Shown here: positions 1 through 64,000 of the stretch, one piece after another
How positions within the stretch are numbered: position 1 is the first letter of the stretch
How the letters are laid out: the number at the start of each line of letters is the position of its first letter
Assembly: GCF_000023325.1 (NCBI RefSeq)
Contig: NC_012785.1
Span: forward strand, 310,001 to 374,000
Length of the DNA stretch: 64,000 nt
Direction of reading: 5' to 3'
Origin: Kosmotoga olearia TBF 19.5.1
Lineage (GTDB): Bacteria; Thermotogota; Thermotogae; Petrotogales; Kosmotogaceae
Position numbers and translations under genes: made by a program
The notes under the pieces: model-generated
The model's input: only the letters and a program-made list of their open reading frames with translations
The model's database searches: none
What the model was told of the DNA's origin: nothing

Positions 1-581
1 AAGCCTATGTTAAAGTAAAATTCGACCCGGAAGAAATAACCTTTAGAAGGGGAGACGTTGTTGCTAAAAGCGGTGATACAGGTGGAGTTCCTCCTCACCT
101 ACACGTGGAAGTAAGGGATATGGACGAAGTGCTGATAATGAATCCGGGCTTCTTCTTTGATCTTGAATACGAGCGTACAGAAGTAAAAATAATGGAATTG
201 AAAGTGGGAAACAAAAAATACGACTTGAGCGAGCATCCTCTGGTTGAGATTGGAAAATTTTCACCCATCGTTCTTCACACGATCATCAAACTAAGGCATC
301 CCATAAACCCAAAAAGCATTAAGCTGTACATAGACGATAAACTGATCTATGGAATTGATTTTGAATACCTTAAATTAGAGCACTATGACGCTGTTAATGA
401 AATATATGTGAATTCCACCCCTTCGGATTATTGGTTTAACCTTAAAAGTAACGCAAACCTCGATATTGTCGTTAATTACTGGGATAGAATAGACCTTTCT
501 GATCCTAAAGATGCTCTCATAGTTGTTGAAGACCACTGGGGAAACAAATCTGAAGTAACATTCAAAATCGTTGGGAGATGA
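1..581 (+). CDS. M23 (LytM-type) metallopeptidase, C-terminal part, 5' truncated by the window edge
   Basis: The frame opens at base 3 and is already coding. About 30 residues in comes GDTGGVPPHLHVEV, the conserved C-terminal M23 motif whose HLH histidines serve in zinc binding and catalysis. These enzymes cleave peptidoglycan cross-bridges or act as division and envelope regulators. After the motif there are about 140 residues of uncharacterised C-terminal sequence, probably a beta-rich accessory domain, ending at base 581. The N-terminus, including any signal peptide and the first zinc ligand, lies outside the window. The next gene starts six bases downstream, suggesting an operon. M23 assignment is firm; the biological role is not determinable here. 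Confidence 0.8.
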   Translation, partial: AYVKVKFDPEEITFRRGDVVAKSGDTGGVPPHLHVEVRDMDEVLIMNPGFFFDLEYERTEVKIMELKVGNKKYDLSEHPLVEIGKFSPIVLHTIIKLRHPINPKSIKLYIDDKLIYGIDFEYLKLEHYDAVNEIYVNSTPSDYWFNLKSNANLDIVVNYWDRIDLSDPKDALIVVEDHWGNKSEVTFKIVGR

Positions 582-587
582 TGGGAC

Positions 588-914
588 ATGTTTTTTAAAC
601 GAAAGAAAAAAGGAAAAGACATCAACAAAAATCCCTTTTATAATAATGGCGACACCCTGGTTATCTATTTTAAGTGCACAAAGTGTGGAGAAGTATTCAG
701 GAGTCATTTACGAAAATTCTATGACATCCATGTAAATTACGAGCGCTCCGGAGGTGCTTATCGCTTAGATAAAGAATTCATTGGAAGCAAATGCCAGAAC
801 AGGATAAATATTTACGCGGATTTTACAAGAACATTCAAACCCATTTCTTTTGATATAATAGGTGGGCGGTTCATTTCTAAAGAAGAATACGAACGTGAAA
901 GTCAACAAACATAG
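588..914 (+). CDS. Hypothetical protein with one CxxC motif
   Basis: 108 residues that I do not recognise as a named family. The N-terminus is very basic ([10 protein letters not shown]). Residues around 31-34 form CTKC, followed by GEVFRSHLR, which looks like half of a zinc ribbon; one more cysteine occurs near residue 68 (GSKCQNR). Metal binding is possible but would need an unusual ligand set or a dimer. It lies six bases after the M23 peptidase gene and 26 bases before metK, all on the same strand, so it is probably co-transcribed. The C-terminal half has no clear motif. No membrane segment or signal peptide is visible. Confidence 0.6.
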
Positions 915-940
915 AATTACAGATAAAAGGAGGAACGCTG

Positions 941-2125
941 ATGAAAAAATGGCTGTTCACCAGTGAAAGTGTTACAGAGGGTCACCCCGACAAAATTGCA
1001 GATCAGGTATCAGATGCTATTTTGGATGCGATGCTTGAGCAGGATCCTGAATCACGAGTAGCTGTTGAAACGTTGGTGGCAACAGGTGTTGCTGTCGTCG
1101 CAGGAGAGGTAACTACAAAGGCTTACGTTGACATTCCGAGAATCGTAAGAGATACCATATTAGAGATAGGTTATACAAGAGCCAAGTTTGGTTTTGATGG
1201 GGAAACCTGTGCCGTTCTGACAAGTATCGATGAACAGTCGCCGGATATTGCCCTTGGTGTTAATAAATCTTTAGAAGCAAAGAATGACGGCAAGGATAAA
1301 TATGACATTATAGGTGCCGGAGATCAGGGTATGATGTTTGGTTATGCAACGAATGAAACAGAAGAGATGATGCCTCTTCCGATTGTCCTTGCTCACAATC
1401 TTGCACGGAGACTCGCAACGGTCAGAAAAGAAAGGATCGTTGAAGGCTTCCGACCGGATGGTAAAACACAGGTAACTGTTCTCTATGAAGACGGGAAACC
1501 AATCGGAGTCAAAACAATAGTTGTTTCCACACAGCACGATCCAGCCATGACTCAAGAAGAGATAGAACAGCTTGTGAAAGAGCATGTTATCAAGGCTGTA
1601 GTACCTGAAGAAATGATGTTAGATGGAATAGAGACCTTTGTTAATCCCACAGGAAGGTTTGTGAAAGGCGGCCCTGCGGCAGATACAGGACTTACAGGAA
1701 GAAAAATAATCGTAGATACTTACGGTGGATGGATACCTCATGGAGGTGGAGCCTTCAGCGGTAAGGATCCAACAAAGGTTGATAGATCAGCTCATTATAT
1801 GGCGAGATACGTTGCCAAAAACATTGTAGCTGCCGGACTTGCTGATAGAGTCACTCTTCAGATTGCTTATGCTATTGGTGTCGCTCATCCTGTTTCATTC
1901 ATGATTGATGCTCATGGAACGGAAAAGGTTGCCCTTGAAAAGCTTGAAAAAGTTGTCAAAGAGGTCTTTGATTTCAGGCCTGCCGCTATCATCGACAAGC
2001 TCAATCTTAGAAGACCTATCTATAAACAGGTTGCCGCTTACGGGCATTTTGGGAGAATAGACGTAGAGGTTCCATGGGAAAAATTGGATGCCGTAGATGA
2101 ACTGAAAAGGGCTTTCAATATGTAA
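941..2125 (+). CDS. metK: S-adenosylmethionine synthetase
   Basis: 394 residues, the usual length. It makes S-adenosylmethionine from methionine and ATP in the cytoplasm, supplying the methylases and radical SAM enzymes of this window (mtaB, hemW, prmA). The N-terminus [20 protein letters not shown] is the family signature. [12 protein letters not shown], the central ATP-binding motif, lies near residues 125-136, and the glycine-rich [19 protein letters not shown]-like loop (here ending SAHY) lies near residue 270. The start is an ATG behind AAGGAGG. No SAM-riboswitch-like leader precedes it, because it follows the upstream gene at 26 bases, so its expression probably depends on the upstream promoter. 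Confidence 0.98.
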
Positions 2126-2173
2126 AATCTTGTGATAAAATGATGCAGTAGAGTTTGAAAGGAGGGCAAATGA

Positions 2174-2470
2174 GTGCCAAATATTAAGTCGGCTGCCAAG
2201 CGTGTGAGGCAAAATAAGGTTAGAAGGCTCAGAAATAAAAGTGTTAGAACCAGATTTAGAAATGTCACCAAGCAACTTTTAAAGGCAATCGAAATCAATG
2301 AGGAGCCTGAAAAAGTGAACGAACTTTTAAGACTCTCTTATTCAGTCCTTGATAAAGCTGCAAAAAAAGGCGTTATTCATAAGAGACAGGCATCAAGAAG
2401 AAAATCAAGACTTACAGCCAAGGTTAAAGCTTACCTTGAGGCTCGTTCTGCAGGTTCAGCACAGTCATAA
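2174..2470 (+). CDS. rpsT: 30S ribosomal protein S20
   Basis: 98 residues, slightly longer than typical S20. The start PNIKSAAKRVRQNKVRRLRN and the second-half motif KAAKKGVIHKRQASRRKSRL are diagnostic of this 16S rRNA-binding primary assembly protein. The start is GTG at 2174, preceded by AAAGGAGGG. An ATG at 2170 in another frame stops after five codons and is not used. A strong terminator follows 20 bases after the stop. The C-terminal ARSAGSAQS tail is not part of the conserved helical bundle. Confidence 0.95.
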   Translation: MPNIKSAAKRVRQNKVRRLRNKSVRTRFRNVTKQLLKAIEINEEPEKVNELLRLSYSVLDKAAKKGVIHKRQASRRKSRLTAKVKAYLEARSAGSAQS

Positions 2471-2489
2471 CTCCTTCTTGATGAAAAAA

Positions 2490-2528
2490 TAGAAAAAGGG
2501 TGAGACTTAGCGTCTCGCCCTTTTCTAT
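2490..2528 (+). terminator. Rho-independent terminator after rpsT
   Basis: A hairpin with stem AAAAGGGTGAGAC / GTCTCGCCCTTTT (one G-U pair) and loop TTAGC, continuing into TTCTATTT. It separates rpsT from the convergent ABC ATPase gene and may also act on the minus strand because of the A-run at its left side. Confidence 0.9.
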
Positions 2529-2554
2529 TTAAGAAGGGAAATAGCTATGTTATA

Positions 2555-3688
2555 CTACACCTCTACACTTTCAGTGTGTTCACCTACGAGAACATTCTTC
2601 TCTGTTTCAGGATCGAAGATATGCATCATCGCTACATCAAAAACGAGGTCGATCTTGGTTCCTGCCTGTGCCCGGGTTTTTGGATCAACCTTGGCTACAA
2701 TATCGTTTCCGTCGATGGTAGCATGAATCAGTGTCTCACTTCCAAGAGGTTCAACAACGTCAACCATTCCGGTAACCGTGTTCTCCTCTGTAGCATTGAC
2801 AGCAAACATCTTGTCGTAAATGTTTTCAGGCCTTATACCAAAAATGATGTCCTTATCTATATAAGGCTCTAGTTTAGGAGCAAACTTGTCGGGAACAATG
2901 ATCTTCATGGTTTCTGCGGTTACCCAGAGCTTACCTTTGTCAGAAATGAGTTTGGCGTTAATGAAGTTCATAGCAGGAGTTCCAATGAATCCAGCGACAA
3001 ACTTATTCTGAGGATCAAAATACACGGAGTATGGATCGCCTATCTGCTGAATTATACCGTCTTTCATAATAACGATCTTATCGGCCATCGTCATTGCCTC
3101 TACCTGGTCATGGGTAACGTATATGATCGTCGCCTGAAGATTCTTGTGAAGTCTTTTTAGTTCCGCCCTCATCTGAACCCTCAATTTCGCATCAAGGTTT
3201 GAAAGAGGTTCGTCAAAAAGGAAAACCTTTGGGTTTCTGACGATAGCACGCCCAACAGCTACCCTCTGTCTCTGACCACCGGACAGCTGCTTGGGTTTTC
3301 TGTCGAGAAGCGACTCGATACCAAGGATTCTCGCTGCTTCTTTGACTCTCTTGTCAATCTCCGGTTTCGGGAATTTTCTCAGCTTCAAACCAAATGCCAT
3401 ATTTTCATAAACGGTCATATGAGGATAAAGCGCGTAGTTCTGGAAAACCATCGCGATATCCCTGTCTTTTGGTTCGACGTCATTAACAATTTTTCCCCCT
3501 ATTTCAATTGTCCCTTCAGTTATTTCTTCCAGCCCCGCAATCATTCTCAAGGTAGTGGTTTTACCACAACCGGAAGGTCCAAGGAGCACCACAAACTCCT
3601 GGTCTAAAACATCGAGGCTGATACTCTTAACCGCTTTAAAACCGTTGGGGTAGACTTTGGTAACATTCTTCAGGTTTACATTAGCCAT
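2555..3688 (-). CDS. Sugar ABC transporter ATP-binding protein (MsmX/UgpC/MalK type)
   Basis: 377 residues from ATG at 3688, chosen because GGAGGTGAATTGG precedes it; an upstream in-frame ATG has no such site. Walker A GPSGCGKT (37-44), signature LSGGQ (135-139), Walker B VFLFDE (155-160), followed by a C-terminal regulatory OB-fold domain of about 130 residues typical of the MalK/UgpC/MsmX group. It energises uptake of sugars at the inner face of the membrane. No permease gene is adjacent, so it may serve several importers, such as the ATPase-less sugar operon at 17567-20515. Its start overlaps the end of the antitoxin-like gene by 8 bases, so the two are probably translationally coupled. 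Confidence 0.93.
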   Translation of the reverse strand: MANVNLKNVTKVYPNGFKAVKSISLDVLDQEFVVLLGPSGCGKTTTLRMIAGLEEITEGTIEIGGKIVNDVEPKDRDIAMVFQNYALYPHMTVYENMAFGLKLRKFPKPEIDKRVKEAARILGIESLLDRKPKQLSGGQRQRVAVGRAIVRNPKVFLFDEPLSNLDAKLRVQMRAELKRLHKNLQATIIYVTHDQVEAMTMADKIVIMKDGIIQQIGDPYSVYFDPQNKFVAGFIGTPAMNFINAKLISDKGKLWVTAETMKIIVPDKFAPKLEPYIDKDIIFGIRPENIYDKMFAVNATEENTVTGMVDVVEPLGSETLIHATIDGNDIVAKVDPKTRAQAGTKIDLVFDVAMMHIFDPETEKNVLVGEHTESVEV

Positions 3689-3959
3689 CCAATTCACCTC
3701 CAGAGTTTTTATCCAGTTGAACAAGTATATCTTCAAACTTCAGACTTACGGCTTCTTCTCCAGCATCCATTAAATAAAGATCCCGGGTTTGTTCAATGAA
3801 CTTGTTCACTGCCACATACTTCTCGTAGTCTATCACAACAGCCACAGGAACACCGTTTTTTGTTATAATTACGTCAGCGGAGTGACTTTCGTCCACTACT
3901 TGCGAAAAATGCGCTTTCGCATCAGCGATAGAATAGAACTTCAGTTCGTGCAGTCTCAA
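3681..3959 (-). CDS. Phd/YefM-family antitoxin-like protein without an adjacent toxin
   Basis: 92 residues. The segment YSIADAKAHFSQVVDESHSADVIITKNGVPVAVVIDYEKY (residues about 9-48) matches the DNA-binding fold of Phd/YefM antitoxins, which repress their own promoters and neutralise a toxin through a C-terminal tail. The start is TTG with GAGGTGAT seven bases upstream. No PIN, RelE/YoeB or Doc-like gene lies next to it: downstream and overlapping by 8 bases is a sugar transport ATPase, and upstream is a divergent gene. It may be a solitary antitoxin or a repurposed repressor of the ATPase gene. Family call is good; function is open. Confidence 0.82.
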   Translation of the reverse strand: MRLHELKFYSIADAKAHFSQVVDESHSADVIITKNGVPVAVVIDYEKYVAVNKFIEQTRDLYLMDAGEEAVSLKFEDILVQLDKNSGGELDG

Positions 3960-4081
3960 GATAAATCACCTCGAAGACTATTATACCTTATGACCATAAT
4001 TATAGTCAAGTTTATGGCTGAAAAAATCACTCTTCGGGTTGCATTCCGAAGAAATTGGAAGATTTCTGGAGTCGATGAGAT

Positions 4082-4612
4082 ATGAAAAAACGGACAAAGA
4101 CAGAACTTTTCACTCTTGTTTTTGTAATCATTGCCCTTTTATTCATGATGGTTTACAGCTCAAAATACAGAATTGCAGTTTACGTTCCAAATGATTCTGT
4201 TGAACTCGATGAGTTTTATCCGGGAGAAGGATTTGAAATCGTTGATACCAGTGAACTCTGTCCGATTTCAGGATGGGACTACAGTGGATTCGTGGTTACG
4301 GACGCTTCTCATCACAGATACCTTGTGTTCTTCTGGAAACTGGATAACAAAGAAAAAGCGCGTGAACTCTGGGAAGAACTCTGGAAGAAACGATTCGAGG
4401 TGCTTGCCAAAAACCGTGGAAGAATTGTAAAGCCATCCTATGCTTTTGGTAAGGTTGTCAGGTTTGGAATAAAGGACATGGCATGGCAAAAGGGTTGCTG
4501 GGTCTTTTTCGTTGAAACAGATGAGGGTGTAATTCCGGAAGGAAAAGAAAGTGACTTCATGAAAAAGTTCATACCTGAGCAATTTTTAAATGAACAAGCC
4601 GCTCCCCGTTGA
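4082..4612 (+). CDS. Membrane-anchored hypothetical protein
   Basis: 176 residues, no family recognised. Residues about 9-27 (LFTLVFVIIALLFMMVYSS) form a single hydrophobic segment after a basic MKKRTK start, so the protein is probably tethered to the membrane with the rest outside, or is secreted. The remainder is soluble and rich in aromatic residues, with a long charged helix near residues 92-112 (KLDNKEKARELWEELWKKRF). The gene stands alone between divergent and convergent neighbours, with a terminator overlapping its last codons. The upstream ribosome binding site is weak (GGAG seen about 14 bases before the ATG). Confidence 0.6.
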   Translation: MKKRTKTELFTLVFVIIALLFMMVYSSKYRIAVYVPNDSVELDEFYPGEGFEIVDTSELCPISGWDYSGFVVTDASHHRYLVFFWKLDNKEKARELWEELWKKRFEVLAKNRGRIVKPSYAFGKVVRFGIKDMAWQKGCWVFFVETDEGVIPEGKESDFMKKFIPEQFLNEQAAPR

Positions 4613-4633
4613 AACAGAGAGCGGCTTATTTTT
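4596..4633 (+). terminator. Terminator hairpin overlapping the end of the 4082 gene
   Basis: Perfect stem AAGCCGCTC / GAGCGGCTT with a 14-base loop followed by ATTTTTC. It begins inside the coding region and lies between convergent genes (glnA ends at 4642 on the other strand), so it can end transcription from the left and limit read-through into glnA. Confidence 0.8.
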
Positions 4634-4641
4634 CAATCTCT

Positions 4642-5967
4642 TTAGTAAAGTTCAAGATATTTCTCTTTTTCCCAATCAGTAACGTGCATCATGAATTCTT
4701 TCCATTCTTTTTTCTTGGTCTCGAGAAATTTCTTATAAATATGATCCCCAAGTACATCTTTGATCAGAGAACTTCGAGAAAAATATTCCAGTGCTTCATT
4801 CAAATTGCCCGGGAGATTCTGAATCTTCCGCTTTTTTCTTTCTGTTTGATTGAGCTTGAATATGTTCTCTCCCACTGGTTTAGGCGGCAAGATCCCTTCC
4901 TCAATGCCTCTTAGCCCAGCTTCCAGCAAAACAGCTAAAGCTAGATAAGGGTTACACGAAGGATCAGGATTTCTGATTTCTATTCTCGTTGCCTGACCTC
5001 GAGCCGCTGGAACGCGAATCATAGCGCTTCGATTACCGAGAGCCCAGGAAATGTTAATTGGTGCTTCGTAGCCCGGAACAAGCCGCTTGTAACTGTTAAT
5101 TATTGGATTGGTTACTATCGTCAATTCTTTCGCATACTTTATGATTCCACCAACAAAATTAAGCAAAACGTCACTGAGCTCATAGGGTTTTTCAGGATCA
5201 TAGAAAGCGTTCTTCCCGTTTTCAAATAAACTCAAATGAATATGCATCCCCGAACCATTAACCTGAGCGAAGGGCTTTGGCATAAAGGTCGCGTATAAAC
5301 CGTTCATGAGCGCTATCGTTTTAACAACCCATTTGAATGTTTGAATGTTATCAGCCGTTTTCAGGATATCGGCATATCGAAAATCAATCTCGTGCTGTGA
5401 AGGTGCAACTTCATGGTGAGCCGCTTCAATATCAAATCCCATCTTTTCAAGAGATATAACTATCTCTTTTCTCGTCTCTTCCCCTTTATCCACCGGCAGC
5501 ATATCGAAATAACTTCCCCTGTCCATAAATCCAACGATGGGCCTATCAGAATTTTCATCCCTCTTGAAGAGAAAAAATTCAGGCTCAGGTCCGGCGTGGG
5601 CAATAAATCCCATTTCTTTAGCTCTTTGTACGACTTTCTTCAACCTATATCTTGGATCTCCTTCGAATGGTTCACCATTTGGAAGGTGAACATCACAGAT
5701 AATTCTCATCGTTTTTTCATCATCATCTTTCCACGGAAGAAGGGCCACAGTTGATGCATCAGGAATAAGGTACATATCCGATTCTTCGATTCTCACAAAC
5801 CCATCAATTGAAGAACCGTCGAACATAACTCCTTCATCTAAACTCTTCTCCAGAAGCTTCACAGGTATCTCTACGTTTTTCAAAAAGCCGTTGATGTCTG
5901 TGATTTGCAACCTTACAAACCTTACGTTTTCCCTTTTAACCAGCTCAAGAACAGATTTCTTATCCAT
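4642..5967 (-). CDS. glnA: Glutamine synthetase, type I
   Basis: 441 residues, the length of the short GSI-alpha form of Gram-positives and Thermotogota. It makes glutamine from glutamate, ammonia and ATP. Visible motifs are the N-terminal beta-grasp domain, FDGSSIDGF (about 50-58), EPEFFLF (about 126-132), the metal-binding EAAHHEVAPSQHEIDFRY (about 177-194), NGSGMHIHLSL (about 238-248), NRSAMIRVPA (about 310-319) and the adenylylation-site region ending NLNEALEYF. No classic tyrosine adenylylation sequence is evident, consistent with the alpha type being feedback-controlled. The ATG is preceded by GGGGTGATTGA. It is divergent from the PurH-like gene at 6091, with a 123-base shared control region. 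Confidence 0.96.
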   Translation of the reverse strand: MDKKSVLELVKRENVRFVRLQITDINGFLKNVEIPVKLLEKSLDEGVMFDGSSIDGFVRIEESDMYLIPDASTVALLPWKDDDEKTMRIICDVHLPNGEPFEGDPRYRLKKVVQRAKEMGFIAHAGPEPEFFLFKRDENSDRPIVGFMDRGSYFDMLPVDKGEETRKEIVISLEKMGFDIEAAHHEVAPSQHEIDFRYADILKTADNIQTFKWVVKTIALMNGLYATFMPKPFAQVNGSGMHIHLSLFENGKNAFYDPEKPYELSDVLLNFVGGIIKYAKELTIVTNPIINSYKRLVPGYEAPINISWALGNRSAMIRVPAARGQATRIEIRNPDPSCNPYLALAVLLEAGLRGIEEGILPPKPVGENIFKLNQTERKKRKIQNLPGNLNEALEYFSRSSLIKDVLGDHIYKKFLETKKKEWKEFMMHVTDWEKEKYLELY

Positions 5968-6090
5968 TCAATCACCCCTGAATCTAAAGAAATACATGAA
6001 CTATTGCTTCAAATTTACACAAATTCAGAGAAGAAAGTCAAGGAAAACACGTTCACGTTTGATAAAATTTCTTTGACTGGGGGTGAAACT

Positions 6091-7470
6091 TTGAATATCC
6101 ACAAGGTTTTTGTAAGCGCCAGAATTACCGATGGTCTGGAAAACCTCTGTTCAAAACTGATATCAAAAGGTGCTGAAATCATCGCCGATGAAAGCACCTA
6201 CGCATTTCTTAAGTTGAAAAAGATCACTGTTAAAAACCTTCGGGAATTCTTTGAAACCGAAGTAGCAGACGATTTTGCTCTTCAAAGAAGGATTGTTTCA
6301 TGTTTGTCGGGAGCAAATGAAGAAAAAGCCACCTGTGGTAGTAATAATAAACACATTGATCTATTGGTGGTGAACTTCGAACCATTCTCCACATACGTTG
6401 AAAAGACCGGCAACGAAACCGAATTGGTAGAACATATAGATTCTTTCAAGCCTTCACTGGTATTATCAGCAGCAAAAAATTATAGAAATGTTGTGGTTTT
6501 GTGTGATCCTGAAGATTACGAAGACGTGCTCGAGGACCTCGAATATTACGGTGATGTGTCACTGCAGCGGAGACGAAAACTGGCTCTGAAAGCGCTTTAT
6601 CTTTTATCTGCATATACTTCGGAAATCTATAGTGTGTTCTCTGAGATCTTTGCCGAGGAAAAATACAATTATCTTATTCTCGAAAAAATTATGCCACTTA
6701 TGTTCGGAGAGATGTCGTTAAAAAAATCTACCCTTTACAAAGTGAGCGGAATTTGCGGGATTCTCGATGACGTCCACATAGCCAATCCATCAGTGGCCAT
6801 GAATCACTCCCATATTCGCAGCGTCCTCCAATTTATGAGGCTCTATTACTTCTTCGGAGACGTCTCAGCCTTTATATCAGACGGAAAATTGATCGAGGTA
6901 TCTTTAAGAGGCAACATGGAAACAATTCACCATGGTGAAAGCGTCATGTATGGTTCGTCATTTCCAATTAGTTACCCAATGATAAAAAGATTATACGCAA
7001 CAGGTGTAAAAAGCTTCTGTGGAGTATTCGAAAAAGAGGCTGTCAGATATGCTCACGATAACGATATCCTCCTGCTCACAATACCGGAAAGGAATTCTCT
7101 TTCAGTTGCAAAATTCAATTTTGTGGGTTTTGAGAACTATATAGCCCTAGAAGAAAACAAATTCCCGAAAATGGATAGATTTTCCTCGACAGAAAAACTC
7201 GCAGTTATTACCTCATACTTTAATCCAAAAATTTCCCTCGCACTGGTTGAAACTGACAATGAACATTCTATAACGATCAATGTAGACTCTGAAAACAGGC
7301 TCAGAACAGCTATTTTCGGATTTAATTCCTTGAATGGATATGTCCTGGCCTGTAATGTTGATCTGAGTGATGAAACGGTAGAACTTTTGAGATCAAAAGG
7401 AGTCAACAAAATGTATCTGCCATGCGTTAGCAAAACCTACAACTCAGTAGACATTATTCCTATAATCTGA
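6091..7470 (+). CDS. PurH-like protein, probably catalytically inactive (divergent AICAR transformylase/IMP cyclohydrolase fold)
   Basis: 459 residues from TTG at 6091, chosen for GGGGGTGAAAC directly upstream; reading further back would run into divergent glnA. Collinear with PurH: an MGS-like start (KVFVSARITDGLENLCSKL, 5-23), HIDLLVVNFEPFSTYVEK (88-105, cf. IDLVVVNLYPFEETV), IDSFKPSLVLSAAKNYRNVVVLCDPEDYEDVL (116-147, cf. IGGPxMxRAAAKNHKDVxVVxDPxDY) and SLQRRRKLALKALYLLSAYTSEI (157-179). The TLHPKIHGG segment, YGENPHQ, the catalytic KHxNPCG motif and the C-terminal RHFRH are absent or replaced. Thus the fold appears kept while both active sites are lost. The divergent glnA neighbour suggests a link to nitrogen or purine control. 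Assignment rests on my own pattern comparison. Confidence 0.7.
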   Translation: MNIHKVFVSARITDGLENLCSKLISKGAEIIADESTYAFLKLKKITVKNLREFFETEVADDFALQRRIVSCLSGANEEKATCGSNNKHIDLLVVNFEPFSTYVEKTGNETELVEHIDSFKPSLVLSAAKNYRNVVVLCDPEDYEDVLEDLEYYGDVSLQRRRKLALKALYLLSAYTSEIYSVFSEIFAEEKYNYLILEKIMPLMFGEMSLKKSTLYKVSGICGILDDVHIANPSVAMNHSHIRSVLQFMRLYYFFGDVSAFISDGKLIEVSLRGNMETIHHGESVMYGSSFPISYPMIKRLYATGVKSFCGVFEKEAVRYAHDNDILLLTIPERNSLSVAKFNFVGFENYIALEENKFPKMDRFSSTEKLAVITSYFNPKISLALVETDNEHSITINVDSENRLRTAIFGFNSLNGYVLACNVDLSDETVELLRSKGVNKMYLPCVSKTYNSVDIIPII

Positions 7471-7480
7471 GTTCAAGCGG

Positions 7481-7509
7481 TTGAATATAACCCTTCGAGG
7501 TATTATAAT
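7481..7509 (+). promoter_or_regulatory. Sigma-A promoter of the SRP RNA gene
   Basis: TTGAAT at 7481-7486 and TATAAT at 7504-7509 with an exact 17-base spacer; transcription would start around 7516, where the mature RNA helix begins. Confidence 0.88.
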
Positions 7510-7515
7510 GATTAT

Positions 7516-7783
7516 GCACCATGCTAGGCGGGGAGCTGGCGGTTCCCTGTACCCGAAATCCGCCATATGCGGGGCCGAATGCCCTCCGAGGCTGTTCCGG
7601 TCGGAACACGGTGTGCTGGAGGGTGTTGAGGATTGGGTCCCACGCAACGGAGGCTCACGAACCTGGTCAGGTCCGGAAGGAAGCAGCCATAAGTGAGCTC
7701 AACCGTGTGCCGTGGGGGTGCTCAATCTGAGCCTGAAGGCATAACCGGTCCGGTCGGGGCTGTCGACGAGGGAGGCATGGTGC
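7516..7783 (+). ncRNA. ffs: Signal recognition particle RNA, long form with Alu domain
   Basis: The 3' half contains GGTCAGGTCCGGAAGGAAGC followed by AGCC (7666-7689), the near-invariant domain IV apical loop that binds Ffh. The terminal helix is formed by GCACCATGC at 7516-7524 pairing with GCATGGTGC at 7775-7783. At about 268 bases it is the long form with an Alu domain, seen in the conserved early block TGTACCCGAAAT-like at 7548-7560, as in Bacillus and Thermotogota. It targets ribosomes making membrane proteins. A T-run at 7784-7788 follows the closing helix and may serve as terminator. Open reading frames drawn across it are spurious. Confidence 0.95.
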
Positions 7784-7809
7784 TTTTTCATTGGTAGAAC
7801 TTCACTCAG

Positions 7810-8274
7810 CTACTGGCGATGTCTTCCTATTTCTATAAGACCAATGATAAGAACGAGTAATCCGGTTATTATCATGATAATGGAAAGTATTCTCCCACCC
7901 AACGGGGTAACCAGTTCATATTTACCGCTGTCTCCCCTGAGGAGAATATCTCTTGAAAAGTAGAAAAGCAAGCCACCCTGAATCAATGAAAATAAGGTAT
8001 TCAAAAAGAGAAATTTCACTCTGGCAAATCTCAATGCGTATATAGTCGCCACCAAATAAAATAATAAAGAAAAAATATTCAATAAGATTCCGAACCAGAA
8101 AATTGCACCGATGCTTCCCGGATTGATTGGAAGTAGAACGCTGGATCTATTGTAAGCTGTTACTATGAGGATAATTGCTACAGCTCCTGTCAACCAGGCA
8201 CTAATACCGTTATAGAGATGTCTTCGTTTGTATCTTCTGGCTTCAACAAGGCTCATTGTTCCTTTATCCCGCAT
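7810..8274 (-). CDS. Four-helix integral membrane protein of unknown function
   Basis: 154 residues, no family recognised. After a basic cytoplasmic N-terminus (VEARRYKRRH) there are four hydrophobic segments at roughly residues 24-43, 56-78, 84-103 and 127-148. ATG at 8274 is preceded by GGAGGTAAATCG. It stands alone, convergent with the SRP RNA gene and divergent from the radical SAM gene. The gap 8275-8518 upstream is AT-rich and holds no gene; its right end carries the operator described separately. Confidence 0.6.
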   Translation of the reverse strand: MRDKGTMSLVEARRYKRRHLYNGISAWLTGAVAIILIVTAYNRSSVLLPINPGSIGAIFWFGILLNIFSLLFYLVATIYALRFARVKFLFLNTLFSLIQGGLLFYFSRDILLRGDSGKYELVTPLGGRILSIIMIITGLLVLIIGLIEIGRHRQ

Positions 8275-8471
8275 CGATTTACCTCCAGAAATCTCTGTCT
8301 TCTTAAAAACCTTGACGATTTCTGTCGTATGATTTATACAATCCTCCTAAATTTGATTATAACACACCTGAATTACTCAAAACAAAAACAATTCGTAAAT
8401 TCAACACCAAGTTAAACGCAAAAGAAGAAAATAATTGTTACCAAAATGAACAAATTTTGAAAACCTATGGG

Positions 8472-8499
8472 TTTACTATTTTACCGACCGGTAAGTAAA
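8472..8499. promoter_or_regulatory. Palindromic operator, probably for the adjacent TetR regulator
   Basis: Nested inverted repeat: inner arms TTACCG (8481-8486) and CGGTAA (8489-8494), outer arms TTTACT (8472-8477) and AGTAAA (8494-8499). The core ACCGACCGGT resembles many TetR-family operators. It ends 19 bases before the ATG of the radical SAM gene, whose downstream partner is a TetR gene; binding here would block transcription start or elongation. The structure is seen directly; the regulator match is inferred. Confidence 0.72.
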
Positions 8500-8518
8500 A
8501 AACTATGGAGGTGATCTG

Positions 8519-9964
8519 ATGTCAATTGTAGACAGTATGAAGAAAACCATGCTCAAACAAGCTGGAAAATTTGTTGGAAGTGTTGTTAGGAACGCCTCTG
8601 AGGAAACGTTGTATAGACTTTTCGCCACTGTAAGTGCAGTGAGCAAAGAACCCGCAAAGGGTGGTCTTAAAAAGCTTGCAAATATGGCGAAGGAAAAACA
8701 CCCCATGATCCAATCATGGAGACGCGTCTTTCAAAATGCGAATCCCAAGTGTGTTGAAAAGGTTATGACTAACCTTGTAATAAACGAATTTGCCCTCGGT
8801 GAAAAGATAAGACAGGAAAAGATGCTTGAGCATGAGGTTGTGCTTCCGAAGTTGCTGGTTATCAGCCCAACGTATGCCTGTAATTTGAATTGTGTTGGTT
8901 GTTATGCTGGTCTTTACGGAAGAAAGTATCAGCTCTCCAAAGAAGAAGTTTGGTCTCTCATCAGACAAGCTAATGAGCTTGGAATATACTTCTTTATCAT
9001 CACCGGTGGTGAACCCTTTGTATGGCCACATCTCATGGAAACCCTAAAAGAGTTTAACGATAGCTACTTCCAGATCTATACCAACGGGACATTAATAACC
9101 AAAGAAGTTGCTCAGAAACTCGCAGAACTTGGTAATGCCACACCTGCGATATCCGTAGAGGGATTCGAAACAGATACTGACTGGCGAAGAGGTCGCGGTG
9201 TTTTCGCAAAAATTTCGGAAGCTTGGAAGAACCTTCGTGAAGCTGGTGTTATCTTTGGAGCTTCTGTTACTGCCACAAGATTAAATCACGACACTATTGT
9301 AAAAGAGGAATTTTGGAATTTCTTAAAAGAAAACGATGTTGCCTATTCTTGGATATTCCAATTTATGCCTGTTGGTATGAATCCATCAATGGACCTTGTG
9401 CCAACACCCGAACAAAGATATGAACGTTTCTTCGTACTCGATAAATTGAGACTCGGTGGAGATTTCGCTTTCGTTGCAGATTTTTGGAACCACGGGTTCC
9501 TCACCCATGGTTGTCTTGCGGCAGGTTCGAAATACCTCCACATCAATGCTAAAGGTTATGCTGAACCCTGTGTTTTCCAGCAATTTGCTGTTGACAGCAT
9601 TAGAGAAAAGAGCCTTCTCGAAATCCTGAAGTCACCATTCTTCACCGCTTACAAGAGAATGATTCCTTACAGCAACAACTTGTTCAGGCCATGCCCGATT
9701 ATAGACAATCCGAAGGTTCTAAGAGCTATGGTCAAGAAATTCAACGCTATTCCTCAGCATGAAGGTAGCGAAAAAGTTCTAACCGACCTTGCTCCGGAAC
9801 TTGACAAACTTTCAGAAGAATGGGCAAAATACGCTGATAAACTCTGGTACGAATATGGTTACGCTGAAAAATACCCTTCGAAACGTGGTATATACGACTT
9901 TGAGGTGAGAATGAACAGATACGCGAACAACGAAGAAAAGCTTGCAATTGATAAGAAAGCCTAG
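8519..9964 (+). CDS. Radical SAM protein with N-terminal helical extension and cysteine-bearing C-terminal region
   Basis: 481 residues, ATG behind GGAGGTGATCTG. CNLNCVGC (C121, C125, C128) binds the 4Fe-4S cluster that cleaves S-adenosylmethionine; ITGGEPF near 160-166 is the GGE motif for SAM. The first 110 residues are helical and not part of the radical SAM barrel. C-terminal cysteines in HGCLAAGS, EPCVFQQF and RPCPIID suggest an auxiliary iron-sulfur site of SPASM/twitch type. The gene forms an operon with a TetR regulator 34 bases downstream. Substrate unknown. TetR control makes a lipid or hydrophobic small molecule conceivable, and Thermotogota make membrane-spanning diabolic-acid lipids by a radical mechanism, but that link is speculation. 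Confidence 0.85.
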   Translation: MSIVDSMKKTMLKQAGKFVGSVVRNASEETLYRLFATVSAVSKEPAKGGLKKLANMAKEKHPMIQSWRRVFQNANPKCVEKVMTNLVINEFALGEKIRQEKMLEHEVVLPKLLVISPTYACNLNCVGCYAGLYGRKYQLSKEEVWSLIRQANELGIYFFIITGGEPFVWPHLMETLKEFNDSYFQIYTNGTLITKEVAQKLAELGNATPAISVEGFETDTDWRRGRGVFAKISEAWKNLREAGVIFGASVTATRLNHDTIVKEEFWNFLKENDVAYSWIFQFMPVGMNPSMDLVPTPEQRYERFFVLDKLRLGGDFAFVADFWNHGFLTHGCLAAGSKYLHINAKGYAEPCVFQQFAVDSIREKSLLEILKSPFFTAYKRMIPYSNNLFRPCPIIDNPKVLRAMVKKFNAIPQHEGSEKVLTDLAPELDKLSEEWAKYADKLWYEYGYAEKYPSKRGIYDFEVRMNRYANNEEKLAIDKKA

Positions 9965-9998
9965 CAACCAATATCAGATGGAAAGGTGGTGCCCCCCG

Positions 9999-10559
9999 GT
10001 GCCCCAAAAAACCTCAACAAGGGAAAAGATAATTCTTGCGGCGCGTAAGGCTTTCGCAAAAAAAGGGCATGATGGTGTGAGCATGTCTGAAATCGCCGAA
10101 AATGCCGGGGTTAAGAAAGCGTTGATCTACTACTATTTTCCAAGTAAAGAAGATCTTTTCTACGAGGTATGGCAATATTCTCTTGATGAGCTCGAGGATC
10201 ACATATTTGCCGAAATTGAAAATGAAAATGCATACCTGAAGAAAATAAAAAAGCTATTGAAAGCCTACATTGATTTTATAACCAGTAAAAAGGAGATCAG
10301 GCAAATGCTCCTCCAGGAAAAGGGAAATTTTACCCGTGAAGATGAACGAACCTGGCAGAGAATCAAAGATCGCTATATGTCACTGAGAAAAAGAATATCA
10401 TCTTTGATTGAACAGGCAAAACTTTCTCAAGAAATAAATGCCAGTGTTGATCCTGAAGGTGCAGCAGAACTCATACTCAACGGGTTAAGTTCCACAGATA
10501 ATCCCAAAAGTATTGAAACAGTAAAGGAGATAATCTGGAGAGGTCTTGTAAAGGAATAA
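9999..10559 (+). CDS. TetR/AcrR-family transcriptional regulator
   Basis: 186 residues from GTG at 9999, chosen because GGAAAGGTGGTG lies at the right distance. Residues about 5-50 (STREKIILAARKAFAKKGHDGVSMSEIAENAGVKKALIYYYFPSKEDLF) are a textbook TetR helix-turn-helix. The rest is the helical ligand-binding and dimerisation domain. It lies 34 bases after the radical SAM gene, in one transcription unit with the palindromic operator upstream, which implies autoregulation. Ligand unknown. A bidirectional terminator follows. Confidence 0.92.
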   Translation: MPQKTSTREKIILAARKAFAKKGHDGVSMSEIAENAGVKKALIYYYFPSKEDLFYEVWQYSLDELEDHIFAEIENENAYLKKIKKLLKAYIDFITSKKEIRQMLLQEKGNFTREDERTWQRIKDRYMSLRKRISSLIEQAKLSQEINASVDPEGAAELILNGLSSTDNPKSIETVKEIIWRGLVKE

Positions 10560-10571
10560 AACTTTTCGTAA

Positions 10572-10602
10572 TAAAAAAGGGGCTTTAGCCCCTTTTTTAT
10601 TT
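10572..10602. terminator. Bidirectional terminator between tetR and the RpiR gene
   Basis: AAAAAAGGGGC-TTTA-GCCCCTTTTTT is symmetrical with an A-run on one side and a T-run on the other, so it can stop transcription from both convergent genes; the RpiR coding region ends inside it. Confidence 0.92.
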
Positions 10603-11433
10603 TGGGGCTTTTCTTTTGTATTCAAGAACATTTTGAAATTTCTCGTACCTCTCTGAACTCTTTTCATCCATTTTCAAGATCCGGAGATAAAGCTGGTCGA
10701 TCAAAAACAACTGTACCAACCTCGTTGCAATACCACCTTCGGGAAGAACCAATGTTGAAAAGTACGTATCCAGATAGACCGTTTCCAGACCGGCAAGCAT
10801 TGAACTCGATGGTGCTATAACTATTACCTTCGCTCCAGATTCTATTGCCCGCTTAACTGCATCAAAAAGGTCCTTTGAACTTCCCGTACTTGATATAGCT
10901 ATCACAGCATCTTCTGTTCCAAGGTACGTTGCGGAGATCATCTGCATGTATCCATTCTCATAATGAGCTGTCGTTTTGCCGATCTGAACGAGTTTAAGAT
11001 AAAGGTCAAGCCCTGCAATACTATCAAATCCAAAGGAATAAATGTCAATCTTATTAGCTTCCAATACAATCCGAGCAGCTTCATTAAGAAGTTCCTCAGA
11101 CAACCGCACCGAAGCTTGTTCAATGAGTTCCTGAACAAATTCTGCGTATCGTTTGAAGGTGTTACTGAGAATGTCCGAATCAAGACCCGTAATAGCAGCT
11201 TTATCCAATTCAGCAGCAAGTGCGATTTTTAACTCGGAAAAACCAGAAAAGCCCAATTTTTTTGCCGTCTTTATCACAGTAGAAGGAACGACAAAACATT
11301 CATTTGCCAGCGACTGGATGGACATATTAACAACTTTTAATGGGTTCTCTTTTATGTATCTGGCAACTTTTTCTTCAGATGATGTGAGAGCTCCAACCCT
11401 TTCGTTAAACTGATTCAAAAAACTCTTTTTCAT
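10597..11433 (-). CDS. RpiR-family regulator with SIS domain
   Basis: 278 residues from ATG at 11433 behind GGAGGAATAAG. An N-terminal HTH_6 domain (about 1-77: SSEEKVARYIKENPLKVVNMSIQSLANECFVVPSTVIKTAKKLGFSGFSELK) is followed by a SIS sugar-phosphate-binding domain (about 110-250) with IDIYSFGFDS and AISSTGSSKDLFDAVKRA. These proteins sense phosphosugars. The gene begins one base after the stop of the BMP binding-protein gene, so the two are translationally coupled; a regulator paired with an extracytoplasmic binding protein but no transporter is unusual. Confidence 0.9.
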   Translation of the reverse strand: MKKSFLNQFNERVGALTSSEEKVARYIKENPLKVVNMSIQSLANECFVVPSTVIKTAKKLGFSGFSELKIALAAELDKAAITGLDSDILSNTFKRYAEFVQELIEQASVRLSEELLNEAARIVLEANKIDIYSFGFDSIAGLDLYLKLVQIGKTTAHYENGYMQMISATYLGTEDAVIAISSTGSSKDLFDAVKRAIESGAKVIVIAPSSSMLAGLETVYLDTYFSTLVLPEGGIATRLVQLFLIDQLYLRILKMDEKSSERYEKFQNVLEYKRKAPK

Positions 11434-11434
11434 C

Positions 11435-12436
11435 TTATTCCTCCAGAGGTCGCAATATACCATATTTGAGAAGTATGTAACTGGCTTTCATGATTTCCTG
11501 AATTCTTTCCGGAACGATTTCTAAATAATGTGGATCTTCAAAGGTAAAATCTATTACACCTTCAAAAACTCCAACGGTTTCATTGACTCCGTATGTGATG
11601 GTTCCATCAGCAGCAGCCATAATGGTTTCATAAACAACTCTATCAATGTGCTTCAAAGAGCAAGCAAGAATCGTCCCGGGTCTCATAGAGATTATATTTG
11701 AATCCACGCCTATCACATATTTTCCCCTTCGGGCAGCTTCTTCTATTATACCTATTCCCGTACCACCAGCGATCGACAAAATAACATCTACACCTTCATC
11801 AAATTGCTTGGAAGCCAGTTCTCTACCCTTTCCCGGGTCAGCCCAGTTCCCGGCCACACTGAAAATTATTTTCGCGTCTGGAAGAACGAACCTGACTCCG
11901 TTTTCGAATCCCGGTTTCATTTTGTTCATCATAGCCGGGTAAGTATCGCCGGCTATCAAACCGACAACAGGATCAGGATTAACCCCTGGAAGTTCAGATA
12001 CAGTTATCAAACCAGCAAAAATACCTGCAAGAAACGTCATTTCTTCATCTCTAAAAGCCACTGAATAAACATTACTGATACTCTCATTCAGTTTTCCATC
12101 TATGAGCGCAAACTTTTGTTTTTGAAATTCAACCGCGAGTTTTTTAACACTCTGTGGCAATCCTTCGGTAAAGGTTATCAGAAGATCGTATCTACCAGAT
12201 GCTGCCATAGCCCTCAAGAGTGGTTCCCATTTGCCGGGGTTGTAGCCACCCTCGACGAGTTTTACATTTATCCCTTCTTCACGAGCGCGTTCCGCTCCCT
12301 GGAAAACAAGTTCGTATATTGGATTTCCACCAATTTCTCCCGGGATCATAATCCCAACAGTAAAACCTTTTGCAATCCCTATCCCAGTCATTAAAAAAAT
12401 AACGAGTAACAGCATTTGAAATCTGTGGATTTTCAT
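11435..12436 (-). CDS. BMP/PnrA-family extracytoplasmic binding protein
   Basis: 333 residues. The first 23 form a signal peptide (hydrophobic run LLLVIFLMTGIGIA); no lipobox cysteine is seen, unlike most members, which are lipoproteins. The mature part begins FTVGIMIPGEIGGNPIYELVFQGAERA and contains VGLIAGDTYPAMMNKMKPGFENGV and DVILSIAGGTGIGIIEEA, as in BMP/PnrA/Med proteins that bind nucleosides or related ligands. GGGAGGGCGAGAAGT precedes the ATG. No permease or ATPase lies nearby; the next gene is an RpiR regulator starting one base after the stop. Confidence 0.87.
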   Translation of the reverse strand: MKIHRFQMLLLVIFLMTGIGIAKGFTVGIMIPGEIGGNPIYELVFQGAERAREEGINVKLVEGGYNPGKWEPLLRAMAASGRYDLLITFTEGLPQSVKKLAVEFQKQKFALIDGKLNESISNVYSVAFRDEEMTFLAGIFAGLITVSELPGVNPDPVVGLIAGDTYPAMMNKMKPGFENGVRFVLPDAKIIFSVAGNWADPGKGRELASKQFDEGVDVILSIAGGTGIGIIEEAARRGKYVIGVDSNIISMRPGTILACSLKHIDRVVYETIMAAADGTITYGVNETVGVFEGVIDFTFEDPHYLEIVPERIQEIMKASYILLKYGILRPLEE

Positions 12437-12474
12437 ACTTCTCGCCCTCCCTTGATATAATTATTATAGTTAAA

Positions 12475-12530
12475 TAAAAAAAACCCTCAGAAACATTATT
12501 TATTATATAGAAAAAAATGTTTCCGAGGGG
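12475..12530 (-). terminator. Terminator after gdhA (minus strand)
   Basis: Imperfect inverted repeat: CCCTCAGAAACATT (12484-12497) against AATGTTTCCGAGGG (12516-12529), one mismatch, with a long AT loop. Read on the minus strand the hairpin is followed by eight Ts, so it ends the gdhA transcript ahead of the BMP gene. A TATAAT box for the BMP gene may lie just beyond on the minus strand (12461-12470), but I see no convincing -35. Confidence 0.75.
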
Positions 12531-12615
12531 TGTTTTTAATAAATTTAAAGTTACACTTATTTACCCTGAAGGAGGCCGAGAAAAACAGATGATTACATGA
12601 ATTCTCATCTTTTTC

Positions 12616-13857
12616 TTATGGATAAATTCCTCGTTTTTTTATTGCATACATGACTCTATCAATAGCTATAATGTATGCTGCTGTTCTCAAATCAACACCA
12701 TATTTTTTTGCCGTATCAAGTGTTTCCTTAAAAGCTTCTGTCATCATCGATTCGAGAGTCTCTCTTATTTGTTCAAGACTCCAGAAAAAAGCCTGAAGAT
12801 CCTGTACCCATTCGAAATAAGAAACAGTCACTCCACCAGCATTAGCAAGAATATCCGGGATCACCATAACTCTTCGTTGGTTCAGTATTTTATCCGCTTC
12901 CGGGGTAATAGGACCATTTACTCCTTCAGATATTATCTTCGCCTTTATTTTATGCGCATTATCCTCTGTTATGGCATTTTCCAGCGCTGCTGGTATCAAA
13001 ATATCTACATCCATTTCAAAAACGTCGTCCTTTCCTATTCTCTCTCCTCCAGGAAAACTATCCACCTTTCCAGTACTTTTTTTATGCTCAATGAGTTCCT
13101 GTATGTTCAACCCATTTGGGTTAAAGATACCACCTTTACTATCGCTAACAGCTATAATCTTGCAACCAAGTTCATGATTGCACAGAAGAGCGGAGTACAT
13201 TCCAACATTTCCGAATCCTTGAACAGCAACCGTTGCCTTCGATGTTTCAATTCCCAATTCTCTACAAGCTTCCCTAACCGTCACCATCACACCCCTACCG
13301 GTTGCTTCTTCCCGACCTTTTGAACCACCAAGTCGCACAGGTTTGCCGGTAACAACCCCCAGTTCTGTATGTCCGATATTCATACTGTAAGTATCCATGT
13401 ACACCGCCATGATATCCGGATTCGTATTGACATCAGGTGCAGGAATATCATGCTGGGGACCAATCATTATCTGAATTTCTGAAAAGTATCGTCTTGAAAG
13501 CCGACGCAATTCTTTTTCACTCAGACTTTTCGGATCTACTCTGACTCCTCCTTTTGCGCCTCCAAACGGAAGATCCATCAGGGAGGTTTTCCATGTCATC
13601 CAGAATGCCAGAGCTTTTACCTCATCAAGGTTTGTTTCAGGATGATACCTGATGCCCCCTTTGGCCGGTCCCCGTGCGGTGTTGTGTTGGACTCTGTACC
13701 CTGTGAACACTTTAACACTACCGTCATCCATCAAAACAGGAAAATCAACGATAAGACAGCGTTTAGGCCTCCTGAGCATTTCCGCATATTCTTCGTCAAT
13801 TCCCATTATGGCCACTGCTCTGTTAAAATTGCTGATAGCCATTTCAAAAAGCCCCAT
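12616..13857 (-). CDS. gdhA: NAD(P)-dependent glutamate dehydrogenase
   Basis: 413 residues from the ATG at 13857, which has GGGGGG six bases upstream; an ATG at 13863 sits directly against that tract and is less likely. The enzyme interconverts glutamate and 2-oxoglutarate plus ammonia. KGGIRYHP (substrate-binding lysine), PFGGAKGGV (catalytic lysine) near residues 100-108, GPQHDIPAPDVNT near 133-145 and the dinucleotide-binding VAVQGFGNVG near 215 are all present. Length and motifs match the hexameric enzymes of thermophiles. A small gene lies 24 bases upstream of this start on the same strand. With glnA in the window, it completes an ammonia assimilation pair. Confidence 0.97.
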   Translation of the reverse strand: MGLFEMAISNFNRAVAIMGIDEEYAEMLRRPKRCLIVDFPVLMDDGSVKVFTGYRVQHNTARGPAKGGIRYHPETNLDEVKALAFWMTWKTSLMDLPFGGAKGGVRVDPKSLSEKELRRLSRRYFSEIQIMIGPQHDIPAPDVNTNPDIMAVYMDTYSMNIGHTELGVVTGKPVRLGGSKGREEATGRGVMVTVREACRELGIETSKATVAVQGFGNVGMYSALLCNHELGCKIIAVSDSKGGIFNPNGLNIQELIEHKKSTGKVDSFPGGERIGKDDVFEMDVDILIPAALENAITEDNAHKIKAKIISEGVNGPITPEADKILNQRRVMVIPDILANAGGVTVSYFEWVQDLQAFFWSLEQIRETLESMMTEAFKETLDTAKKYGVDLRTAAYIIAIDRVMYAIKKRGIYP

Positions 13858-13881
13858 GTTCATCCCCCCTATTAAGAAATT

Positions 13882-14073
13882 TCACTCATCGTTGGCACAA
13901 TCGCCGCCGTATTTTCTTTTCAACTCAGGATCCTCTGACCAATTGAACTTACCAAGTTCCTTCACAAGATGAAATATCACTTTTTCGCCCTGTATCTCGT
14001 ACCTCACGATCTCCCAGCCTCTTCGAATCATAAGGGATAACTCTTTTATCTCACTTATTGATGTCTTTTCCAT
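13882..14073 (-). CDS. Small hypothetical protein co-directional with gdhA
   Basis: 63 residues, family not recognised. It has a strong site, GGGGGTGATGGT, before ATG. The sequence is charged and mixed alpha/beta (ISEIKELSLMIRRGWEIVRYEIQGEKVIFHLVKEL), ending KRKYGGDCANDE. Twenty-four bases separate it from the gdhA start used here, so it is likely the first gene of the gdhA transcript. Confidence 0.62.
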   Translation of the reverse strand: MEKTSISEIKELSLMIRRGWEIVRYEIQGEKVIFHLVKELGKFNWSEDPELKRKYGGDCANDE

Positions 14074-14395
14074 ACCATCACCCCCAATCTAATCGTAGTT
14101 CTTCATAGCCTGAAGCTTGCTTTACAACCAGTAACTTTTCGCATACAAAGTACAAACTAGCCAACATCCATTAACCTGCAGTACAATTATTGAGAAAACG
14201 TTCAATCATAAGTAAATAGCATTTCAAATATGTTTTAATATTATTATTGATCTATATTCATAGATATCTGGAATTTAAGGAAATTATTTTAAAAAAAAAT
14301 ACGAAAGGTAGACCTTTTTAATTTATTCAATACATGAACAAAGATAGTATAATTATGGTAAGTTAAGTAAAAATTCGTTCGAAGGAGGAAATTGA
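14074..14395. promoter_or_regulatory. Intergenic region with treT and gdhA control signals
   Basis: Very AT-rich 322-base gap between divergent genes. It contains TATAAT at 14348-14353, a good -10 for treT, with only a weak -35 candidate (TTCAAT at 14327-14332, spacer 15). A perfect inverted repeat AAAGGTAGACCTTT at 14304-14317 lies just upstream and may be an operator. No coding sequence or RNA gene is evident. Confidence 0.5.
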
Positions 14396-15628
14396 ATGAA
14401 GAAAGTACAAACGTCTAAAAAAAGCCTTTCTCAGTTTATTGATGTAGTGGGAGAAAAAAAGATCGATGAAATTGTGTCGCTAGCCAGTGAGCTTAAAGGT
14501 CTCCGGGTTTTGCATATAAACGCCACATCATTTGGAGGCGGTGTCGCTGAAATTTTGCATACCCTTGTACCTCTTATGAATAATGTTGGTTTGAAAGTTG
14601 ACTGGATGGTTTTGGATGGAAGTAACGACTTTTTCGATTTTACAAAAAAAATGCACAACTCCCTTCAGGGCAAAGAGGGAACAATAAGCGAAGAAGAAAA
14701 GAAGCTGTTTTTAAGGATAAACAAAGCAAATGCGCAAAGCTTGAAAGAAGTAGATTATAATGTAATCATTATACATGACCCACAGCCCATTGCCGTACCA
14801 AAGTTTGTGGATTTCCAGGATACTAAGCTGATCTGGAGATGTCACATAGATACTTCCACACCAAACGAAGAATTCGTCGAATTCTTGAACTCATTTGTTG
14901 AATATTATGATGCCAGTATTTTCACTTTGAAACGTTACGCCGGCAAGCTTAGATTCAGAAAAATTTACGAAATTCCACCATCTATAGACCCGCTGAGTCC
15001 TAAAAACAGAGAACTAACCCCCAACGAATTAAAGGCATCGATCGATAAATTAAAAGTCGATACAAATCGCCCTTTAATAACCCAGGTGTCCCGCTTTGAC
15101 CCGTGGAAAGATCCAACGGGCGTGGTAGATGTTTATAGAGAGCTCAAAAAAGAGCTGAAAGACCTGCAGCTTTTGATGATCGGTTCTATGGCGTCAGATG
15201 ATCCGGAAGGCTGGACCATGTACGAAGAGCTTCTCAGATACATCGGGAGAGATTATGACGTGAAAGTACTTACAAATTTTCACGGTATTGAGAGTATCGA
15301 AGTGAATGCTGCACAAAGAATCAGTGATGTTGTCCTTCAAAAATCAATTAGAGAGGGATTTGCATTAACCGTAAGTGAAGCTCTCTGGAAGGAAACCCCC
15401 GTCGTTGGTGGAAATGTTGGAGGTATCCCAACCCAGATTTCGCATGGAGTGAACGGTTACCTCGTCAACAACATAGAAGAAGCTGTCGAATATACCAAAA
15501 TACTTTTAACGGATGAAACCCTGAGAAAGGAAATGGGCAAAAAAGGTAAGGATATTGTTAAAGAAAAATTTCTTATTACCCGTCATTTGCTGGATTACCT
15601 GAAGCTTTTTAGAGATTTGGTTAAATGA
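14396..15628 (+). CDS. treT: Trehalose glycosyltransferring synthase (GT4)
   Basis: 410 residues, ATG behind GAAGGAGGAAATTGA. It joins nucleotide-activated glucose to free glucose to give trehalose, or runs in reverse. The sequence is collinear with the archaeal and Thermotoga enzymes as I remember them: HINATSFGGGVAEILHTLVPLMNNVGLKVDW (40-70), IIHDPQPIA (about 128), WRCHIDTS (about 148), ITQVSRFDPWKDP (about 228) and the GT4 C-terminal EGFALTVSEALWKETPVVGGNVGG (about 323-346) containing the Ex7E donor-binding motif. Trehalose may be a compatible solute or a carbon source; the sugar ABC operon on the facing strand could import it. No terminator hairpin is obvious directly after the stop; the repeat region follows. 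Confidence 0.93.
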   Translation: MKKVQTSKKSLSQFIDVVGEKKIDEIVSLASELKGLRVLHINATSFGGGVAEILHTLVPLMNNVGLKVDWMVLDGSNDFFDFTKKMHNSLQGKEGTISEEEKKLFLRINKANAQSLKEVDYNVIIIHDPQPIAVPKFVDFQDTKLIWRCHIDTSTPNEEFVEFLNSFVEYYDASIFTLKRYAGKLRFRKIYEIPPSIDPLSPKNRELTPNELKASIDKLKVDTNRPLITQVSRFDPWKDPTGVVDVYRELKKELKDLQLLMIGSMASDDPEGWTMYEELLRYIGRDYDVKVLTNFHGIESIEVNAAQRISDVVLQKSIREGFALTVSEALWKETPVVGGNVGGIPTQISHGVNGYLVNNIEEAVEYTKILLTDETLRKEMGKKGKDIVKEKFLITRHLLDYLKLFRDLVK

Positions 15629-15798
15629 TGCCGCTTCGCGCGGTTGATAAGTGCCTGAGGCGGAAGTGCTGGAGTACGTCCAGGACGCTTGCAGAGGCTG
15701 AGGCTCACAGACGCTGTAAAAAAAAGAGCGAGATTGGATGTTGAAAATTGGAGTTTAGTAAAGATCGGGTTTAGGGTCTAGGGTACAGAAAAAAATAC

Positions 15799-16384
15799 CG
15801 AGAAATCGAGAGCCCGAGAATCCGAGAAAAACAAGACGTTTGCATGACTGTAAAGACAAAAGAGCGAGAATAGATGTTAGAGATCTGATTTTAGTTCAAA
15901 GACGCACTATCGTAGGGACAGAACATGTCCTGCTCATTGTGTTTACAATAATTTGCCGTTGGTTGTCTTTATCATCTCGGATTCTCGGATCTCGGTTTTT
16001 ATACGGCATGCTGTGCCCTTTATCTAACGGTATATATCTAATCAAATGTATGTTTTCATATCCACTAAGGGCAGAACATGTTCTACCCCTACATTAAAAA
16101 CAACAATCTCTTACAGTCTTGCGAGTCTCAACCTCGTAAGTGTCGCTCCATCAGCTAACAGCCTCGCGAGCGTCAAATGTTTTTTCAACTGCGTAGCAGT
16201 TCGTGACAACTCAGAATGAGTTCGTGTCAATCCCGAAGGGATTCGTGTCGCTGCGAAGCAGCTCTCTCGGACTCTCGGTTTCCGGTTTTTACGTACAACC
16301 TACAACGTACAACCCGCAACGATTTTATATTCTCGGACTCTCGGTTCTCGGGTCTCGGATTCTCGTTTTCTCGGATCTCGAGTT
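15799..16384. repeat. CTCGG / CCGAG degenerate repeats
   Basis: The motif CTCGGATTCTCGG and close variants occur at about 15968-15995, 16263-16281 and several times in 16331-16384, and as the reverse complement (CCGAGAATCCGAGA) at about 15810-15833. The same motif, CCGAGAGTCCGAGAG, recurs at about 42788-42802 beside the IS3-like element. Copies vary by single bases, so this is a dispersed, decaying repeat family rather than a clean tandem array. Confidence 0.7.
16142..16278 (+). repeat. Dispersed repeat, intact copy, containing the hairpin array
   Basis: The stretch from GTCGCTCCATCAGC to GGACTCTCGG recurs in reverse orientation around 42788-42822 plus 44240-44344, where it is split by the IS3-like element. 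Comparing 16142-16245 with the reverse complement of 44240-44344, I see a single clear difference (TAACAG against TGACAG). Four hairpin units lie in 16187-16262: AACTGC-GTA-GCAGTT, AACTCA-GAA-TGAGTT, AATCCC-GAA-GGGATT and GCTGC-GAA-GCAGC, with loops at 16193, 16214, 16235 and 16255. Confidence 0.85.
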
Positions 16385-16385
16385 T

Positions 16386-17540
16386 TTATCCCTTATTCCC
16401 AACTTTTATCCTGGAACTTATATATTTTCTCAACAGCAAAAACGCAGCTCCCTTTTCCCAGGATTCTGGATCAGTTATACGCATGATTTCAGGCTTTATT
16501 TCCCAACCATCTTCTATATTGAGATGGATAGATTTGACGATATCGTTAAAGATCCATTCTGAAACAATCCCTTCACCGCCGATCCACAAGATTGCCGGCC
16601 TTAGCGACAGAACTAAATTCGACAGATAATAAGACAAACTTTTTATTATGCGTTCATATTCCTGCAGTCTTTCTTCTTTTTTTGCCTTCTCTCTAAATTG
16701 ATTTATAATCGGTCTAAAAAGGTCAAAGTTGGCAACAAAATTGCCGATACTACCCGCTCTTTCTTTCACAAGAACATACTCTGAGGCCACAGTTTCAAGA
16801 CATCCAATACGTCCACAATAACACTTCTCACCATCAGGGTCGACTCCATGGTGGCCAAACTCAAAGGCCGTTTTTCCATCACTCCCAACGAATATATCCT
16901 GACCATCATAATAAGACGCGCCTATCCCCACACCAAAACTCACGGTCAGCGAAGATTTGTTTATTATTCCGGATTCCACGATTTGACCAATATGCAAAGC
17001 ATCAACATCGTTGCACATAACGAATTCCGAAAGGGCCAACTTAGAAATAACGGGTTCAAAATCAAAATTTCTAAGGTTCAATATGGGCGATTTTATTATC
17101 CTTTTGCTTTTTAAATCAACTGTTCCCGAAACCGCAAACCCGGCTCCGACAGGTTTATAATGCTCAACAAATCTTTTTAGTTCGCTTATTACATCCGGTA
17201 TTGATTTGCCAATTTCATGTAACGGATATTCTATCGAGTCAATTTTTTTCAAGGAGAAATCAAAAACTATTGCCCGAAGAGATTCGCGCCCCAATTTAAC
17301 ACCAAAAACCGTTCCGTGTTCAGGATTTAATGAAACCACATGATTCGGCCTTCCCCTGCCACCGGCAATTTTTTCTATTCTGATCATCTCTAACTTCGTT
17401 AGTTCGTTCAACAGATAACTCAGAGTTGAATTTCTTATTTTCATTTTTTCTGTTAATTCTTTTCTTAAAACACGCTTGCCAGCGTAAAGAAAGTCCAGCA
17501 ATTTTGTAAGATTGTCCCAACGAATCTCTTCGATTTTCAC
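16386..17540 (-). CDS. ROK-family transcriptional regulator (NagC/XylR type)
   Basis: 384 residues; GTG start behind GGGGGAATCAGT. An N-terminal winged helix (about 10-65, LTKLLDFLYAGKRVLRKELTEKMKIRNSTLSYLLNELTKL) is joined to a ROK sugar-kinase fold. The ROK zinc motif is visible as the HHGVDPDGEKCYCGRIGCLETVAS segment near residues 235-258. Such proteins bind sugars or sugar phosphates and repress transport operons. It follows the permease genes by 26 bases on the same strand, as the last gene of the sugar ABC operon, which it probably controls. The last codons lie within the CTCGG repeat region. Confidence 0.92.
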   Translation of the reverse strand: MKIEEIRWDNLTKLLDFLYAGKRVLRKELTEKMKIRNSTLSYLLNELTKLEMIRIEKIAGGRGRPNHVVSLNPEHGTVFGVKLGRESLRAIVFDFSLKKIDSIEYPLHEIGKSIPDVISELKRFVEHYKPVGAGFAVSGTVDLKSKRIIKSPILNLRNFDFEPVISKLALSEFVMCNDVDALHIGQIVESGIINKSSLTVSFGVGIGASYYDGQDIFVGSDGKTAFEFGHHGVDPDGEKCYCGRIGCLETVASEYVLVKERAGSIGNFVANFDLFRPIINQFREKAKKEERLQEYERIIKSLSYYLSNLVLSLRPAILWIGGEGIVSEWIFNDIVKSIHLNIEDGWEIKPEIMRITDPESWEKGAAFLLLRKYISSRIKVGNKG

Positions 17541-17566
17541 ACTGATTCCCCCAGTTCAAGTCTTAC

Positions 17567-18403
17567 TCATTTTATGGTCCAACCGACCATCCCTTTAACA
17601 TAATATCTCTGCAAAAGAAGATAAATCAAGATCGGAATAATCATAACAAGTATAGATGCTGCTGACAAGAGCCCCCAGTCAACGTGATAAACACCTCTCA
17701 TAAGGGGTATTCTCTGGGTTGCGAGAAGTTTGTTAGGTGAATAGATCAGAATCAATGCCAGGAAGAAATCACTCCAGACCCATGTGAACTGAAGCGCTGA
17801 AGCAGAGGCAATAGCCGGTAGAGCATTAGGGAAAACTATTTTGTAAAAAATCTGGAAGTCACTCGCTCCATCAATCCGGGCTGCTTCTTCAATGGAAAAA
17901 GGTAATGTTTTGAAATAATTGCGCATAAAGAACGTTATCCAGGGTATCCCCCACGCTGTATGTACAAGAATCAGTCCAAGATAGCTATCCACCAGACCGA
18001 GCGTACTCATTATCTGAAATATGGGCACAGCTATCATCTGCTGGGGCAGTGCGAGCGTTAGAACCACGGTAATAATAAACGCTTTTCTCATAGGAAAATG
18101 ATAACGCGACAATCCGTATCCCGTCATGGTTGCGATTATGAGAGGTAAAAATGTTGCCGGGATTGCAACTATCAACGAATTTTTCATACCATTTATAAGT
18201 GGTGCTGTTGGGTGATTTAATGCGTCAAAAAAATTTGAGAAGGTCGGGGTAAATGTATCGAATCTCCACCATCCGTTTATTACTTCATCAAAAGGGCGGA
18301 TCGCAGTCATAAGAATTCCAACGATTGGAAGGATCCAGATTAACCCAATAATCCAGGCGGTGATGTTAAGAGAAATCTCCCTGAATTGTATTTTTTTTCT
18401 CAT
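17567..18403 (-). CDS. Carbohydrate ABC transporter permease (MalG type)
   Basis: 278 residues with six hydrophobic segments (first near 14-35, last near 245-265). The EAA loop, EEAARIDGASDFQIFYKIVFPNALPAI, near residues 175-201 is the contact site for the ATPase in binding-protein-dependent importers. ATG overlaps the stop of the partner permease gene by four bases (ATGA), indicating tight coupling. It forms the inner-membrane channel with the 18400 protein. Substrate cannot be told from the sequence. Confidence 0.93.
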   Translation of the reverse strand: MRKKIQFREISLNITAWIIGLIWILPIVGILMTAIRPFDEVINGWWRFDTFTPTFSNFFDALNHPTAPLINGMKNSLIVAIPATFLPLIIATMTGYGLSRYHFPMRKAFIITVVLTLALPQQMIAVPIFQIMSTLGLVDSYLGLILVHTAWGIPWITFFMRNYFKTLPFSIEEAARIDGASDFQIFYKIVFPNALPAIASASALQFTWVWSDFFLALILIYSPNKLLATQRIPLMRGVYHVDWGLLSAASILVMIIPILIYLLLQRYYVKGMVGWTIK

Positions 18404-19284
18404 AACGCATCATCTCCCGCTGAACTTATCATAGGTATAGCTGCAACAAGAGTCGACAGTGTTATAAGCACGGCAACAACTGCGGCCTTCCCGAAGTCCC
18501 ACTCCCTGAAACCGTACATGTACATTTGCAACGCAAGTACATTTGAAGCACCACCTGGACCACCCATGGTTGCAACGTATACAATATCAAATACCTTCAA
18601 TTCCCATAATAAAGTCATAGTGACAACAACAACCGTTATCGGTTTTAATAGCGGAATTGTAATGTTAAAAAACATCTTTGATGGTGTTGCACCATCTAAC
18701 TGTGCAGCTTCGTAATAAGATCTGGGGATTGTTTCAAGGCCAGCAGCATAGAGTATCATACTGAACCCTGTCCATAGCCATACAGAACCAAATATCAGTG
18801 AAAGGAGGGCTGTTTCCGGATAGGCAGTCCATGTTTTACCCTGTATTCCAAAAAAACCGAGAACCATATTTACAACCCCAACGTTCTCTTCGAACATAAA
18901 CCTTATCATTATTCCACCGACGATCATAGGCATTACCATACCCAAAAAGATGACTGATTTTATGATCGCTCCACCTTTAACTTTTCGTAAGAGAACAGCA
19001 AGGATCAATCCCAAAAAAGTCGTTAATGGTAGATGGATGCCAATCCACATAAGATTGTGTATGAGCGCTCCAAAGGGAAATCCCTGCTTAAATCCCCTCG
19101 GGTTTACAATATCTCTGCTTGAAAAAACTTCACGGTAATTGTTCAGCGACAGTTTTCCCGTTTCATCGATAAAACTGAGGAATATGGTTCTAAATGTTGG
19201 ATATAGGACAAAGATTGCTATCAGCAACAAAGCAGGTAATATGAATATGGTAAAGTGATAGAGACGTGCTTTTCTAAGAACCAC
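18400..19284 (-). CDS. Carbohydrate ABC transporter permease (MalF/UgpA type)
   Basis: 294 residues, GTG start behind AAAGGAGACGATACG. Six predicted membrane segments; the first is near residues 12-30 (FILPALLLIAIFVLYP). The EAA loop EAAQLDGATPSKMFFNITIPLLKPI lies near 208-232. It pairs with the MalG-type protein encoded immediately downstream. It is separated from the binding-protein gene by 67 bases that contain a terminator-like hairpin, so it is expressed by read-through, giving fewer permeases than binding protein. Confidence 0.93.
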   Translation of the reverse strand: MVLRKARLYHFTIFILPALLLIAIFVLYPTFRTIFLSFIDETGKLSLNNYREVFSSRDIVNPRGFKQGFPFGALIHNLMWIGIHLPLTTFLGLILAVLLRKVKGGAIIKSVIFLGMVMPMIVGGIMIRFMFEENVGVVNMVLGFFGIQGKTWTAYPETALLSLIFGSVWLWTGFSMILYAAGLETIPRSYYEAAQLDGATPSKMFFNITIPLLKPITVVVVTMTLLWELKVFDIVYVATMGGPGGASNVLALQMYMYGFREWDFGKAAVVAVLITLSTLVAAIPMISSAGDDAL

Positions 19285-19302
19285 CGTATCGTCTCCTTTC
19301 TT

Positions 19303-19336
19303 TTAAAAAAGACGGGACCTTAAGGCCCCGCCTTTT
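19303..19336 (-). terminator. Attenuating terminator between the binding-protein and permease genes
   Basis: On the minus strand GGCGGGGCC-TTAA-GGTCCCGTC, with G-U pairs, is followed by TTTTTT. Its location between the first and second gene of an ABC operon fits partial termination that raises binding protein over permease levels. Confidence 0.82.
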
Positions 19337-19351
19337 CCTGTGATCAAACGA

Positions 19352-20515
19352 TTACTCTGGCATCTTTTCATCAAGAATTTCCAGTACCTGATTCAGTCTG
19401 TCTGGTTTTACCCAAAGAAGCTTCAATTGATCCCAGAATGTTGGTTGCCATATGCCTCCGATAGAATCATCAAGGTCGTTTAGAGATGCTATACCCTCAA
19501 GAAGGTTTGCAACTTCTCTGTCAACAGGCGGATATGCATTTTCGTTTACTCCCAGGGCGGTAGCTATATGGCCACCCTGAGCAATCTGAATGGTTTGCCC
19601 TTCCGGACCTGCGAGGAACTTAAGGAGTTCTTTAGCTTCTTCCACATTTTTGGAGTACTTTGGAATGAAAGCATAATCAATTCCGAATACCATTCCCTGG
19701 CAACCTGGAAGTGTAAACACTCCAAGATCCTCGGGATCATCTACCATACCCGTGATCCAGCTTCCCATGAAATACAGCGCATAGTCTCCGTTCCACCATT
19801 GTCTCAAGATTGTGGTCCATTCAACGGGTTCGCTGAAAAACCCTTCTTTAAGCAGGAAGGTGAGTTTTTCCATAGCTTTTTTGACTGTAAAGCTCTCCCA
19901 TTTCACGTTACCTTCAATTAGATCCTTTTGTAGTTCAGGACCACCAAATGTTATCAAAAAGTGTTCGGTAATATCTGATAACGGCCATCCTACCCCATCA
20001 CCGCTGGCTATTGGTGCCTTGATCCCCGGAAGGTTTTTGAGCAACCTCAATAAGGTTACGAACTCATTCCATGTCTTTGGTGGAACCAGTCCATATTTTT
20101 CAAAGAAAGACTTTCTGTACCAGAAACCTGGTTTTACCTTTGCTGTATAAGCGATTCCGTATACCTTCCCGTTGAACATAACATTATCAAGAGCACCGGG
20201 AAGATAGCTTTCCGGCCTTATGATATCGGTAACCTCAACAACATGTTTGGTGTTTTCACGAATGAATGTTGGCCACATAAAAATAATATCACCAGGTGCT
20301 TTTCGGGCTGCAAATTGTGCGGGTAAAACATTCGCAAGATCTTCAGCGCGATAAATTTGATAATTCACCTTAATTCCCGTCTTTTCCTCAAACGCTTTGA
20401 GAACAGGCAAAAACTTTTCCATTTCCGGACCGGCCCATGGTCCAATTACCGTTAAACTCTTCCCAAATGCAATAACTGTAAGAACAAGCAGAAACATAAC
20501 CAGCAATTTTCTCAC
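19352..20515 (-). CDS. Sugar ABC transporter substrate-binding protein
   Basis: 387 residues from GTG at 20515, placed by GGGGGTGTGTACG just upstream; an ATG nine codons earlier would put this tract inside the gene. A signal peptide (RKLLVMFLLVLTVIAFGKS) precedes a family-1 binding fold: TVIGPWAGPEMEKFLPVLKAFEEKTGIKVNYQ, GIAYTAKVKPGFWYRKSFFEKYGLVPPKTWNEF and YFMGSWITG. No lipobox cysteine. It collects sugar outside the cell for the two permeases; the operon has no ATPase, so the MsmX-like protein at 2555 is a candidate partner. Trehalose or a glucan is conceivable given treT across the repeat region, but this is inference. Confidence 0.92.
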   Translation of the reverse strand: MRKLLVMFLLVLTVIAFGKSLTVIGPWAGPEMEKFLPVLKAFEEKTGIKVNYQIYRAEDLANVLPAQFAARKAPGDIIFMWPTFIRENTKHVVEVTDIIRPESYLPGALDNVMFNGKVYGIAYTAKVKPGFWYRKSFFEKYGLVPPKTWNEFVTLLRLLKNLPGIKAPIASGDGVGWPLSDITEHFLITFGGPELQKDLIEGNVKWESFTVKKAMEKLTFLLKEGFFSEPVEWTTILRQWWNGDYALYFMGSWITGMVDDPEDLGVFTLPGCQGMVFGIDYAFIPKYSKNVEEAKELLKFLAGPEGQTIQIAQGGHIATALGVNENAYPPVDREVANLLEGIASLNDLDDSIGGIWQPTFWDQLKLLWVKPDRLNQVLEILDEKMPE

Positions 20516-20547
20516 CGTACACACCCCCTTTATGGAATTCATTTTAA

Positions 20548-20583
20548 CTATACAACAAATCCACCAATAAATTCAAGTCTTGA
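20548..20583 (-). promoter_or_regulatory. Promoter and candidate operator of the sugar ABC operon
   Basis: On the minus strand: TTGAAT (20571-20576), 17-base spacer, TATAGT (20548-20553). The palindrome TCAAG-T-CTTGA at 20573-20583 overlaps the -35 box, a good place for repression, possibly by the ROK regulator of the same operon. Confidence 0.72.
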
Positions 20584-20732
20584 ATAAAGTCTTTATGGAA
20601 ACTACTATCCGTAAGAACAAATGATGTAGATTAACTGTAATCAACTTAAGTACCGTTTCAAAGTATTACTGCTCATTACATGATAAAATATCGACTGGTT
20701 GGGGTAATTTAAAATATTCGGAGGAATATTTC

Positions 20733-21347
20733 ATGGGGAAAATGATTGTTTTTGCAGGAAATGTTGGATCAGGAAAAACAACTATCGCCAGAGCACTTGC
20801 AGATGCTCTCGGCTTTGAGATTCATTTTGAGTCCGTCAGTGATAACCCTTTTCTTGAAGATTTTTATCATAACCAGCGAAAGTGGGCATATCATCTACAG
20901 ACTTTTTTCCTGATTCATAGATTTACAGCACTGAAAGAAGCAATGGAAAAAGGGTCCAACATCGTTTTTGATCGCTCTATTTACGAAGATGCGGAGATTT
21001 TTGCCAGGAATCTCTACGAAACCGGAAAGATGGAGAAACGCGAATTTGAGACTTATCTCGATATGTTCTACTCAATGATCAAATACATCCCACATCCCGA
21101 CCTGCTCGTATTCATCGATGCCGATATCGATACGATACTTGCACGGATAAGAAAAAGAGGCCGTAATATGGAGCTCGAAGTACCAATAGCCTATTGGCAA
21201 CAGCTTGCAAATCTTTATGATTCATGGATAAGTAGGTATGATTATTCGCCAGTGTATAGAATTGATGCAAAATTCGTGGATATTGAAAGATATCCAGATC
21301 ATCTGGACAAAATTGTTTCCGACGTCAAAAGAATTTTGAAGATTTGA
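20733..21347 (+). CDS. Deoxynucleoside kinase (dNK/dGK family)
   Basis: 204 residues, ATG behind GGAGGAATATTTC. P-loop GNVGSGKTT (about 9-17), the ESVSDNPFLEDFYHNQRKWAYHLQTFFL segment (34-61) and FDRSIYEDAEIFA (about 79-91, DRS motif) are characteristic of deoxyadenosine/deoxyguanosine kinases, which salvage deoxynucleosides using ATP. The lid sequence RIRKRGRNME contains the expected arginines. Followed at 24 bases by an LD-carboxypeptidase gene on the same strand. The natural substrate among dA, dG and dC cannot be assigned. Confidence 0.92.
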   Translation: MGKMIVFAGNVGSGKTTIARALADALGFEIHFESVSDNPFLEDFYHNQRKWAYHLQTFFLIHRFTALKEAMEKGSNIVFDRSIYEDAEIFARNLYETGKMEKREFETYLDMFYSMIKYIPHPDLLVFIDADIDTILARIRKRGRNMELEVPIAYWQQLANLYDSWISRYDYSPVYRIDAKFVDIERYPDHLDKIVSDVKRILKI

Positions 21348-21370
21348 TTTGTGCGGACGGTGAAGTAGTG

Positions 21371-22351
21371 ATGAAAAGAATTCTTTTATTGCTTTTGATT
21401 TTTTCCATAATCCTATCCTTTATGCAACTATCTGCAAACGTCAGCAAAAGAATCTCTGTTTGGAACTTCATTCATAAAAACAAAGTGAATACAGTTTTTG
21501 TAACTTCACCGGCTCGTTTTCCTGACCAGACCCTACTCGATGCAGGAATAAGAACACTCCAAAGTGCAGGGTTAACAGTCATAGTAGGCGACAGTTGCCG
21601 AAGATATCTATCTGACGAAGAAAAAGCCAGAGAAATCAACGAAGCCTTTGCAGATCCGAATATTGACATGATAATTACATCTCGCGGTGGCCATGGATCG
21701 TTCAGAGTTCTGGATTACCTGGACTGGAAAACCATCTCAAAAAATCCTAAACCTATCGTCGGATACAGTGATATCACAGCTTTGCTTTTAGGAATCTATT
21801 TCAAGACAGGTATCATCACCTACCACGGCCCAATGGTAACCGTTGAACTAGATAATGACGGAAAATCACTTGAGAAAATGCTGAAACTTTTGAACGGTGA
21901 TAAATTGATTACCTTTGATTATAATTCAAAGCCGATAGTACCTGGTAAAATGGTTGGAAGGCTGATCGTAGGCAACCTGTCCCTTTTCAAAACTCTTCAA
22001 GGTACAAAATATTTTGGTTCTCTGAAAGATTCCATTTTGGTTCTTGAAGATGTAGGAGAAAGCCGGGAGTCAATAGAACGCATGGTATGGAATATAGCAC
22101 ATCTGAAAGACTATCAAACCTTAAGGGGAATAGTTTTTGCGGGATTCACCCAGATAAATAACGATGACTTTGACGGTGTTTTCAAAATCCTCGAAAGATT
22201 TTTCGAAGATGCCCCATTTCCTGTTTGGGTAGGACTTCCAGTATTCCACGGAAATTTTACAAAGCTAACTTTGCCCGTTGGTGCATGGGTTGAGATGGAT
22301 CTCGAGAATCACTATATAAAGATTTTGAATGGTCCTGAACCAGAGAGATAA
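21371..22351 (+). CDS. Peptidase S66 (LD-carboxypeptidase/MccF-like), secreted
   Basis: 326 residues if the ATG at 21371 is used, giving a clean signal sequence (KRILLLLLIFSIILSFMQLSA); in-frame codons up to 21344 exist but read into the upstream gene. S66 features: VFVTSPARFPD, DMIITSRGGHGSFRVLDYLD with the family's RGG and YG-like region, and PIVGYSDITALLLGIYFKTGIITYHGPMV containing GYSDIT, where the serine acts as nucleophile. Later VGRLIVGNLSL and LEDVGESRESIERM match the family. These enzymes trim peptidoglycan tetrapeptides or cleave microcin C-like adducts. Export to the periplasm or toga space is unusual, since LdcA is cytoplasmic. Confidence 0.9.
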   Translation: MKRILLLLLIFSIILSFMQLSANVSKRISVWNFIHKNKVNTVFVTSPARFPDQTLLDAGIRTLQSAGLTVIVGDSCRRYLSDEEKAREINEAFADPNIDMIITSRGGHGSFRVLDYLDWKTISKNPKPIVGYSDITALLLGIYFKTGIITYHGPMVTVELDNDGKSLEKMLKLLNGDKLITFDYNSKPIVPGKMVGRLIVGNLSLFKTLQGTKYFGSLKDSILVLEDVGESRESIERMVWNIAHLKDYQTLRGIVFAGFTQINNDDFDGVFKILERFFEDAPFPVWVGLPVFHGNFTKLTLPVGAWVEMDLENHYIKILNGPEPER

Positions 22352-22391
22352 AAAAAGAGGGAACCCAACAGTGAGTTCCCTCTTTTTTTAC
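22350..22391. terminator. Bidirectional terminator between the S66 gene and trxB
   Basis: AAAAAAGAGGGAAC / GTTCCCTCTTTTTTT with an eleven-base loop, A-run and T-run symmetrical, between two convergent genes. Confidence 0.93.
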
Positions 22392-22399
22392 TTAGTTCT

Positions 22400-23365
22400 T
22401 TATTCTTCATCAAAGTAGGTTCTTGATGCATGGCTTACAGCTATTGCACCGTCGGCAGCGGCGGTGACAATTTGTCTTACTTCCTTCTCACGAACGTCTC
22501 CGATCGCATATACTCCTGGAACGTTAGTTTCCATATGCTCGTCAGTCATTATATATCCCCAATCGTTGGTTTTAACTTTCCCTTTCAAAAAACCGGTATT
22601 GGGTACCAACCCGATGAAAACGAACACGCCTTCAACTTCAAGCGTAGAAAGTTCACCAGTCTCAACGTTCTTAAGGATCAATCTTTCAACCTTGTCACTT
22701 CCTTCGATTCTATCAACCACTGTGTTGAAAATAAAGTCTACCTTTCCGGTAGCTTTTATTCTTTCTTGAAGAAGCTTGTCTGCCGTCAATTTAGGGAGAT
22801 TTTGAACTATCGTTATCTTATCAACGATCTTGGAGAGAAAAAGTGCTTCATCCAGCGCGCTGTTACCTCCACCAATAACAGCTATATGCTTCCCGGCAAA
22901 GAAATGTCCATCACAGGTTGCACAATAAGAAACTCCTTTACCGGCAAATTCAGCTTCTCCTGGTACATTCAATTTTCTTGGATTGGAACCCGTAGCAATG
23001 ATCAAAACACGGCTCTGGATCTTCTTACCGTTGTCAAGTATGACGGTTTTCTTTTCACCTTCGACCTCGAGTTCAACAACCTCCGCATTCAGGAAAGATA
23101 CATCGAAAGCACGTGCATGTTCAGCCATTTTTTCAGCAAGATCCATTCCACTTATAGAAGGAAAACCCGTCCAATTCTCGACTTTTTCGGTGTTGTTAAT
23201 TTGTCCACCTTCCAGAGCACGCTCTATGATCAGAGGATCCAGTCCGGCCTGAACCGCATAAATTCCAGCAGTAATTCCTCCCGGACCTCCTCCAATGATG
23301 AGTATATCGTAGTAATCCTTTACTTCGCTCTTTTGTTTAGCACTTCCAAGATCGAAGAAGGCCAC
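22400..23365 (-). CDS. trxB: Thioredoxin reductase (NADPH)
   Basis: 321 residues, GTG start behind AAGGAGGGATTCCT. FAD-binding GGGPGGITAGIYA (about 26-38), the redox-active CATC (about 147-150) and the NAD(P)-binding IGGGNSALDEAL (about 168-179). A C-terminal AIGDVREKEVRQIVTAAADGAIA binds FAD. It is the second gene of an operon with the protein disulfide oxidoreductase, 15 bases apart. Together they form the thermophile thiol-disulfide system in which the reductase feeds electrons to PDO. The VRGGN-type NADPH motif is not clear, so cofactor preference is uncertain. Confidence 0.95.
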   Translation of the reverse strand: MAFFDLGSAKQKSEVKDYYDILIIGGGPGGITAGIYAVQAGLDPLIIERALEGGQINNTEKVENWTGFPSISGMDLAEKMAEHARAFDVSFLNAEVVELEVEGEKKTVILDNGKKIQSRVLIIATGSNPRKLNVPGEAEFAGKGVSYCATCDGHFFAGKHIAVIGGGNSALDEALFLSKIVDKITIVQNLPKLTADKLLQERIKATGKVDFIFNTVVDRIEGSDKVERLILKNVETGELSTLEVEGVFVFIGLVPNTGFLKGKVKTNDWGYIMTDEHMETNVPGVYAIGDVREKEVRQIVTAAADGAIAVSHASRTYFDEE

Positions 23366-23380
23366 AGGAATCCCTCCTTA

Positions 23381-24028
23381 TCAAACCGCCTTAAAGACTT
23401 CGTCTATAAACTGTTTTTCTGGATAAGCTCCAACAAAAATGACCTCATCGTTGATAACTATCTGAGGTACCGAACTAACCCCAAACTTCATCGACAAATC
23501 AGGGAATTCATTGGCCTCTATCATGGAAGCAACAACGTTTTCGTTTGCCATAGCGATATTGTGAGCTGTGATAACAGCGCGTGGACAATACGGGCACGTG
23601 GGTGTTACGAAAACCTTTATGTCTATGGGTTTTTCAATCGTCTTCAATCTCTCAATGGACTCCGGAGAAAGATTGGGCTTCGCTCCTTTAGAGAAACTAA
23701 TTATATCCTGAAGCAACGTTCCAAACTCATGTCCAGAAGGTATCCCATAGAACCTTACACCTTTATCAACTCCGTCTGGAGTTAAAAGCACGATAGCCGG
23801 AGAAATCTCAATGGAATATTCCTTTGCCTTTTCAGAATCGGCATCATACTTTTCAAATACAACCATATCGGTAACTTCAGTGAGCTCACTGAGGAGTTGT
23901 TCGATCGTCGAACAGTAATCGCAATTGTCCTTGTTCTCAAAAAACAGGAGCTTCACCTTTCCTTCCATCTCTGACAGTATATCCTTTACTTGCGTTCTGA
24001 TTTCATCGTTCAATAATTTTTCCGACAT
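23381..24028 (-). CDS. Protein disulfide oxidoreductase (glutaredoxin-like, two thioredoxin folds)
   Basis: 215 residues, the size of archaeal and Thermotogota PDO proteins. Two CxxC motifs, one in each thioredoxin-like unit: CDYC near residues 37-40 and CPYC near 145-148, the second followed by the cis-proline region SVPQIVIND. It forms and rearranges disulfides in cytoplasmic proteins and accepts electrons from thioredoxin reductase, whose gene follows. ATG is preceded by AAGGAGGAAAATAG. A palindrome 32 bases upstream may be the operator. Confidence 0.92.
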   Translation of the reverse strand: MSEKLLNDEIRTQVKDILSEMEGKVKLLFFENKDNCDYCSTIEQLLSELTEVTDMVVFEKYDADSEKAKEYSIEISPAIVLLTPDGVDKGVRFYGIPSGHEFGTLLQDIISFSKGAKPNLSPESIERLKTIEKPIDIKVFVTPTCPYCPRAVITAHNIAMANENVVASMIEANEFPDLSMKFGVSSVPQIVINDEVIFVGAYPEKQFIDEVFKAV

Positions 24029-24059
24029 TCTATTTTCCTCCTTTTTTGGTTAACTCAGT

Positions 24060-24076
24060 ATACCCTGTATGGGTAT
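24060..24076. promoter_or_regulatory. CsoR/CstR-like inverted repeat upstream of the PDO-trxB operon
   Basis: ATACCC-TGTAT-GGGTAT, a perfect 6+5+6 palindrome, located 32-48 bases before the PDO start codon. On the minus strand TATACT overlaps its right edge and could be a -10 box. The sequence resembles operators of CsoR/CstR-type copper or persulfide sensors as I remember them. No such regulator is in the window. Confidence 0.6.
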
Positions 24077-24091
24077 GATAACACGACTATG

Positions 24092-24643
24092 TTACTCGGA
24101 TTTTGATTCTTTGTTTACAAAATCTTCCGCAAGCCATCTTACACTGGCCAAAACAAATATGATTCCCTCGAAAATAAGAAGAAAAAACAACCACTGATCC
24201 GGCATAAGGATTCTCATCTTATCAGATATCATAATTATCGCCGTACCAATAATAGAAAAGGTCAACACACAATCGAGTATCTTTAGCCTGCCACCGTATA
24301 TAATCAAATCCCTTAAATATTCCTGACGGGTATATCCCAAGGATAAAAAGAAGATCCTGAAAGTATCGTCGTACCTTAGAACTTGCTCGGATATCGCACG
24401 TAGATTGAAAAAGTAGCCTGTAAAAAAGAGCCAGGCATACAGGAGTTTCATGTCATTGATAAAGAGAATGTACCCAAGGGCAATAAAAAAGGTCATTGCC
24501 GGGACATTCATAAACCGAAATAAAAATCCGGGTTTATGAGAAAAACGAAAAAAGGCAAAAACTGTTGCGATCGCAAAAACCATCGCAACAGCGGAAACCA
24601 AAATATGCCTAAAGATTTCCAAAAGAAGTTCAATTGCCAGCAC
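24092..24643 (-). CDS. Integral membrane protein of unknown function
   Basis: 183 residues, not recognised. Hydrophobic segments lie near residues 10-30, 47-62, 67-82, 120-138 and 150-166, with a charged loop (RAISEQVLRYDDTFRIFFLSLGYTRQEYLRD) between. It follows the stomatin-like gene at five bases on the same strand, so it belongs to the NfeD-stomatin unit, and lies downstream in transcription. No enzyme motif seen. Confidence 0.62.
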   Translation of the reverse strand: MLAIELLLEIFRHILVSAVAMVFAIATVFAFFRFSHKPGFLFRFMNVPAMTFFIALGYILFINDMKLLYAWLFFTGYFFNLRAISEQVLRYDDTFRIFFLSLGYTRQEYLRDLIIYGGRLKILDCVLTFSIIGTAIIMISDKMRILMPDQWLFFLLIFEGIIFVLASVRWLAEDFVNKESKSE

Positions 24644-24648
24644 TCACA

Positions 24649-25575
24649 TCACTTCTTATTCTTCTTCTGTGGAGAATCTTTCTTTTCTTCTTTGAAAAGC
24701 TCAGAAATAACCCCAATGCTACTCAAAAGACTTGATGCTTCAAAGGGAAGGAATACCTTGTTAGCGGGGCCATTCGCAATGGCCTTCAAGGCTTCAAGGT
24801 AACGAATAGCTATCAAATCATTCGTAGGCTGGCCTTCGTGTATTGCTTTAAAAACATTAACTATTGCCATAGCCTGACCTTCAGCTTCGGCAATCAGTTT
24901 ATATTTATTTGCTTCAGCAACACGCTTGATGGCTTCAGCTTGTCCTTCAGCCTTCAAAATGGCCGACCTTTTATCTCCTTCAGCTTTTGTTATCTCGGAT
25001 TGTTTGTAACCTTCAGCTTCGAGTATAACAGCTCGTTTTGTTCTTTCTGCCTTCATTTGTTTGGACATAGCATCCATAATGTCCTGAGGTGGATCGATTT
25101 TCTTTATTTCAACCCTGGTGACTTTTACACCCCATTTATCCGTAGCTTCGTCCAGAACATCCCTGAGCTTTGCGTTGATTCGCTCACGAGAAGTTAACGT
25201 TTGATCGAGCTCCATTTCACCAATAACGTTTCTTAAATTGGTCTGTGCAAGTTTTATCGCAGCAATTTTAAAATCACGGACGTTATAAACAACCCTGAAA
25301 GCGTCGGTAATCTCATAATAAATAACTGCGTCTACAGTCACGATAACGTTGTCCTTTGTAATAACTTCCTGTGGAGGCACATCTATCACCATTTCTCTCA
25401 TGTCAATTTTGACAATTCTTTCGATGAAGGGAATGATGAAATTCAAGCCTGGCTGAGCCTGACGTCTAAACTTTCCCAAACGCTCCACCAATCCTTTTTC
25501 AAATGGCCTTATGATCTTTATTCCCGATACAGCAATTATTAAAGCTATAACAGCAAGAATAATCCACAGAATCAT
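24649..25575 (-). CDS. SPFH/Band 7 membrane protein (stomatin/QmcA-like)
   Basis: 308 residues. One N-terminal membrane segment (about 2-18) and then the SPFH domain: [84 protein letters not shown] long alanine/glutamate-rich coiled coil follows (about 185-245, repeats of [24 protein letters not shown] type). It assembles into membrane rings or microdomains and often works with NfeD proteins; the NfeD gene is 12 bases upstream. Confidence 0.93.
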
Positions 25576-25587
25576 AAAATCCCCCCT

Positions 25588-26037
25588 TTACTCATCTTGA
25601 GCGTTCTCGTTTTTAAACTTTCTAACGTATACAATCGTTCCTTCAAGCCTTTCCACTATTACCTTTTCACCGACACCAATGATATCATCATCGATAGAAA
25701 CAGCTTTCCAATTTTCCCCTGCAGCCCTCACTACACCAGTTCTCTTTTTGTTGTTTATTTCTTCAACTACATTCCCTATACTCCCTTTGATCTCATCAAT
25801 ATAAATCTTCCTGGGAGACTCCCCCGTGAGCTTTTTAGCGATAGGCCGCGTAAGGATTACTAACACTACGCTCACAGCGGAAAATAACGACAACTGCCAA
25901 GAAAAGCTGAGTCCAAAGAAAGAGGCAATCCCTGCTATGAAAGAACCTATCGCAAACCACAGAAAGAAAAAGATCGGCGTAATAATTTCAACAACGAGTA
26001 ATGCCACACCCAATATCATCCAACCAATGTACTCCAT
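25588..26037 (-). CDS. NfeD-family protein (short form)
   Basis: 149 residues from ATG at 26037 behind GGGGGGAG; a TTG five codons earlier is possible but overlaps the RNase Z stop. Three membrane helices (about 5-23, 27-42, 48-64; the first pair reads GWMILGVALLVVEIITPIFFFLWFAIGSFIAG) followed by an OB-fold (GSIGNVVEEINNKKRTGVVRAAGENWKAVSIDDDIIGVGEKVIVERLEGTIVYVRK is this region). Without the serine protease domain of long NfeD. Next gene encodes its usual partner, the stomatin-like protein. Confidence 0.9.
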   Translation of the reverse strand: MEYIGWMILGVALLVVEIITPIFFFLWFAIGSFIAGIASFFGLSFSWQLSLFSAVSVVLVILTRPIAKKLTGESPRKIYIDEIKGSIGNVVEEINNKKRTGVVRAAGENWKAVSIDDDIIGVGEKVIVERLEGTIVYVRKFKNENAQDE

Positions 26038-26048
26038 ATACTCCCCCC

Positions 26049-26900
26049 TCAAAGAACAAAAAGTCTTTCGGGATGAACAAGATAGATTTTAATTCCTTTT
26101 TCGGCGAACTCTTCCTGCAACTTTTTTCTCAACACACTGATTTTTGAGGAGTACCTGCTAGATATATGATACAATATCAGCCTCTTGATATCACTGGCTT
26201 CCCGGACATTATCAAGAATCTCAGAAAGAACAGCGTGGTTTTGTCCTCTGCGATCTCCTCCGTTTATAAAAGTACACTCATGTATCAACGTCTCGCTACC
26301 TTTTATAACCGAAACCGGTAAGGCATTACAATCACCACTTACTGTGAGTATCTTCTTTTTGTAGGTCTGAGTAACAAAATCCCTGCCCTTTTCTTTTACC
26401 AGATCGGATATTTCCTGAGGCGATAAATGACTGAATTCAGGTTTTAATTTCCTTCTTTCTTCCAGAACATGATACCCGTAACTGATCTCACCACTTGTGT
26501 GTTGTACTGGAAATGGAATCACGGAACGCCTAAAATTTCCCGCGGTTCTTAAATAAACTTCCTCGCCGGGTTCAATAGGATTCAGTATCATTTCATATCT
26601 AAGTTTAGGATTCATTTCAGTGATAAACCTTAAAAAGTCCTCGATAGCCCTATTCTTTTTTGGATAATTTATCTTTAGAGCTTTTTCCCTATCACCCATA
26701 GCATTGTTACGTGTGTTTATGAGCCCCCACAAACCGGCAATATGGTCTACGTGTCCGTGTGTTATAAACACTTCCTTTATAGCATAAACACTGTTCCCAA
26801 GGATGGTCGAAATGCCTTCGCCGGCATCAAAAAGCACGCGCTCTGGACGATACAAAATCCACGTAGAGTAGAGCGCCTTGGAAAAAATCTTAAATTCCAA
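26049..26900 (-). CDS. rnz: Ribonuclease Z, Thermotoga type
   Basis: 283 residues, TTG start behind AGGAGGATTAGGT. It matures tRNA 3' ends. The metallo-beta-lactamase motif is THGHVDHIAGLWG (about 48-60) with valine inside the usual HxHGDH, a feature I recall from the T. maritima enzyme, which can cut after CCA. Collinear blocks are FSKALYSTWILYRPERVLFDAGEGIS, RNNAMGDREKAL, VKEKGRDFVTQTYKKKILTVSGD and LIHECTFINGGDRR. All tRNA genes in this window encode CCA, which fits such an enzyme. It ends 12 bases before the NfeD start and begins 3 bases after rplI. Confidence 0.93.
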   Translation of the reverse strand: MEFKIFSKALYSTWILYRPERVLFDAGEGISTILGNSVYAIKEVFITHGHVDHIAGLWGLINTRNNAMGDREKALKINYPKKNRAIEDFLRFITEMNPKLRYEMILNPIEPGEEVYLRTAGNFRRSVIPFPVQHTSGEISYGYHVLEERRKLKPEFSHLSPQEISDLVKEKGRDFVTQTYKKKILTVSGDCNALPVSVIKGSETLIHECTFINGGDRRGQNHAVLSEILDNVREASDIKRLILYHISSRYSSKISVLRKKLQEEFAEKGIKIYLVHPERLFVL

Positions 26901-26903
26901 AAC

Positions 26904-27359
26904 CTAATCCTCCTCGCTTTTTTCGATTGCTATGATTATACTCCCCTTGACGTTTCCCGGCAATTTTAGGTTTACCTTATATTCCCCTGTGTTCTTTATA
27001 TTCTCTTTAAGATCAACATAACGCTTGCTAAATTCTGTCCCCAGCTCCTTTGCTATAAGTTCGGCTATGTCTGCGCTGGTAACAGCACCAAACAGTTTTC
27101 CAGAAGCCCCCGCCTTGACTTTCATTCTAAAATGCCGTTGTTTGATTTTCCTCAAAAGCTCCTCACTGTTAGCTTTTGTTCTTTCTTCTTTCTTTTTCTT
27201 CTGATCTTCTATGTTCTTTAATTTACTTAATTCACTCTTTGTCGCTTCAACAGCAAGTCCACGTGGAATAAGATAATTTCGACCGTATCCGTCAGAAACC
27301 TCTTTAATCTCTCCTTTTTTTCCAAGTTTAGCAACGTCTTTCAAAAGAATTACTTTCAC
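26904..27359 (-). CDS. rplI: 50S ribosomal protein L9
   Basis: 151 residues. [39 protein letters not shown] is the L9 N-terminal signature; a long charged helix (about 40-75) joins it to the C-terminal rRNA-binding domain ([15 protein letters not shown]). ATG behind AGGAGGTGTCGCTG. Last gene of the rpsF-ssb-rpsR-rplI operon, but preceded by a hairpin that could reduce its expression. Confidence 0.97.
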
Positions 27360-27373
27360 AGCGACACCTCCTG

Positions 27374-27405
27374 TTAAAAACGGGAGGCTCCAGCCTCCCG
27401 TTTCA
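27374..27405 (-). terminator. Intra-operon hairpin between rpsR and rplI
   Basis: Perfect palindrome AAACGGGAGGCTCCAGCCTCCCGTTT (written in two arms of 13 at 27378-27403). On the minus strand TTTTTAAC follows, so it is a terminator or attenuator just 10-15 bases before the rplI ribosome binding site. Confidence 0.82.
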
Positions 27406-27412
27406 TCTTTCG

Positions 27413-27640
27413 TTATTCTTTGGTGAAGGGCAGGAGCGCCATATGTCTGGCACGTTTAATGGCGGTCTTCACCATCCTCTGATGTTTAGCGCAATTGCCG
27501 GTAATTCTCTTTGGAACAATCTTCCCCTTTTCCGTCATGAATTCTTTCAATAAAGCGGTGTTCTTATAATCAACATAAGTTACCTTCATCGCACAGAGTT
27601 TACACTTCTTCTTCGTTCTTCTCCTTCTTTTTTCTCTCAT
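27413..27640 (-). CDS. rpsR: 30S ribosomal protein S18
   Basis: 75 residues with a basic start ([15 protein letters not shown]) and the conserved core [34 protein letters not shown]. Three cysteines, two in CKLC and one in GNC, suggest the zinc-containing form common in thermophiles, though the usual fourth ligand would be H in AKH. It partners with S6, encoded in the same operon. ATG has AAGGAGG upstream. Confidence 0.97.
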
Positions 27641-27654
27641 TTCTATCCTCCTTA

Positions 27655-28107
27655 TCAGAATGGTATGTCGTCACTATCGGTGTTTTCCGATTCGCTTCCA
27701 AAGAAGGTTATATCGTCATCGACTGGCTTTACATTCTCATCAATCAATGGTCCTTCTGTATCCACATTGGCCTGAGATTTCGTCTCCATAAATCTTATAT
27801 TATTGGCCACTACTTCTGTAGTAGTCCGTGGATCACCATCCTGCGTTTTCCACTTTCTGATACGTAGCGAACCTTCAACAAGAACCAGACGGCCTTTTAC
27901 AAGGTAGTTGCTGACAAATTCTGCGAGTTTTCCAAAAGAAACGATTCTAATAAAATCAGTGTTATTGCTATCGTTAATATCGGTCCTCATAGGTCTATCG
28001 ACAGCCAGCGTAAAAACCGAGACTTGCGTTCCATTCGCACTGAAACGTATCTCAGGATCTCGCGTCAAACGCCCGACCAACACCACACGGTTATAACTAA
28101 TAGACAT
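27655..28107 (-). CDS. ssb: Single-stranded DNA-binding protein
   Basis: 150 residues. OB-fold N-terminus ([35 protein letters not shown]) and a disordered acidic tail ending DSDDIPF, the conserved tip that recruits repair and replication proteins. Located between rpsF and rpsR, the usual bacterial arrangement; two bases separate it from rpsF. Confidence 0.97.
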
Positions 28108-28109
28108 AA

Positions 28110-28565
28110 TTACTCCTCCACAGAGGGTTCCGTTGTTGTTTTCTGGGAAATTTCACTGGAAACCCCAGATTTTTCATTCTGTTCTTCAGCCTGAGGAGTT
28201 TCAATAACCTCAGTTACAACGGCTTCCGCTGCCTTTTTTCGAGCTTTTTTCTCTTCTTTCTCAAGGTCTTCTCTTCTAAATGTCTGCCATCTGAATATCT
28301 CTGGCGTTATATTGTAGAGCCTTTCCAGAGAGTTAACTTTTTCGGGATCTGCACGGAAAAGTACAACAGTATAATCTCCTTCCGTAAACCCTTTTCTAAC
28401 ACGGTAAGCAAGTTTTCTCATGCCCCATCTGTCAAATTGCTCAATAGTTCCCTCAACACGTTCTTCGATGTACCTTTTGACTTTCTCAGCAATAGCCTCT
28501 CTTGCTTCATCAGGTAATTCCGGTGAAACGATGAACATCGTTTCATAAATACGCTTTTCAGACAT
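28110..28565 (-). CDS. rpsF: 30S ribosomal protein S6 with C-terminal extension
   Basis: 151 residues, of which about 100 form S6 (RIYETMFIVSPELPDEAREAIAEKVKRYIEERVEG, GMRKLAYRVRKGFTEGDYTVVLFRADPEKVNSLER). The last 50 are a low-complexity K/A/E/T tail, as in several thermophilic Gram-positives. ATG behind GGGAGGAGGTAACGT. It heads the operon with ssb, rpsR and rplI. The candidate S6:S18 autoregulatory leader lies just upstream. Confidence 0.96.
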   Translation of the reverse strand: MSEKRIYETMFIVSPELPDEAREAIAEKVKRYIEERVEGTIEQFDRWGMRKLAYRVRKGFTEGDYTVVLFRADPEKVNSLERLYNITPEIFRWQTFRREDLEKEEKKARKKAAEAVVTEVIETPQAEEQNEKSGVSSEISQKTTTEPSVEE

Positions 28566-28577
28566 ACGTTACCTCCT

Positions 28578-28614
28578 CCCATGGACTTATGGCCTTGCCT
28601 TTTGGCAAAGCGGG
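28578..28614 (-). promoter_or_regulatory. Candidate S6:S18 leader (rpsF autoregulation)
   Basis: On the minus strand an inner hairpin CTTTGCC-AAAA-GGCAAGG (28593-28610, one U-G pair) is flanked by CCCG on the 5' side and GGG next to the ribosome binding site, with an unpaired internal stretch. The S6-S18 complex is known to bind a leader with a CCG-containing internal loop; the position just before the Shine-Dalgarno sequence fits translational feedback. No covariance model was run. Confidence 0.45.
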
Positions 28615-28630
28615 ATTTTGACGCAAAAAG

Positions 28631-28639
28631 ATTATAACA
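28631..28639 (-). promoter_or_regulatory. Extended -10 promoter of the rpsF operon
   Basis: Minus strand reads TGTTATAAT, a TGnTATAAT extended -10 element, with only a weak -35 (CCATTG at 17 bases). The transcript start would leave a leader of about 60 bases holding the hairpin described above. Confidence 0.65.
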
Positions 28640-28694
28640 CAGTAAAACCCAGACAATGGAAATTTTTTGTTTCTGATAAAAATCTCTAAATTTA

Positions 28695-28745
28695 AGAATA
28701 CCATCAAGGTTTCCCGTACCAAGGGGAAACTCTCGATGGTACCTA
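28695..28745 (-). terminator. Hairpin downstream of the DUF523 gene
   Basis: Inverted repeat ACCATC..GGTTTCCC / GGGGAAAC..GATGGT with internal mismatches, located 25-75 bases after the DUF523 stop on the minus strand. The following sequence ATTCTTAAATTT is not a clean T-run, so termination is probable but not certain. Confidence 0.5.
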
Positions 28746-28769
28746 AAAAGTCCTATCCCTTTTATTCCT

Positions 28770-29237
28770 TTAAAGAATTTGGGAATATGTCAAGAAGTCC
28801 AGCTCCTCTTCGGAAAAAACTTCAACACCATGGGTCCTTAAATACCATGCGGTGCACCCCGTGCCGGGTACAAGAACGGATTTGAAGGTTCCATCATAAA
28901 CATAGTGCGTCCCGCATGAAGGACTCTTTGATTTCAAGATGGCAATCTGTGCCCCCATCAGTTTGGCAATTTTAAGGCTCTCACGAGCACCTTTAATGAA
29001 ATATCCAGTCACATCTTTGCCATATTCGTCAATTACTCTGGCCCCTTCGTGCCAACCTTTTGAAGAAACTATTTCTGCTCGTGGACGCGGGGTTGGAAGC
29101 CCTCCGAGTTGTTCCGGACATATTGGAATTAGAAAAAAATCTTTGGTTAACTGAAGAACATTCAAACTCAAACTGTTTTTCCCGCAATAAGTACAGTTAA
29201 TCCCTAAAAGACAAGCACTAACAAGTATTTTTTTCAT
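28770..29237 (-). CDS. DUF523 family protein
   Basis: 155 residues from ATG at 29237, which gives the conserved start KKILVSACLLGINCTYCGKNS and has GGGAAGTGAT upstream. Also conserved: ICPEQLGGLPTPRPRAEI and ILKSKSPSCGTHYVYDGTF. The family is found alone or fused to DUF1722 and has no established function that I know; conserved cysteines (SACLLG, TYCG, SCG) suggest metal or thiol chemistry. It starts one base after the LysM-M23 gene stop, so it is translationally coupled. Confidence 0.88.
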   Translation of the reverse strand: MKKILVSACLLGINCTYCGKNSLSLNVLQLTKDFFLIPICPEQLGGLPTPRPRAEIVSSKGWHEGARVIDEYGKDVTGYFIKGARESLKIAKLMGAQIAILKSKSPSCGTHYVYDGTFKSVLVPGTGCTAWYLRTHGVEVFSEEELDFLTYSQIL

Positions 29238-29238
29238 A

Positions 29239-30099
29239 TCACTTCCCACCACTCTGAGTTCCATCGTGTTTGTATTCTCTAACATAGTAAATAAGGTCTC
29301 TTGTAGGCAAAAAAGCTATTGGATCACGTGGATAAGACTTTCCGTCAGCAGCGAGCCGCCTTACCTCAAAATGAACGTGAGGCCCCGTTGCTAATCCGGT
29401 GCTACCCACTCTCCCGAGAAGATCTCCAGCATAAACATGTTGCCCAACGTAAACACTTATGTGACTCATATGTGCGTATCTCGTTACCGTTTCACCGTCA
29501 TCATGCATTATTTCAACCATATAACCATACCCTTTGTCAAAACCTGCAAACACAACTGTTCCTCTTCCAGCTGCAAAAATTGGTGCTCCTTCCGGAGCGG
29601 CAATGTCCAAACCAGTATGAAATTTTCTTTGGCCGGTGATAGGATGAATTCTCATTCCATAATAAGAACTTATATATCCGTATACAGGCCACCTCAAAGG
29701 TTTTTCTATTGGTTCATAAGCAAAAACGTTAATAATGGATGCTGGAATAAAAATCTTCTGTCCTGGAAACACCCAGCTATCTCTGGTAAGGTTATTAGCC
29801 TTCAAAAGCGGTTCCAATGGCGTAAAAAACAGTTTAGCAATGTAGGTCAAGGTATCACCTTTTTTTACTTCATAAAGGAGCCCATCAGGTTGAGGAATAA
29901 TAAGCTGTTCTCCAACACGCAAAAGCCTCGGATTTTCAATATCATTGAAATCAAGGATGGTAGATATATGTACGTCAAATCTTCTGGCAATTTCGTAAAG
30001 TGTATCTCCAGGTTGAACTTCATAAGTTAATAGCATATAGGCGTATAAATGTGCAACAGCAATTATAAAAACTAACAGCATTATGTGCTTCAACTTCAC
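29239..30099 (-). CDS. LysM-domain M23 metallopeptidase
   Basis: 286 residues, GTG start behind GGAGGTGTTGAAAG. Signal peptide or anchor (IMLLVFIIAVAHLYAYML), two LysM repeats (YEVQPGDTLYEIARRFDV, about 24-68, and YEVKKGDTLTYIAKLFF, about 75-118), then an M23 domain with HTGLDIAAPEGAPI (H and D zinc ligands) and GPHVHFEVR near the C-terminus. It binds and cleaves peptidoglycan or activates amidases, in the periplasm under the toga. It overlaps the dgkA stop by four bases and is followed by DUF523. Confidence 0.93.
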   Translation of the reverse strand: MKLKHIMLLVFIIAVAHLYAYMLLTYEVQPGDTLYEIARRFDVHISTILDFNDIENPRLLRVGEQLIIPQPDGLLYEVKKGDTLTYIAKLFFTPLEPLLKANNLTRDSWVFPGQKIFIPASIINVFAYEPIEKPLRWPVYGYISSYYGMRIHPITGQRKFHTGLDIAAPEGAPIFAAGRGTVVFAGFDKGYGYMVEIMHDDGETVTRYAHMSHISVYVGQHVYAGDLLGRVGSTGLATGPHVHFEVRRLAADGKSYPRDPIAFLPTRDLIYYVREYKHDGTQSGGK

Positions 30100-30527
30100 C
30101 TTTCAACACCTCCACGACTAATTAAGAACACCAAAACAACAATGATTATACCAAATGGAAAGGTATAAATAGAAGAAAACCCGAAAATCGCTCTACCAAA
30201 CACGTTCAAGCCAATAAATATGGTCATCGATGCTCCAAAAAGTACAACGCTCGCCGCAACATCCTTGATGACCTTCACTTTAGTGTTAAATCGCGGCTCC
30301 AATAAATCAGATAGTTCTTCTATTAATGTATTTACCCCTTCAAGTATCCATACTATGAAAACTGAGAATATGATCCACAAAAGATCCGAGTCATCAAGTT
30401 GATAAAGAATAGCAAAAAAGAGCACAATAAACCCAATAATAAGCTGGATTCTAAAATTACGTTGCGTCTTGAATAAATGCGTAAATCCATCAAATGCATG
30501 TGTGAGGCTCTTTATAAACCTGCTCAT
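30096..30527 (-). CDS. dgkA: Diacylglycerol/undecaprenol kinase (DgkA family)
   Basis: 143 residues. The family signature is EGVNTLIEELSDLLEPRFNTKVKVIKDVAASVVLFGA (about 63-99), with the catalytic glutamate and the KDVAA motif. Three to four membrane helices. Gram-positive-type members phosphorylate undecaprenol, returning the lipid carrier to cell-wall synthesis, which fits the neighbouring peptidoglycan hydrolase. It overlaps both neighbours by four bases. Confidence 0.92.
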   Translation of the reverse strand: MSRFIKSLTHAFDGFTHLFKTQRNFRIQLIIGFIVLFFAILYQLDDSDLLWIIFSVFIVWILEGVNTLIEELSDLLEPRFNTKVKVIKDVAASVVLFGASMTIFIGLNVFGRAIFGFSSIYTFPFGIIIVVLVFLISRGGVER

Positions 30528-31129
30528 TCGAACCCTCTTCCCACAAAATCATGTCTCTCTTCCTTTAATACATAGGATCTTTCAATCAGGGAAAATCCAA
30601 GATCGATTGCTTTTTCATTCAGTTCATGATATTTAGGCTTTATATACTTTTTCATAGCTTTTTTTAGCTCATCGGATTGCAATAGATTCGCTGCTTTTGC
30701 AATCATTCCAAGACCGGCCATGTTCGCTGGTAAACTTGAGCCAAGTTTTTCTTCAACAATTTTTGTAACGGGTTGAATAATTATTTTTTTCGTGGCTCTG
30801 AAGGCTTCTTTGGGTATCCTGTCAATGTAAGAATTATCGACTATTAGAATTCCATTCGTTTTGAGTAGAATCGCATGCATATTCAGAGCGAATTGGTGCA
30901 TGCTGTAGATAACATCAAAACTGCTCGCTTCTGGATAATCGATCGGTTCTTTGCAAAACAAGACATCGCAGTACGACAATCCCCCACGAACCTGAGCGCC
31001 ATGGGATTGAGTCTGAACAACCCAGTATCTCTTAGAAACAAGTGCATCGGCTAGTATTATTCCCATAAGAACGTTTCCCTGGCCACCAATACCTGATATT
31101 CTTATTGAATGTGGATAAGAGACTGCCAC
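30524..31129 (-). CDS. korC: 2-oxoacid:ferredoxin oxidoreductase, gamma subunit
   Basis: 201 residues, GTG start. RISGIGGQGNVLMGIILADALVSKRYWVVQTQSHGAQVRGG (about 9-49) is the gamma-subunit signature. The subunit takes part in oxidative decarboxylation of 2-oxoacids to acyl-CoA with ferredoxin reduction. It follows the beta-subunit gene at six bases; no alpha or delta subunit gene is adjacent. The particular substrate (2-oxoglutarate, pyruvate or others) cannot be told. Confidence 0.85.
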   Translation of the reverse strand: MAVSYPHSIRISGIGGQGNVLMGIILADALVSKRYWVVQTQSHGAQVRGGLSYCDVLFCKEPIDYPEASSFDVIYSMHQFALNMHAILLKTNGILIVDNSYIDRIPKEAFRATKKIIIQPVTKIVEEKLGSSLPANMAGLGMIAKAANLLQSDELKKAMKKYIKPKYHELNEKAIDLGFSLIERSYVLKEERHDFVGRGFE

Positions 31130-31135
31130 CTATTA

Positions 31136-31963
31136 TCACTCCTCGTTTTCTTCAAGAAGTTTTTCTTTCAGTTTTTCGTATCTATGGGTATAGGTTTCCC
31201 TTTCTACGTTCACGAACTCACCCGTAATTATCTTTCCAGTAAGTTCTTCTTCGGACATTTTCATTGCTTTCGTCAGCAGGACGGCATTTTCTTTGAAGTG
31301 CTGAAGCATACCCGTAGGAACAGGCATTCCGTTATAACGTCCAAAATACGTATGACAGTTTGTGAGTATCTCAACAACAGAACATCCTTTATGTTTTAGG
31401 GCTTTTCTAATGTACGTTACCATCTGGGCATAGTGGTAAACGGTGCTTCTCGCCACGTATGTAGCACCAGAATTAACAGCCAGGTTAACCACATCAAAAT
31501 TATTCTCGACGTTTCCGTACGGCGCGGTTGCCGCATACATGTCTTCCGGGGTAGTAGGCGAATACTGACCACCAGTCATCCCGTAAATCTGATTGTTGAA
31601 AACAATGATTGTTATATCCATATTTCTACGACATGCGTGGATAAAATGATTACCGCCGATTGCCAGCAAATCCCCATCTCCCCCCATAACAACAACATTG
31701 AATTCGGGTCTTGCCAGCTTTACACCGGTCGCAAAGGCTATTGCACGCCCGTGAAGGGTGTGCAAGGTATTGAAGTTTAGGTAACCTGTAACCCTCGAAG
31801 AACAACCAATACCTGATACCACAGCTATTCTATCTGGATCGAGTTGTTCTTTGTCAACAGCATCGATAAATGCTTTCATTATTACGCCATTTCCGCAACC
31901 CGGACACCATACATGAGGCATTCTATCCTGTCTCAGGTACTTGGTTAATCTTGTAATCGCCAT
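31136..31963 (-). CDS. korB: 2-oxoacid:ferredoxin oxidoreductase, beta subunit
   Basis: 275 residues, ATG behind GGGGAGGTAATC. HVWCPGCGNGVIMKAFIDAV (about 17-36) has the cluster-ligating CxxC; VVSGIGCSSRVTGYLNFNTLHTLHGRAIAFATGVKLARPEFNVVVMGGDGDLLAIGGNHF holds the thiamine diphosphate GDGD motif. It most resembles the 2-oxoglutarate/isobutyrate KorB type in having a TLHGRA segment. Upstream gene is a dCMP deaminase three bases away, an odd mix, so this operon seems assembled from unrelated functions. Confidence 0.88.
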   Translation of the reverse strand: MAITRLTKYLRQDRMPHVWCPGCGNGVIMKAFIDAVDKEQLDPDRIAVVSGIGCSSRVTGYLNFNTLHTLHGRAIAFATGVKLARPEFNVVVMGGDGDLLAIGGNHFIHACRRNMDITIIVFNNQIYGMTGGQYSPTTPEDMYAATAPYGNVENNFDVVNLAVNSGATYVARSTVYHYAQMVTYIRKALKHKGCSVVEILTNCHTYFGRYNGMPVPTGMLQHFKENAVLLTKAMKMSEEELTGKIITGEFVNVERETYTHRYEKLKEKLLEENEE

Positions 31964-31965
31964 GA

Positions 31966-32478
31966 TTACCTCCCCGCATTCTCATAATGTTCTAAGATGA
32001 CGCCGGTTTTTTCTAGCAAAAACTCAGACAGTGGATCAGGATAATCAACATCATAAACAACACGTTTTATCCCTGCATTGATTATTAACCGCGCACAAAT
32101 GGAGCAAGGCTTGTGAGTTACATATATGGTTGCACCATCAGTAGAGATACCAAACTTTGCAGCCTGAGAAAGAGCATTTTGTTCAGCGTGAGCAGCATAG
32201 CAGATTTCTTGATTTTCACCGGATTGTATCGAAAGCGCATCTCTTATACACTCAATTTCATTGCAGTGGGGAAATCCTGAGGGGGGCTGATTATAACCGG
32301 TTGCCAGAATCCTGTTTTCTCTAACAATGATCGCTCCAACTTTTCTATGTAAACAGCTGGAACGTTCTTTTATCAAATGCGCAAGACTCATGAAGTAAGA
32401 ATCCCAATCCTTTGAATCTCTTGGTTTTTCTTCGACTTTAAATTTTTTTAAAAATGCTTCTATCACATCTTTCTTCAT
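31966..32478 (-). CDS. dCMP deaminase family protein (ComEB type)
   Basis: 170 residues. Zinc site HAEQNAL (about 114-120, with catalytic Glu) and PCSICARLI (about 135-143). Upstream residues RKVGAIIVRENRILATGYNQPPSGFPHCNE match the dCMP deaminase branch, with histidine and cysteine for a second zinc. It converts dCMP to dUMP for dTMP synthesis. ATG is preceded by AAGGGAGTTGTTGTAAGAAT. Overlap-free, five bases after the ferritin-like gene. Confidence 0.92.
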   Translation of the reverse strand: MKKDVIEAFLKKFKVEEKPRDSKDWDSYFMSLAHLIKERSSCLHRKVGAIIVRENRILATGYNQPPSGFPHCNEIECIRDALSIQSGENQEICYAAHAEQNALSQAAKFGISTDGATIYVTHKPCSICARLIINAGIKRVVYDVDYPDPLSEFLLEKTGVILEHYENAGR

Positions 32479-32482
32479 ATTC

Positions 32483-32941
32483 TTACAACAACTCCCTTAG
32501 AGTTACCACATGTTTCTTTTCTTCCACTATTATCTTCTTCACTGCTTCTTTGGCCTCATTGTCAGTAATTATCTCCAGCAACTCATAATAGAATATAACC
32601 GTTTCTTTCTCTCTTTCGATAGCATAGCGAATAACCTCTTCAGGTTCACTGTTTGCAAACCGTTTGACCAATGTGGCTGAATCCGGAAAAACCTTGTGTT
32701 CACTCATCGTCTTAAGATAATCGGAAGCTTCATCCCAGTTTATCAGATTATCGGCTTCTTCCTCGAAACGCTTCAGGAGGGTTTTGAATGTTTGCATATG
32801 CTCTTCTTCCTGCTTCGCGAGATATTGAAAAGTGGATTTTGCATCTTCTCTATTACTGTTTTTCGCCATGGTCATATAAAACTTGTAACCCTCAACCTCA
32901 ATATTCAAAGCAATCTCCAGTATCTCATGAGGTGAAAACAT
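32483..32941 (-). CDS. Rubrerythrin/ferritin-like diiron protein
   Basis: 152 residues from ATG at 32941 with GGAGGAGATTGAAG upstream (a TTG two codons earlier is less likely). Two ExxH pairs of a four-helix bundle: EVEGYKFYMTMA with EEEHMQTF, and EREKETVIFYYEL with EEKKHVVTLREL. No rubredoxin domain follows. Such proteins reduce peroxide or store iron in anaerobes. It overlaps hemW by 17 bases, so it is probably coupled to it. Confidence 0.88.
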   Translation of the reverse strand: MFSPHEILEIALNIEVEGYKFYMTMAKNSNREDAKSTFQYLAKQEEEHMQTFKTLLKRFEEEADNLINWDEASDYLKTMSEHKVFPDSATLVKRFANSEPEEVIRYAIEREKETVIFYYELLEIITDNEAKEAVKKIIVEEKKHVVTLRELL

Positions 32942-34073
32942 CTTCAATCTCCTCCTTTATCCCCATCAGTCTTTCAAACACAACTTTCGAAAGATCAAGA
33001 CCCCTATCGTTGAGTTTGATCCTTTCATTATCCACTATAACAAAACCTTCCAAACTTTTTTCTATTCTCTCTACCACTTTCTCCAGCAATGACTCATTCA
33101 CCTGGAATCTGCTGATTCTGACACCTTCAACAAGCCTGAGCCCCATAAAAAGGGTTTCGAAAAGTTCCTCTAAATCATTGTTTTGATGTTCGTACTCTCT
33201 TGCAAAGTGTCCAACATTCATTGCCTTCACATACTCCGAAAATGAAGTTGTGTTGACATATCTAAATCGATTGAAATGACCACCTGCAGAAATCCCCAAG
33301 CCGACGTATTCCCCGTTTTCCCAGTAGTTTTTGTTGTGTATACACTGGTAACCTTCCCTTGACCACGAAGAGATTTCGTAACGATTATATCCCTTCTCTT
33401 CAAGGGTTTTGATAAGATGTTCATGTAGTTCCGTTATCAAATCTACGCTCGGCAGCTCAATTTTACCAGTTAAAACTCTTCTCATCAAAGGAGTGTCATG
33501 GTCGGTATCGAGGATATAATAGGAAATATGTTCAGGTAGGAACCTTTCTATGAGTTTTATATTATTCTCAAAGGTTTCGCGGCTCTCACCTGGAAGCCCT
33601 AAAATAAAGTCAAAATTTACGTTATCAAAGGCTTCCCGCGCAAACCCTAATCTTCTGAGCAAATCTACTGGATTTTTTCGGCCAACGTTGTTGAGTACTT
33701 CTGTTGGCGCTGTCTGTATTCCGATGCTCAATCTGTTTACACCAAGCTCCTTCCAGTCTCTCAGATTTTCGCAAGTTATCTCCCATGGATTGGCTTCAAG
33801 AGTCAATTCTTCTACCTGAAACTGTGAAGAGAAAGCGAGTCTATCGATAAGTTTCTCGAGAAAACGAGGCTGATACAATGAGGGGGACCCACCGCCAAAG
33901 TACAGGGTTTTTAGCATTAATTCATTGTTAGAAGTCCACAACTCTATTTCGCTTAACAAGGCTTTATTATAGGTCTCCGCTTGATCTGCATCAAACGGCA
34001 GTGTCAAAAAATCGCAGTAATCGCATTTCCTTTTGCAAAAGGGGAGATGTATGTATATTCCAACCTCTTTCAT
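32925..34073 (-). CDS. hemW: HemW-like radical SAM protein
   Basis: 382 residues. YIHLPFCKRKCDYCDF (about 7-22) carries the CxxxCxxC plus an extra aromatic-cysteine element typical of HemN/HemW. Additional conserved blocks: LYFGGGSPSLYQP, RLSIGIQTAPTEVLNNVGR, DFILGLPGES, GYNRYEISSWSREGYQCIHNKNYW. HemW binds heme and lacks coproporphyrinogen oxidase activity in known cases. Start overlaps the preceding gene stop by one base (TAATG). Confidence 0.9.
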   Translation of the reverse strand: MKEVGIYIHLPFCKRKCDYCDFLTLPFDADQAETYNKALLSEIELWTSNNELMLKTLYFGGGSPSLYQPRFLEKLIDRLAFSSQFQVEELTLEANPWEITCENLRDWKELGVNRLSIGIQTAPTEVLNNVGRKNPVDLLRRLGFAREAFDNVNFDFILGLPGESRETFENNIKLIERFLPEHISYYILDTDHDTPLMRRVLTGKIELPSVDLITELHEHLIKTLEEKGYNRYEISSWSREGYQCIHNKNYWENGEYVGLGISAGGHFNRFRYVNTTSFSEYVKAMNVGHFAREYEHQNNDLEELFETLFMGLRLVEGVRISRFQVNESLLEKVVERIEKSLEGFVIVDNERIKLNDRGLDLSKVVFERLMGIKEEIEDVFTS

Positions 34074-34906
34074 TAATAAATGAACCTCACGAACATCGTG
34101 ACAACATCTAAATTATTCAAACCGATCCCCAAAGCAAACAGCTCACGATTACCAAGATTGCTGACGAGGAGATGTGTTTTAACCTCATCCAATCCAATAA
34201 ACATCTTAGCAGACACCGTCAAATTGGTTGTTCCTATCTTAACTAGTCTGTTTAAGTAAAGAGCTATGCCAGGAGAAAATTCTGCGATTGAAGCTCCTAT
34301 ACCAGCTCCGTATCCCAGCTCTCCCAGCGAATCAATTGTTTCTATGTCTAATGTCAACTGACCCCAGCTCTCTGTTAAAAATAGCCTAAAGCTCCTGCTG
34401 AAATCCTTTGCAAAAAAGTATAATTCGGAATCCCAGAATTTCGAATTATTATCACTCCTGTTGATTACACGTACTCCTGTGTTGAAAGCACCAATAGGCA
34501 TACGAAGATTAACCCTGGAATAACTCCGATATCCACCGTTAGAAAACAAATAAACCTCATTGTAGGAATGGGAGAACAAAGGGGCTTTATAAGAATTCGA
34601 TACTAATCTTCCATACGCGCAAAAATCACCAGTATCGCTAGCTATTATTCCAAAAAACAGGTTTCCATCTTTTACTTTTATCTTGAAAAAACCCGTGGAA
34701 TATTCCTCCCAGCTGTCGTGATAATAAACCCCAAGGTATGGATTCCCGGAAAAAAGCGAGATGTTCAATCCCACGCTGTCAAAAAACAACGGCAATTCGA
34801 ATTCAGTTGACCAAAAAGCATCCTGAAGTGTAAATCGTACTGTGGGTGCAGCATATATCAAAACAGAAAAAATGATAAATAGGCCTATCATAAATGTTTT
34901 TTTCAT
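34073..34906 (-). CDS. Secreted protein, candidate outer-membrane (toga) beta-barrel
   Basis: 277 residues, no sequence family recognised. A clear signal peptide (KKTFMIGLFIIFSVLIYAAPT) is followed by alternating hydrophobic/polar strands rich in aromatic residues and ending VTMFVRFIY, a C-terminal aromatic that resembles the beta-signal of barrel proteins. Predicted strands such as GYGAGIGASIAEFSPGIALYLNRLVKI fit. ATG overlaps the gatB stop by four bases, so it is coupled to an unrelated housekeeping gene. Confidence 0.6.
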   Translation of the reverse strand: MKKTFMIGLFIIFSVLIYAAPTVRFTLQDAFWSTEFELPLFFDSVGLNISLFSGNPYLGVYYHDSWEEYSTGFFKIKVKDGNLFFGIIASDTGDFCAYGRLVSNSYKAPLFSHSYNEVYLFSNGGYRSYSRVNLRMPIGAFNTGVRVINRSDNNSKFWDSELYFFAKDFSRSFRLFLTESWGQLTLDIETIDSLGELGYGAGIGASIAEFSPGIALYLNRLVKIGTTNLTVSAKMFIGLDEVKTHLLVSNLGNRELFALGIGLNNLDVVTMFVRFIY

Positions 34907-36348
34907 TCTTCCAGCAACCTCCTGACAATCTCATTTACAAGAGCTGGATTGGCTTTTCCTTTCGTTCCTTTCATCACGATACCAACGAAATATCCCGCAA
35001 CGCCTTTTTTGCCGCTCCTGTATTGTTTAACAGCCTTCGGATTTGCCTCCATGGCTTTTCTTATAAGCTCTTCTATCAACTTTTCATCGTTTATCTGCTG
35101 TAAACCAAGTTCTTCAACCAGTTCTGATGGCATTTTTTTGTTCTCTACCATTTTTGAGAAGAGCTCTTTCGCTATTTTCGTGGAAATTTTTCCTGAATCC
35201 AGAAGTTTAAAGAGATCGACGAAATGCTCTGGCTTGATACCAAGCTGATCTACGGAAGCGTTCCGCTGCTTTAGCTCTCTTAAAAACTCCGTCATTATCC
35301 AGTTTGATGTTTCTTTTGGTTTTCCGGTGGCTCTCGCAACATCCTCAAAGAAATTGGCAAGTTCTTTGTCCGAGCACAGTACTGACGCGTCGTACTCAGG
35401 GATACCGTACTCCTGCACAAATCGACTCTGTTTTTCCCATGGAAGTTCCGGCAATTCTTTTTTCACTTTATCCACATATTCCTGCGTCAATTTCAGTTCC
35501 GGAAGATCTGGCTCCGGAAAGTATCTGTAATCATTCTCCTCTTCTTTGGATCTCATTGAAGTGGTTTCCCGCGCAGAAAAGTTCCAGCTTCTGGTTTCCC
35601 GTACAATATTTTCGCCGTTTTCCAGAGCTGCTTTTATTCTCTCAAATTCAAACTCCAGAGCTTTTTCAACAAACTTAAAAGAATTTATGTTCTTTACTTC
35701 CACCCTTTCCGAGGATTTACCTGTCTCTGTGTCGTAAACGGATATATTGGCATCACAACGTAAAGCTCCTTTTTCCATATCTCCACTGCATACCTCTATG
35801 TATCTAAGGGTATCTCTCAAAAGCTCCATAAACTCCCTGGCTTCTTTTGGAGAATTCAAATCCGGCTCCGTGACAATTTCTATAAGCGGCACACCACAAC
35901 GATTCAAATCGACAAAACTTTCCGTGGCTCCAGATATGGAATCTGCTCCCTGATGGAGCATTTTTCCGGCATCTTCTTCTATATGTATTCTCCTTATTCG
36001 TACCTTCTTTCTACTTTCACCTGTTCCTATCATAAGATAACCATGTTCTGCTATTGGATGAAAATACTGCGTTATCTGGTACCCCTTGGGAAGATCCGGG
36101 TAAAAGTAATTTTTTCGATCAAAGGAAGAGAAAAGGTTAATCTCACAATTAAAAGCCAGTGCAGCTTTCAAAGCATATTCCACAACTTTTTCGTTCAGGA
36201 CCGGTAACGATCCCGGTTGCCCGGTACAAACCGGGCAGATTGCAGTATTAGGTTCCAATTCGAAGACATCGGCGCTACAATTACAAAAGGCCTTTGTCAC
36301 TGTTGAGAGCTGGGCATGTATCTCCAAACCTATAACTGCTTTATACAT
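34903..36348 (-). CDS. gatB: Aspartyl/glutamyl-tRNA(Asn/Gln) amidotransferase subunit B
   Basis: 481 residues, ATG behind GGTGGTATTGAC. YKAVIGLEIHAQLSTVTKAFCNCSADVFELEPNTAICPVCTGQPGSLPVLN is the GatB signature with zinc-binding cysteines; DLNRCGVPLIEIVTEPD near residue 150 and a C-terminal YqeY-like domain (AKELFSKMVENKKMPSELVEELGLQQ). It phosphorylates Glu- or Asp-tRNA and transfers ammonia produced by GatA. GatC is not in this window. It begins two bases after gatA ends. Confidence 0.97.
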   Translation of the reverse strand: MYKAVIGLEIHAQLSTVTKAFCNCSADVFELEPNTAICPVCTGQPGSLPVLNEKVVEYALKAALAFNCEINLFSSFDRKNYFYPDLPKGYQITQYFHPIAEHGYLMIGTGESRKKVRIRRIHIEEDAGKMLHQGADSISGATESFVDLNRCGVPLIEIVTEPDLNSPKEAREFMELLRDTLRYIEVCSGDMEKGALRCDANISVYDTETGKSSERVEVKNINSFKFVEKALEFEFERIKAALENGENIVRETRSWNFSARETTSMRSKEEENDYRYFPEPDLPELKLTQEYVDKVKKELPELPWEKQSRFVQEYGIPEYDASVLCSDKELANFFEDVARATGKPKETSNWIMTEFLRELKQRNASVDQLGIKPEHFVDLFKLLDSGKISTKIAKELFSKMVENKKMPSELVEELGLQQINDEKLIEELIRKAMEANPKAVKQYRSGKKGVAGYFVGIVMKGTKGKANPALVNEIVRRLLEE

Positions 36349-36349
36349 G

Positions 36350-37777
36350 TCAATACCACCTTTCAGCTATTCTCGCCAGACCATTTTCATCATAAGATGG
36401 AGAAAGCTTCTCCAGAATTCTTGCTGTGTTTAACATCCGAACATCTTCGAATCGTCTCGCCATCATCTGAAAACCAACGGGTAACCCTTCATAAGCGCCT
36501 GCTGGAAGTGATATTGCGGGAAGACCAGCAAGATTGGCCGGAATCGTGTAAATATCCATTAGATAATAAGTCAAAGGATCGCTTATTTCACCTATCTTAG
36601 GAGCTACAATAGGGCTCGTTGGGTTGATCACAAAATCGTATTTCGAGAGAATCTCATTGATTTCTTTTGAAATAAGCTTTCTAACCCTCAGGGCTTTACG
36701 GTAGTACGCGTCATAATAGGCTGCGCTTAAGGTAAAGGTCCCGAGAAGTATCCTTCTCTTCACTTCGTCGCCAAAACCAAAATCCCTGCTTTGATTAACA
36801 ACTTCTTCATATCTATCCGCATCTTTACGCTGTCCGTATCTAATACCATCATAACGAGAAAGGTTCGAACTCGCTTCTCCTGGTGCTATAAGATAATAAG
36901 TGGCAACAACATATTTGAGTGATGGAATGGAGACCTTCTCCACGATACCGCCAGCTTTTTCGATAGATTCCACCATTTTAATAAATACCTCTTTTACACT
37001 TTCTTGAAGCCCGGGATATTCAATCATTTCCCCAGGAAGGGCGAATTTTAGGCCGGTTAAGTCTTTCGGCTCTTCGTTTTCAAAGTTCAAAGGATGCTCG
37101 ATCGTTGTGGAATCATCTGGATCGAATCCGATTATTACTTTTGCTACTTCAACGGCATCATCCACACATCGAGTTATTGGACCGATTTGATCAAGAGATG
37201 AGGCAAAAGCTACCAGTCCATAACGCGAAACCAATCCATAGCTAGGCTTATAACCCACAACACCGCAAAAAGCGGCAGGTTGCCTGATGGAACCTCCAGT
37301 ATCACTTCCCAGAGCAAAGGGGACCAAACCTGCAGCTACTGCGGCAGCACTTCCACCACTGCTTCCACCCGGAACTCTATTTGCATCCCATGGATTCTTT
37401 GAAGGTCCAAAAGCTGAGAATTCCGTTGAAGACCCCATAGCGAATTCGTCCATATTTGTCTTTCCCATCAATATTGCTCCAGAGTCCCTAAGACGCTTTG
37501 TTACCGTGGCATCGTAGACTGATTTATAATTTGATAGAATCTTACTGCCACATGTGGTTTTAGTTCCTCTGGCAAGAATGTTATCCTTTAAGGCGTAGGG
37601 AATCCCATTAAGTGGCCCTTCTCCTGAGGTTCTATCAGGATCGGGAATTATCTCTGTAAAAGCATTCAGTTCATCATTGTAGGTGTTAATCCTATCGTTA
37701 AAGAAACGAAAAATGCTTTCTTTGTCCTTTAGATTTACGAGTTCTTTTATTTTCATTCGAAGAAATTTATTTGGCAA
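36350..37777 (-). CDS. gatA: Glutamyl-tRNA(Gln) amidotransferase subunit A
   Basis: 475 residues from TTG at 37777, supported by GGGAGGTGGGTCAG; a GTG at 37786 overlaps that site and an ATG at 37756 is also possible, so the first residues are uncertain. Amidase signature GGSSGGSAAAVAAG with catalytic serines and the lysine in PYALKDNIL; SDTGGSIRQPAAFCG gives cis-Ser and Ser nucleophile. It hydrolyses glutamine to supply ammonia to GatB. Sequence continues strongly to ILEKLSPSYDENG at the end. Confidence 0.96.
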   Translation of the reverse strand: MPNKFLRMKIKELVNLKDKESIFRFFNDRINTYNDELNAFTEIIPDPDRTSGEGPLNGIPYALKDNILARGTKTTCGSKILSNYKSVYDATVTKRLRDSGAILMGKTNMDEFAMGSSTEFSAFGPSKNPWDANRVPGGSSGGSAAAVAAGLVPFALGSDTGGSIRQPAAFCGVVGYKPSYGLVSRYGLVAFASSLDQIGPITRCVDDAVEVAKVIIGFDPDDSTTIEHPLNFENEEPKDLTGLKFALPGEMIEYPGLQESVKEVFIKMVESIEKAGGIVEKVSIPSLKYVVATYYLIAPGEASSNLSRYDGIRYGQRKDADRYEEVVNQSRDFGFGDEVKRRILLGTFTLSAAYYDAYYRKALRVRKLISKEINEILSKYDFVINPTSPIVAPKIGEISDPLTYYLMDIYTIPANLAGLPAISLPAGAYEGLPVGFQMMARRFEDVRMLNTARILEKLSPSYDENGLARIAERWY

Positions 37778-37886
37778 CTGACCCACCTCCCATTTTTACA
37801 AAAGTATTGTAGCATCATATATTGAAAAGCTTGTAAAAGCTATCGGGTAATTTTACTCTGAATCATAACCTAACAGGAGTGATGGA

Positions 37887-38708
37887 ATGTTTGAAAGATA
37901 CAAACACTTTGTGGCGATTGTAAACAATGAAACGCGTGAAGAACTCGAAGACTTATCCGTTAAAAACGGTTTCTTTAACATCTATTTCGAAAACGTGTCT
38001 GATGGAGAATGGATTGCCCATCTTTATCTGGTGGCAGATGAAGAAGTTCCCGATTTTTTGAAGGATTTCCCATTCAAATATCTGGAAGATGAAAGCAGCG
38101 ATAATTGGCATAAAAAATTTAGAGAGAGCTTAAAACCTTTCGAACTCTGTGACGGTATAACTGTTGTCCCGCTTGAAAAACCAGCACCGATTTATCAAAA
38201 TGATCAGATTGGTATAATTCCTGGATTAGCATTTGGAACTGGGCTGCATGAGAGCACCAGATTAGCAGCCGAATTATTGAAAAAGTTCCTTAAGCCCGGA
38301 GACAGTCTGCTGGATGTGGGGTGCGGCACCGGAATCCTTTCGGTGCTAGCGGCAAAGCTCAGGGCAGGGCACGTTGTTGGAATCGATAACGATCCAAATG
38401 CCATAGAAAAGACACGTGAGACGTCTAAAATCAACGGGGTATCGTTGAACATACTAGAATCTAATTTCCTTCAGGCTCTGGCTTCAGATGAAAAATTTCA
38501 TATCATAGTATCTAATATGATCGTCGAGCTTCTCAGCAAGTTCTACGAAGACGCAAAAAACTTCCTTTATGACGATGGAATACTGATACTTTCAGGAATC
38601 ATCAGTAACAAAGAAGAAAAGTTCACAGAAGAACTAAAGCGTCATTATTTGCTTCTGGAACGAAAGGCGGAAGGAGAATGGGTGGCTTTAGCAATGAAAA
38701 AGAAATAA
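37887..38708 (+). CDS. prmA: Ribosomal protein L11 methyltransferase
   Basis: 273 residues, ATG behind AGGAGTGATGGA. C-terminal SAM-binding domain with LLDVGCGTGILSVLAAKL (about 146-163), the PGLAFGTGLHESTRLAAELL motif before it and SNMIVELL (the (N/D)PPx-like NM motif). N-terminal half is the L11-recognition domain, shorter than in E. coli. It trimethylates L11. It overlaps the DUF501 gene by 31 bases. Confidence 0.95.
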   Translation: MFERYKHFVAIVNNETREELEDLSVKNGFFNIYFENVSDGEWIAHLYLVADEEVPDFLKDFPFKYLEDESSDNWHKKFRESLKPFELCDGITVVPLEKPAPIYQNDQIGIIPGLAFGTGLHESTRLAAELLKKFLKPGDSLLDVGCGTGILSVLAAKLRAGHVVGIDNDPNAIEKTRETSKINGVSLNILESNFLQALASDEKFHIIVSNMIVELLSKFYEDAKNFLYDDGILILSGIISNKEEKFTEELKRHYLLLERKAEGEWVALAMKKK

Positions 38709-39214
38709 TAAAGCTTCAGCTTGGTAGAGATATAGAAAATGATTTTACCGTTGTTAGAAGGTGTAGCTGGGGATATCCGCAGTGTATAAAATCTTCATTG
38801 ATTACAAATGGAAAACCTTTTCCCACATTGTTTTGGTTGACATGCCCACTTCTCTTGAAGGAAATTTCAAAGCTCGAAGAAAAAGGTATGATTAAAACCA
38901 TAGAAAGCAGGCTGGAAAACGACGAAAACTTTATGAAAGCATATGTGAAAGCACATAAGGAAACCAAAGATTTGAAAGAACAACTCCTTGCTTCTCTTTC
39001 AATAAGTGAATGGCAACGCAATGCCATTATTGAGAGAGGCATAGGCGGCATAAAAGATCTAAAACGTGTAAAATGTCTCCATCTCCAGTTAGCAAATTAC
39101 ATGGGAGGCATAAAGAATCCCATTGGAGAATTGATCTGGAAAATTATTGAACTTCAAGAATGTCCACCAAACGATATCATCTGTGATAGGCTGGTGAATA
39201 AATTTGAAAAATAA
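38678..39214 (+). CDS. DUF501 family protein
   Basis: 178 residues. QLGRDIENDFTVVRRCSWGYPQCIKSS, GKPFPTLFWLTCPLLLKEISKLEEKG and KAYVKAHKE match my memory of DUF501 proteins, which have conserved cysteines (RCSWGYP, TCP) and occur widely in Actinobacteria and Thermotogota, usually next to enolase or ppx. Function unknown. Start ATG lies inside prmA behind GGAAGGAG, and the gene overlaps uvrC by eleven bases, so prmA-DUF501-uvrC is tightly packed. Confidence 0.82.
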   Translation: MGGFSNEKEIIKLQLGRDIENDFTVVRRCSWGYPQCIKSSLITNGKPFPTLFWLTCPLLLKEISKLEEKGMIKTIESRLENDENFMKAYVKAHKETKDLKEQLLASLSISEWQRNAIIERGIGGIKDLKRVKCLHLQLANYMGGIKNPIGELIWKIIELQECPPNDIICDRLVNKFEK

Positions 39215-40928
39215 GCTCCTGGCAAAGGTTCGGGAACTTCCCGAGAAACCCGGGATTTACTTATTCAAAAACAAAAAGGGAGAAATTATATACATTGGAA
39301 AAGCAAAAAAACTAAGAAAGAGGGTTTCTTCATATTTTCGTGCTTCAACACACGAACAAAATGGAAAAACCAGAGAACTTTATCAGGAGATTGACGATCT
39401 AGAATTCATAGTCGTTCCCACTGAGAAAGAAGCTCTGCTGCTTGAGGCAAATTTGATTTATCAACACAAACCGAAATTCAATGTTCTTCTCAAGGATTCC
39501 AAACGTTATCCCTATATTTTTATCTCTGATGATGAATTTCCATACATCTCCATAACAAGAATACGGGATAGAAAAGGTTTTTATTACGGTCCATACACCA
39601 GCATAACCCTCGTAAGGAATCTGTTGGACCTTCTCCAGAGAATCTTCAAACTCCGATCCTGTATGGATAATAGAGACTGTAAAAAAGGACGTCCGTGCTT
39701 CCTGTATCATTTGAAGATGTGTTCCGCCCCTCTCGCCGGGGAAATTTCCCACGCAGAATACCAGAAGCAGGTTCGTGGATTCATGGACTTTCTCGATGGA
39801 AAAACGCTGGATGTCAGAAGACAACTGGAAAGAAGTATGCAAAGACTTGCTGAGAACCTGCAATTTGAGAAAGCAAAAGAGATCCGCGATGTTCTTGTTT
39901 CCTTCGATCGTCTTTACAGCAAGCAAGCTGTGGATGTTTCAGAGAGTTATACCGCTGATTTTATTGTTCTTGATTCTGGAATTGTAACATTATTGGAAGT
40001 CAGGGGTGGCCTATTGCTCGGTAAATTGACCTTCGATTTTCCCGAAGGAAATTTAAAGGATTTCATTCAACAATTTTATTATGGCCAGAATCACAGAAAA
40101 CCTCCCGTTTTAATCGTCCCTGGACTGAATAAATCCGAAATCAAAGAAATAGCAGAAGATTTTGAATACATAGGAAATCCAAGGAGCGAAGAGGAAAAAC
40201 GTTTATTGCTGATAGCCAGTGACAATACCATAGAAGAACTGAGAATTCGATTAAAAGTACAACAATCGTTGAAAATGGCAAAAGAGCTATTGGGGTTGAA
40301 CAAAATTCCAAGAATTATTGAAGGAGTAGATATTTCACATACGCAGGGGGTTTATACCGTTGCCTCCGTTGTTGTGTTTCGAAATGGCCAACCCGACAAG
40401 ATTAGTTACCGCAGGTACAGAATCACCGAGCTTAATGAACCTAATGATTTCGAGGCTTTAAAAATACTAATGAGACGTAGATATTCCAAACACCCACCAC
40501 CGGATCTGCTGCTCGTTGATGGAGGGGCTCCACAACTTGCAGCGGTTCGTGAGTCACTTGAAGAGCTCGGACTGAAGAAGATAGATTTCATTGGATTAGC
40601 AAAAGAAGAAGAGGAAATAGTTTTTCCTGACAACAGAGGAAGATTGAAACTTTCACCCGATCATCCCGTTTTGCGATTGTTGACAACGATTAGAGATGAA
40701 TCACACAGATTCGCAGTGAACTACCACAGAGTCTTAAGAGAGCGAAAGTTTTCAACATCAAGACTCGATGACATTCCCGGTATTGGGCCAAAAAGAAAAA
40801 GGGCACTGGTTAGAGCCTTCGGAAGTGTGACAAACATAAAAAAGGCCAGCAAAGAGGAACTCATGAAGGTAATAAAAAATCGAAAAGTTGTTGAACAGAT
40901 ACTTGCATGGACAAAAAAACAGGGGTGA
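39204..40928 (+). CDS. uvrC: UvrABC system protein C
   Basis: 574 residues, TTG start with GGTGAATAAAT upstream. GIY-YIG nuclease domain (PGIYLFKNKKGEIIYIGKAKKLRKRVSSYF, about 16-45), cysteine cluster (LRSCMDNRDCKKGRPCFLYHLKMCSAPLAG, about 150-180), UVR domain (about 195-230), RNase H-like endonuclease domain (GVDISHTQG, LLLVDGGAPQL) and a C-terminal helix-hairpin-helix (IPGIGPKRKRALVRAFGSV). It makes both incisions in nucleotide excision repair. The four-cysteine region binds an iron-sulfur or zinc centre. Confidence 0.97.
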   Translation: MKNKLLAKVRELPEKPGIYLFKNKKGEIIYIGKAKKLRKRVSSYFRASTHEQNGKTRELYQEIDDLEFIVVPTEKEALLLEANLIYQHKPKFNVLLKDSKRYPYIFISDDEFPYISITRIRDRKGFYYGPYTSITLVRNLLDLLQRIFKLRSCMDNRDCKKGRPCFLYHLKMCSAPLAGEISHAEYQKQVRGFMDFLDGKTLDVRRQLERSMQRLAENLQFEKAKEIRDVLVSFDRLYSKQAVDVSESYTADFIVLDSGIVTLLEVRGGLLLGKLTFDFPEGNLKDFIQQFYYGQNHRKPPVLIVPGLNKSEIKEIAEDFEYIGNPRSEEEKRLLLIASDNTIEELRIRLKVQQSLKMAKELLGLNKIPRIIEGVDISHTQGVYTVASVVVFRNGQPDKISYRRYRITELNEPNDFEALKILMRRRYSKHPPPDLLLVDGGAPQLAAVRESLEELGLKKIDFIGLAKEEEEIVFPDNRGRLKLSPDHPVLRLLTTIRDESHRFAVNYHRVLRERKFSTSRLDDIPGIGPKRKRALVRAFGSVTNIKKASKEELMKVIKNRKVVEQILAWTKKQG

Positions 40929-40948
40929 GACAATTTCTCACCCCTGCT
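40910..40948. terminator. Terminator between uvrC and hup
   Basis: CAGGGGTGAGA / TCTCACCCCTG with a short loop. On the minus strand TTTTTTT follows, giving a strong terminator for hup; in the plus direction it is followed by a weaker GCTTTCTT and overlaps the end of uvrC. Confidence 0.88.
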
Positions 40949-40962
40949 TTCTTGAAAGAAAA

Positions 40963-41238
40963 TTACTTAACTTTCTCTTTTAATTCTTTACCGGCTCTGA
41001 ACTTGGGAACCTTTCCTCCAGGAATCTTGATGGGCTTCTTGGTCCTTGGGTTCACGCCTTTTCTGGGCTTTCTGGTAGCAACCTCAAAGGTACCGAAACC
41101 AACGAGCTTGACTTCCTCACCCTTGGAAAGCTTCTCGCCGACGATCTCGATAAAGCAGTCAAGGATTTCTGCTGCACGTTTCTTTGTTACCCCAGTTCTC
41201 CCAGCAATTTCTGCCACAAGCTCCTTTTTGTTCACAGA
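40963..41238 (-). CDS. hup: HU-family DNA-binding protein
   Basis: 91 residues from GTG at 41238 (GGGGGTGTTTCT upstream), matching the standard HU length; an extended N-terminus from an earlier ATG is unlikely. NKKELVAEIAGRTGVTKKRAAEILDCFIEIV and the signature GFGTFEVATRKPRKGVNPRTKKPIKIPGGKVPKFRAGKELKEKV are present, including the DNA-intercalating arm. It bends and compacts DNA. Standalone gene with its own promoter. Confidence 0.97.
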   Translation of the reverse strand, partial: SVNKKELVAEIAGRTGVTKKRAAEILDCFIEIVGEKLSKGEEVKLVGFGTFEVATRKPRKGVNPRTKKPIKIPGGKVPKFRAGKELKEKVK

Positions 41239-41273
41239 AACACCCCCTATTCTAGAAATGAGCTGTCGTCGAT

Positions 41274-41303
41274 ATTCTAACACTTTTCAAGTAGTCTTTG
41301 CAA
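41274..41303 (-). promoter_or_regulatory. hup promoter
   Basis: Minus strand TTGCAA (41298-41303), 18-base spacer, TAGAAT (41274-41279), 36 bases before the GTG start. Confidence 0.7.
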
Positions 41304-41634
41304 CTATATAAGAGCTGTAAGTCTTTGTTGAAAATGGTTACAAAAAGGGGGTGAATAGAACATTGTTCAAAAGCCATTTACAAACGTTGCCACCTTCTAA
41401 GAATTCGTTCTTTCTGGTAAATTCTTAAATTCTTCATCCTTTTAACTTCAAAATTCGTGATCATATAAGAATGCAATTTAAGCCTCATTTCTACGTCCAC
41501 CAGGCCAAAATTAAATTATTTTCAGAAAGATCGTGGATTCGAGAACCTTTGCCAGTCACTCCAGGAAATAGCCATCATTGTTTGGAGTCTTCGTAATGTT
41601 AGAATATTGAAAGGATAGAAAAATTGGAGAAGAT
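41284..41634. other. Intergenic region between hup and the M24-like gene
   Basis: 351 AT-rich bases with no gene or RNA structure that I can see. It contains the hup promoter at its left and a possible promoter for the right-hand gene, TTGTTT (41578-41583), 16 bases, TAGAAT (41600-41605). Confidence 0.5.
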
Positions 41635-42732
41635 GTGACTATGCGGTTGAACACAGTTAGAAAATATTACCAGAGCAGAAATGCGAATGGCGCCCTATTC
41701 GGAAAGGTTTCCAATATCTACTGGCTATTCGAAGGAAATATTGATCCCAGAATGGATCTTTTTTCCGACAGAGGGTCATTTTTCATTCTTATCCTCAGTG
41801 ACAGAGTTCTCATAATTTGCCCAACCACAATCTACAGAAGGTTAAAAGAAGAGGTTTTTACCGGTTTTGACTTCGAGTATTTAGAGTATCCCTGGTATGG
41901 CGATCCGCTACCCTTACTTGAAAAACTTGGCCACAAATTCGGTACTATAGTAACCGATCTACCGGAACTTCGTGGAGTGAAGGGATATATTGGTGTCGAT
42001 GACTCTTTCTATTCGGAAAAAATGGTTCTTTCAGAAAGGGAACTCACAAGATTGAGAGCAGTAGGGAAACTGAGTGAAAGTATGCTTTACGAATTCTCTC
42101 CAGAGCTTTCTCCTGGTTTAACAGAGATTGAAATTGAAAAGGTACTGAGAGCTCTACTCAATGAAATGGGGCTTGAAGTTCCCTTCATTGGTGTATGTTC
42201 CGATGAACGTATCACAAGTTATTCTCAAAGTCATTCCACAGAGAAACGTGTAAAAAGATATCTCAGAATATCGCTTACCACCCAAAAACAGGGATTGCGA
42301 GTTTCTCTCACAAGATTTTTCTATTTTGGGACCATACCTTCAGAACTTATTACCGTACATGAAAAGGCCTGCGCTCTTTACGCTCACCTTGCATTTGACA
42401 CTCTGAACTCTGAAACAATGGAAGAAGTCTACAATAAAATCCATCGGGCATATTCAGTACTCGGGCTCAAAAGAGAAAAACAGGAACTATATGTAGGAGG
42501 TCACACAGGATATGTTGACAGAAGTTTTTTGGTTTACACCAGGAATGTAAAGATAAGACCATGTACAGCTTATGCCTATGGGATCGACTACGAAAGTGCC
42601 AGAAGTGAAGATACTTTTCTTATTAAAAACGACGGCAACGCCGAATTTTTGACACTAGGAGAAGATTTCCCAAAGATCGTTGTGAAAGTAGAAAACCTGA
42701 AGGTTTTTCGTCCGTGGATAATGGAATTGTAA
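41635..42732 (+). CDS. Degenerate M24 (creatinase/aminopeptidase P fold) protein
   Basis: 365 residues; GTG start, with an alternative ATG at 41641. Layout resembles proline peptidases: an N-terminal creatinase-like domain (about 1-120), then a linker with LSERELTRLRAVGKLSESMLYEFSPELSPGLTEIEIEKVLRALLNEMGLEVPFIGVCSDERITSYSQSHSTEKRV, as in the M24 family. However, the region that should give the first metal aspartates (normally DxG...SDxTR) reads ISLTTQKQGLRVSLTRFFYFG, and the later metal histidine and glutamates are not seen in position. Metalloenzyme activity seems lost. The gene ends beside the repeat region split by the IS3-like element. Confidence 0.65.
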   Translation: MTMRLNTVRKYYQSRNANGALFGKVSNIYWLFEGNIDPRMDLFSDRGSFFILILSDRVLIICPTTIYRRLKEEVFTGFDFEYLEYPWYGDPLPLLEKLGHKFGTIVTDLPELRGVKGYIGVDDSFYSEKMVLSERELTRLRAVGKLSESMLYEFSPELSPGLTEIEIEKVLRALLNEMGLEVPFIGVCSDERITSYSQSHSTEKRVKRYLRISLTTQKQGLRVSLTRFFYFGTIPSELITVHEKACALYAHLAFDTLNSETMEEVYNKIHRAYSVLGLKREKQELYVGGHTGYVDRSFLVYTRNVKIRPCTAYAYGIDYESARSEDTFLIKNDGNAEFLTLGEDFPKIVVKVENLKVFRPWIMEL

Positions 42733-42780
42733 GTTGGGACCGAGAAAAAGCGTTGCGGGTTGTGCGTAAATATCAAGAAA

Positions 42781-42822
42781 CGAGATTCCGAGAGTCCGAG
42801 AGAGCTGCTTCGCAGTGTCACG
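42781..42822 (-). repeat. Dispersed repeat, second copy, first fragment left of the IS
   Basis: The reverse complement of 42788-42822 matches about 16242-16278 of the intact copy (CTGCGAAGCAGCTCTCTCGG region), with three changes near the IS junction. Further left, CGTTGCGGGTTGTGCGT (42751-42767) matches ACGTACAACCCGCAACG at 16304-16320. Confidence 0.75.
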
Positions 42823-42893
42823 CGTAATCACCCCCTAAAGAAATAGGACAAGAGATAACGAAGTGATAGTATGAAAGAAGAGGGGGCGAAGGG

Positions 42894-43271
42894 ATGAGAG
42901 GCAGAGAACAATATTCAATGGAATTGAAGCTAAAAGTGGTAAAGGAATACGAAGAGGGCCACAAAAACACAAGAGAAATCAGGGAAGAATACGGGATACC
43001 GGATTCTACATTATGGGGTTGGATAAACAAATATAGAGCGGAGGGAGAAAGTGCTTTTGAACCGAAACTCAGAGCTGGAGATTTCATTGTTGATCCAACG
43101 AAGATACCACCTGTTCTGTACAAAGAGATAGGGCTTGACAAGATAAAGAAAGACCCAAAAGAGCTAAAAGGGGTTCTCAACGAAATCGAGAAATACAAAC
43201 TCATAATAGCAGAGAAAGAATTGGAAATAAGGTTGCTAAAAGAAGCTCTAAAAAAAACTGGAAAAGGCTAG
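42894..43271 (+). CDS. IS3-like transposase OrfA (helix-turn-helix)
   Basis: 125 residues. REQYSMELKLKVVKEYEEGHKNTREIREEYGIPDSTLWGWINKYRAEGESAF (about 4-55) is an IS3-type helix-turn-helix, followed by a leucine-zipper-like C-terminal helix (IEKYKLIIAEKELEIRLLKEALKK). The gene ends just after a run of eight As (43250-43257), CTCTAAAAAAAACTGG, a likely slippery site for -1 frameshifting into orfB. ATG has AAGGG upstream. Confidence 0.88.
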   Translation: MRGREQYSMELKLKVVKEYEEGHKNTREIREEYGIPDSTLWGWINKYRAEGESAFEPKLRAGDFIVDPTKIPPVLYKEIGLDKIKKDPKELKGVLNEIEKYKLIIAEKELEIRLLKEALKKTGKG

Positions 43272-43297
43272 CAGTTGAACTTTTCGCTGAAACATAT

Positions 43298-44200
43298 ATG
43301 GGTTATGGTTTTTCAACCTCTTATCTTTTGAGAATCTTTGGAATAACCAGAAGCAGTTACTATCGCAGGAAGAAACCCGTGTTCTTTCTCAAAAAGACAA
43401 AACCAGGTAGAAGGCGCAATTACTGTCTAAAGACAAACGGTGAAAAGTTCGAAGATAAAGAGCTTGAAAAACTACTCAAAGGCATATACAGCAGAGTGAA
43501 TCCATATGAACCTGAGTATTATCTGAAAGTATTAGGAAGCAAGAAGCTCAGCAAGTATTTTCTGAATGAATTTGGGATAATAGTGAACCACAAGAAAGTA
43601 CACAGAATGAGAAAGAAGCTGGGATATGTCAGGAAATACTGGCCGAAACAGCACCATCCTGTTAGGCGCTCAACCCAGCATGAGATAGACAGGACAGGAA
43701 TACTGTGGGAAGCAGATATTAAGTACATAACCACAATACAGGAAGGGAATATAGCCTTATTGGACATAATAGATGTATATTCAAGGGAAATAGTGGGTTC
43801 ATATCTTGGGAAGAGTTGCAAGTGCAAAGATTTTACCCGAACACTGGGAAGGGCAATGCTTTACCAGGAAACGGTACCTCAGTTGGTCCGTACGGATAAT
43901 GGAAGCCTGTTTACAGCTAATTACACCCGGGAATATTTTGAAAAGAACGAGATAATCCAGGAATTTGGGATAAAGCACCACCCTGATTCCCAGGCCTTTA
44001 TTGAATCACAGCATTCGAATGTGCAAAGGGAATTTGTGGCTATGAATGTGTTTGAGAGAGCGGAAGACGTTTACCGGAAATACCAGGTGTACATGGATTT
44101 CTATCATAATCTCAGACCACATGGTTCTTTGAAATACATGACACCACAAGCCTTTAAGAAACACTGTAGCATTTCCATGATTCAGTCTGTTAAAGCTTGA
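43298..44200 (+). CDS. IS3-like transposase OrfB (DDE integrase)
   Basis: 300 residues from the first ATG; the frame is open back to the A-run at 43250, so the working product is probably an OrfAB fusion by -1 frameshift. The rve core shows ILWEADIKYITT (first D), LVRTDNGSLF (second D) and AFIESQHSNVQREF (E), all in order, so it looks intact. Starts near MGYGFSTSYLLRIFGITRSSYYRRK, typical for OrfB. Confidence 0.9.
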   Translation: MGYGFSTSYLLRIFGITRSSYYRRKKPVFFLKKTKPGRRRNYCLKTNGEKFEDKELEKLLKGIYSRVNPYEPEYYLKVLGSKKLSKYFLNEFGIIVNHKKVHRMRKKLGYVRKYWPKQHHPVRRSTQHEIDRTGILWEADIKYITTIQEGNIALLDIIDVYSREIVGSYLGKSCKCKDFTRTLGRAMLYQETVPQLVRTDNGSLFTANYTREYFEKNEIIQEFGIKHHPDSQAFIESQHSNVQREFVAMNVFERAEDVYRKYQVYMDFYHNLRPHGSLKYMTPQAFKKHCSISMIQSVKA

Positions 44201-44239
44201 TCTCGTTAACCCGTGTCTCATTATTGGGGGTCAGACCGC

Positions 44240-44344
44240 ACGAATCCCTTCGGGATTGACACGAACTCATTCTGAGTTGTCACGAACTGCTACGCAGTTG
44301 AAAAAACATTTGACGCTCGCGAGGCTGTCAGCTGATGGAGCGAC
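44240..44344 (-). repeat. Dispersed repeat, second copy, fragment right of the IS
   Basis: Reverse complement equals 16142-16245 with a single difference that I can see. Contains three of the hairpin units (CGAATCCC-TTC-GGGATTG, GAACTCA-TTC-TGAGTTG, GAACTGC-TAC-GCAGTTG). Confidence 0.88.
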
Positions 44345-44523
44345 GATAAAGACGGCTGTAGGTTGTACGGGAAGAACACCCTTTTGAAAAGAGCGGCTAT
44401 AGGGTTGGGGTCTGGGGTTTGAAAAAGATACGCACAACGCACAACCTGTAACCAACAACCATAACTAGCCCTGCATCATTCGCGTCAGCGAATCTAACCC
44501 CATTTCCCGCTAGGGATACGTAA
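44345..44523. other. Repeat debris between the two insertion sequences
   Basis: Non-coding. Includes GGGTTGGGGTCTGGGGTTT, similar to GGGTTTAGGGTCTAGGGT near 15768-15785, a TTGTAC/CGTACAACC-type repeat, and two further palindromes, ATTCGC-GTCA-GCGAAT (44478-44493) and TCCC-GCTA-GGGA (44505-44516). Confidence 0.6.
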
Positions 44524-45878
44524 TGCCTCAAAAATAAATCTACTTGAAATAGATTGGATGCCTCAAAATAAAATCTACTTAAAATTGAGAGGGACATAGT
44601 TGAGGATCCCTCCTTTCGATTTGTCAATCTGGATGCTCAGTAATTGCTCTTGCAAATGTGTTATTATACTCTTGAGTTTGTAAATGTCTAGGGCTTCGTG
44701 TTGTCTGCGAAGCCTGTCTTTTTTATCTTGGTCAACCCAGGGAGATCGCATGATCCTTTCGTATGGTGTAGTAGGGCGGTCGTATTTTTTGCTTACCTTG
44801 TTTCCTTTTCTAATTTTCTCAATGATTTTCTGATTTGGCTGAAAATGATTATTGTACAGATTCAGAGACGCATACAACTCCTTTAGTATTTGGAATTCTT
44901 CCTCTGTGTCGTATCTGTAATATCCAACGGCTCTTCTTACAACAGACCAGTTCTTTTGTTCGACATGACAATTATCATTCTTGTTGTAACTCCGGGTTCT
45001 GGTGAATAGAAGCCCTTCATCTTCACAATAACGGTATATGTGTCTATTAATAAATTCTGATCCGTTATCTGAGTGAATACCTAATAAAGTGAAGGGAAGC
45101 GTTTTCCTCAACTGAATTATAGCTTTTAATGTCCAAATTTGCGCTTTGTTTCTTATTGGTGCCACTACACTCCAACCACTTGCTACATCTACCATGTTGA
45201 GGCTGTAGCAAAAATCACCACTTACACTCCCGCCATCATGCCCAACGAGGTCAATCTCAACAAAGCCTGGTCTTGTATCGTCCCACTCGTAATGTGTTTT
45301 TATTCGTATGTGCTTTTTCAGAAGTGTTCCGGGCTTTGTATGAGATCGTCCTTTGAGTTCCATCTTTTTCCTCTCGCTGGATAACAATCTATCGATAGTG
45401 GAAGCACTTATGCTGAGAAGCTTCCTCTTTGTTTCTTCAGCCAATGTTAGATGCCCATTACGAACAAGATTATCTATTACTTCGTCCATCACTGCTTCGA
45501 GCCTTTTACCACATGGAAAATCCATTATCTCCCATATCTTCACGAGTTTCACGAAGACTTTGTGATCATATTTTTTCTTTCGACCTTTTTTCTGGCTGGG
45601 TGAGGTTGCCTTTCGCTTTTTCAAGGCTCCTCGTAGTAAAAACGATGCGTAACTACGATTATACTTGGTAACTCGGGTGAATTCATCTAGAATCTCGGAT
45701 TTTTCTTTTTTGCGAGCTTTTCTGTACCTTTTTGAATACTCCTTCACCACATTTTTCATATCCAGCCTCTTCATCTTCTCGCCTACCTTCTTTGGTATTC
45801 GAGAAGATTATCCCTCTTTTTCGAGTAGATTTATTTTTGACGCAACGTTCCCTTTTCGAGTAGATTTTTTATGAGGCA
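44524..45878 (-). mobile_element. Insertion sequence with doubled terminal repeats, about 1355 bases
   Basis: Left end TGCCTCAAAAATAAATCTAC at 44524 and again TGCCTCAAAATAAAATCTAC at 44559; right end, as reverse complement, TGCCTCATAAAAAATCTACT ending at 45878 and TGCGTCAAAAATAAATCTAC ending at 45844. The two copies are 35 and 34 bases apart, so each end carries two tandem transposase-binding-like sites. It holds one transposase gene. No target duplication was found with these limits, so the outer boundary may be slightly different. Confidence 0.82.
44575..45774 (-). CDS. IS transposase, DDE integrase-core type
   Basis: 399 residues. N-terminal charged helix-turn-helix region (KNVVKEYSKRYRKARKKEKSEILDEFTRVTKYNRSYASFLLRG). 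The rve-type catalytic core: GFVEIDLVGHDGG (first D), LLGIHSDNGSEFIN (second D) and NDNCHVEQKNWSVVRR (E). All three acidic residues are present and the frame is intact. C-terminal region contains RLRRQHEALDIYKLK. Family resembles unclassified rve transposases common in Thermotogota and Firmicutes; not IS3 by lack of an orfA. ATG at 45774 is preceded by a weak site (AAGATGAAG). Confidence 0.86.
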   Translation of the reverse strand: MKRLDMKNVVKEYSKRYRKARKKEKSEILDEFTRVTKYNRSYASFLLRGALKKRKATSPSQKKGRKKKYDHKVFVKLVKIWEIMDFPCGKRLEAVMDEVIDNLVRNGHLTLAEETKRKLLSISASTIDRLLSSERKKMELKGRSHTKPGTLLKKHIRIKTHYEWDDTRPGFVEIDLVGHDGGSVSGDFCYSLNMVDVASGWSVVAPIRNKAQIWTLKAIIQLRKTLPFTLLGIHSDNGSEFINRHIYRYCEDEGLLFTRTRSYNKNDNCHVEQKNWSVVRRAVGYYRYDTEEEFQILKELYASLNLYNNHFQPNQKIIEKIRKGNKVSKKYDRPTTPYERIMRSPWVDQDKKDRLRRQHEALDIYKLKSIITHLQEQLLSIQIDKSKGGILNYVPLNFK

Positions 45879-45888
45879 ATTCGGGATA

Positions 45889-45917
45889 TTGACGTTTAGA
45901 CCAAAATCTGATATATT
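45889..45917 (+). promoter_or_regulatory. tRNA cluster promoter
   Basis: TTGACG (45889-45894), 17-base spacer, TATATT (45912-45917); the first tRNA starts 12 bases later. The -35 lies only eleven bases beyond the IS end at 45878. Confidence 0.85.
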
Positions 45918-45928
45918 TAATGCGTGCA

Positions 45929-46004
45929 CGGGGAGTAGCGCAGATGGCAGCGCGCCTGTCTTGGGCACAGGAGGTCGCTGGTTCAAGTCCAGTCTCCCCG
46001 ACCA
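45929..46004 (+). tRNA. tRNA-Pro (UGG)
   Basis: Acceptor CGGGGAG / CTCCCCG, anticodon loop CTTGGGC with anticodon TGG, T arm GCTGG-TTCAAGT-CCAGT, encoded CCA. First of five tRNAs in a tight cluster. Confidence 0.95.
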
Positions 46005-46009
46005 GTAAT

Positions 46010-46085
46010 GCGGCTGTAGCTCAATTGGTAGAGCATCGGCCTTCCAAGCCGAGGGTTGCGGGTTCGAGTCCCGTCGGCCGCTCCA
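46010..46085 (+). tRNA. tRNA-Gly (UCC)
   Basis: Acceptor GCGGCTG / CGGCCGC (one wobble), anticodon loop CTTCCAA with anticodon TCC, T arm GCGGG-TTCGAGT-CCCGT, CCA encoded. Confidence 0.95.
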
Positions 46086-46161
46086 GCGCCCGTGGCTCAA
46101 TGGATAGAGCATCGGACTTCTAATCCGAGGGTTGCAGGTTCGAATCCTGCCGGGCGCACCA
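46086..46161 (+). tRNA. tRNA-Arg (UCU)
   Basis: Acceptor GCGCCCG / CGGGCGC, anticodon loop CTTCTAA with anticodon TCT, T arm GCAGG-TTCGAAT-CCTGC, CCA encoded. It directly abuts the previous tRNA with no spacer. Confidence 0.95.
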
Positions 46162-46178
46162 CACATACTTCTAATCAT

Positions 46179-46255
46179 GGTGGCTATAGCTCAGCTGGCA
46201 GAGCGCCTGACTGTGGATCAGGTGGTCGTGGGTTCAAATCCCACTAGCCACCCCA
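46179..46255 (+). tRNA. tRNA-His (GUG)
   Basis: Acceptor GTGGCTA / TAGCCAC with the histidine-specific extra G at -1 opposite C73 (bases 46179 and 46252), anticodon loop CTGTGGA, anticodon GTG, CCA encoded. Confidence 0.95.
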
Positions 46256-46265
46256 TTTTTTGTGC

Positions 46266-46342
46266 GCGCCCGTGGCTCAACTGGATAGAGCATCGGACTT
46301 CGGATCCGATGGTTGCGGGTTCGAATCCTGCCGGGCGCGCCA
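46266..46342 (+). tRNA. tRNA-Arg (UCG)
   Basis: Acceptor GCGCCCG / CGGGCGC, anticodon loop CTTCGGA with anticodon TCG. Very similar to the Arg-UCU gene at 46086, so probably a duplicate with a changed anticodon. Confidence 0.95.
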
Positions 46343-46391
46343 CTGTCTTTCCCAAGCGCTATCGCACCAGACTCAAAGGAGGTAGCAAAAG

Positions 46392-46655
46392 ATGGAGGTT
46401 TTAAAAGTTGCATCCAGTTCAAAACCAAACGCGGTTGCAGGTGCTCTTGCAGGGGTGATCAGGGAAAAGGGAGTTGCAGAAGTTCAAGCCATTGGAGCAG
46501 GCGCTGTCAATCAAGCCGTGAAAGCGATCGCAATCGCCCGTGGTTATGTTGCTCCCAGTGGAATTGACCTTGTTTGTCTGCCGTCTTTCGCCGATGTTGA
46601 AATCGACGGTGAGGTTAGAACAGCTATAAAATTTGTGGTTAAACCCAAAGAGTAA
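46392..46655 (+). CDS. spoVS: SpoVS-family protein
   Basis: 87 residues. EVLKVASSSKPNAVAGALAGVIREKGVAEVQAIGAGAVNQAVKAIAIARGYVAPSGIDLVCLPSFADVEIDGE is near-identical in pattern to stage V sporulation protein S, an Alba-like small dimer that influences sporulation in Bacillus. It is common in non-sporulating Thermotogota and Deinococci, where its role is unknown, possibly nucleic-acid binding. ATG behind AAAGGAGGTAGCAAAAG. It lies 50 bases after the tRNA cluster. Confidence 0.95.
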   Translation: MEVLKVASSSKPNAVAGALAGVIREKGVAEVQAIGAGAVNQAVKAIAIARGYVAPSGIDLVCLPSFADVEIDGEVRTAIKFVVKPKE

Positions 46656-46686
46656 AAAAACAGGCCAGGTGGCCTGTTTTTCTATT
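46654..46686. terminator. Terminator between spoVS and the maltosyltransferase gene
   Basis: ACAGGCC-AGGT-GGCCTGT followed by TTTTTC, with an A-run on the left side, serving both convergent genes. Confidence 0.92.
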
Positions 46687-48697
46687 CTACTACAGCAATA
46701 AACACATCACCGGGACCTAACGAAAGGTTTAAAGGTCCTGATGTTTTCCATGTTTCATCAACAATATCCTTACCTTTCATGCAAACCTTTAATGTGTGCT
46801 CGCCTCTCCAGGTATAATAACCGAGGTCCAGTGTAACGTTCTTCATTTCATTGAAATTGATGTTTCCCACTATGACTAAACCTTTTTCACTATTCCAATA
46901 CAACATTCCGATAACGTGTTTGTCTTCGGCAAAAAGTAATCTAAGGTTGTGTGGCTCTTTCAAAAGTGCATTCATTGAAATTCGGAGCTGTGAAAGGTGC
47001 CTGGTCAACTTACAAAGGTTTTCTTCCGTATTCCAGTGAAGAACGTAATGATCAAAAAAGGCCAGTTTTCCATAAAAAGGATCCTCAGGTGGAAGAACAA
47101 ACCTTCCCTCTTCTGAGTTGTCGAGGCCGAGGTTCATAGGCTGACGCTCAAAGATTTCCTGTCCAGCATTGATAAAAGGAATGGTATTGGGTAAAAAGAA
47201 ATTCAACGCCGTCATAAATTTCGAAAACACCTTCCCATACTTACGGGTACAGGCCCTTGGGGTATCGGGGGTTTCAACAGCTGCGAGAGCTGGTAGTTTT
47301 AGCTTCGGCAGGATTTCGTAACAAAGTTCCTTCGTTTTTCCTTCTTCAAATCTCGCTTCCATCCACCAAACATTCCCAAGAATACCATTGTAACCCGAGT
47401 CTTTTGCTTTAACATCATTTGACATAACAAGCTCTTCCGCGATTATGGCAAAGGCTGGATCGGCTTTTCGTGCCGCTTCTACAATTTGACGCTCAAGAGC
47501 CTCGGGAAGGGCATGCCCCATATCAAGGCGAGCACCATCAACCCCAAAATGTTCATTAAAGTAGGGCATTATGTCTTGAAGCACCTTCCAGAGGCCGGAA
47601 TTGGGTATGGTCCCCGGGAAAAGAGAAGATTTTATTACATCAAAAAGAATATACGGCGGCTGTTTAGGATCATCGAGATATTTTTTCGCCTCTTCAGGAT
47701 GGTCTTCATATAATCTGAGAAATGTAATGTCATTCCAGGTTGGCTGAGAATCATTGATCCAATCCGAGAAACCTGGTGGTGTAATGACTTTGAACTCACG
47801 TACCAGTTCCTCTAAAAAATCCTGGTTCCCTTTGTTAGCTTCAACAAAGTTTTCCCAGCGTTGAGGATCCATAACGTTTGGTGCATATCTGAATTTCCTG
47901 AGATGTTGTTTTACTATGTCAGAGGAGTAGACCTTTTCCAGATTTTCTTTTGATGGAAGTTCAAAGCCGAGCCCTTCGATTTTCGGCGGAGCGTAATCTT
48001 CCAACTCTGAAACATCTATCCAGTAAAACCAATCCGGATGTTCTAAAATTAGGTCCGCGTCGCGGGCTGACGTCCGGGGAATAAAATCAAGAATCACGCG
48101 AATTCCAAGAGCGTGAGACGCCTCCATAAAAGCCTTGAATTCTTCTTCGACACTGAATCCATCCAACAAAGTATCATGATACCTTGGGTCTATCTCAAAG
48201 AAATTTTTTACCGAATATGGTGATCCAACCTCGCCTTTTCTAAATTTGTCGCTGTATTTTGTTACCGGCAGGAAATAAATAGTATTAATTCCCATAGCTT
48301 TCAAGTAAGGTAACATGAAAATCATTTTGAGAACTGTGCCAGATTCCGTATACCCCTCGCTGTCGATAGGAGTAAACACTCTCGGATTAAGATGTGGATA
48401 AGCTGAGGTCGAACGAATATGCGCGGAATACATGATGCTTTCATTCAGCCAATCAGGGGAGCTTTCTTTGTTAATCTTTGATAATGAAAGAAGGTAATTC
48501 TTCCCCTCTTCCATCTTACTCAGAATGTCGCGAATTATACTGTAACCAAATTCATATGGGTTAACATAGATGAACTGACCTTTGAGTCTTACCGTTCCCT
48601 CATAATCCCTGGGGAACCATTCGCGAGGTATGGCGTAATCAACTTTGCCAGAATCGATCTTTTCTTTCAAAAAAGCGGCAATGTTTTTAAGATACAT
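46682..48697 (-). CDS. Maltosyltransferase (GH13)
   Basis: 671 residues from ATG at 48697 behind GGGAGGTTTCTGAA; a reading frame further back runs through tRNA-Ser and is not coding. Highly similar in order of motifs to T. maritima maltosyltransferase, as I recall it: SPYSVKNFFEIDPRYHDTLLDGFSVEEEFKAF, GIRVILDFIPRTSARDADLILEHPDWFYWI, ITPPGFSDWINDSQPTWNDITFLRLY, GVDGARLDMGHALPEAL (nucleophile D), AIIAEELV (acid E), VETPDTPRA (third D) and FINAGQEIFERQPMNLGLD. It moves maltosyl units between alpha-1,4-glucans. No signal peptide; cytoplasmic glucan metabolism, together with treT. Confidence 0.94.
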   Translation of the reverse strand: MYLKNIAAFLKEKIDSGKVDYAIPREWFPRDYEGTVRLKGQFIYVNPYEFGYSIIRDILSKMEEGKNYLLSLSKINKESSPDWLNESIMYSAHIRSTSAYPHLNPRVFTPIDSEGYTESGTVLKMIFMLPYLKAMGINTIYFLPVTKYSDKFRKGEVGSPYSVKNFFEIDPRYHDTLLDGFSVEEEFKAFMEASHALGIRVILDFIPRTSARDADLILEHPDWFYWIDVSELEDYAPPKIEGLGFELPSKENLEKVYSSDIVKQHLRKFRYAPNVMDPQRWENFVEANKGNQDFLEELVREFKVITPPGFSDWINDSQPTWNDITFLRLYEDHPEEAKKYLDDPKQPPYILFDVIKSSLFPGTIPNSGLWKVLQDIMPYFNEHFGVDGARLDMGHALPEALERQIVEAARKADPAFAIIAEELVMSNDVKAKDSGYNGILGNVWWMEARFEEGKTKELCYEILPKLKLPALAAVETPDTPRACTRKYGKVFSKFMTALNFFLPNTIPFINAGQEIFERQPMNLGLDNSEEGRFVLPPEDPFYGKLAFFDHYVLHWNTEENLCKLTRHLSQLRISMNALLKEPHNLRLLFAEDKHVIGMLYWNSEKGLVIVGNINFNEMKNVTLDLGYYTWRGEHTLKVCMKGKDIVDETWKTSGPLNLSLGPGDVFIAVVE

Positions 48698-48709
48698 TTC
48701 AGAAACCTC

Positions 48710-48742
48710 CCAAAAATTTGGGGCGGCCTGACCGCCCCAAAT
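48710..48742 (-). terminator. Terminator after tRNA-Ser
   Basis: Minus strand GGGGCGG-TCAGG-CCGCCCC followed by AAATTTTT, between tRNA-Ser and the maltosyltransferase gene. The gene's own ribosome binding site begins right after the T-run, so expression of the enzyme probably depends partly on read-through. Confidence 0.8.
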
Positions 48743-48745
48743 TAC

Positions 48746-48833
48746 TGGCGGAGGCGGTGGGACTCGAACCCACACGGGGCAAAGCCCCACCGGTTTTCGA
48801 GACCGGCTCCTTAGCCACTTAGGATACGCCTCC
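48746..48833 (-). tRNA. tRNA-Ser (CGA)
   Basis: 88 bases on the minus strand: acceptor GGAGGCG / CGCCTCC, anticodon loop CTCGAAA with anticodon CGA, long variable arm GGGGC-TTT-GCCCC typical of serine tRNAs, T arm GTGGG-TTCGAGT-CCCAC, CCA encoded. Confidence 0.96.
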
Positions 48834-48937
48834 AATCCAGAAAAATTATATCATGCCATTCAGAACTGTCAATCGAACAATTGATGTTGAGGTTCATAAA
48901 AAATTTACTATTCTGCGCAACAGCCGTATGGAAATAT

Positions 48938-49020
48938 GATAAAATAACGAAACGGTGACTACTTTTGCTTGAGATGGGTCTCAAACCCTAAACGGTACCC
49001 AGCTCAGCAAATATTTGTTG
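48938..49020 (+). promoter_or_regulatory. rplU leader region
   Basis: A GATAAAAT box (48938-48945) is a probable -10 for the L21 operon; the -35 is weak. The leader contains a hairpin TTGAGA-TGGG-TCTCAA (48970-48985) and the palindrome CAAATATTTG near 49009-49018, which could form an autoregulatory L21-type leader, though I cannot match it to a known motif. Confidence 0.45.
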
Positions 49021-49038
49021 CAAGAGGAGGTGTAACTG

Positions 49039-49353
49039 ATGTACGCTATCATCGAAGCATCCGGGAAGCAGTACAAAGTCGAAGAAGGGATCACATTGTT
49101 TACGGAAAAACTCAAGGATTTCGCTGAAGGCGATCAGGTTGTATTTGACAGGGTTCTTCTTTTGAAGGACGACAGTGGTGTGAAAGTGGGCAAGCCCTAC
49201 CTCGAAAACGTTAAGATAGTTGGTAAGGTCGTCAGGCACGGTAGAGGTAAAAAGATCAGAGTCGTGAAGTTCAGACCAAGAAAGAACTACCATCGTGTCA
49301 AAGGGCACAAACAGTGGTTCTCAGAAGTCCTGATCGAGAAGATCGAGTATTGA
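49039..49353 (+). CDS. rplU: 50S ribosomal protein L21
   Basis: 104 residues. YAIIEASGKQYKVEEGITLFTEKL and KKIRVVKFRPRKNYHRVKGHKQWFSEVLIEKI are diagnostic for L21. ATG behind AGAGGAGGTGTAACTG. Seventeen bases before rpmA; the ysxB-like protease gene that sits between them in many Firmicutes is absent. Confidence 0.98.
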   Translation: MYAIIEASGKQYKVEEGITLFTEKLKDFAEGDQVVFDRVLLLKDDSGVKVGKPYLENVKIVGKVVRHGRGKKIRVVKFRPRKNYHRVKGHKQWFSEVLIEKIEY

Positions 49354-49369
49354 GGTGGAGGTGATCTGA

Positions 49370-49621
49370 ATGGCCCACAAAAGAAGTAGCGGAGCTGGAA
49401 GAAACGGAAGAGACAGTAATCCAAAATATCTTGGAGTCAAGCGTGGAGAAAACGCCTTCGTTAGAGCAGGGACAATAATAATCAGACAAAGAGGAACGAA
49501 GATCCACCCTGGTCAAAATGTTGGTATGGGAAGAGATTTCACGCTTTATGCTTTGATAGATGGTAAGGTACATTTTGAGACTCGCAATAACAGAAAGTAT
49601 GTCAGTGTTTACGCTGAATAA
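49370..49621 (+). CDS. rpmA: 50S ribosomal protein L27
   Basis: 83 residues beginning [41 protein letters not shown]. The N-terminal glycine-rich arm begins directly at AHKRSSG, so the cleavable N-terminal extension of Firmicutes L27 is not present, consistent with no ysxB-like protease beside it. RBS GGAGGTGATCTG. Confidence 0.98.
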
Positions 49622-49667
49622 CCTGAGGCTTTGGTTTTGAAGGGTTATTCTGAAGGGAGGAAGAATG

Positions 49668-50192
49668 ATGAAGATTCAAAAAACACCTATTTGCAAAGTT
49701 GGAGTAAGGCATTTTAAGGTAAATACAAAACGTAAAGGTGAAATAGAAAGAGTTGAAAAATTTGTTGTTGCTCCAGATGGAAGCAAACTCGAAAGAAAAT
49801 GGTATCTTGTGGACGCCACAGATGTTCCTCTCGGAAGACTCGCATCACAGGTCGCAAAGATTTTGATGGGGAAACATAAACCTACCTACACGCCCCATGT
49901 TGATACAGGGGACTTTGTTATAATTATCAACGCTTCCAAAGTCAAGTTAACAGGCAAAAAGCTTGATCAGAAGATTTATTACAGGTATTCCGGTTATCCG
50001 GGAGGACTAAAAGAAAGAACAGCCAGAGAGATGCTTCAGAAGCATCCTGAACGCGTGATCAAGCTTGCTGTGAAACGAATGCTTCCGAAAACAAGGCTTG
50101 GTGCAAAGATGCTTAAAAAGCTTAAGATCTTCACAGGGCCCGAACATATTCATGAAGCTCAGAAACCTGAAACCATCGAATTGGTTAAGTGA
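49668..50192 (+). CDS. rplM: 50S ribosomal protein L13 with N-terminal extension
   Basis: 174 residues from ATG at 49668 (GGGAGG seven bases upstream; ATG at 49665 also possible). Conserved L13 runs from about residue 40: [73 protein letters not shown]. About 30 extra basic residues ([31 protein letters not shown]) precede it compared with the usual protein; they are in frame with a good RBS. rpsI follows, the usual pair. Confidence 0.95.
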
Positions 50193-50207
50193 GGGGGTTA
50201 CTGAAGT

Positions 50208-50612
50208 ATGGCAGAAATAGTTGAATATATCGGTACTGGAAGAAGAAAGACCTCTGTCGCTCGCGTTAGACTCAGACCAGGTGAAGGTAAATTCATAGTC
50301 AATGGAAAAGAACTTAAAGATTTAAAGGAATATCTGCATAACGACGCATGGGTTAGACATGCTCTTAAACCTGCAGTCTTAACAGATACTCTTGGACGCT
50401 TCGATATATTTATCAGAGTGTCAGGTGGCGGATTATCCGGACAGGCCGGCGCCATTAGATTGGGTATTGCAAGAGCCCTTTTACAGTTCAACGAAGATTT
50501 GAAACCTCTTCTAAAGCAGAACGGACTCCTTACAAGAGATGCACGTATTGTAGAAAGGAAAAAGTACGGACTCAAAAAAGCTAGAAGAGCTCCTCAGTTC
50601 TCCAAACGTTAA
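50208..50612 (+). CDS. rpsI: 30S ribosomal protein S9
   Basis: 134 residues. [28 protein letters not shown] at the start, [22 protein letters not shown] in the middle and the tail [18 protein letters not shown], which reaches the P-site tRNA. ATG has GAGGGGG upstream, 15 bases after rplM. Confidence 0.98.
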
Positions 50613-50632
50613 GCTTCTTTTTGGTTTCAATG

Positions 50633-50657
50633 ATGGGCCTCGTCGGCCCATCTTCTC
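50633..50657 (+). terminator. Terminator after rpsI
   Basis: GATGGGCC-TCGTC-GGCCCATC followed by TTCTCTT, between rpsI and dnaG; the T-run is interrupted, so some read-through into dnaG is likely. Confidence 0.75.
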
Positions 50658-50671
50658 TTGGTGGTGGTTGA

Positions 50672-52405
50672 GTGTTCGATAAGGAGATAATTGACAGAAT
50701 CAAAAGCTCCATTGATATTGTGGAGCTTGTTGGTCGTTATGTTAACCTCCAGAAGTCTGGAAGTTATTACAGAGGACTATGCCCTTTTCATAGCGACAGC
50801 GATCCATCTTTTTATGTTAGTCCCGGCAAGCAATTTTTCCATTGCTTTGGATGTGGTGTTTCTGGAGACGTGATAACTTTCTATGAAAAAATAGAAAATC
50901 TGCCCTTTTCCGAGGCAGTGGAAAAGCTAGCTGAAATCGCAGGCATTGAGTTACCAAAAAAATATTCCGTCAGAACGGAATACGACAAATATACACAATC
51001 CCTAAATATTCTGGCTGAAGCCTATCATAAGGAACTTTTATCGGGAAAACATCCGGATGTCCTTGAGTACCTTTTAAAAGAAAGGGGTTTCTCAGAAGAA
51101 ACATTACGTGAATTTCGTATAGGTTTTTCACCAGGAAATCGAACTTTTTTGAAGAAACTGGTGTCAAATTTCGGGGTAAAATTGGAAGAACTTTTAAAAG
51201 CAGGCGTTCTGGTTAAGAAAAATAGTGATTACTTCGACAGATTCAGCAAAAGAATTATAATACCAATACACAATGAGAATGGAAAAGTTATTGGTTTTGG
51301 CGGAAGAATAATACCTGGAGAAACTGGAAGTAAGTACATAAATTCACCTGAAACGCGGTATTTTGTTAAAGGTCGAGTGTTGTTCAATTTACACCGAGCA
51401 AAAAAGAGTGTAAAAGAACTTGATTATGTTGTCATAACAGAAGGTTACTTTGATTCGATGGCGCTTTATGAAGCCGGAATTGAAAACAACGTAGGGGTTC
51501 TTGGAACAAATTTAACCCGCCAGCACTTAAAATTACTAAAAACCTATACAAACAATCTTCTTTTTTTAATGGACTCTGATAGTGCTGGAAAAAATGCAAC
51601 TCTCCGTTCACTCGATCTAGCTGAAAGCGAGGGGTTTTCAACCGCGGTAGCAAAAATAACCGGCACAAAAGATGCCGGAGAACTCTTTAAAAACGAGGGA
51701 CCAAAAGCCCTTGTGGATACACTCAAGAACGCGATACCCGGCGCAGTATTTCGAGTGGATTATCTCGCGCTAAAGGTAGATATTACTACCCCCCAGGGAA
51801 AACAAAAACTTCTGGAATTCCTGATTCCCACATTATCCAGGTACCTCCAAAGAGCGGATAATGCGGGTTTCCAACTCACAGTCAAAGCCATTTCTGAAAA
51901 AACAAATCTCCTCATCAAGGAAATAATAGCCGTGGCAAAAGGAAGGGAGAAACCACAAAAGATTTTAAGGGAACGTAGTACTTTTAAACTCAAACAAATA
52001 GAAAAAGACTTGCTAAGCATTTATTTTGGGCATCCAGAATTACGAAGCGAGGTCGCAAGAGTAGTTGATTTTTTAGAAACGTCAGAAGCTTTCAGGTATC
52101 TGGTGAAATTTATAAAGAAGAAACAGGACTTCAACGAGATTATTGATGAAATAGACGAAAAAATAGGACCTTCTCTTATGGAAGCGGTTGAATATTCTAC
52201 CGATATTTCGATGGCACGTAAAATGTTAAAAGATATCGAGACGCATGTTGATAAAAAAATAATTCGCGAACAAATTGAGGAAATAGATAGAAAACTTAGA
52301 AAAGTAATCGACCCAGCTATGAAAGAATCACTGATGATTCGTCGCATGGAACTCACAAGGTTACTAAAAAGAACCTTGAAGGGTGGTGAAGCTGATGGCA
52401 GATAA
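50672..52405 (+). CDS. dnaG: DNA primase
   Basis: 577 residues, GTG start behind GGTGGTGGTTGA. CHC2 zinc finger [30 protein letters not shown] (about 38-67), then the TOPRIM core with [28 protein letters not shown] (about 255) and [13 protein letters not shown], and a C-terminal helicase-binding region. It makes RNA primers for replication. Its 3' end overlaps rpoD by eleven bases, the classic dnaG-rpoD order (rpsU is absent). Confidence 0.97.
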
Positions 52406-53612
52406 AAAGAATAAGGCAAAAATGGTGGAGGAACCAAAAGAAAAAAACTCTTCACAAAAGAAAACAACTGAAGTAGTCATGCTTTCAGACAAAGAGGTTC
52501 AATCACGAATCAAAAAACTCGTTAAATTGGGAAAAAAGAAGGGTTATATAACCTATGAAGATATAGACAATGCCTTTCCCCCGGATTATGAGGGATTTGA
52601 TTCTTCATTGGTTGAAGTAATCTACGAGGAATTAGAAAAGAACAAGGTTCGAATACTGGAGAAAGAACCCACCGAGGATCAGGAAGAAAGCGGACAGGAA
52701 AATCCGGCCGAAGATATAGAAACACTTCTCGAAAGTGCTCCAGAGATGTATGACAACATATCTCTAAAAGATCCTATAAAGATGTATCTGAAAGAAATTG
52801 GCAAGATCCCTCTGTTAACACCAAGTAAAGAAAGAGAATTGGCAAGGAGAGCACAAAAGGGTGATAAAAAAGCGAGAGAAGAACTTATAACAGCTAATTT
52901 GCGTCTCGTTGTTTCTATCGCCAAAAGATATATAGGTAGAGGCTTATCTTTCCTTGACCTTATACAGGAAGGAAATATAGGTCTCATAAAAGCTGTTGAA
53001 AAATTCGATTGGAAGAAAGGATACAAGTTCAGCACCTACGCTACCTGGTGGATCAGGCAGGCAATAACCCGTGCTATTGCTGACCAGGCAAGAACTATAC
53101 GAGTTCCCGTACACATGGTTGAAACCATCAACAAGGTGAACAAGGTGATCCGTGAACATCTTCAGGAACACGGAGAATATCCAACGGTTGAAGAATTGGG
53201 TAAATTAACAGGAAAAACCCCGGAAAAAATAGAAGAAATCCTTGCTGCTTCAAAAGAAACCGTTTCGCTCGAGTCACCTATCAGCGGTGACGAAGAATCC
53301 ACCATGGGAGATTTCGTTCATGATGAATCCATCGAAAAACCCGAAGAAGCAGCAATAAAAATGCTCCTGCGTGAGCAAATCGACGAAGTTTTAGATACTT
53401 TGAGCCCGAGGGAAGCCATGGTCTTGAAAATGAGATATGGTCTTCTCGATGGAAAAACAAAAACTTTAGAAGAGGTTGGACAATTCTTTAATGTTACCAG
53501 AGAAAGAATTAGACAGATTGAGGTTAAAGCTTTGAGAAAACTTAGACATCCGTCAAGAAGCAAACAGCTCAAAGCACTGCTTGGAATGCTAAATAGCTCA
53601 AAATCAGAGTAG
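52395..53612 (+). CDS. rpoD: RNA polymerase primary sigma factor
   Basis: 405 residues from ATG at 52395 (GGGTGGTGAAGCTG upstream); GTG codons at 52383 and 52386 lie within the ribosome binding site. Region 1.1-like start ([29 protein letters not shown]), region 1.2 ([32 protein letters not shown]), region 2 ([60 protein letters not shown]), region 3 and region 4 ([20 protein letters not shown]). Reads promoters of the TTGACA/TATAAT kind seen here. Confidence 0.98.
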
Positions 53613-53714
53613 CGCGTTTTGAATTCTATAAGCAACGTCCCCTTAATTTGCGTATCATTGATTAGAAAAAAGGATCAGATATAATCGAGTTGAGAATAAA
53701 GGGGACGTGATAAG

Positions 53715-53888
53715 ATGGTATTTAAGAAAACCTCCAAAAACATCTCAACAAGCCCACGAATCGTAGCACAGATCGATTTGATAAAAATGGCAAAAAGTGG
53801 CGACAAGCAAGCAAACGACGAGGTTTTGAGAAGGTTAGGTTCAAAAAATGATAAAAGAACTGATGAAGATGGGCAGTCTCAAAGATGA
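53715..53888 (+). CDS. Small protein of 57 residues, upstream of and overlapping the ABC-like ATPase gene
   Basis: ATG at 53715, stop at 53888, with a weak site (GGGGACGTGATAAG). Residues about 15-41 (RIVAQIDLIKMAKSGDKQANDEVLRRL) look like an amphipathic helical pair reminiscent of the first helices of sigma region 2 (LIxxAKxGDxxAxxELxRR), although nothing else of a sigma factor is present. The last 41 bases overlap the next gene in another frame. I do not recognise a family; coding is suggested by good codon structure and by position between two genes on the same strand. Confidence 0.45.
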   Translation: MVFKKTSKNISTSPRIVAQIDLIKMAKSGDKQANDEVLRRLGSKNDKRTDEDGQSQR

Positions 53889-54606
53889 GGCTGCTCTTTA
53901 TTTAAAAAATTTTACATTAAAAGTAAACAACGAAGTCAAACTTGAAAACATATCTCTGGACGTAAAACGCGGACAGGTTGCTTTAATCTATGGTCCCAGA
54001 GGTTCAGGAAAGTCCCTTCTTCTAAGGGCTTTTTTGCACCTGAATGAAGAAATCTTCGAGGTTGTTCAGGGAGAAGGAGAGATTTGTTTCTTCGGGAAAT
54101 CTGTTCTAGATATTGAAAGAAAGCTTCTTCGCAAAGAAATCGCTTACGTAGATACCTCTTTCCTTAATGCCATAAGTTTTTTTTCTCTTCACGAGTTTAT
54201 GCGATTATTGAAAGGTGATCATTTTGTTATAGAAGACCTTTCTGATGAGGAACTGGATCTTCTGAAAGTACTGGAGATTGATGACCTTCTTATTGGAGAT
54301 CCTAACGTTCCCCTTGGTGTTTTTCAACCTTTTCAACGGTTGGCGCTTCTTATATATTCTACCCTCGTCAGAAATCCCCGGGTAATTATACTCGATAGTG
54401 TTCTGGATCATCTTGACGATGAAGTATGTACCAGAGTGAAAAATCTTCTGATCGATTCAAAGGGTGACAGAACTATCCTCCTTTCAAGTCGCTATGTATT
54501 CAGGTTTCTGGATGTAGCGGATTTGTTGATATATCTAAAAAGTGGTAAAATTTTATATGCCGGAAGTACGGAAGAATTTGTGAAAGGAAGCCATTCAAGT
54601 TTCTAA
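53848..54606 (+). CDS. ABC-type ATPase fold protein with degenerate catalytic motifs
   Basis: 252 residues. Walker A GPRGSGKS (49-56) and LRNISLDVKRGQ-like strand before it (KLENISLDVKRGQVALIY) identify an ABC ATPase. But the Q-loop glutamine is replaced (YVDTSFLNAISFF near 100-112), the LSGGQ signature reads LGVFQPFQRLAL (156-167), Walker B is VIILDS (179-184), lacking the catalytic glutamate, and the H-loop histidine is absent (ILLSSRYVF). It may bind ATP but is unlikely to hydrolyse it normally. No permease is encoded nearby. Start assumed at 53848 with a weak RBS; ATG 53863 is an alternative. Confidence 0.82.
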   Translation: MIKELMKMGSLKDEAALYLKNFTLKVNNEVKLENISLDVKRGQVALIYGPRGSGKSLLLRAFLHLNEEIFEVVQGEGEICFFGKSVLDIERKLLRKEIAYVDTSFLNAISFFSLHEFMRLLKGDHFVIEDLSDEELDLLKVLEIDDLLIGDPNVPLGVFQPFQRLALLIYSTLVRNPRVIILDSVLDHLDDEVCTRVKNLLIDSKGDRTILLSSRYVFRFLDVADLLIYLKSGKILYAGSTEEFVKGSHSSF

Positions 54607-54633
54607 CGGTATCCGGATTCGGAGGTGTGTTAC

Positions 54634-55593
54634 TTGCGTGTTCTTACAGTAACGCTAAACCCTGCTCTAGACAGGGAACTTGTTGTTGAGAACTTTACAA
54701 TAAACAACCTGCATCGTGTTAAGAACCAGAAGTATTCCATAATGGAACCTGGAGGAAAGGGAATAAACGTCTCACTCATTCTGTCCGGATTTGGAATCCC
54801 AAGTATAGCCATGGGATTCATTGGAGGATATATAGGAGCTGTTGTCGAAAGCAGATTGAGAAACCTAAGTGATCTGGTTACGACAAACTTCATCAATGTA
54901 GAAGAAGAAACAAGGGAAAATATAACGATTATAGACCCAGCCAGCGATACCATCACAGAAATCAACTCCCAGGGCCCATTTGTGGATAAGCGGGATATCG
55001 ACAAGTTCATGAAGCGTTATCTTGTCAGTTTAGGCAGGGTAAATGCAGTCGTTATATCTGGAAGTGTTCCTCCGGGTATTCCGGAAGATTTCTACTATTT
55101 ACTAGGTAACACAGCAAAAGAAGCTGGTAAGCTCGTCGTCTCTGAATCCATTGGCGCCTGTTTTGAATATGCCGTTAAAAGAGGCGCTTTCACTGTTGCC
55201 AGACCAGACTTAAGAAGTGACCAGAAGCTTTTTGGGCAGGATTTAGAAGACCTGGACGATTATGTAGAAGCAGGTAAAAAAATTGTTGAATCGGGGGCGA
55301 AAATGGCTATCCTTTCTTATGAAATCGAGGGTGATGTTATAGCCACCGAAGAAGGCGTCTGGTTTTTCAAAACCCACGAACACGTGGAACGTTCACATCT
55401 GCTTGGGACAGGAGATAGTTTTGTTGCCGGTGTGGTTGAACATCTGTTGAAACATCCACACGATTATCTAAATGCAGCAAAACGCGGTATGGCTGCTGCA
55501 ATAACGGAAGCAGCATATTTAGGAAAAGAAAGAATAACTTTGGACGATGTTGAAACTAACCTTACTGCTTTTGACATAAGTAGGTTGAGGTGA
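54634..55593 (+). CDS. PfkB-family sugar kinase (1-phosphofructokinase / tagatose-6-phosphate kinase type)
   Basis: 319 residues from TTG at 54634, GGAGGTGTGTTAC upstream; it gives the canonical RVLTVTLNPALDRELVVENFTINNLHRV. GGKGINVSLILSGFGI (about 40-55) and the anion-hole motif LLGTGDSFVAGVVEHL (about 250-265, with catalytic D) place it in the LacC/FruK subgroup. It phosphorylates a sugar phosphate with ATP. No PTS gene is adjacent, so a fructose-1-phosphate role is less sure. It is followed two to four bases later by a CBS-domain gene. Confidence 0.93.
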   Translation: MRVLTVTLNPALDRELVVENFTINNLHRVKNQKYSIMEPGGKGINVSLILSGFGIPSIAMGFIGGYIGAVVESRLRNLSDLVTTNFINVEEETRENITIIDPASDTITEINSQGPFVDKRDIDKFMKRYLVSLGRVNAVVISGSVPPGIPEDFYYLLGNTAKEAGKLVVSESIGACFEYAVKRGAFTVARPDLRSDQKLFGQDLEDLDDYVEAGKKIVESGAKMAILSYEIEGDVIATEEGVWFFKTHEHVERSHLLGTGDSFVAGVVEHLLKHPHDYLNAAKRGMAAAITEAAYLGKERITLDDVETNLTAFDISRLR

Positions 55594-55597
55594 TTTG

Positions 55598-56050
55598 ATG
55601 AAGGTACGCGATGCGATGATTCATGATGTATCAGCGGTTTTTGAAGATGAAACGATAGAAGATTTCATAATCACGTGTTTGAGAAAAATGCGCACGGGGT
55701 TACCGGTTGTTGATGAAGAATTCAGGGTGGTTGGATTCATTAGCGAAAGCGATGTTATAAAATCGTCACTCCCAAGTTATTTTGAATTACTCCAGAGTGC
55801 CTCTTTTATCCCGGATACTCATCAGTTTGTGAGAAGACTGGGAGACATAAGAAACGATCCCATCGCTTCACATATGGTTTCACCAGCAATCGCTGTGAAA
55901 CCGGATGATACGCTTATAAATGCAGCCGATCTTCTTATAAAAAAAGGATTAAAAACCCTACCTGTCGTGGATGATGACCATAAACTCGTAGGGATCATAA
56001 CCCGCTTGAATCTCATTTATTCGGCCCTTCAGGGGCGGGTACTTGAATGA
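55598..56050 (+). CDS. CBS-domain pair protein
   Basis: 150 residues, ATG behind GAGGTGATTTG. Two CBS repeats: VRDAMIHDVSAVFEDETIEDFIITCLRKMRTGLPVVDEEFRVVGFISESDVI (about 2-53) and ASHMVSPAIAVKPDDTLINAADLLIKKGLKTLPVVDDDHKLVGIITRLNLI (about 90-140). Such pairs bind adenosine nucleotides or SAM and act as energy sensors. It stands between a sugar kinase and mtaB, and its stop overlaps the mtaB start by four bases. Confidence 0.9.
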   Translation: MKVRDAMIHDVSAVFEDETIEDFIITCLRKMRTGLPVVDEEFRVVGFISESDVIKSSLPSYFELLQSASFIPDTHQFVRRLGDIRNDPIASHMVSPAIAVKPDDTLINAADLLIKKGLKTLPVVDDDHKLVGIITRLNLIYSALQGRVLE

Positions 56051-57324
56051 AAGAAATCGTTTCCTTTTTTACCTTCGGTTGCAAACTCAATCAATATGAA
56101 ACCGAAGGGATGGCGGAGTTATTGCAAAACGATTTTAGGGTTACATTCGACTCGGAGATCGCCGATATTTTCGTTATCAATTCCTGTACGGTAACCGCAG
56201 AAGCTGAAAGGAAACTCCGGCAGCTATATAGAAGGCTTAAAGCAAAGAATCCAGGTAGCAAATTTGTGATTGTGGGTTGTTACTCAGAACTTTCAGCGGG
56301 AGAGCTGAAAGATCTTGGTTTTGACCTGATTCTGGGGATCAAAGATAAATTGAAAATTAAAGAATTCCTTAAAGAAAATACTGAGAACACCTGCATAAAG
56401 GATTATTTTCAGGTTACAAAGGGTCCTTATGGAAGAACCCGTGCATATATTGGCATACAGGATGGATGTTTGAACAATTGTTCATACTGTCGAATAAGAT
56501 TGGCCAGAGGAAACAAAATCATCAGCAAACCCCCTGAAGTTGTTGCCGAAGAATTAAAAACACTCGTTGAGCATGGGTTTCAGGAAATAGTGTTGACAGG
56601 GATAAACATAGGTTTTTACGGATTTGGAGAAGGTTATTCCCTGATTTCTTTATTGAAACAACTGGTAAAGATCGAGGGAGAATGGAGATTAAGATTAAGC
56701 TCTCTCGATCCGAGGCTCGTTTCAAACGAATTAATCACGTTTATGACCGATAACCCAAAAATAGCTCAGCATGTTCATCTTTCTCTTCAAAGCGGTTCAG
56801 ATAAAGTTTTGAAATCGATGAATCGTAATTACACCACTAACGACGTCGAACAGATTGTAGCACTCTTCAGATCCAGGAACAATCGTTTTTCTTTTACCAC
56901 GGATGTCATAGTGGGATTTCCCGGTGAAACCGACACGGATTTTGTAGAAACACTCGAATTTGTTAAACGTATCAGATTTTTGAAAGTTCATATATTCAGA
57001 TTTTCTCCACGTCCCGGCACCAAAGCTGCCCGCATGAGCAATCAAATCTCCGGGAATATTAAAAAAGAGCGAGCTACTGTCCTGAAAAAGGTCGCATTAG
57101 AAGCATCAAAAGACTATCTTAATGAACATGTTGGCAAGGAAAGCACTGTTCTTATTGAAAAGAACGATGGAATTTTTAGCTACGGTTACGACGAATTCTA
57201 TATCCCTCACAGGGTTACCGGAAGCATAGAAAATGGTTTTGTCAAGGTACAAATTGGTGGCATAGAAGAACTGGAGGCTTTTTCGGATGTTGAATTATCT
57301 TGCAGGTCAGTGGCTGTCCGATGA
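56047..57324 (+). CDS. mtaB: tRNA (N6-threonylcarbamoyladenosine(37)-C2)-methylthiotransferase
   Basis: 425 residues. FFTFGCKLNQYETEGMAELL (about 7-26), NSCTVTAEAERKLRQLYRRLK (about 49-69) and VGCYSEL give the three cysteines of the N-terminal UPF0004 cluster; GIQDGCLNNCSYCRIRLARG (about 137-156) carries the radical SAM CxxxCxxC; a C-terminal TRAM domain ends the protein. The GCKxNQYE start marks MtaB rather than MiaB or RimO. It adds methylthio to t6A37 of ANN-decoding tRNAs. Overlaps the next gene by 38 bases. Confidence 0.93.
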   Translation: MKEIVSFFTFGCKLNQYETEGMAELLQNDFRVTFDSEIADIFVINSCTVTAEAERKLRQLYRRLKAKNPGSKFVIVGCYSELSAGELKDLGFDLILGIKDKLKIKEFLKENTENTCIKDYFQVTKGPYGRTRAYIGIQDGCLNNCSYCRIRLARGNKIISKPPEVVAEELKTLVEHGFQEIVLTGINIGFYGFGEGYSLISLLKQLVKIEGEWRLRLSSLDPRLVSNELITFMTDNPKIAQHVHLSLQSGSDKVLKSMNRNYTTNDVEQIVALFRSRNNRFSFTTDVIVGFPGETDTDFVETLEFVKRIRFLKVHIFRFSPRPGTKAARMSNQISGNIKKERATVLKKVALEASKDYLNEHVGKESTVLIEKNDGIFSYGYDEFYIPHRVTGSIENGFVKVQIGGIEELEAFSDVELSCRSVAVR

Positions 57325-58144
57325 GGAAGCCACCATAAATGTCAAAAATACTGGTATTTTAACAGGAATCTCCGTATACGAGGTTCTAAGAACCTACAAC
57401 GGTCTTCCTTTTGCTGCAAAAAAACATTTTGAAAGGTTGAAAAAATCTGCCGATTATATGGGGATACCCCTTCCGATAAATTTCGATGAATTTCTTGAGT
57501 TGCTCTTAGAAGGTGTGAAGAAAAACCACAATAGCAGCGGTGAAGAACTTAGAATTAAGGTAATTCTTGTACAGAGCACAAATAATTTCTCCGAGATAAT
57601 AGTCCTTTATGAAGAATTACCAAAGGTTTCTTCTGATGTTTATGAACTAGGAGTAAAAGTCGGGATATCGAAATTCATCCGTCCATCGGCAGCACTGGTT
57701 CCTTCAATAATCAAAATCCCGGGAGCACCATGGAAGGTTTTAACCCGCAAAGCCATGGGCGTCTATTACGATATGCTTCTTTTAAACGAAAAAGGAGACC
57801 TTTGTGAGGGAACTATATCCAACGTTTTCCTTATAAAAGATGAAAAACTCATCACTCCAAACATCGAATCAGGCATTCTACCTGGCATTACAAGAGAAAA
57901 CGTGATAGGTCTTGCTAAGGCAATGGAAATTCCGGTTGAGGAAAGAACAGTTAAAGGCTGGGAATTATTCACCGCTCAGGAAGTTTTTTTGACTCATACC
58001 AGTGCTGGCATTGTCCCTATCAGAAAGATTGAGGACAGGGTTTATATAGAAGATTTCGCTGATGGAATAACGCGAATTCTACTTGACAACTTTGAGGGAT
58101 TTATAATGACGAATGAATCCAACTGGGAAGGTCTATCAAAATGA
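57287..58144 (+). CDS. Class IV pyridoxal-phosphate aminotransferase (branched-chain aminotransferase / aminodeoxychorismate lyase type)
   Basis: 285 residues. NYLAGQWLSDEEATINVKNTGILTGISVYEVLRTYNGLPFAAKKHFERLKKSADYM (1-57), with R and the H/R pair of the class, and NEKGDLCEGTISNVFLIKDEKLITPNIESGILPGITRENVI (about 167-207, signature E for PLP). The lysine in IIKIPGAPWK (near 145-155) is the likely Schiff-base residue. It could be IlvE, DAT or PabC; sequence does not decide. It starts within mtaB (38-base overlap) and overlaps the next gene by four bases. Confidence 0.87.
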   Translation: MLNYLAGQWLSDEEATINVKNTGILTGISVYEVLRTYNGLPFAAKKHFERLKKSADYMGIPLPINFDEFLELLLEGVKKNHNSSGEELRIKVILVQSTNNFSEIIVLYEELPKVSSDVYELGVKVGISKFIRPSAALVPSIIKIPGAPWKVLTRKAMGVYYDMLLLNEKGDLCEGTISNVFLIKDEKLITPNIESGILPGITRENVIGLAKAMEIPVEERTVKGWELFTAQEVFLTHTSAGIVPIRKIEDRVYIEDFADGITRILLDNFEGFIMTNESNWEGLSK

Positions 58145-58443
58145 AATGGAATCACCAATCACTTGACAAAATTTTTGAATCACTTTCCGGGAGTAATCCC
58201 TTTTTTAAAAAGTTGAAAGTACTTTTACTGCAAAATAACTGGGAGAAGATTGTTGGAACTCCCAATGCCATGCATACACAGATTGAGAATTTCTTCGATG
58301 GAAAGCTGTTCGTTTCGGCTGATGATGGTGTCTGGTTGAATGAACTTCGTATGAGAGAAAAGGAGATTCTCAAAAGAATCCATGAAGAACTACACGGAGA
58401 TTTCGTAAGAAAGATTATTTTTATCCCAAAAAAGTCAAAGTAA
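58141..58443 (+). CDS. DciA-like (DUF721) protein
   Basis: 100 residues. NNWEKIVGTPNAMHTQIENFFDGKLFVSADDGVWLNELRMREKEILKRI (about 36-84) matches the DUF721/DciA core (W..ivG...a.ht.p..f..g.L.V...d..W..eL...). DciA loads the replicative helicase in bacteria lacking DnaC. It lies directly before gyrB, where dciA/DUF721 genes often are found. Short for the family. Family call moderate. Confidence 0.75.
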   Translation: MKWNHQSLDKIFESLSGSNPFFKKLKVLLLQNNWEKIVGTPNAMHTQIENFFDGKLFVSADDGVWLNELRMREKEILKRIHEELHGDFVRKIIFIPKKSK

Positions 58444-58457
58444 CTGGAGGTGCATCT

Positions 58458-60353
58458 ATGTCTACTGATTACAATGCGCAAAGTATTAAGATCTTAAAGG
58501 GGTTGGAACCGGTTAGACAGAGACCGGGGATGTATATTGGTTCCACAGGAAAAGCGGGACTTCATCATTTAATATATGAGGTTGTTGATAATAGTATAGA
58601 CGAAGTAGTTGGAGGTTATTGTGATTATATTAAAATAACGATCTTTGAAGATGGAAGCGTCTCAGTTTGGGACAATGGTAGAGGAATCCCTGTCGACATT
58701 CATCCCGAAACAGGTACAAGCGCTCTCGAAGTTGTTATGACCACCCTTCATGCTGGAGGTAAGTTCTCAAAAGACAGCTATAAAATAAGTGGTGGATTAC
58801 ACGGTGTCGGTGTCTCAGTGGTGAATGCTCTTTCAGAATGGATGGAGGTAAAGGTCTATAGAGATGGAAAAATCTACCGCCAGCGCTATGAAAGAGGAAA
58901 ACCGACGACTCCTGTTGAGATCATAGGTGAAACGGATAAGAGAGGATCACTGGTTGCTTTTAAACCAGATAGCCTGGTGTTCACAACTACAGATTTCGAT
59001 TTTGATATCCTCGAATCCCGTTTTAAAGAACTTGCATTTTTAAATCCCAGAGTTACCATAGAATTCGAAGATAGGCGATACGACGAGAAAAGGGTTTTCC
59101 ATTTTGAAGGCGGTATTGTAGAATTCGTTAAATATCTCAACAGGAAAAAGACAGCAATAAATAAAGAGCCCTTCTATATTGAAGGAACATACAATGATGT
59201 GAAGATCCAGCTTGCTATGCAATACACAAATGCTTACGATGAAAATATCCTGACCTTTGTAAACAACATTAAAACCGTAGAAGGTGGAACACACCTAACT
59301 GGCTTCAAGACCGTTTTGACAAAAATGATGAATGATTATGCAAGAAAATTGAACGTGTTGAAAGACAAAGATCCAAACCTTCAGGGTGAAGATGTAAGAG
59401 AAGGATTAACGGCCGTTTTGAGTGTGTTCGTCAAAGAACCACAATTTGAAGGCCAGACAAAAGCTAAATTAGGAAATGAAGAAGTATACGAGGCTGTTAT
59501 CAAGGTTTTAAGAGATAAACTTCCAGAGGTTTTTGACTACCATACGAAAGAGCTCAAAGCCATAATCATCAAAGCACTCGACGCGGCAAAAGCCAGAGTA
59601 GCTGCAAAAAAAGCGAGAGAAATGATCAGACGAAAGAATGCGCTTGAAAACACAACTCTTCCCGGAAAGCTTGCAGACTGTACTTCAACGGATCTCGAAA
59701 CTACTGAACTGTTTATAGTGGAAGGAGATTCTGCTGGAGGATCTGCAAAGCAGGCGCGCGACCGGGAATTCCAAGCTATTTTGCCGTTAAGAGGAAAGAT
59801 TCTCAACGTAGAAAAATCGAGCTTTGAAAAGCTTCTTAAGAATGAACAGATAAATAATATAATCGTGGCTATCGGAACCGGAATAGGAGATGACTGTAAA
59901 CTTGAAAACCTGAGGTATGGAAAGATTATAATAATGACAGATGCCGATGTTGACGGTGCACACATCAGAACATTACTTCTCACCCTTTTCTATCGATACA
60001 TGACTCCATTGATAAACGCAGGTCATATCTATATAGCTCAAGCACCTCTATATAAGGTTGAACTTAACAGAAAGAAGTATTACTTCTATTCAGATGAAGA
60101 ATTGGAAGAATTTCTCAAAAATAACGACGGCAAGAAGGTATCGATACAGAGATACAAAGGTCTTGGAGAAATGAATCCAGACCAACTCTGGGAAACTACA
60201 ATGAATCCCGAATCCAGAAAATTGATAAAGATAGAAATGGAAGATGTAGAAGAAGCCGATAGAGTCTTTACTATTCTGATGGGAAGCGAGGTAGAAGAAA
60301 GAAGAGAATTCATTGAAAGGCATGCTTTGATGATAACCGAACTTGATGTATGA
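58458..60353 (+). CDS. gyrB: DNA gyrase subunit B
   Basis: 631 residues. N-terminal GHKL ATPase (VVDNSIDEVVGGYCD, DNGRGIPVDIHPETG, GLHGVGVSVVNALSE), transducer domain, TOPRIM ETTELFIVEGDSAGGSAKQARDREFQAILPLRGKILNVEKS and C-terminal QRYKGLGEMNPDQLWETTMNPESR. ATG behind ACTGGAGGTGCATCT. Overlaps the following gene by four bases. GyrA is elsewhere. Confidence 0.97.
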   Translation: MSTDYNAQSIKILKGLEPVRQRPGMYIGSTGKAGLHHLIYEVVDNSIDEVVGGYCDYIKITIFEDGSVSVWDNGRGIPVDIHPETGTSALEVVMTTLHAGGKFSKDSYKISGGLHGVGVSVVNALSEWMEVKVYRDGKIYRQRYERGKPTTPVEIIGETDKRGSLVAFKPDSLVFTTTDFDFDILESRFKELAFLNPRVTIEFEDRRYDEKRVFHFEGGIVEFVKYLNRKKTAINKEPFYIEGTYNDVKIQLAMQYTNAYDENILTFVNNIKTVEGGTHLTGFKTVLTKMMNDYARKLNVLKDKDPNLQGEDVREGLTAVLSVFVKEPQFEGQTKAKLGNEEVYEAVIKVLRDKLPEVFDYHTKELKAIIIKALDAAKARVAAKKAREMIRRKNALENTTLPGKLADCTSTDLETTELFIVEGDSAGGSAKQARDREFQAILPLRGKILNVEKSSFEKLLKNEQINNIIVAIGTGIGDDCKLENLRYGKIIIMTDADVDGAHIRTLLLTLFYRYMTPLINAGHIYIAQAPLYKVELNRKKYYFYSDEELEEFLKNNDGKKVSIQRYKGLGEMNPDQLWETTMNPESRKLIKIEMEDVEEADRVFTILMGSEVEERREFIERHALMITELDV

Positions 60354-60991
60354 ACTTAGAAGCGAGAGGTTTTATACTTCTTTTAATTCTAGCGGTAGTT
60401 TGGACCATTGGGTTAATAAATTTTGTGGTGGAAATCTACTTTACCAGAGCTCATGACATGAGAATTTTAGTGGTAGATAATCGCTCGGTTGAAGTGGAAT
60501 TTCCAAAGGTTTTTAAAAGAAGCTGGAATACTGATATAATAGTTCCACCAACCACTGAGTTTATTTCTGAGGGTAGGGTGTACCTGCCAGAAGCAGATTA
60601 TATAGTCTATTTTCTTGATCGTTATTACTGGGCGTCAAAAGAACTGGTACTTCTTGATTTTGCTGATGTTGAAGCAGTTTTTTTGAATCCTGTGATATCT
60701 GGACTTCATTTTCGTTTTGAAGATGCAGGTTATGTACTGGCGAATGAAAACAGCGATCTTATACTAAGAGTGCTCAAATCGTTGTACGGCAGGCGGTCTA
60801 TTTTAAGAGAGCTTTCAAACATAGATTTTGAAACAAATAAGATATTTCTCAAACGAGGAATCACCATTCAGGTCTTTGATTGGAGAGTAGTAGAAGAAAA
60901 ACCGGAAATAATACAGAATCTGATCGATAATGCGGAAGATAGGAGTAAATACCTTCTCATGAGTGACGGAAAAATATTGAGAGTGAGGTGA
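60350..60991 (+). CDS. Membrane-anchored FtsQ/DivIB-like candidate
   Basis: 213 residues. One membrane helix (about 9-31, FILLLILAVVWTIGLINFVVEIYF) after a short N-terminus, then a mixed domain. The position directly before ftsA (5 bases) and ftsZ, the one-helix topology and the C-terminal layout (RELSNIDFETNKIFLKRGITIQVFDWRV..NLIDNAEDRSKYLLMSDGKILRVR, as in the FtsQ beta domain) suggest a divergent divisome protein. There is no recognisable POTRA signature by eye. It overlaps gyrB by four bases. Assignment is inferred mostly from context. Confidence 0.55.
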   Translation: MNLEARGFILLLILAVVWTIGLINFVVEIYFTRAHDMRILVVDNRSVEVEFPKVFKRSWNTDIIVPPTTEFISEGRVYLPEADYIVYFLDRYYWASKELVLLDFADVEAVFLNPVISGLHFRFEDAGYVLANENSDLILRVLKSLYGRRSILRELSNIDFETNKIFLKRGITIQVFDWRVVEEKPEIIQNLIDNAEDRSKYLLMSDGKILRVR

Positions 60992-60996
60992 AATAG

Positions 60997-62286
60997 ATGC
61001 CAAGGGGGAAAGAGTACACTGTTTCAATTGACCTCGGTACCAATACGTTAAAGGGGGTTGTGGTCAGTTCAGATCCTTCTTCACAACTTCAACTTGAAGC
61101 TTATGGAAGTGTAAAGTCCGTCGGTCTTGATAAAGGCGAAGTAAAAGATGCGGTGGCTTTAAAGCAGTCGATCCAGAAACTTGTAGACGACCTCACCGGA
61201 CAGCTGGGTAAGAAGGACATAGTGGCTGATTTCAGGCTTTGCTTTACCGACGGTGAGTATGCTGTTATGTCTGAAATCGTTGAAGAATCGATTTCAGACG
61301 ACAAACCTGTTGTGGTAACTCAGGAAATCATTGATGAATTGATGGCAAAAATCACTCAAGATAAGCTAAAAGACAATAAAAACATTCATATGAAATATGT
61401 GAGAAAGTACATTATCGACGATGAAAAAGTGGTCTTCAATCCGGTGGATATGCTTGCAAAGCAACTAAAAGTTGAAATGGTCTTCGTTTCAAGCGAGGGA
61501 AAATCAACAGAGGTTTTCAAACGACTTTTCGAAGAACTTCTCGGTACAGGAGATTTCCTGATCTTCCCATCCTTAATATCCGGTGCTGAAGCAGTCCTAA
61601 CCGACACCGAAAAGCAACACGGTGTTGTTTGTGTGTCTATCGGGCATGCTTTTTCTGAATTAGTAATTTATAGAGAGAATCTACCGATTTACGTGTCGCG
61701 TATTCCTCTTGGAGTCAGGCATATCGTTAGGGATATCGCTCTGGTTCTCGGGACCTCTCTTGATGAAGCTGAGCGATTACTCGTAACACACGGCTACGCA
61801 AGCATGTATCCTCCATCAGGAGATAGTGTCGTAGAATATTTCGGATTAGATGAGAGAACACGAAAGAATGTTTCAGTGAGAAAATTGTCCACTATAATCT
61901 ACGCACGTGTTAAAGAACTTTTAAATAAAATCAGACGGGAGATTCAATATTCCAAAGCCAATTATCCAGAATTCGCCGAAGAAGGAATCCCAGGTGGAGT
62001 AGTCTTTACAGGCGGTGGTGCCAAGTTAAGGGGATTGAGCGACACCGGAGTGGAATCTTTGAAAATGCCAGTAAGGGTAGGAACCTATGAAACCAGTTTT
62101 AATCCAAGAATAGAAAATGCTCACGACGTCGTGAACGATCCCATATTCAGTAGCTGTCTCGGTAGCCTGATCGTTCAGGACGCTGTGGAAACCGGAATAG
62201 AAGAAGCTATCGGAAAGCAAAAAAGAAGAGGCTTCGCTGATTTCATAAGGTCTTTGTTCTTTGGAGGTGTTGAGGATGAGCTTTGA
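60997..62286 (+). CDS. ftsA: Cell division protein FtsA
   Basis: 429 residues, ATG behind GAGGTGAAATAG. Actin-fold start VSIDLGTNTLKGVVV, SHS2 domain (VVTQEIIDELMAKI), phosphate motifs SIGHAFSELVIYRENL and VVFTGGGAKLRGL. The C-terminus KKQRR-GFADFIRSLFFGG is an amphipathic membrane-targeting helix. It tethers FtsZ filaments to the membrane. Overlaps ftsZ by eleven bases. Confidence 0.95.
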   Translation: MPRGKEYTVSIDLGTNTLKGVVVSSDPSSQLQLEAYGSVKSVGLDKGEVKDAVALKQSIQKLVDDLTGQLGKKDIVADFRLCFTDGEYAVMSEIVEESISDDKPVVVTQEIIDELMAKITQDKLKDNKNIHMKYVRKYIIDDEKVVFNPVDMLAKQLKVEMVFVSSEGKSTEVFKRLFEELLGTGDFLIFPSLISGAEAVLTDTEKQHGVVCVSIGHAFSELVIYRENLPIYVSRIPLGVRHIVRDIALVLGTSLDEAERLLVTHGYASMYPPSGDSVVEYFGLDERTRKNVSVRKLSTIIYARVKELLNKIRREIQYSKANYPEFAEEGIPGGVVFTGGGAKLRGLSDTGVESLKMPVRVGTYETSFNPRIENAHDVVNDPIFSSCLGSLIVQDAVETGIEEAIGKQKRRGFADFIRSLFFGGVEDEL

Positions 62287-63331
62287 GATGAGCTACGAAG
62301 GAAAAGAAACTGATGTGAGACTTCCTGCGATAAAGGTTATTGGTGTTGGTGGTGCTGGCGGTAATGCAGTAAATAGAATGATCTCTGAAGGAATACATGG
62401 GGTCACTTTTATCGCAGCAAATACCGATGTTCAGGTACTCGAAGGCAATAAAGCAGAAATTAAAATTCAGCTTGGTAACCATCTCACACGCGGTTTGGGA
62501 GCCGGTGGAAATCCGGAAATCGGTGAAAGGGCTGCAGAAGAAAGTATAGAAGAGGTAAGAAAAGTTCTTGAAGATACAGATCTTCTTTTCATAACGGCAG
62601 GAATGGGTGGTGGAACAGGAACTGGAGCCGCTCCAATCGTTGCATCCGTCGCCAAAGAGATGGGAATTTTAACGGTAGCTGTTGTAACCACTCCGTTCTT
62701 CTTTGAGGGAAACACCAGATTGAGAGTAGCCAGCGAAGGCTTAAGAAAGCTCAGTAAATCTGTTGACACTTTAATCAGAATTTCAAATAACAAACTGTTG
62801 CAAGAACTTCCACCTGACACCTCCATTGTTGAAGCTTTCGCCAAAGCCGATGAAACCCTGCATCATGGAATTAAAGGTATATCGGAATTGATCACGAAAC
62901 GTGGTTATATAAACCTTGATTTCGCAGACGTTGAATCCGTGCTGCGCGACGCCGGAACGGCGATGCTTGGAATAGGTATAGGTAGAGGTGAAAAGCGCGC
63001 CGAGGAGGCTGCAAAGGCCGCACTCGAAAGCAGGCTCCTTGAAAGACCAATTGACAATGCTATGGGAATCATTCTCAATGTCTCTGCCAAGAATATTACC
63101 CTGAGAGAAATGAACATCGCCGCTGCAATCGTCAGACAGAACTGCAGTGAAGATGCCGATGTTAAACTGGGTTTAATTGTCGATCAGGAAATGCCAGACG
63201 ATGAACTGCACGTAACCCTCATAGCAGCCGGTCTTGAAATGGAAGAAAGCGAACTGTTTGGTGAAGCTTCCGATATACCTGCTATTTATAGATTCGGTCT
63301 GGATACCCATGAAGAAGAGGAAGGTACATGA
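62276..63331 (+). CDS. ftsZ: Cell division protein FtsZ
   Basis: 351 residues from ATG at 62276, behind GGAGGTGTTGAGG (an ATG at 62261 precedes this site). IKVIGVGGAGGNAVNRMI, FIAANTDVQVLEG, the GTP-binding GGGTGTGAAP motif (about 106) and the synergy-loop DFADVESVLRDAGTAMLGIG. C-terminal tail peptide SDIPAIYRFG binds FtsA. It forms the Z-ring. ATGA overlaps the PilB-like start. Confidence 0.98.
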   Translation: MSFEMSYEGKETDVRLPAIKVIGVGGAGGNAVNRMISEGIHGVTFIAANTDVQVLEGNKAEIKIQLGNHLTRGLGAGGNPEIGERAAEESIEEVRKVLEDTDLLFITAGMGGGTGTGAAPIVASVAKEMGILTVAVVTTPFFFEGNTRLRVASEGLRKLSKSVDTLIRISNNKLLQELPPDTSIVEAFAKADETLHHGIKGISELITKRGYINLDFADVESVLRDAGTAMLGIGIGRGEKRAEEAAKAALESRLLERPIDNAMGIILNVSAKNITLREMNIAAAIVRQNCSEDADVKLGLIVDQEMPDDELHVTLIAAGLEMEESELFGEASDIPAIYRFGLDTHEEEEGT

Positions 63332-64000
63332 GGGTTTACAAACGCCTGGGTGAGCTTTTAACAGAGCGGGGCTTGATTACTCCTGAGGTTCTTCAGCAGG
63401 CCGTAACAATACAAAAAAAGGTTGGCAAACCCCTCGGTGAAATACTCGTAGGGATGGGATTGCTATCCTGGGAGGATATCTACACCGCTTTATCCAAACA
63501 GTACAACCTGGAACTCGTTGAAGAACTTCCCAATATGGTACCGCCTGAGTTATTGAAACTTGTTCCACGTTCTGTGGCAGAACGCCTTAAGGTGGTTCCA
63601 ATTGAGTTTTCCCCGGAAACCAACACGCTCAAAGTCGTTACTCCGGATGTTTTGAAAGTCCCTCAGATTGAACGAGAACTCTCTTTCCTTACAGGAAACA
63701 AAATCAAGGTAGCACTTACTCCCCCACCAAATTTTGAGGCACTGTATAGAGCAAGTTATGAAGAAGCATCTTCAAGTGAAATTATTGAACACACCTTCGA
63801 TTTAGAACCTTCAGAAGAAGTGGTCGAAGAAGAAGAGGTTACCAGTGAAGAAACACCTGTAGGAAAGTTCATAAACGCCCTTCTCGAAAACGCGATAAGA
63901 AGTGATGCAAGTGATATTCACCTCGAACCTTTTGAAAAGGTGGCAGTGGGAAGATTCAGGATAGATGGAATTTTAAGGAAGATACTGACCTATCCTAGAC
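63328..64000 (+). CDS. Type IV pilus/type II secretion ATPase PilB/GspE, N-terminal part, cut by the window end
   Basis: ATG at 63328 overlapping the ftsZ stop; the frame is open to the last base (224 codons). RVYKRLGELLTERGLITPEVLQQAVTIQKKVGKPLGEILVGMGLLSWEDIYTALSKQYNLELVEELPN is the MshEN/T2SSE N-terminal domain, an acidic linker near residues 150-175 follows, then PVGKFINALLENAIRSDASDIHLEPFEKVAVGRFRIDGILR starts the ATPase domain. It powers pilus or pseudopilus assembly. Its location after ftsZ is conserved in Thermotogota as far as I recall. Confidence 0.93.
   Translation, partial: MRVYKRLGELLTERGLITPEVLQQAVTIQKKVGKPLGEILVGMGLLSWEDIYTALSKQYNLELVEELPNMVPPELLKLVPRSVAERLKVVPIEFSPETNTLKVVTPDVLKVPQIERELSFLTGNKIKVALTPPPNFEALYRASYEEASSSEIIEHTFDLEPSEEVVEEEEVTSEETPVGKFINALLENAIRSDASDIHLEPFEKVAVGRFRIDGILRKILTYPR

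Follow-up and report, generated by a model that had tools for sequence, protein, structure and literature searches.

Ordered arrays of 21-nt hairpins between genes of Kosmotoga olearia: a probable REP/BIME-like mosaic element

What maintains a row of neighbouring hairpins whose stems differ from one to the next while each remains self-complementary? The question is raised by a locus of the heat-loving Kosmotoga olearia TBF 19.5.1 lying in a 64,000-nt stretch of the chromosome (contig NC_012785.1, positions 310,001 to 374,000; hereafter the window, whose coordinates are used below). A sequence-only reading had described a four-hairpin array at 16187-16262, and its stems, loops and positions are all as claimed, with loop centres 21, 21 and 20 nt apart. 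On the + strand the array consists of unit A (AACTGC-GTA-GCAGTT, 16187-16201), a type that recurs in dozens of aligned copies; linker CGTGAC (16202-16207); unit D2 (AACTCA-GAA-TGAGTT, 16208-16222); linker CGTGTC (16223-16228); unit E (AATCCC-GAA-GGGATT, 16229-16243); a second linker CGTGTC (16244-16249); and the last unit, F (GCTGC-GAA-GCAGC, 16250-16262). As in most arrays, the CTCTCGG satellite comes next, and (CTCTCGG)n and (CAACCTA)n words make up the 3' satellites of the composite element (16263-16380, + strand). The constant joiner TTCGTG proposed earlier does not hold, since TT is part of the stem and the linker follows the consensus C-G-N-N-N-C, with a variable middle. The loop is conserved in its outer G and A (G-N-A), but its middle base is free.

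The window holds further pieces of the same material. A 106-nt segment comprising 5' mosaic words and units A, D2 and E (16142-16247, + strand) has an inverted duplicate at 44239-44344 with 99% identity, confirming the three-unit reverse copy noticed before at 44240-44344. This second array (44243-44299, - strand; A at 44285-44299, D2 at 44264-44278, E at 44243-44257) lacks unit F: an IS3-like element, which has HTH and rve domains, interrupts it at the E/F boundary. A fragment at 42778-42822 (- strand; 87% to 16244-16288) contains unit F, with its outer pair broken, and CTCTCGG satellite. Within the region 42778-45850, the second array sits between the IS3-like element (42894-44200) and another rve transposase (44575-45774), which has 30-bp terminal inverted repeats (44524-44553 and 45815-45844). 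Two weaker chains had also been compared with the array. The one at 15631-15717 (- strand) is a related module, CTGGAC-GTA-CTCCAG followed by CACTTC, but it is decayed, in reverse orientation and broken at the closing pair; its word is found 5' of arrays elsewhere. The other, given as 44478-44516, is not a similar array: 44478-44493 contains another repeat word, whose loop has 4 nt. At 15740-16420 and at many other loci, dense word-like intergenic satellites, namely (CTCTCGG)n, (CAACCTA)n, CTAGGGTCTAGGG-type words and GGGCAGAACATGTTCTGCCC, abut at precise module boundaries.

The K. olearia genome is a single contig of 2,302,126 bp. A five-unit covariance model has 123 matches there at E<=0.001, the window array among them; six of the 123 loci were used to build it. 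The array is thus not a single duplication limited to one strain, given these 123 loci and its presence in sister genera. Hairpin spacing was analysed, with no sequence assumption, in a 464-kb sample made up of the window and 20 further stretches of 20 kb at even spacing. The sample contains 280 perfect 6-bp/3-nt hairpins, against 160 in a Markov control. Neighbouring hairpins are 21 nt apart in 35 cases, 42 nt in 17 and 63 nt in six, any other spacing up to 64 nt being seen at most once; the control has at most one pair at any spacing. GNA loops (TNC on the opposite strand) account for 92 of the 280 hairpins and for 17 of the 160 in the control. Hairpin arrays of the window type are far beyond chance, and thirty arrays of at least two units occur in the sample.

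Each 21-nt repeat combines a 15-nt hairpin, with a 6-bp stem and a GNA triloop, and a 6-nt spacer, C-N4-C. Besides the window family, other K. olearia families share this 15+6 design with linkers CTTACC/CTCACC, CATAGC/CATGGC or CACTTC, and a C stands at both ends of every linker in all array families. At least eight stem types follow a single recurring order, H-A-B-C-(D or G)-E-F, of which individual arrays, with up to eight different modules, are subsets; across 72 arrays, 418 pairs of types are in this order and 7 are reversed. The GNA strand is uniform within each array, so that units run head-to-tail rather than alternating or head-to-head. The 3' end runs into the CTCTCGG satellite, and at least five different words abut the 5' edge of unit A. 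The arrays are uneven along the chromosome, with 45 at genome positions 1.2-1.5 Mb and two at 1.6-1.9 Mb.

The fixed order across the genome bears out the view that the array is not CRISPR-like, the variable segments recurring from locus to locus. A guide-RNA array of the TIGR or CRISPR type can be given next to no credence. There is a superficial likeness, in that two variable segments flank a constant loop, and stem-loop TIGR arrays, which are tandem and have variable palindromic parts, do exist (PMC12045711). However, TIGR arrays depend on box C/D motifs and on a Tas protein with a Nop domain (PMC12045711), and no protein with this domain (PF01798) is present in the K. olearia genome, which rules out this identity. 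Furthermore, the arms of a hairpin pair with each other, and the same "spacers" stand at more than 100 loci in fixed order.

The loop rule extends to the pair that closes it. Only types D/D2 depart from a C-G pair here, and in 15 of 16 copies these have a GAA loop. C-GNA-G is an extra-stable DNA minihairpin motif, described by Hirao (1994) and Yoshizawa (1997) according to PMC6479982, with d(GCGAAGC) as an example. These minihairpins have the same C-GNA-G loop with a free middle base, and GAA and GTA loops both occur; they are a physical DNA motif, whereas a genetic element is at issue here. C-GNA-G makes up 27% of intergenic 5-bp/3-nt hairpins in K. olearia, where base composition predicts 3-4%, and 14% in the related genome G020, against 4% in the ORFs of the latter. 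Folded as DNA, the array is more stable than shuffled sequences on both strands (z -2.9 and -3.2); folded as RNA it is weakly better (z -1.2 and -2.1). The loop motif and these folding predictions are suggestive of arrays that act at the DNA rather than the RNA level. The arrays would be an unusually clear natural use of a GNA DNA minihairpin that has until now been mostly a laboratory oligonucleotide motif.

Some REPs protect or terminate transcripts, and a transcribed chain of hairpins might do likewise. Placement of 121 arrays relative to codon-scored gene calls bears on this reading, which we regard as distinctly unlikely. There are 114 intergenic arrays among the 121, and gaps between convergent genes are enriched for them (37/114 vs 42/244, p=0.0016), as a transcript-level role might lead one to expect; hairpins could also fold from either strand. 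The enrichment fits simple promoter avoidance equally well, however, and the weak RNA folding tells against such a role. At codirectional genes the array strand has no significant bias (22 same, 33 opposite, p=0.18). This lack of bias and the lack of a T-run (U-tract) after the units exclude an intrinsic terminator or UTR element. Rfam has no match at E<=1 over 15500-16500, by which a known RNA family is ruled out. In 91 of the 114 arrays the F end points toward the nearest gene, regardless of gene direction, so the composite element is polar and the host gene irrelevant. An apparent bias of arrays to the antisense strand at gene 3' ends (57 vs 10) is an artefact of this polarity, the F end being nearer the gene on either side. 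A coding repeat was also rejected, since only small spurious ORFs overlap and, by reasoning, the free loop base would be the second codon position in the open frame. No reliable replication-strand bias emerged: a two-arc permutation test gave p=0.06, and the association with skew had p=0.04 before correction.

How, then, are the palindromes kept? Stem positions match their type consensus at 96-99%, while in the loop the G is at 91%, the A at 100% and the centre at 67%; the linker is fixed at its ends and mixed in its middle (about half conserved). Unit ascertainment favoured stems, but this bias is not the whole cause of stem conservation, because recent copies would have equally uniform loops and linkers, which the observed ones do not. 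Nor would a uniformly decaying copy give conserved stems together with a variable loop centre and linker middle. A pairing-free test took the 15-mers between two core units 42 nt apart, on both strands (22 cases, about 11 places), and these form 5.73 of 6 possible pairs, as compared with 1.46 at off-register controls.

The sequence-only reading had held that stem bases change with matched changes on the other arm. This is true between unit types, where palindromy is complete, but not within copies of a type, where 48 one-arm changes stand against 3 compensated ones. Neighbouring units are accordingly not freshly compensated versions of one another; each is instead a recurrent fixed type. The 3 compensated double changes exceed the roughly 0.2 expected under independence (an estimate from observed rates), yet they are rare. 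That some process keeps the palindromes stands for whole types and fails for continuous compensation at each locus. Since copies decay uncompensated and types are fully palindromic, the palindromes are kept mainly by copying and by constraint on whole types.

Copying might need no dedicated enzyme. A passive repeat could be spread and shuffled by ordinary homologous recombination, by IS- or inversion-borne duplication and by template switching at hairpins, with hairpin-templated correction restoring palindromes. This alternative is fairly unlikely but has several observations on its side: the copies lie in larger mosaics of other repeat words, joined at unit boundaries; the 106-nt inverted duplication in the window stops at an IS; whole-unit indels separate strains; and compensated double changes are in slight excess. 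By itself, however, it does not account for conserved stems with a variable loop centre and linker, or for a C-GNA-G rule common to about 20 stems.

The strain-level indels were found in MAG contigs JARRBB010000088.1 and JASGMR010000122.1, orthologues of the K. olearia 131-kb locus. Their alignment includes a GTA/GAA loop change, a CGTGTC/CGTTAC linker change and a 40-nt indel of exactly two hairpin units, ending at a linker. It also contains stem decay without compensation, an observation that the sequence-only reading had itself named as one that would refute it. Among the best 39 candidates per genome, array-model matches number at least 19 in G019, at least 4 in G020 and at least 4 in G021, all of genus g3; the Mesotoga-like genomes G022, G027 and G028 have one array each, and most other Thermotogota genomes have none. 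Unit order is kept in relatives, for example H-A-B-E-F in G019 and A-C-G-E-F in G020. One unit plus linker, scanned in 84,980 species, occurs only on Thermotogota contigs apart from one isolated unit, the latter a Saccharibacteria match that was rejected as an array. Array contigs under other Thermotogota MAGs are probably misbinned, because they are all but identical to K. olearia or have a neighbouring gene similar to that of K. olearia. Two genes that G020 and K. olearia share at 89-93% nucleotide identity are separated by 69 nt in the former; in the latter the interval is 7.9 kb long and contains several arrays. Two array-bearing loci common to these genomes differ in array composition and have opposite orientation, which indicates turnover. 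Comparisons of array loci revealed no clean empty site with a target duplication. The arrays of G020 and of Mesotoga-like genomes (L160; L162/L163) have in common a near-identical stretch, GTGACACCGGCTTAG..CGTGTCAATCCCGA..GGGATTCGCCCCGCTGC, which suggests transfer between genera.

Such turnover bears on a DNA-level function for the host. A span of 21 bp is two helical turns, and gyrase binding has been proposed for BIMEs; palindromes on one helix face could thus offer docking sites to a DNA-binding protein arranged in tandem, or to gyrase. The exact 21-bp phasing, which several linker families share, and conservation of stem sequence beyond pairing alone would suit this role. It is nevertheless very unlikely, given that unit number and composition vary freely, that arrays are not retained at orthologous places in G020, and that Mesotoga-like genomes have a single, decaying copy.

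The arrays resemble the palindromic repeats of bacterial intergenic regions, of which they seem to be an elaborate and so far undescribed relative; no published description of 21-bp hairpin arrays was found in the open-access literature. Like REP/BIME/REPIN systems with their RAYT (TnpA_REP) partners, they are short intergenic palindromes in more than 100 copies, built into mosaic composites, in a genome that has a RAYT-like gene, and they share the single-stranded hairpin logic (PMC2817692, PMC8266576). In contrast, REPs have a GTAG or CGTC tag at the palindrome foot, which neither the 5' flanks nor the linkers (C-N4-C) of K. olearia arrays contain, and BIMEs alternate copies of one or two REPs, whereas here many stems stand in a uniform head-to-tail 21-bp tandem of fixed order. 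As judged from sequence, the arrays are therefore not filed as REPs as defined, the tag and the head-to-head layout both being absent. According to the CGTC section of PMC3733652, CGTC-3 REPs, single 9-bp-stem palindromes with a CGTC tag, occur in K. olearia and M. prima; they share the species but not the tandem arrangement, and 21-bp arrays do not appear in that section or in keyword passages of the paper. The GTCATCCTGAACTTGATTCAGGAT words beside many arrays fit the described CGTC-3 form, an identification made here. Passages of PMC2800124 describe hairpin-forming repeats of sponge mitochondria that are likewise dispersed, intergenic and sometimes tandem, with conserved stems, variable loops and related types differing by complementary substitutions; these differ in being mitochondrial, and neither 21-bp phasing nor an ordered array of eight types appears in those passages.

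Taken together, the arrays are probably a REP/BIME-like, non-coding, dispersed mosaic element of Kosmotogaceae. The fuller explanation, that such an element is spread and remodelled via single-stranded hairpin DNA, is also favoured, if somewhat more cautiously. Once the DNA is single-stranded, the GNA strand would fold into a chain of very stable hairpins; this hairpin DNA would be recognised or copied during spread, most plausibly by a resident Y1 (HUH, RAYT-type) transposase; and whole units might be lost or swapped when replication skips hairpins or when similar linkers recombine, leaving sub-arrays with order kept. The REP/BIME-like reading is supported by the 123 matches, the fixed order, the sharp 21-nt periodicity, the C-GNA-G excess, stem conservation, intergenic placement, unit-level turnover and adjacency to RAYT-like genes or stubs in some genomes. 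It is weakened by the lack of a GTAG/CGTC tag, by RAYTs without arrays, by the lack of a clean empty site and by the origin of the two K. olearia RAYT copies in one duplication. Recognition of eight different stems by a single enzyme would be unusual, though loop, closing pair and linker ends are common to all. The arrays might alternatively form a distinct element class, ordered hairpins whose common C-GNA-G loop and C-N4-C spacer would let them be read in single-stranded form, the whole chain rather than a lone palindrome being the substrate of a dedicated transposase or having a structural role in the chromosome; we consider this unlikely. In any of these cases the family offers about 120 natural variants per genome, with eight stems under one loop rule, one spacer rule, one spacing and one order. 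Together with sister genomes in which arrays are many, few or single, this makes it possible to tell apart structural constraint, copying and unit loss, which bears on the open question of how intergenic palindromic repeats arise, spread and keep their stems.

The resident Y1 (RAYT-type) transposase is a possible but tentative candidate for the agent of spread, supported by adjacency of RAYT and array in two genera. K. olearia has two RAYT-like Y1 genes, which match NF047646 with E about 1e-18 but score 67-68 bits, below the cut-off of 80. The pair is one duplication, an 839-nt block; array remnants lie in the roughly 80 nt of 3' flank that the block takes in, and at one copy a full array lies about 100 nt past this flank. 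The sole array among the best 39 candidates of G027, and likewise of G028, lies next to a stub of a RAYT 3' end; G022 has a decayed orthologous array and no visible RAYT stub. Other Mesotoga-like genomes have RAYTs and no arrays among their best 39 candidates, and the G020 RAYT has no array at its 3' end. One Mesotoga-like array (L162, 1709-3083) has an AbiE-type toxin-antitoxin pair (AbiEii, PF08843) on one side and the RAYT stub on the other. Three other Mesotoga-like RAYT genes (L112, L114, L116) have single C-GNA-G hairpins in their 3' flanks. Finally, a palindromic element, AAAATGGGGAC...GTCCCCATTTT, is found beside RAYT/phosphotransferase genes in K. olearia and G020 (L034, 860-960; L117, about 1050-1100), and may be the RAYT's own terminal repeat.
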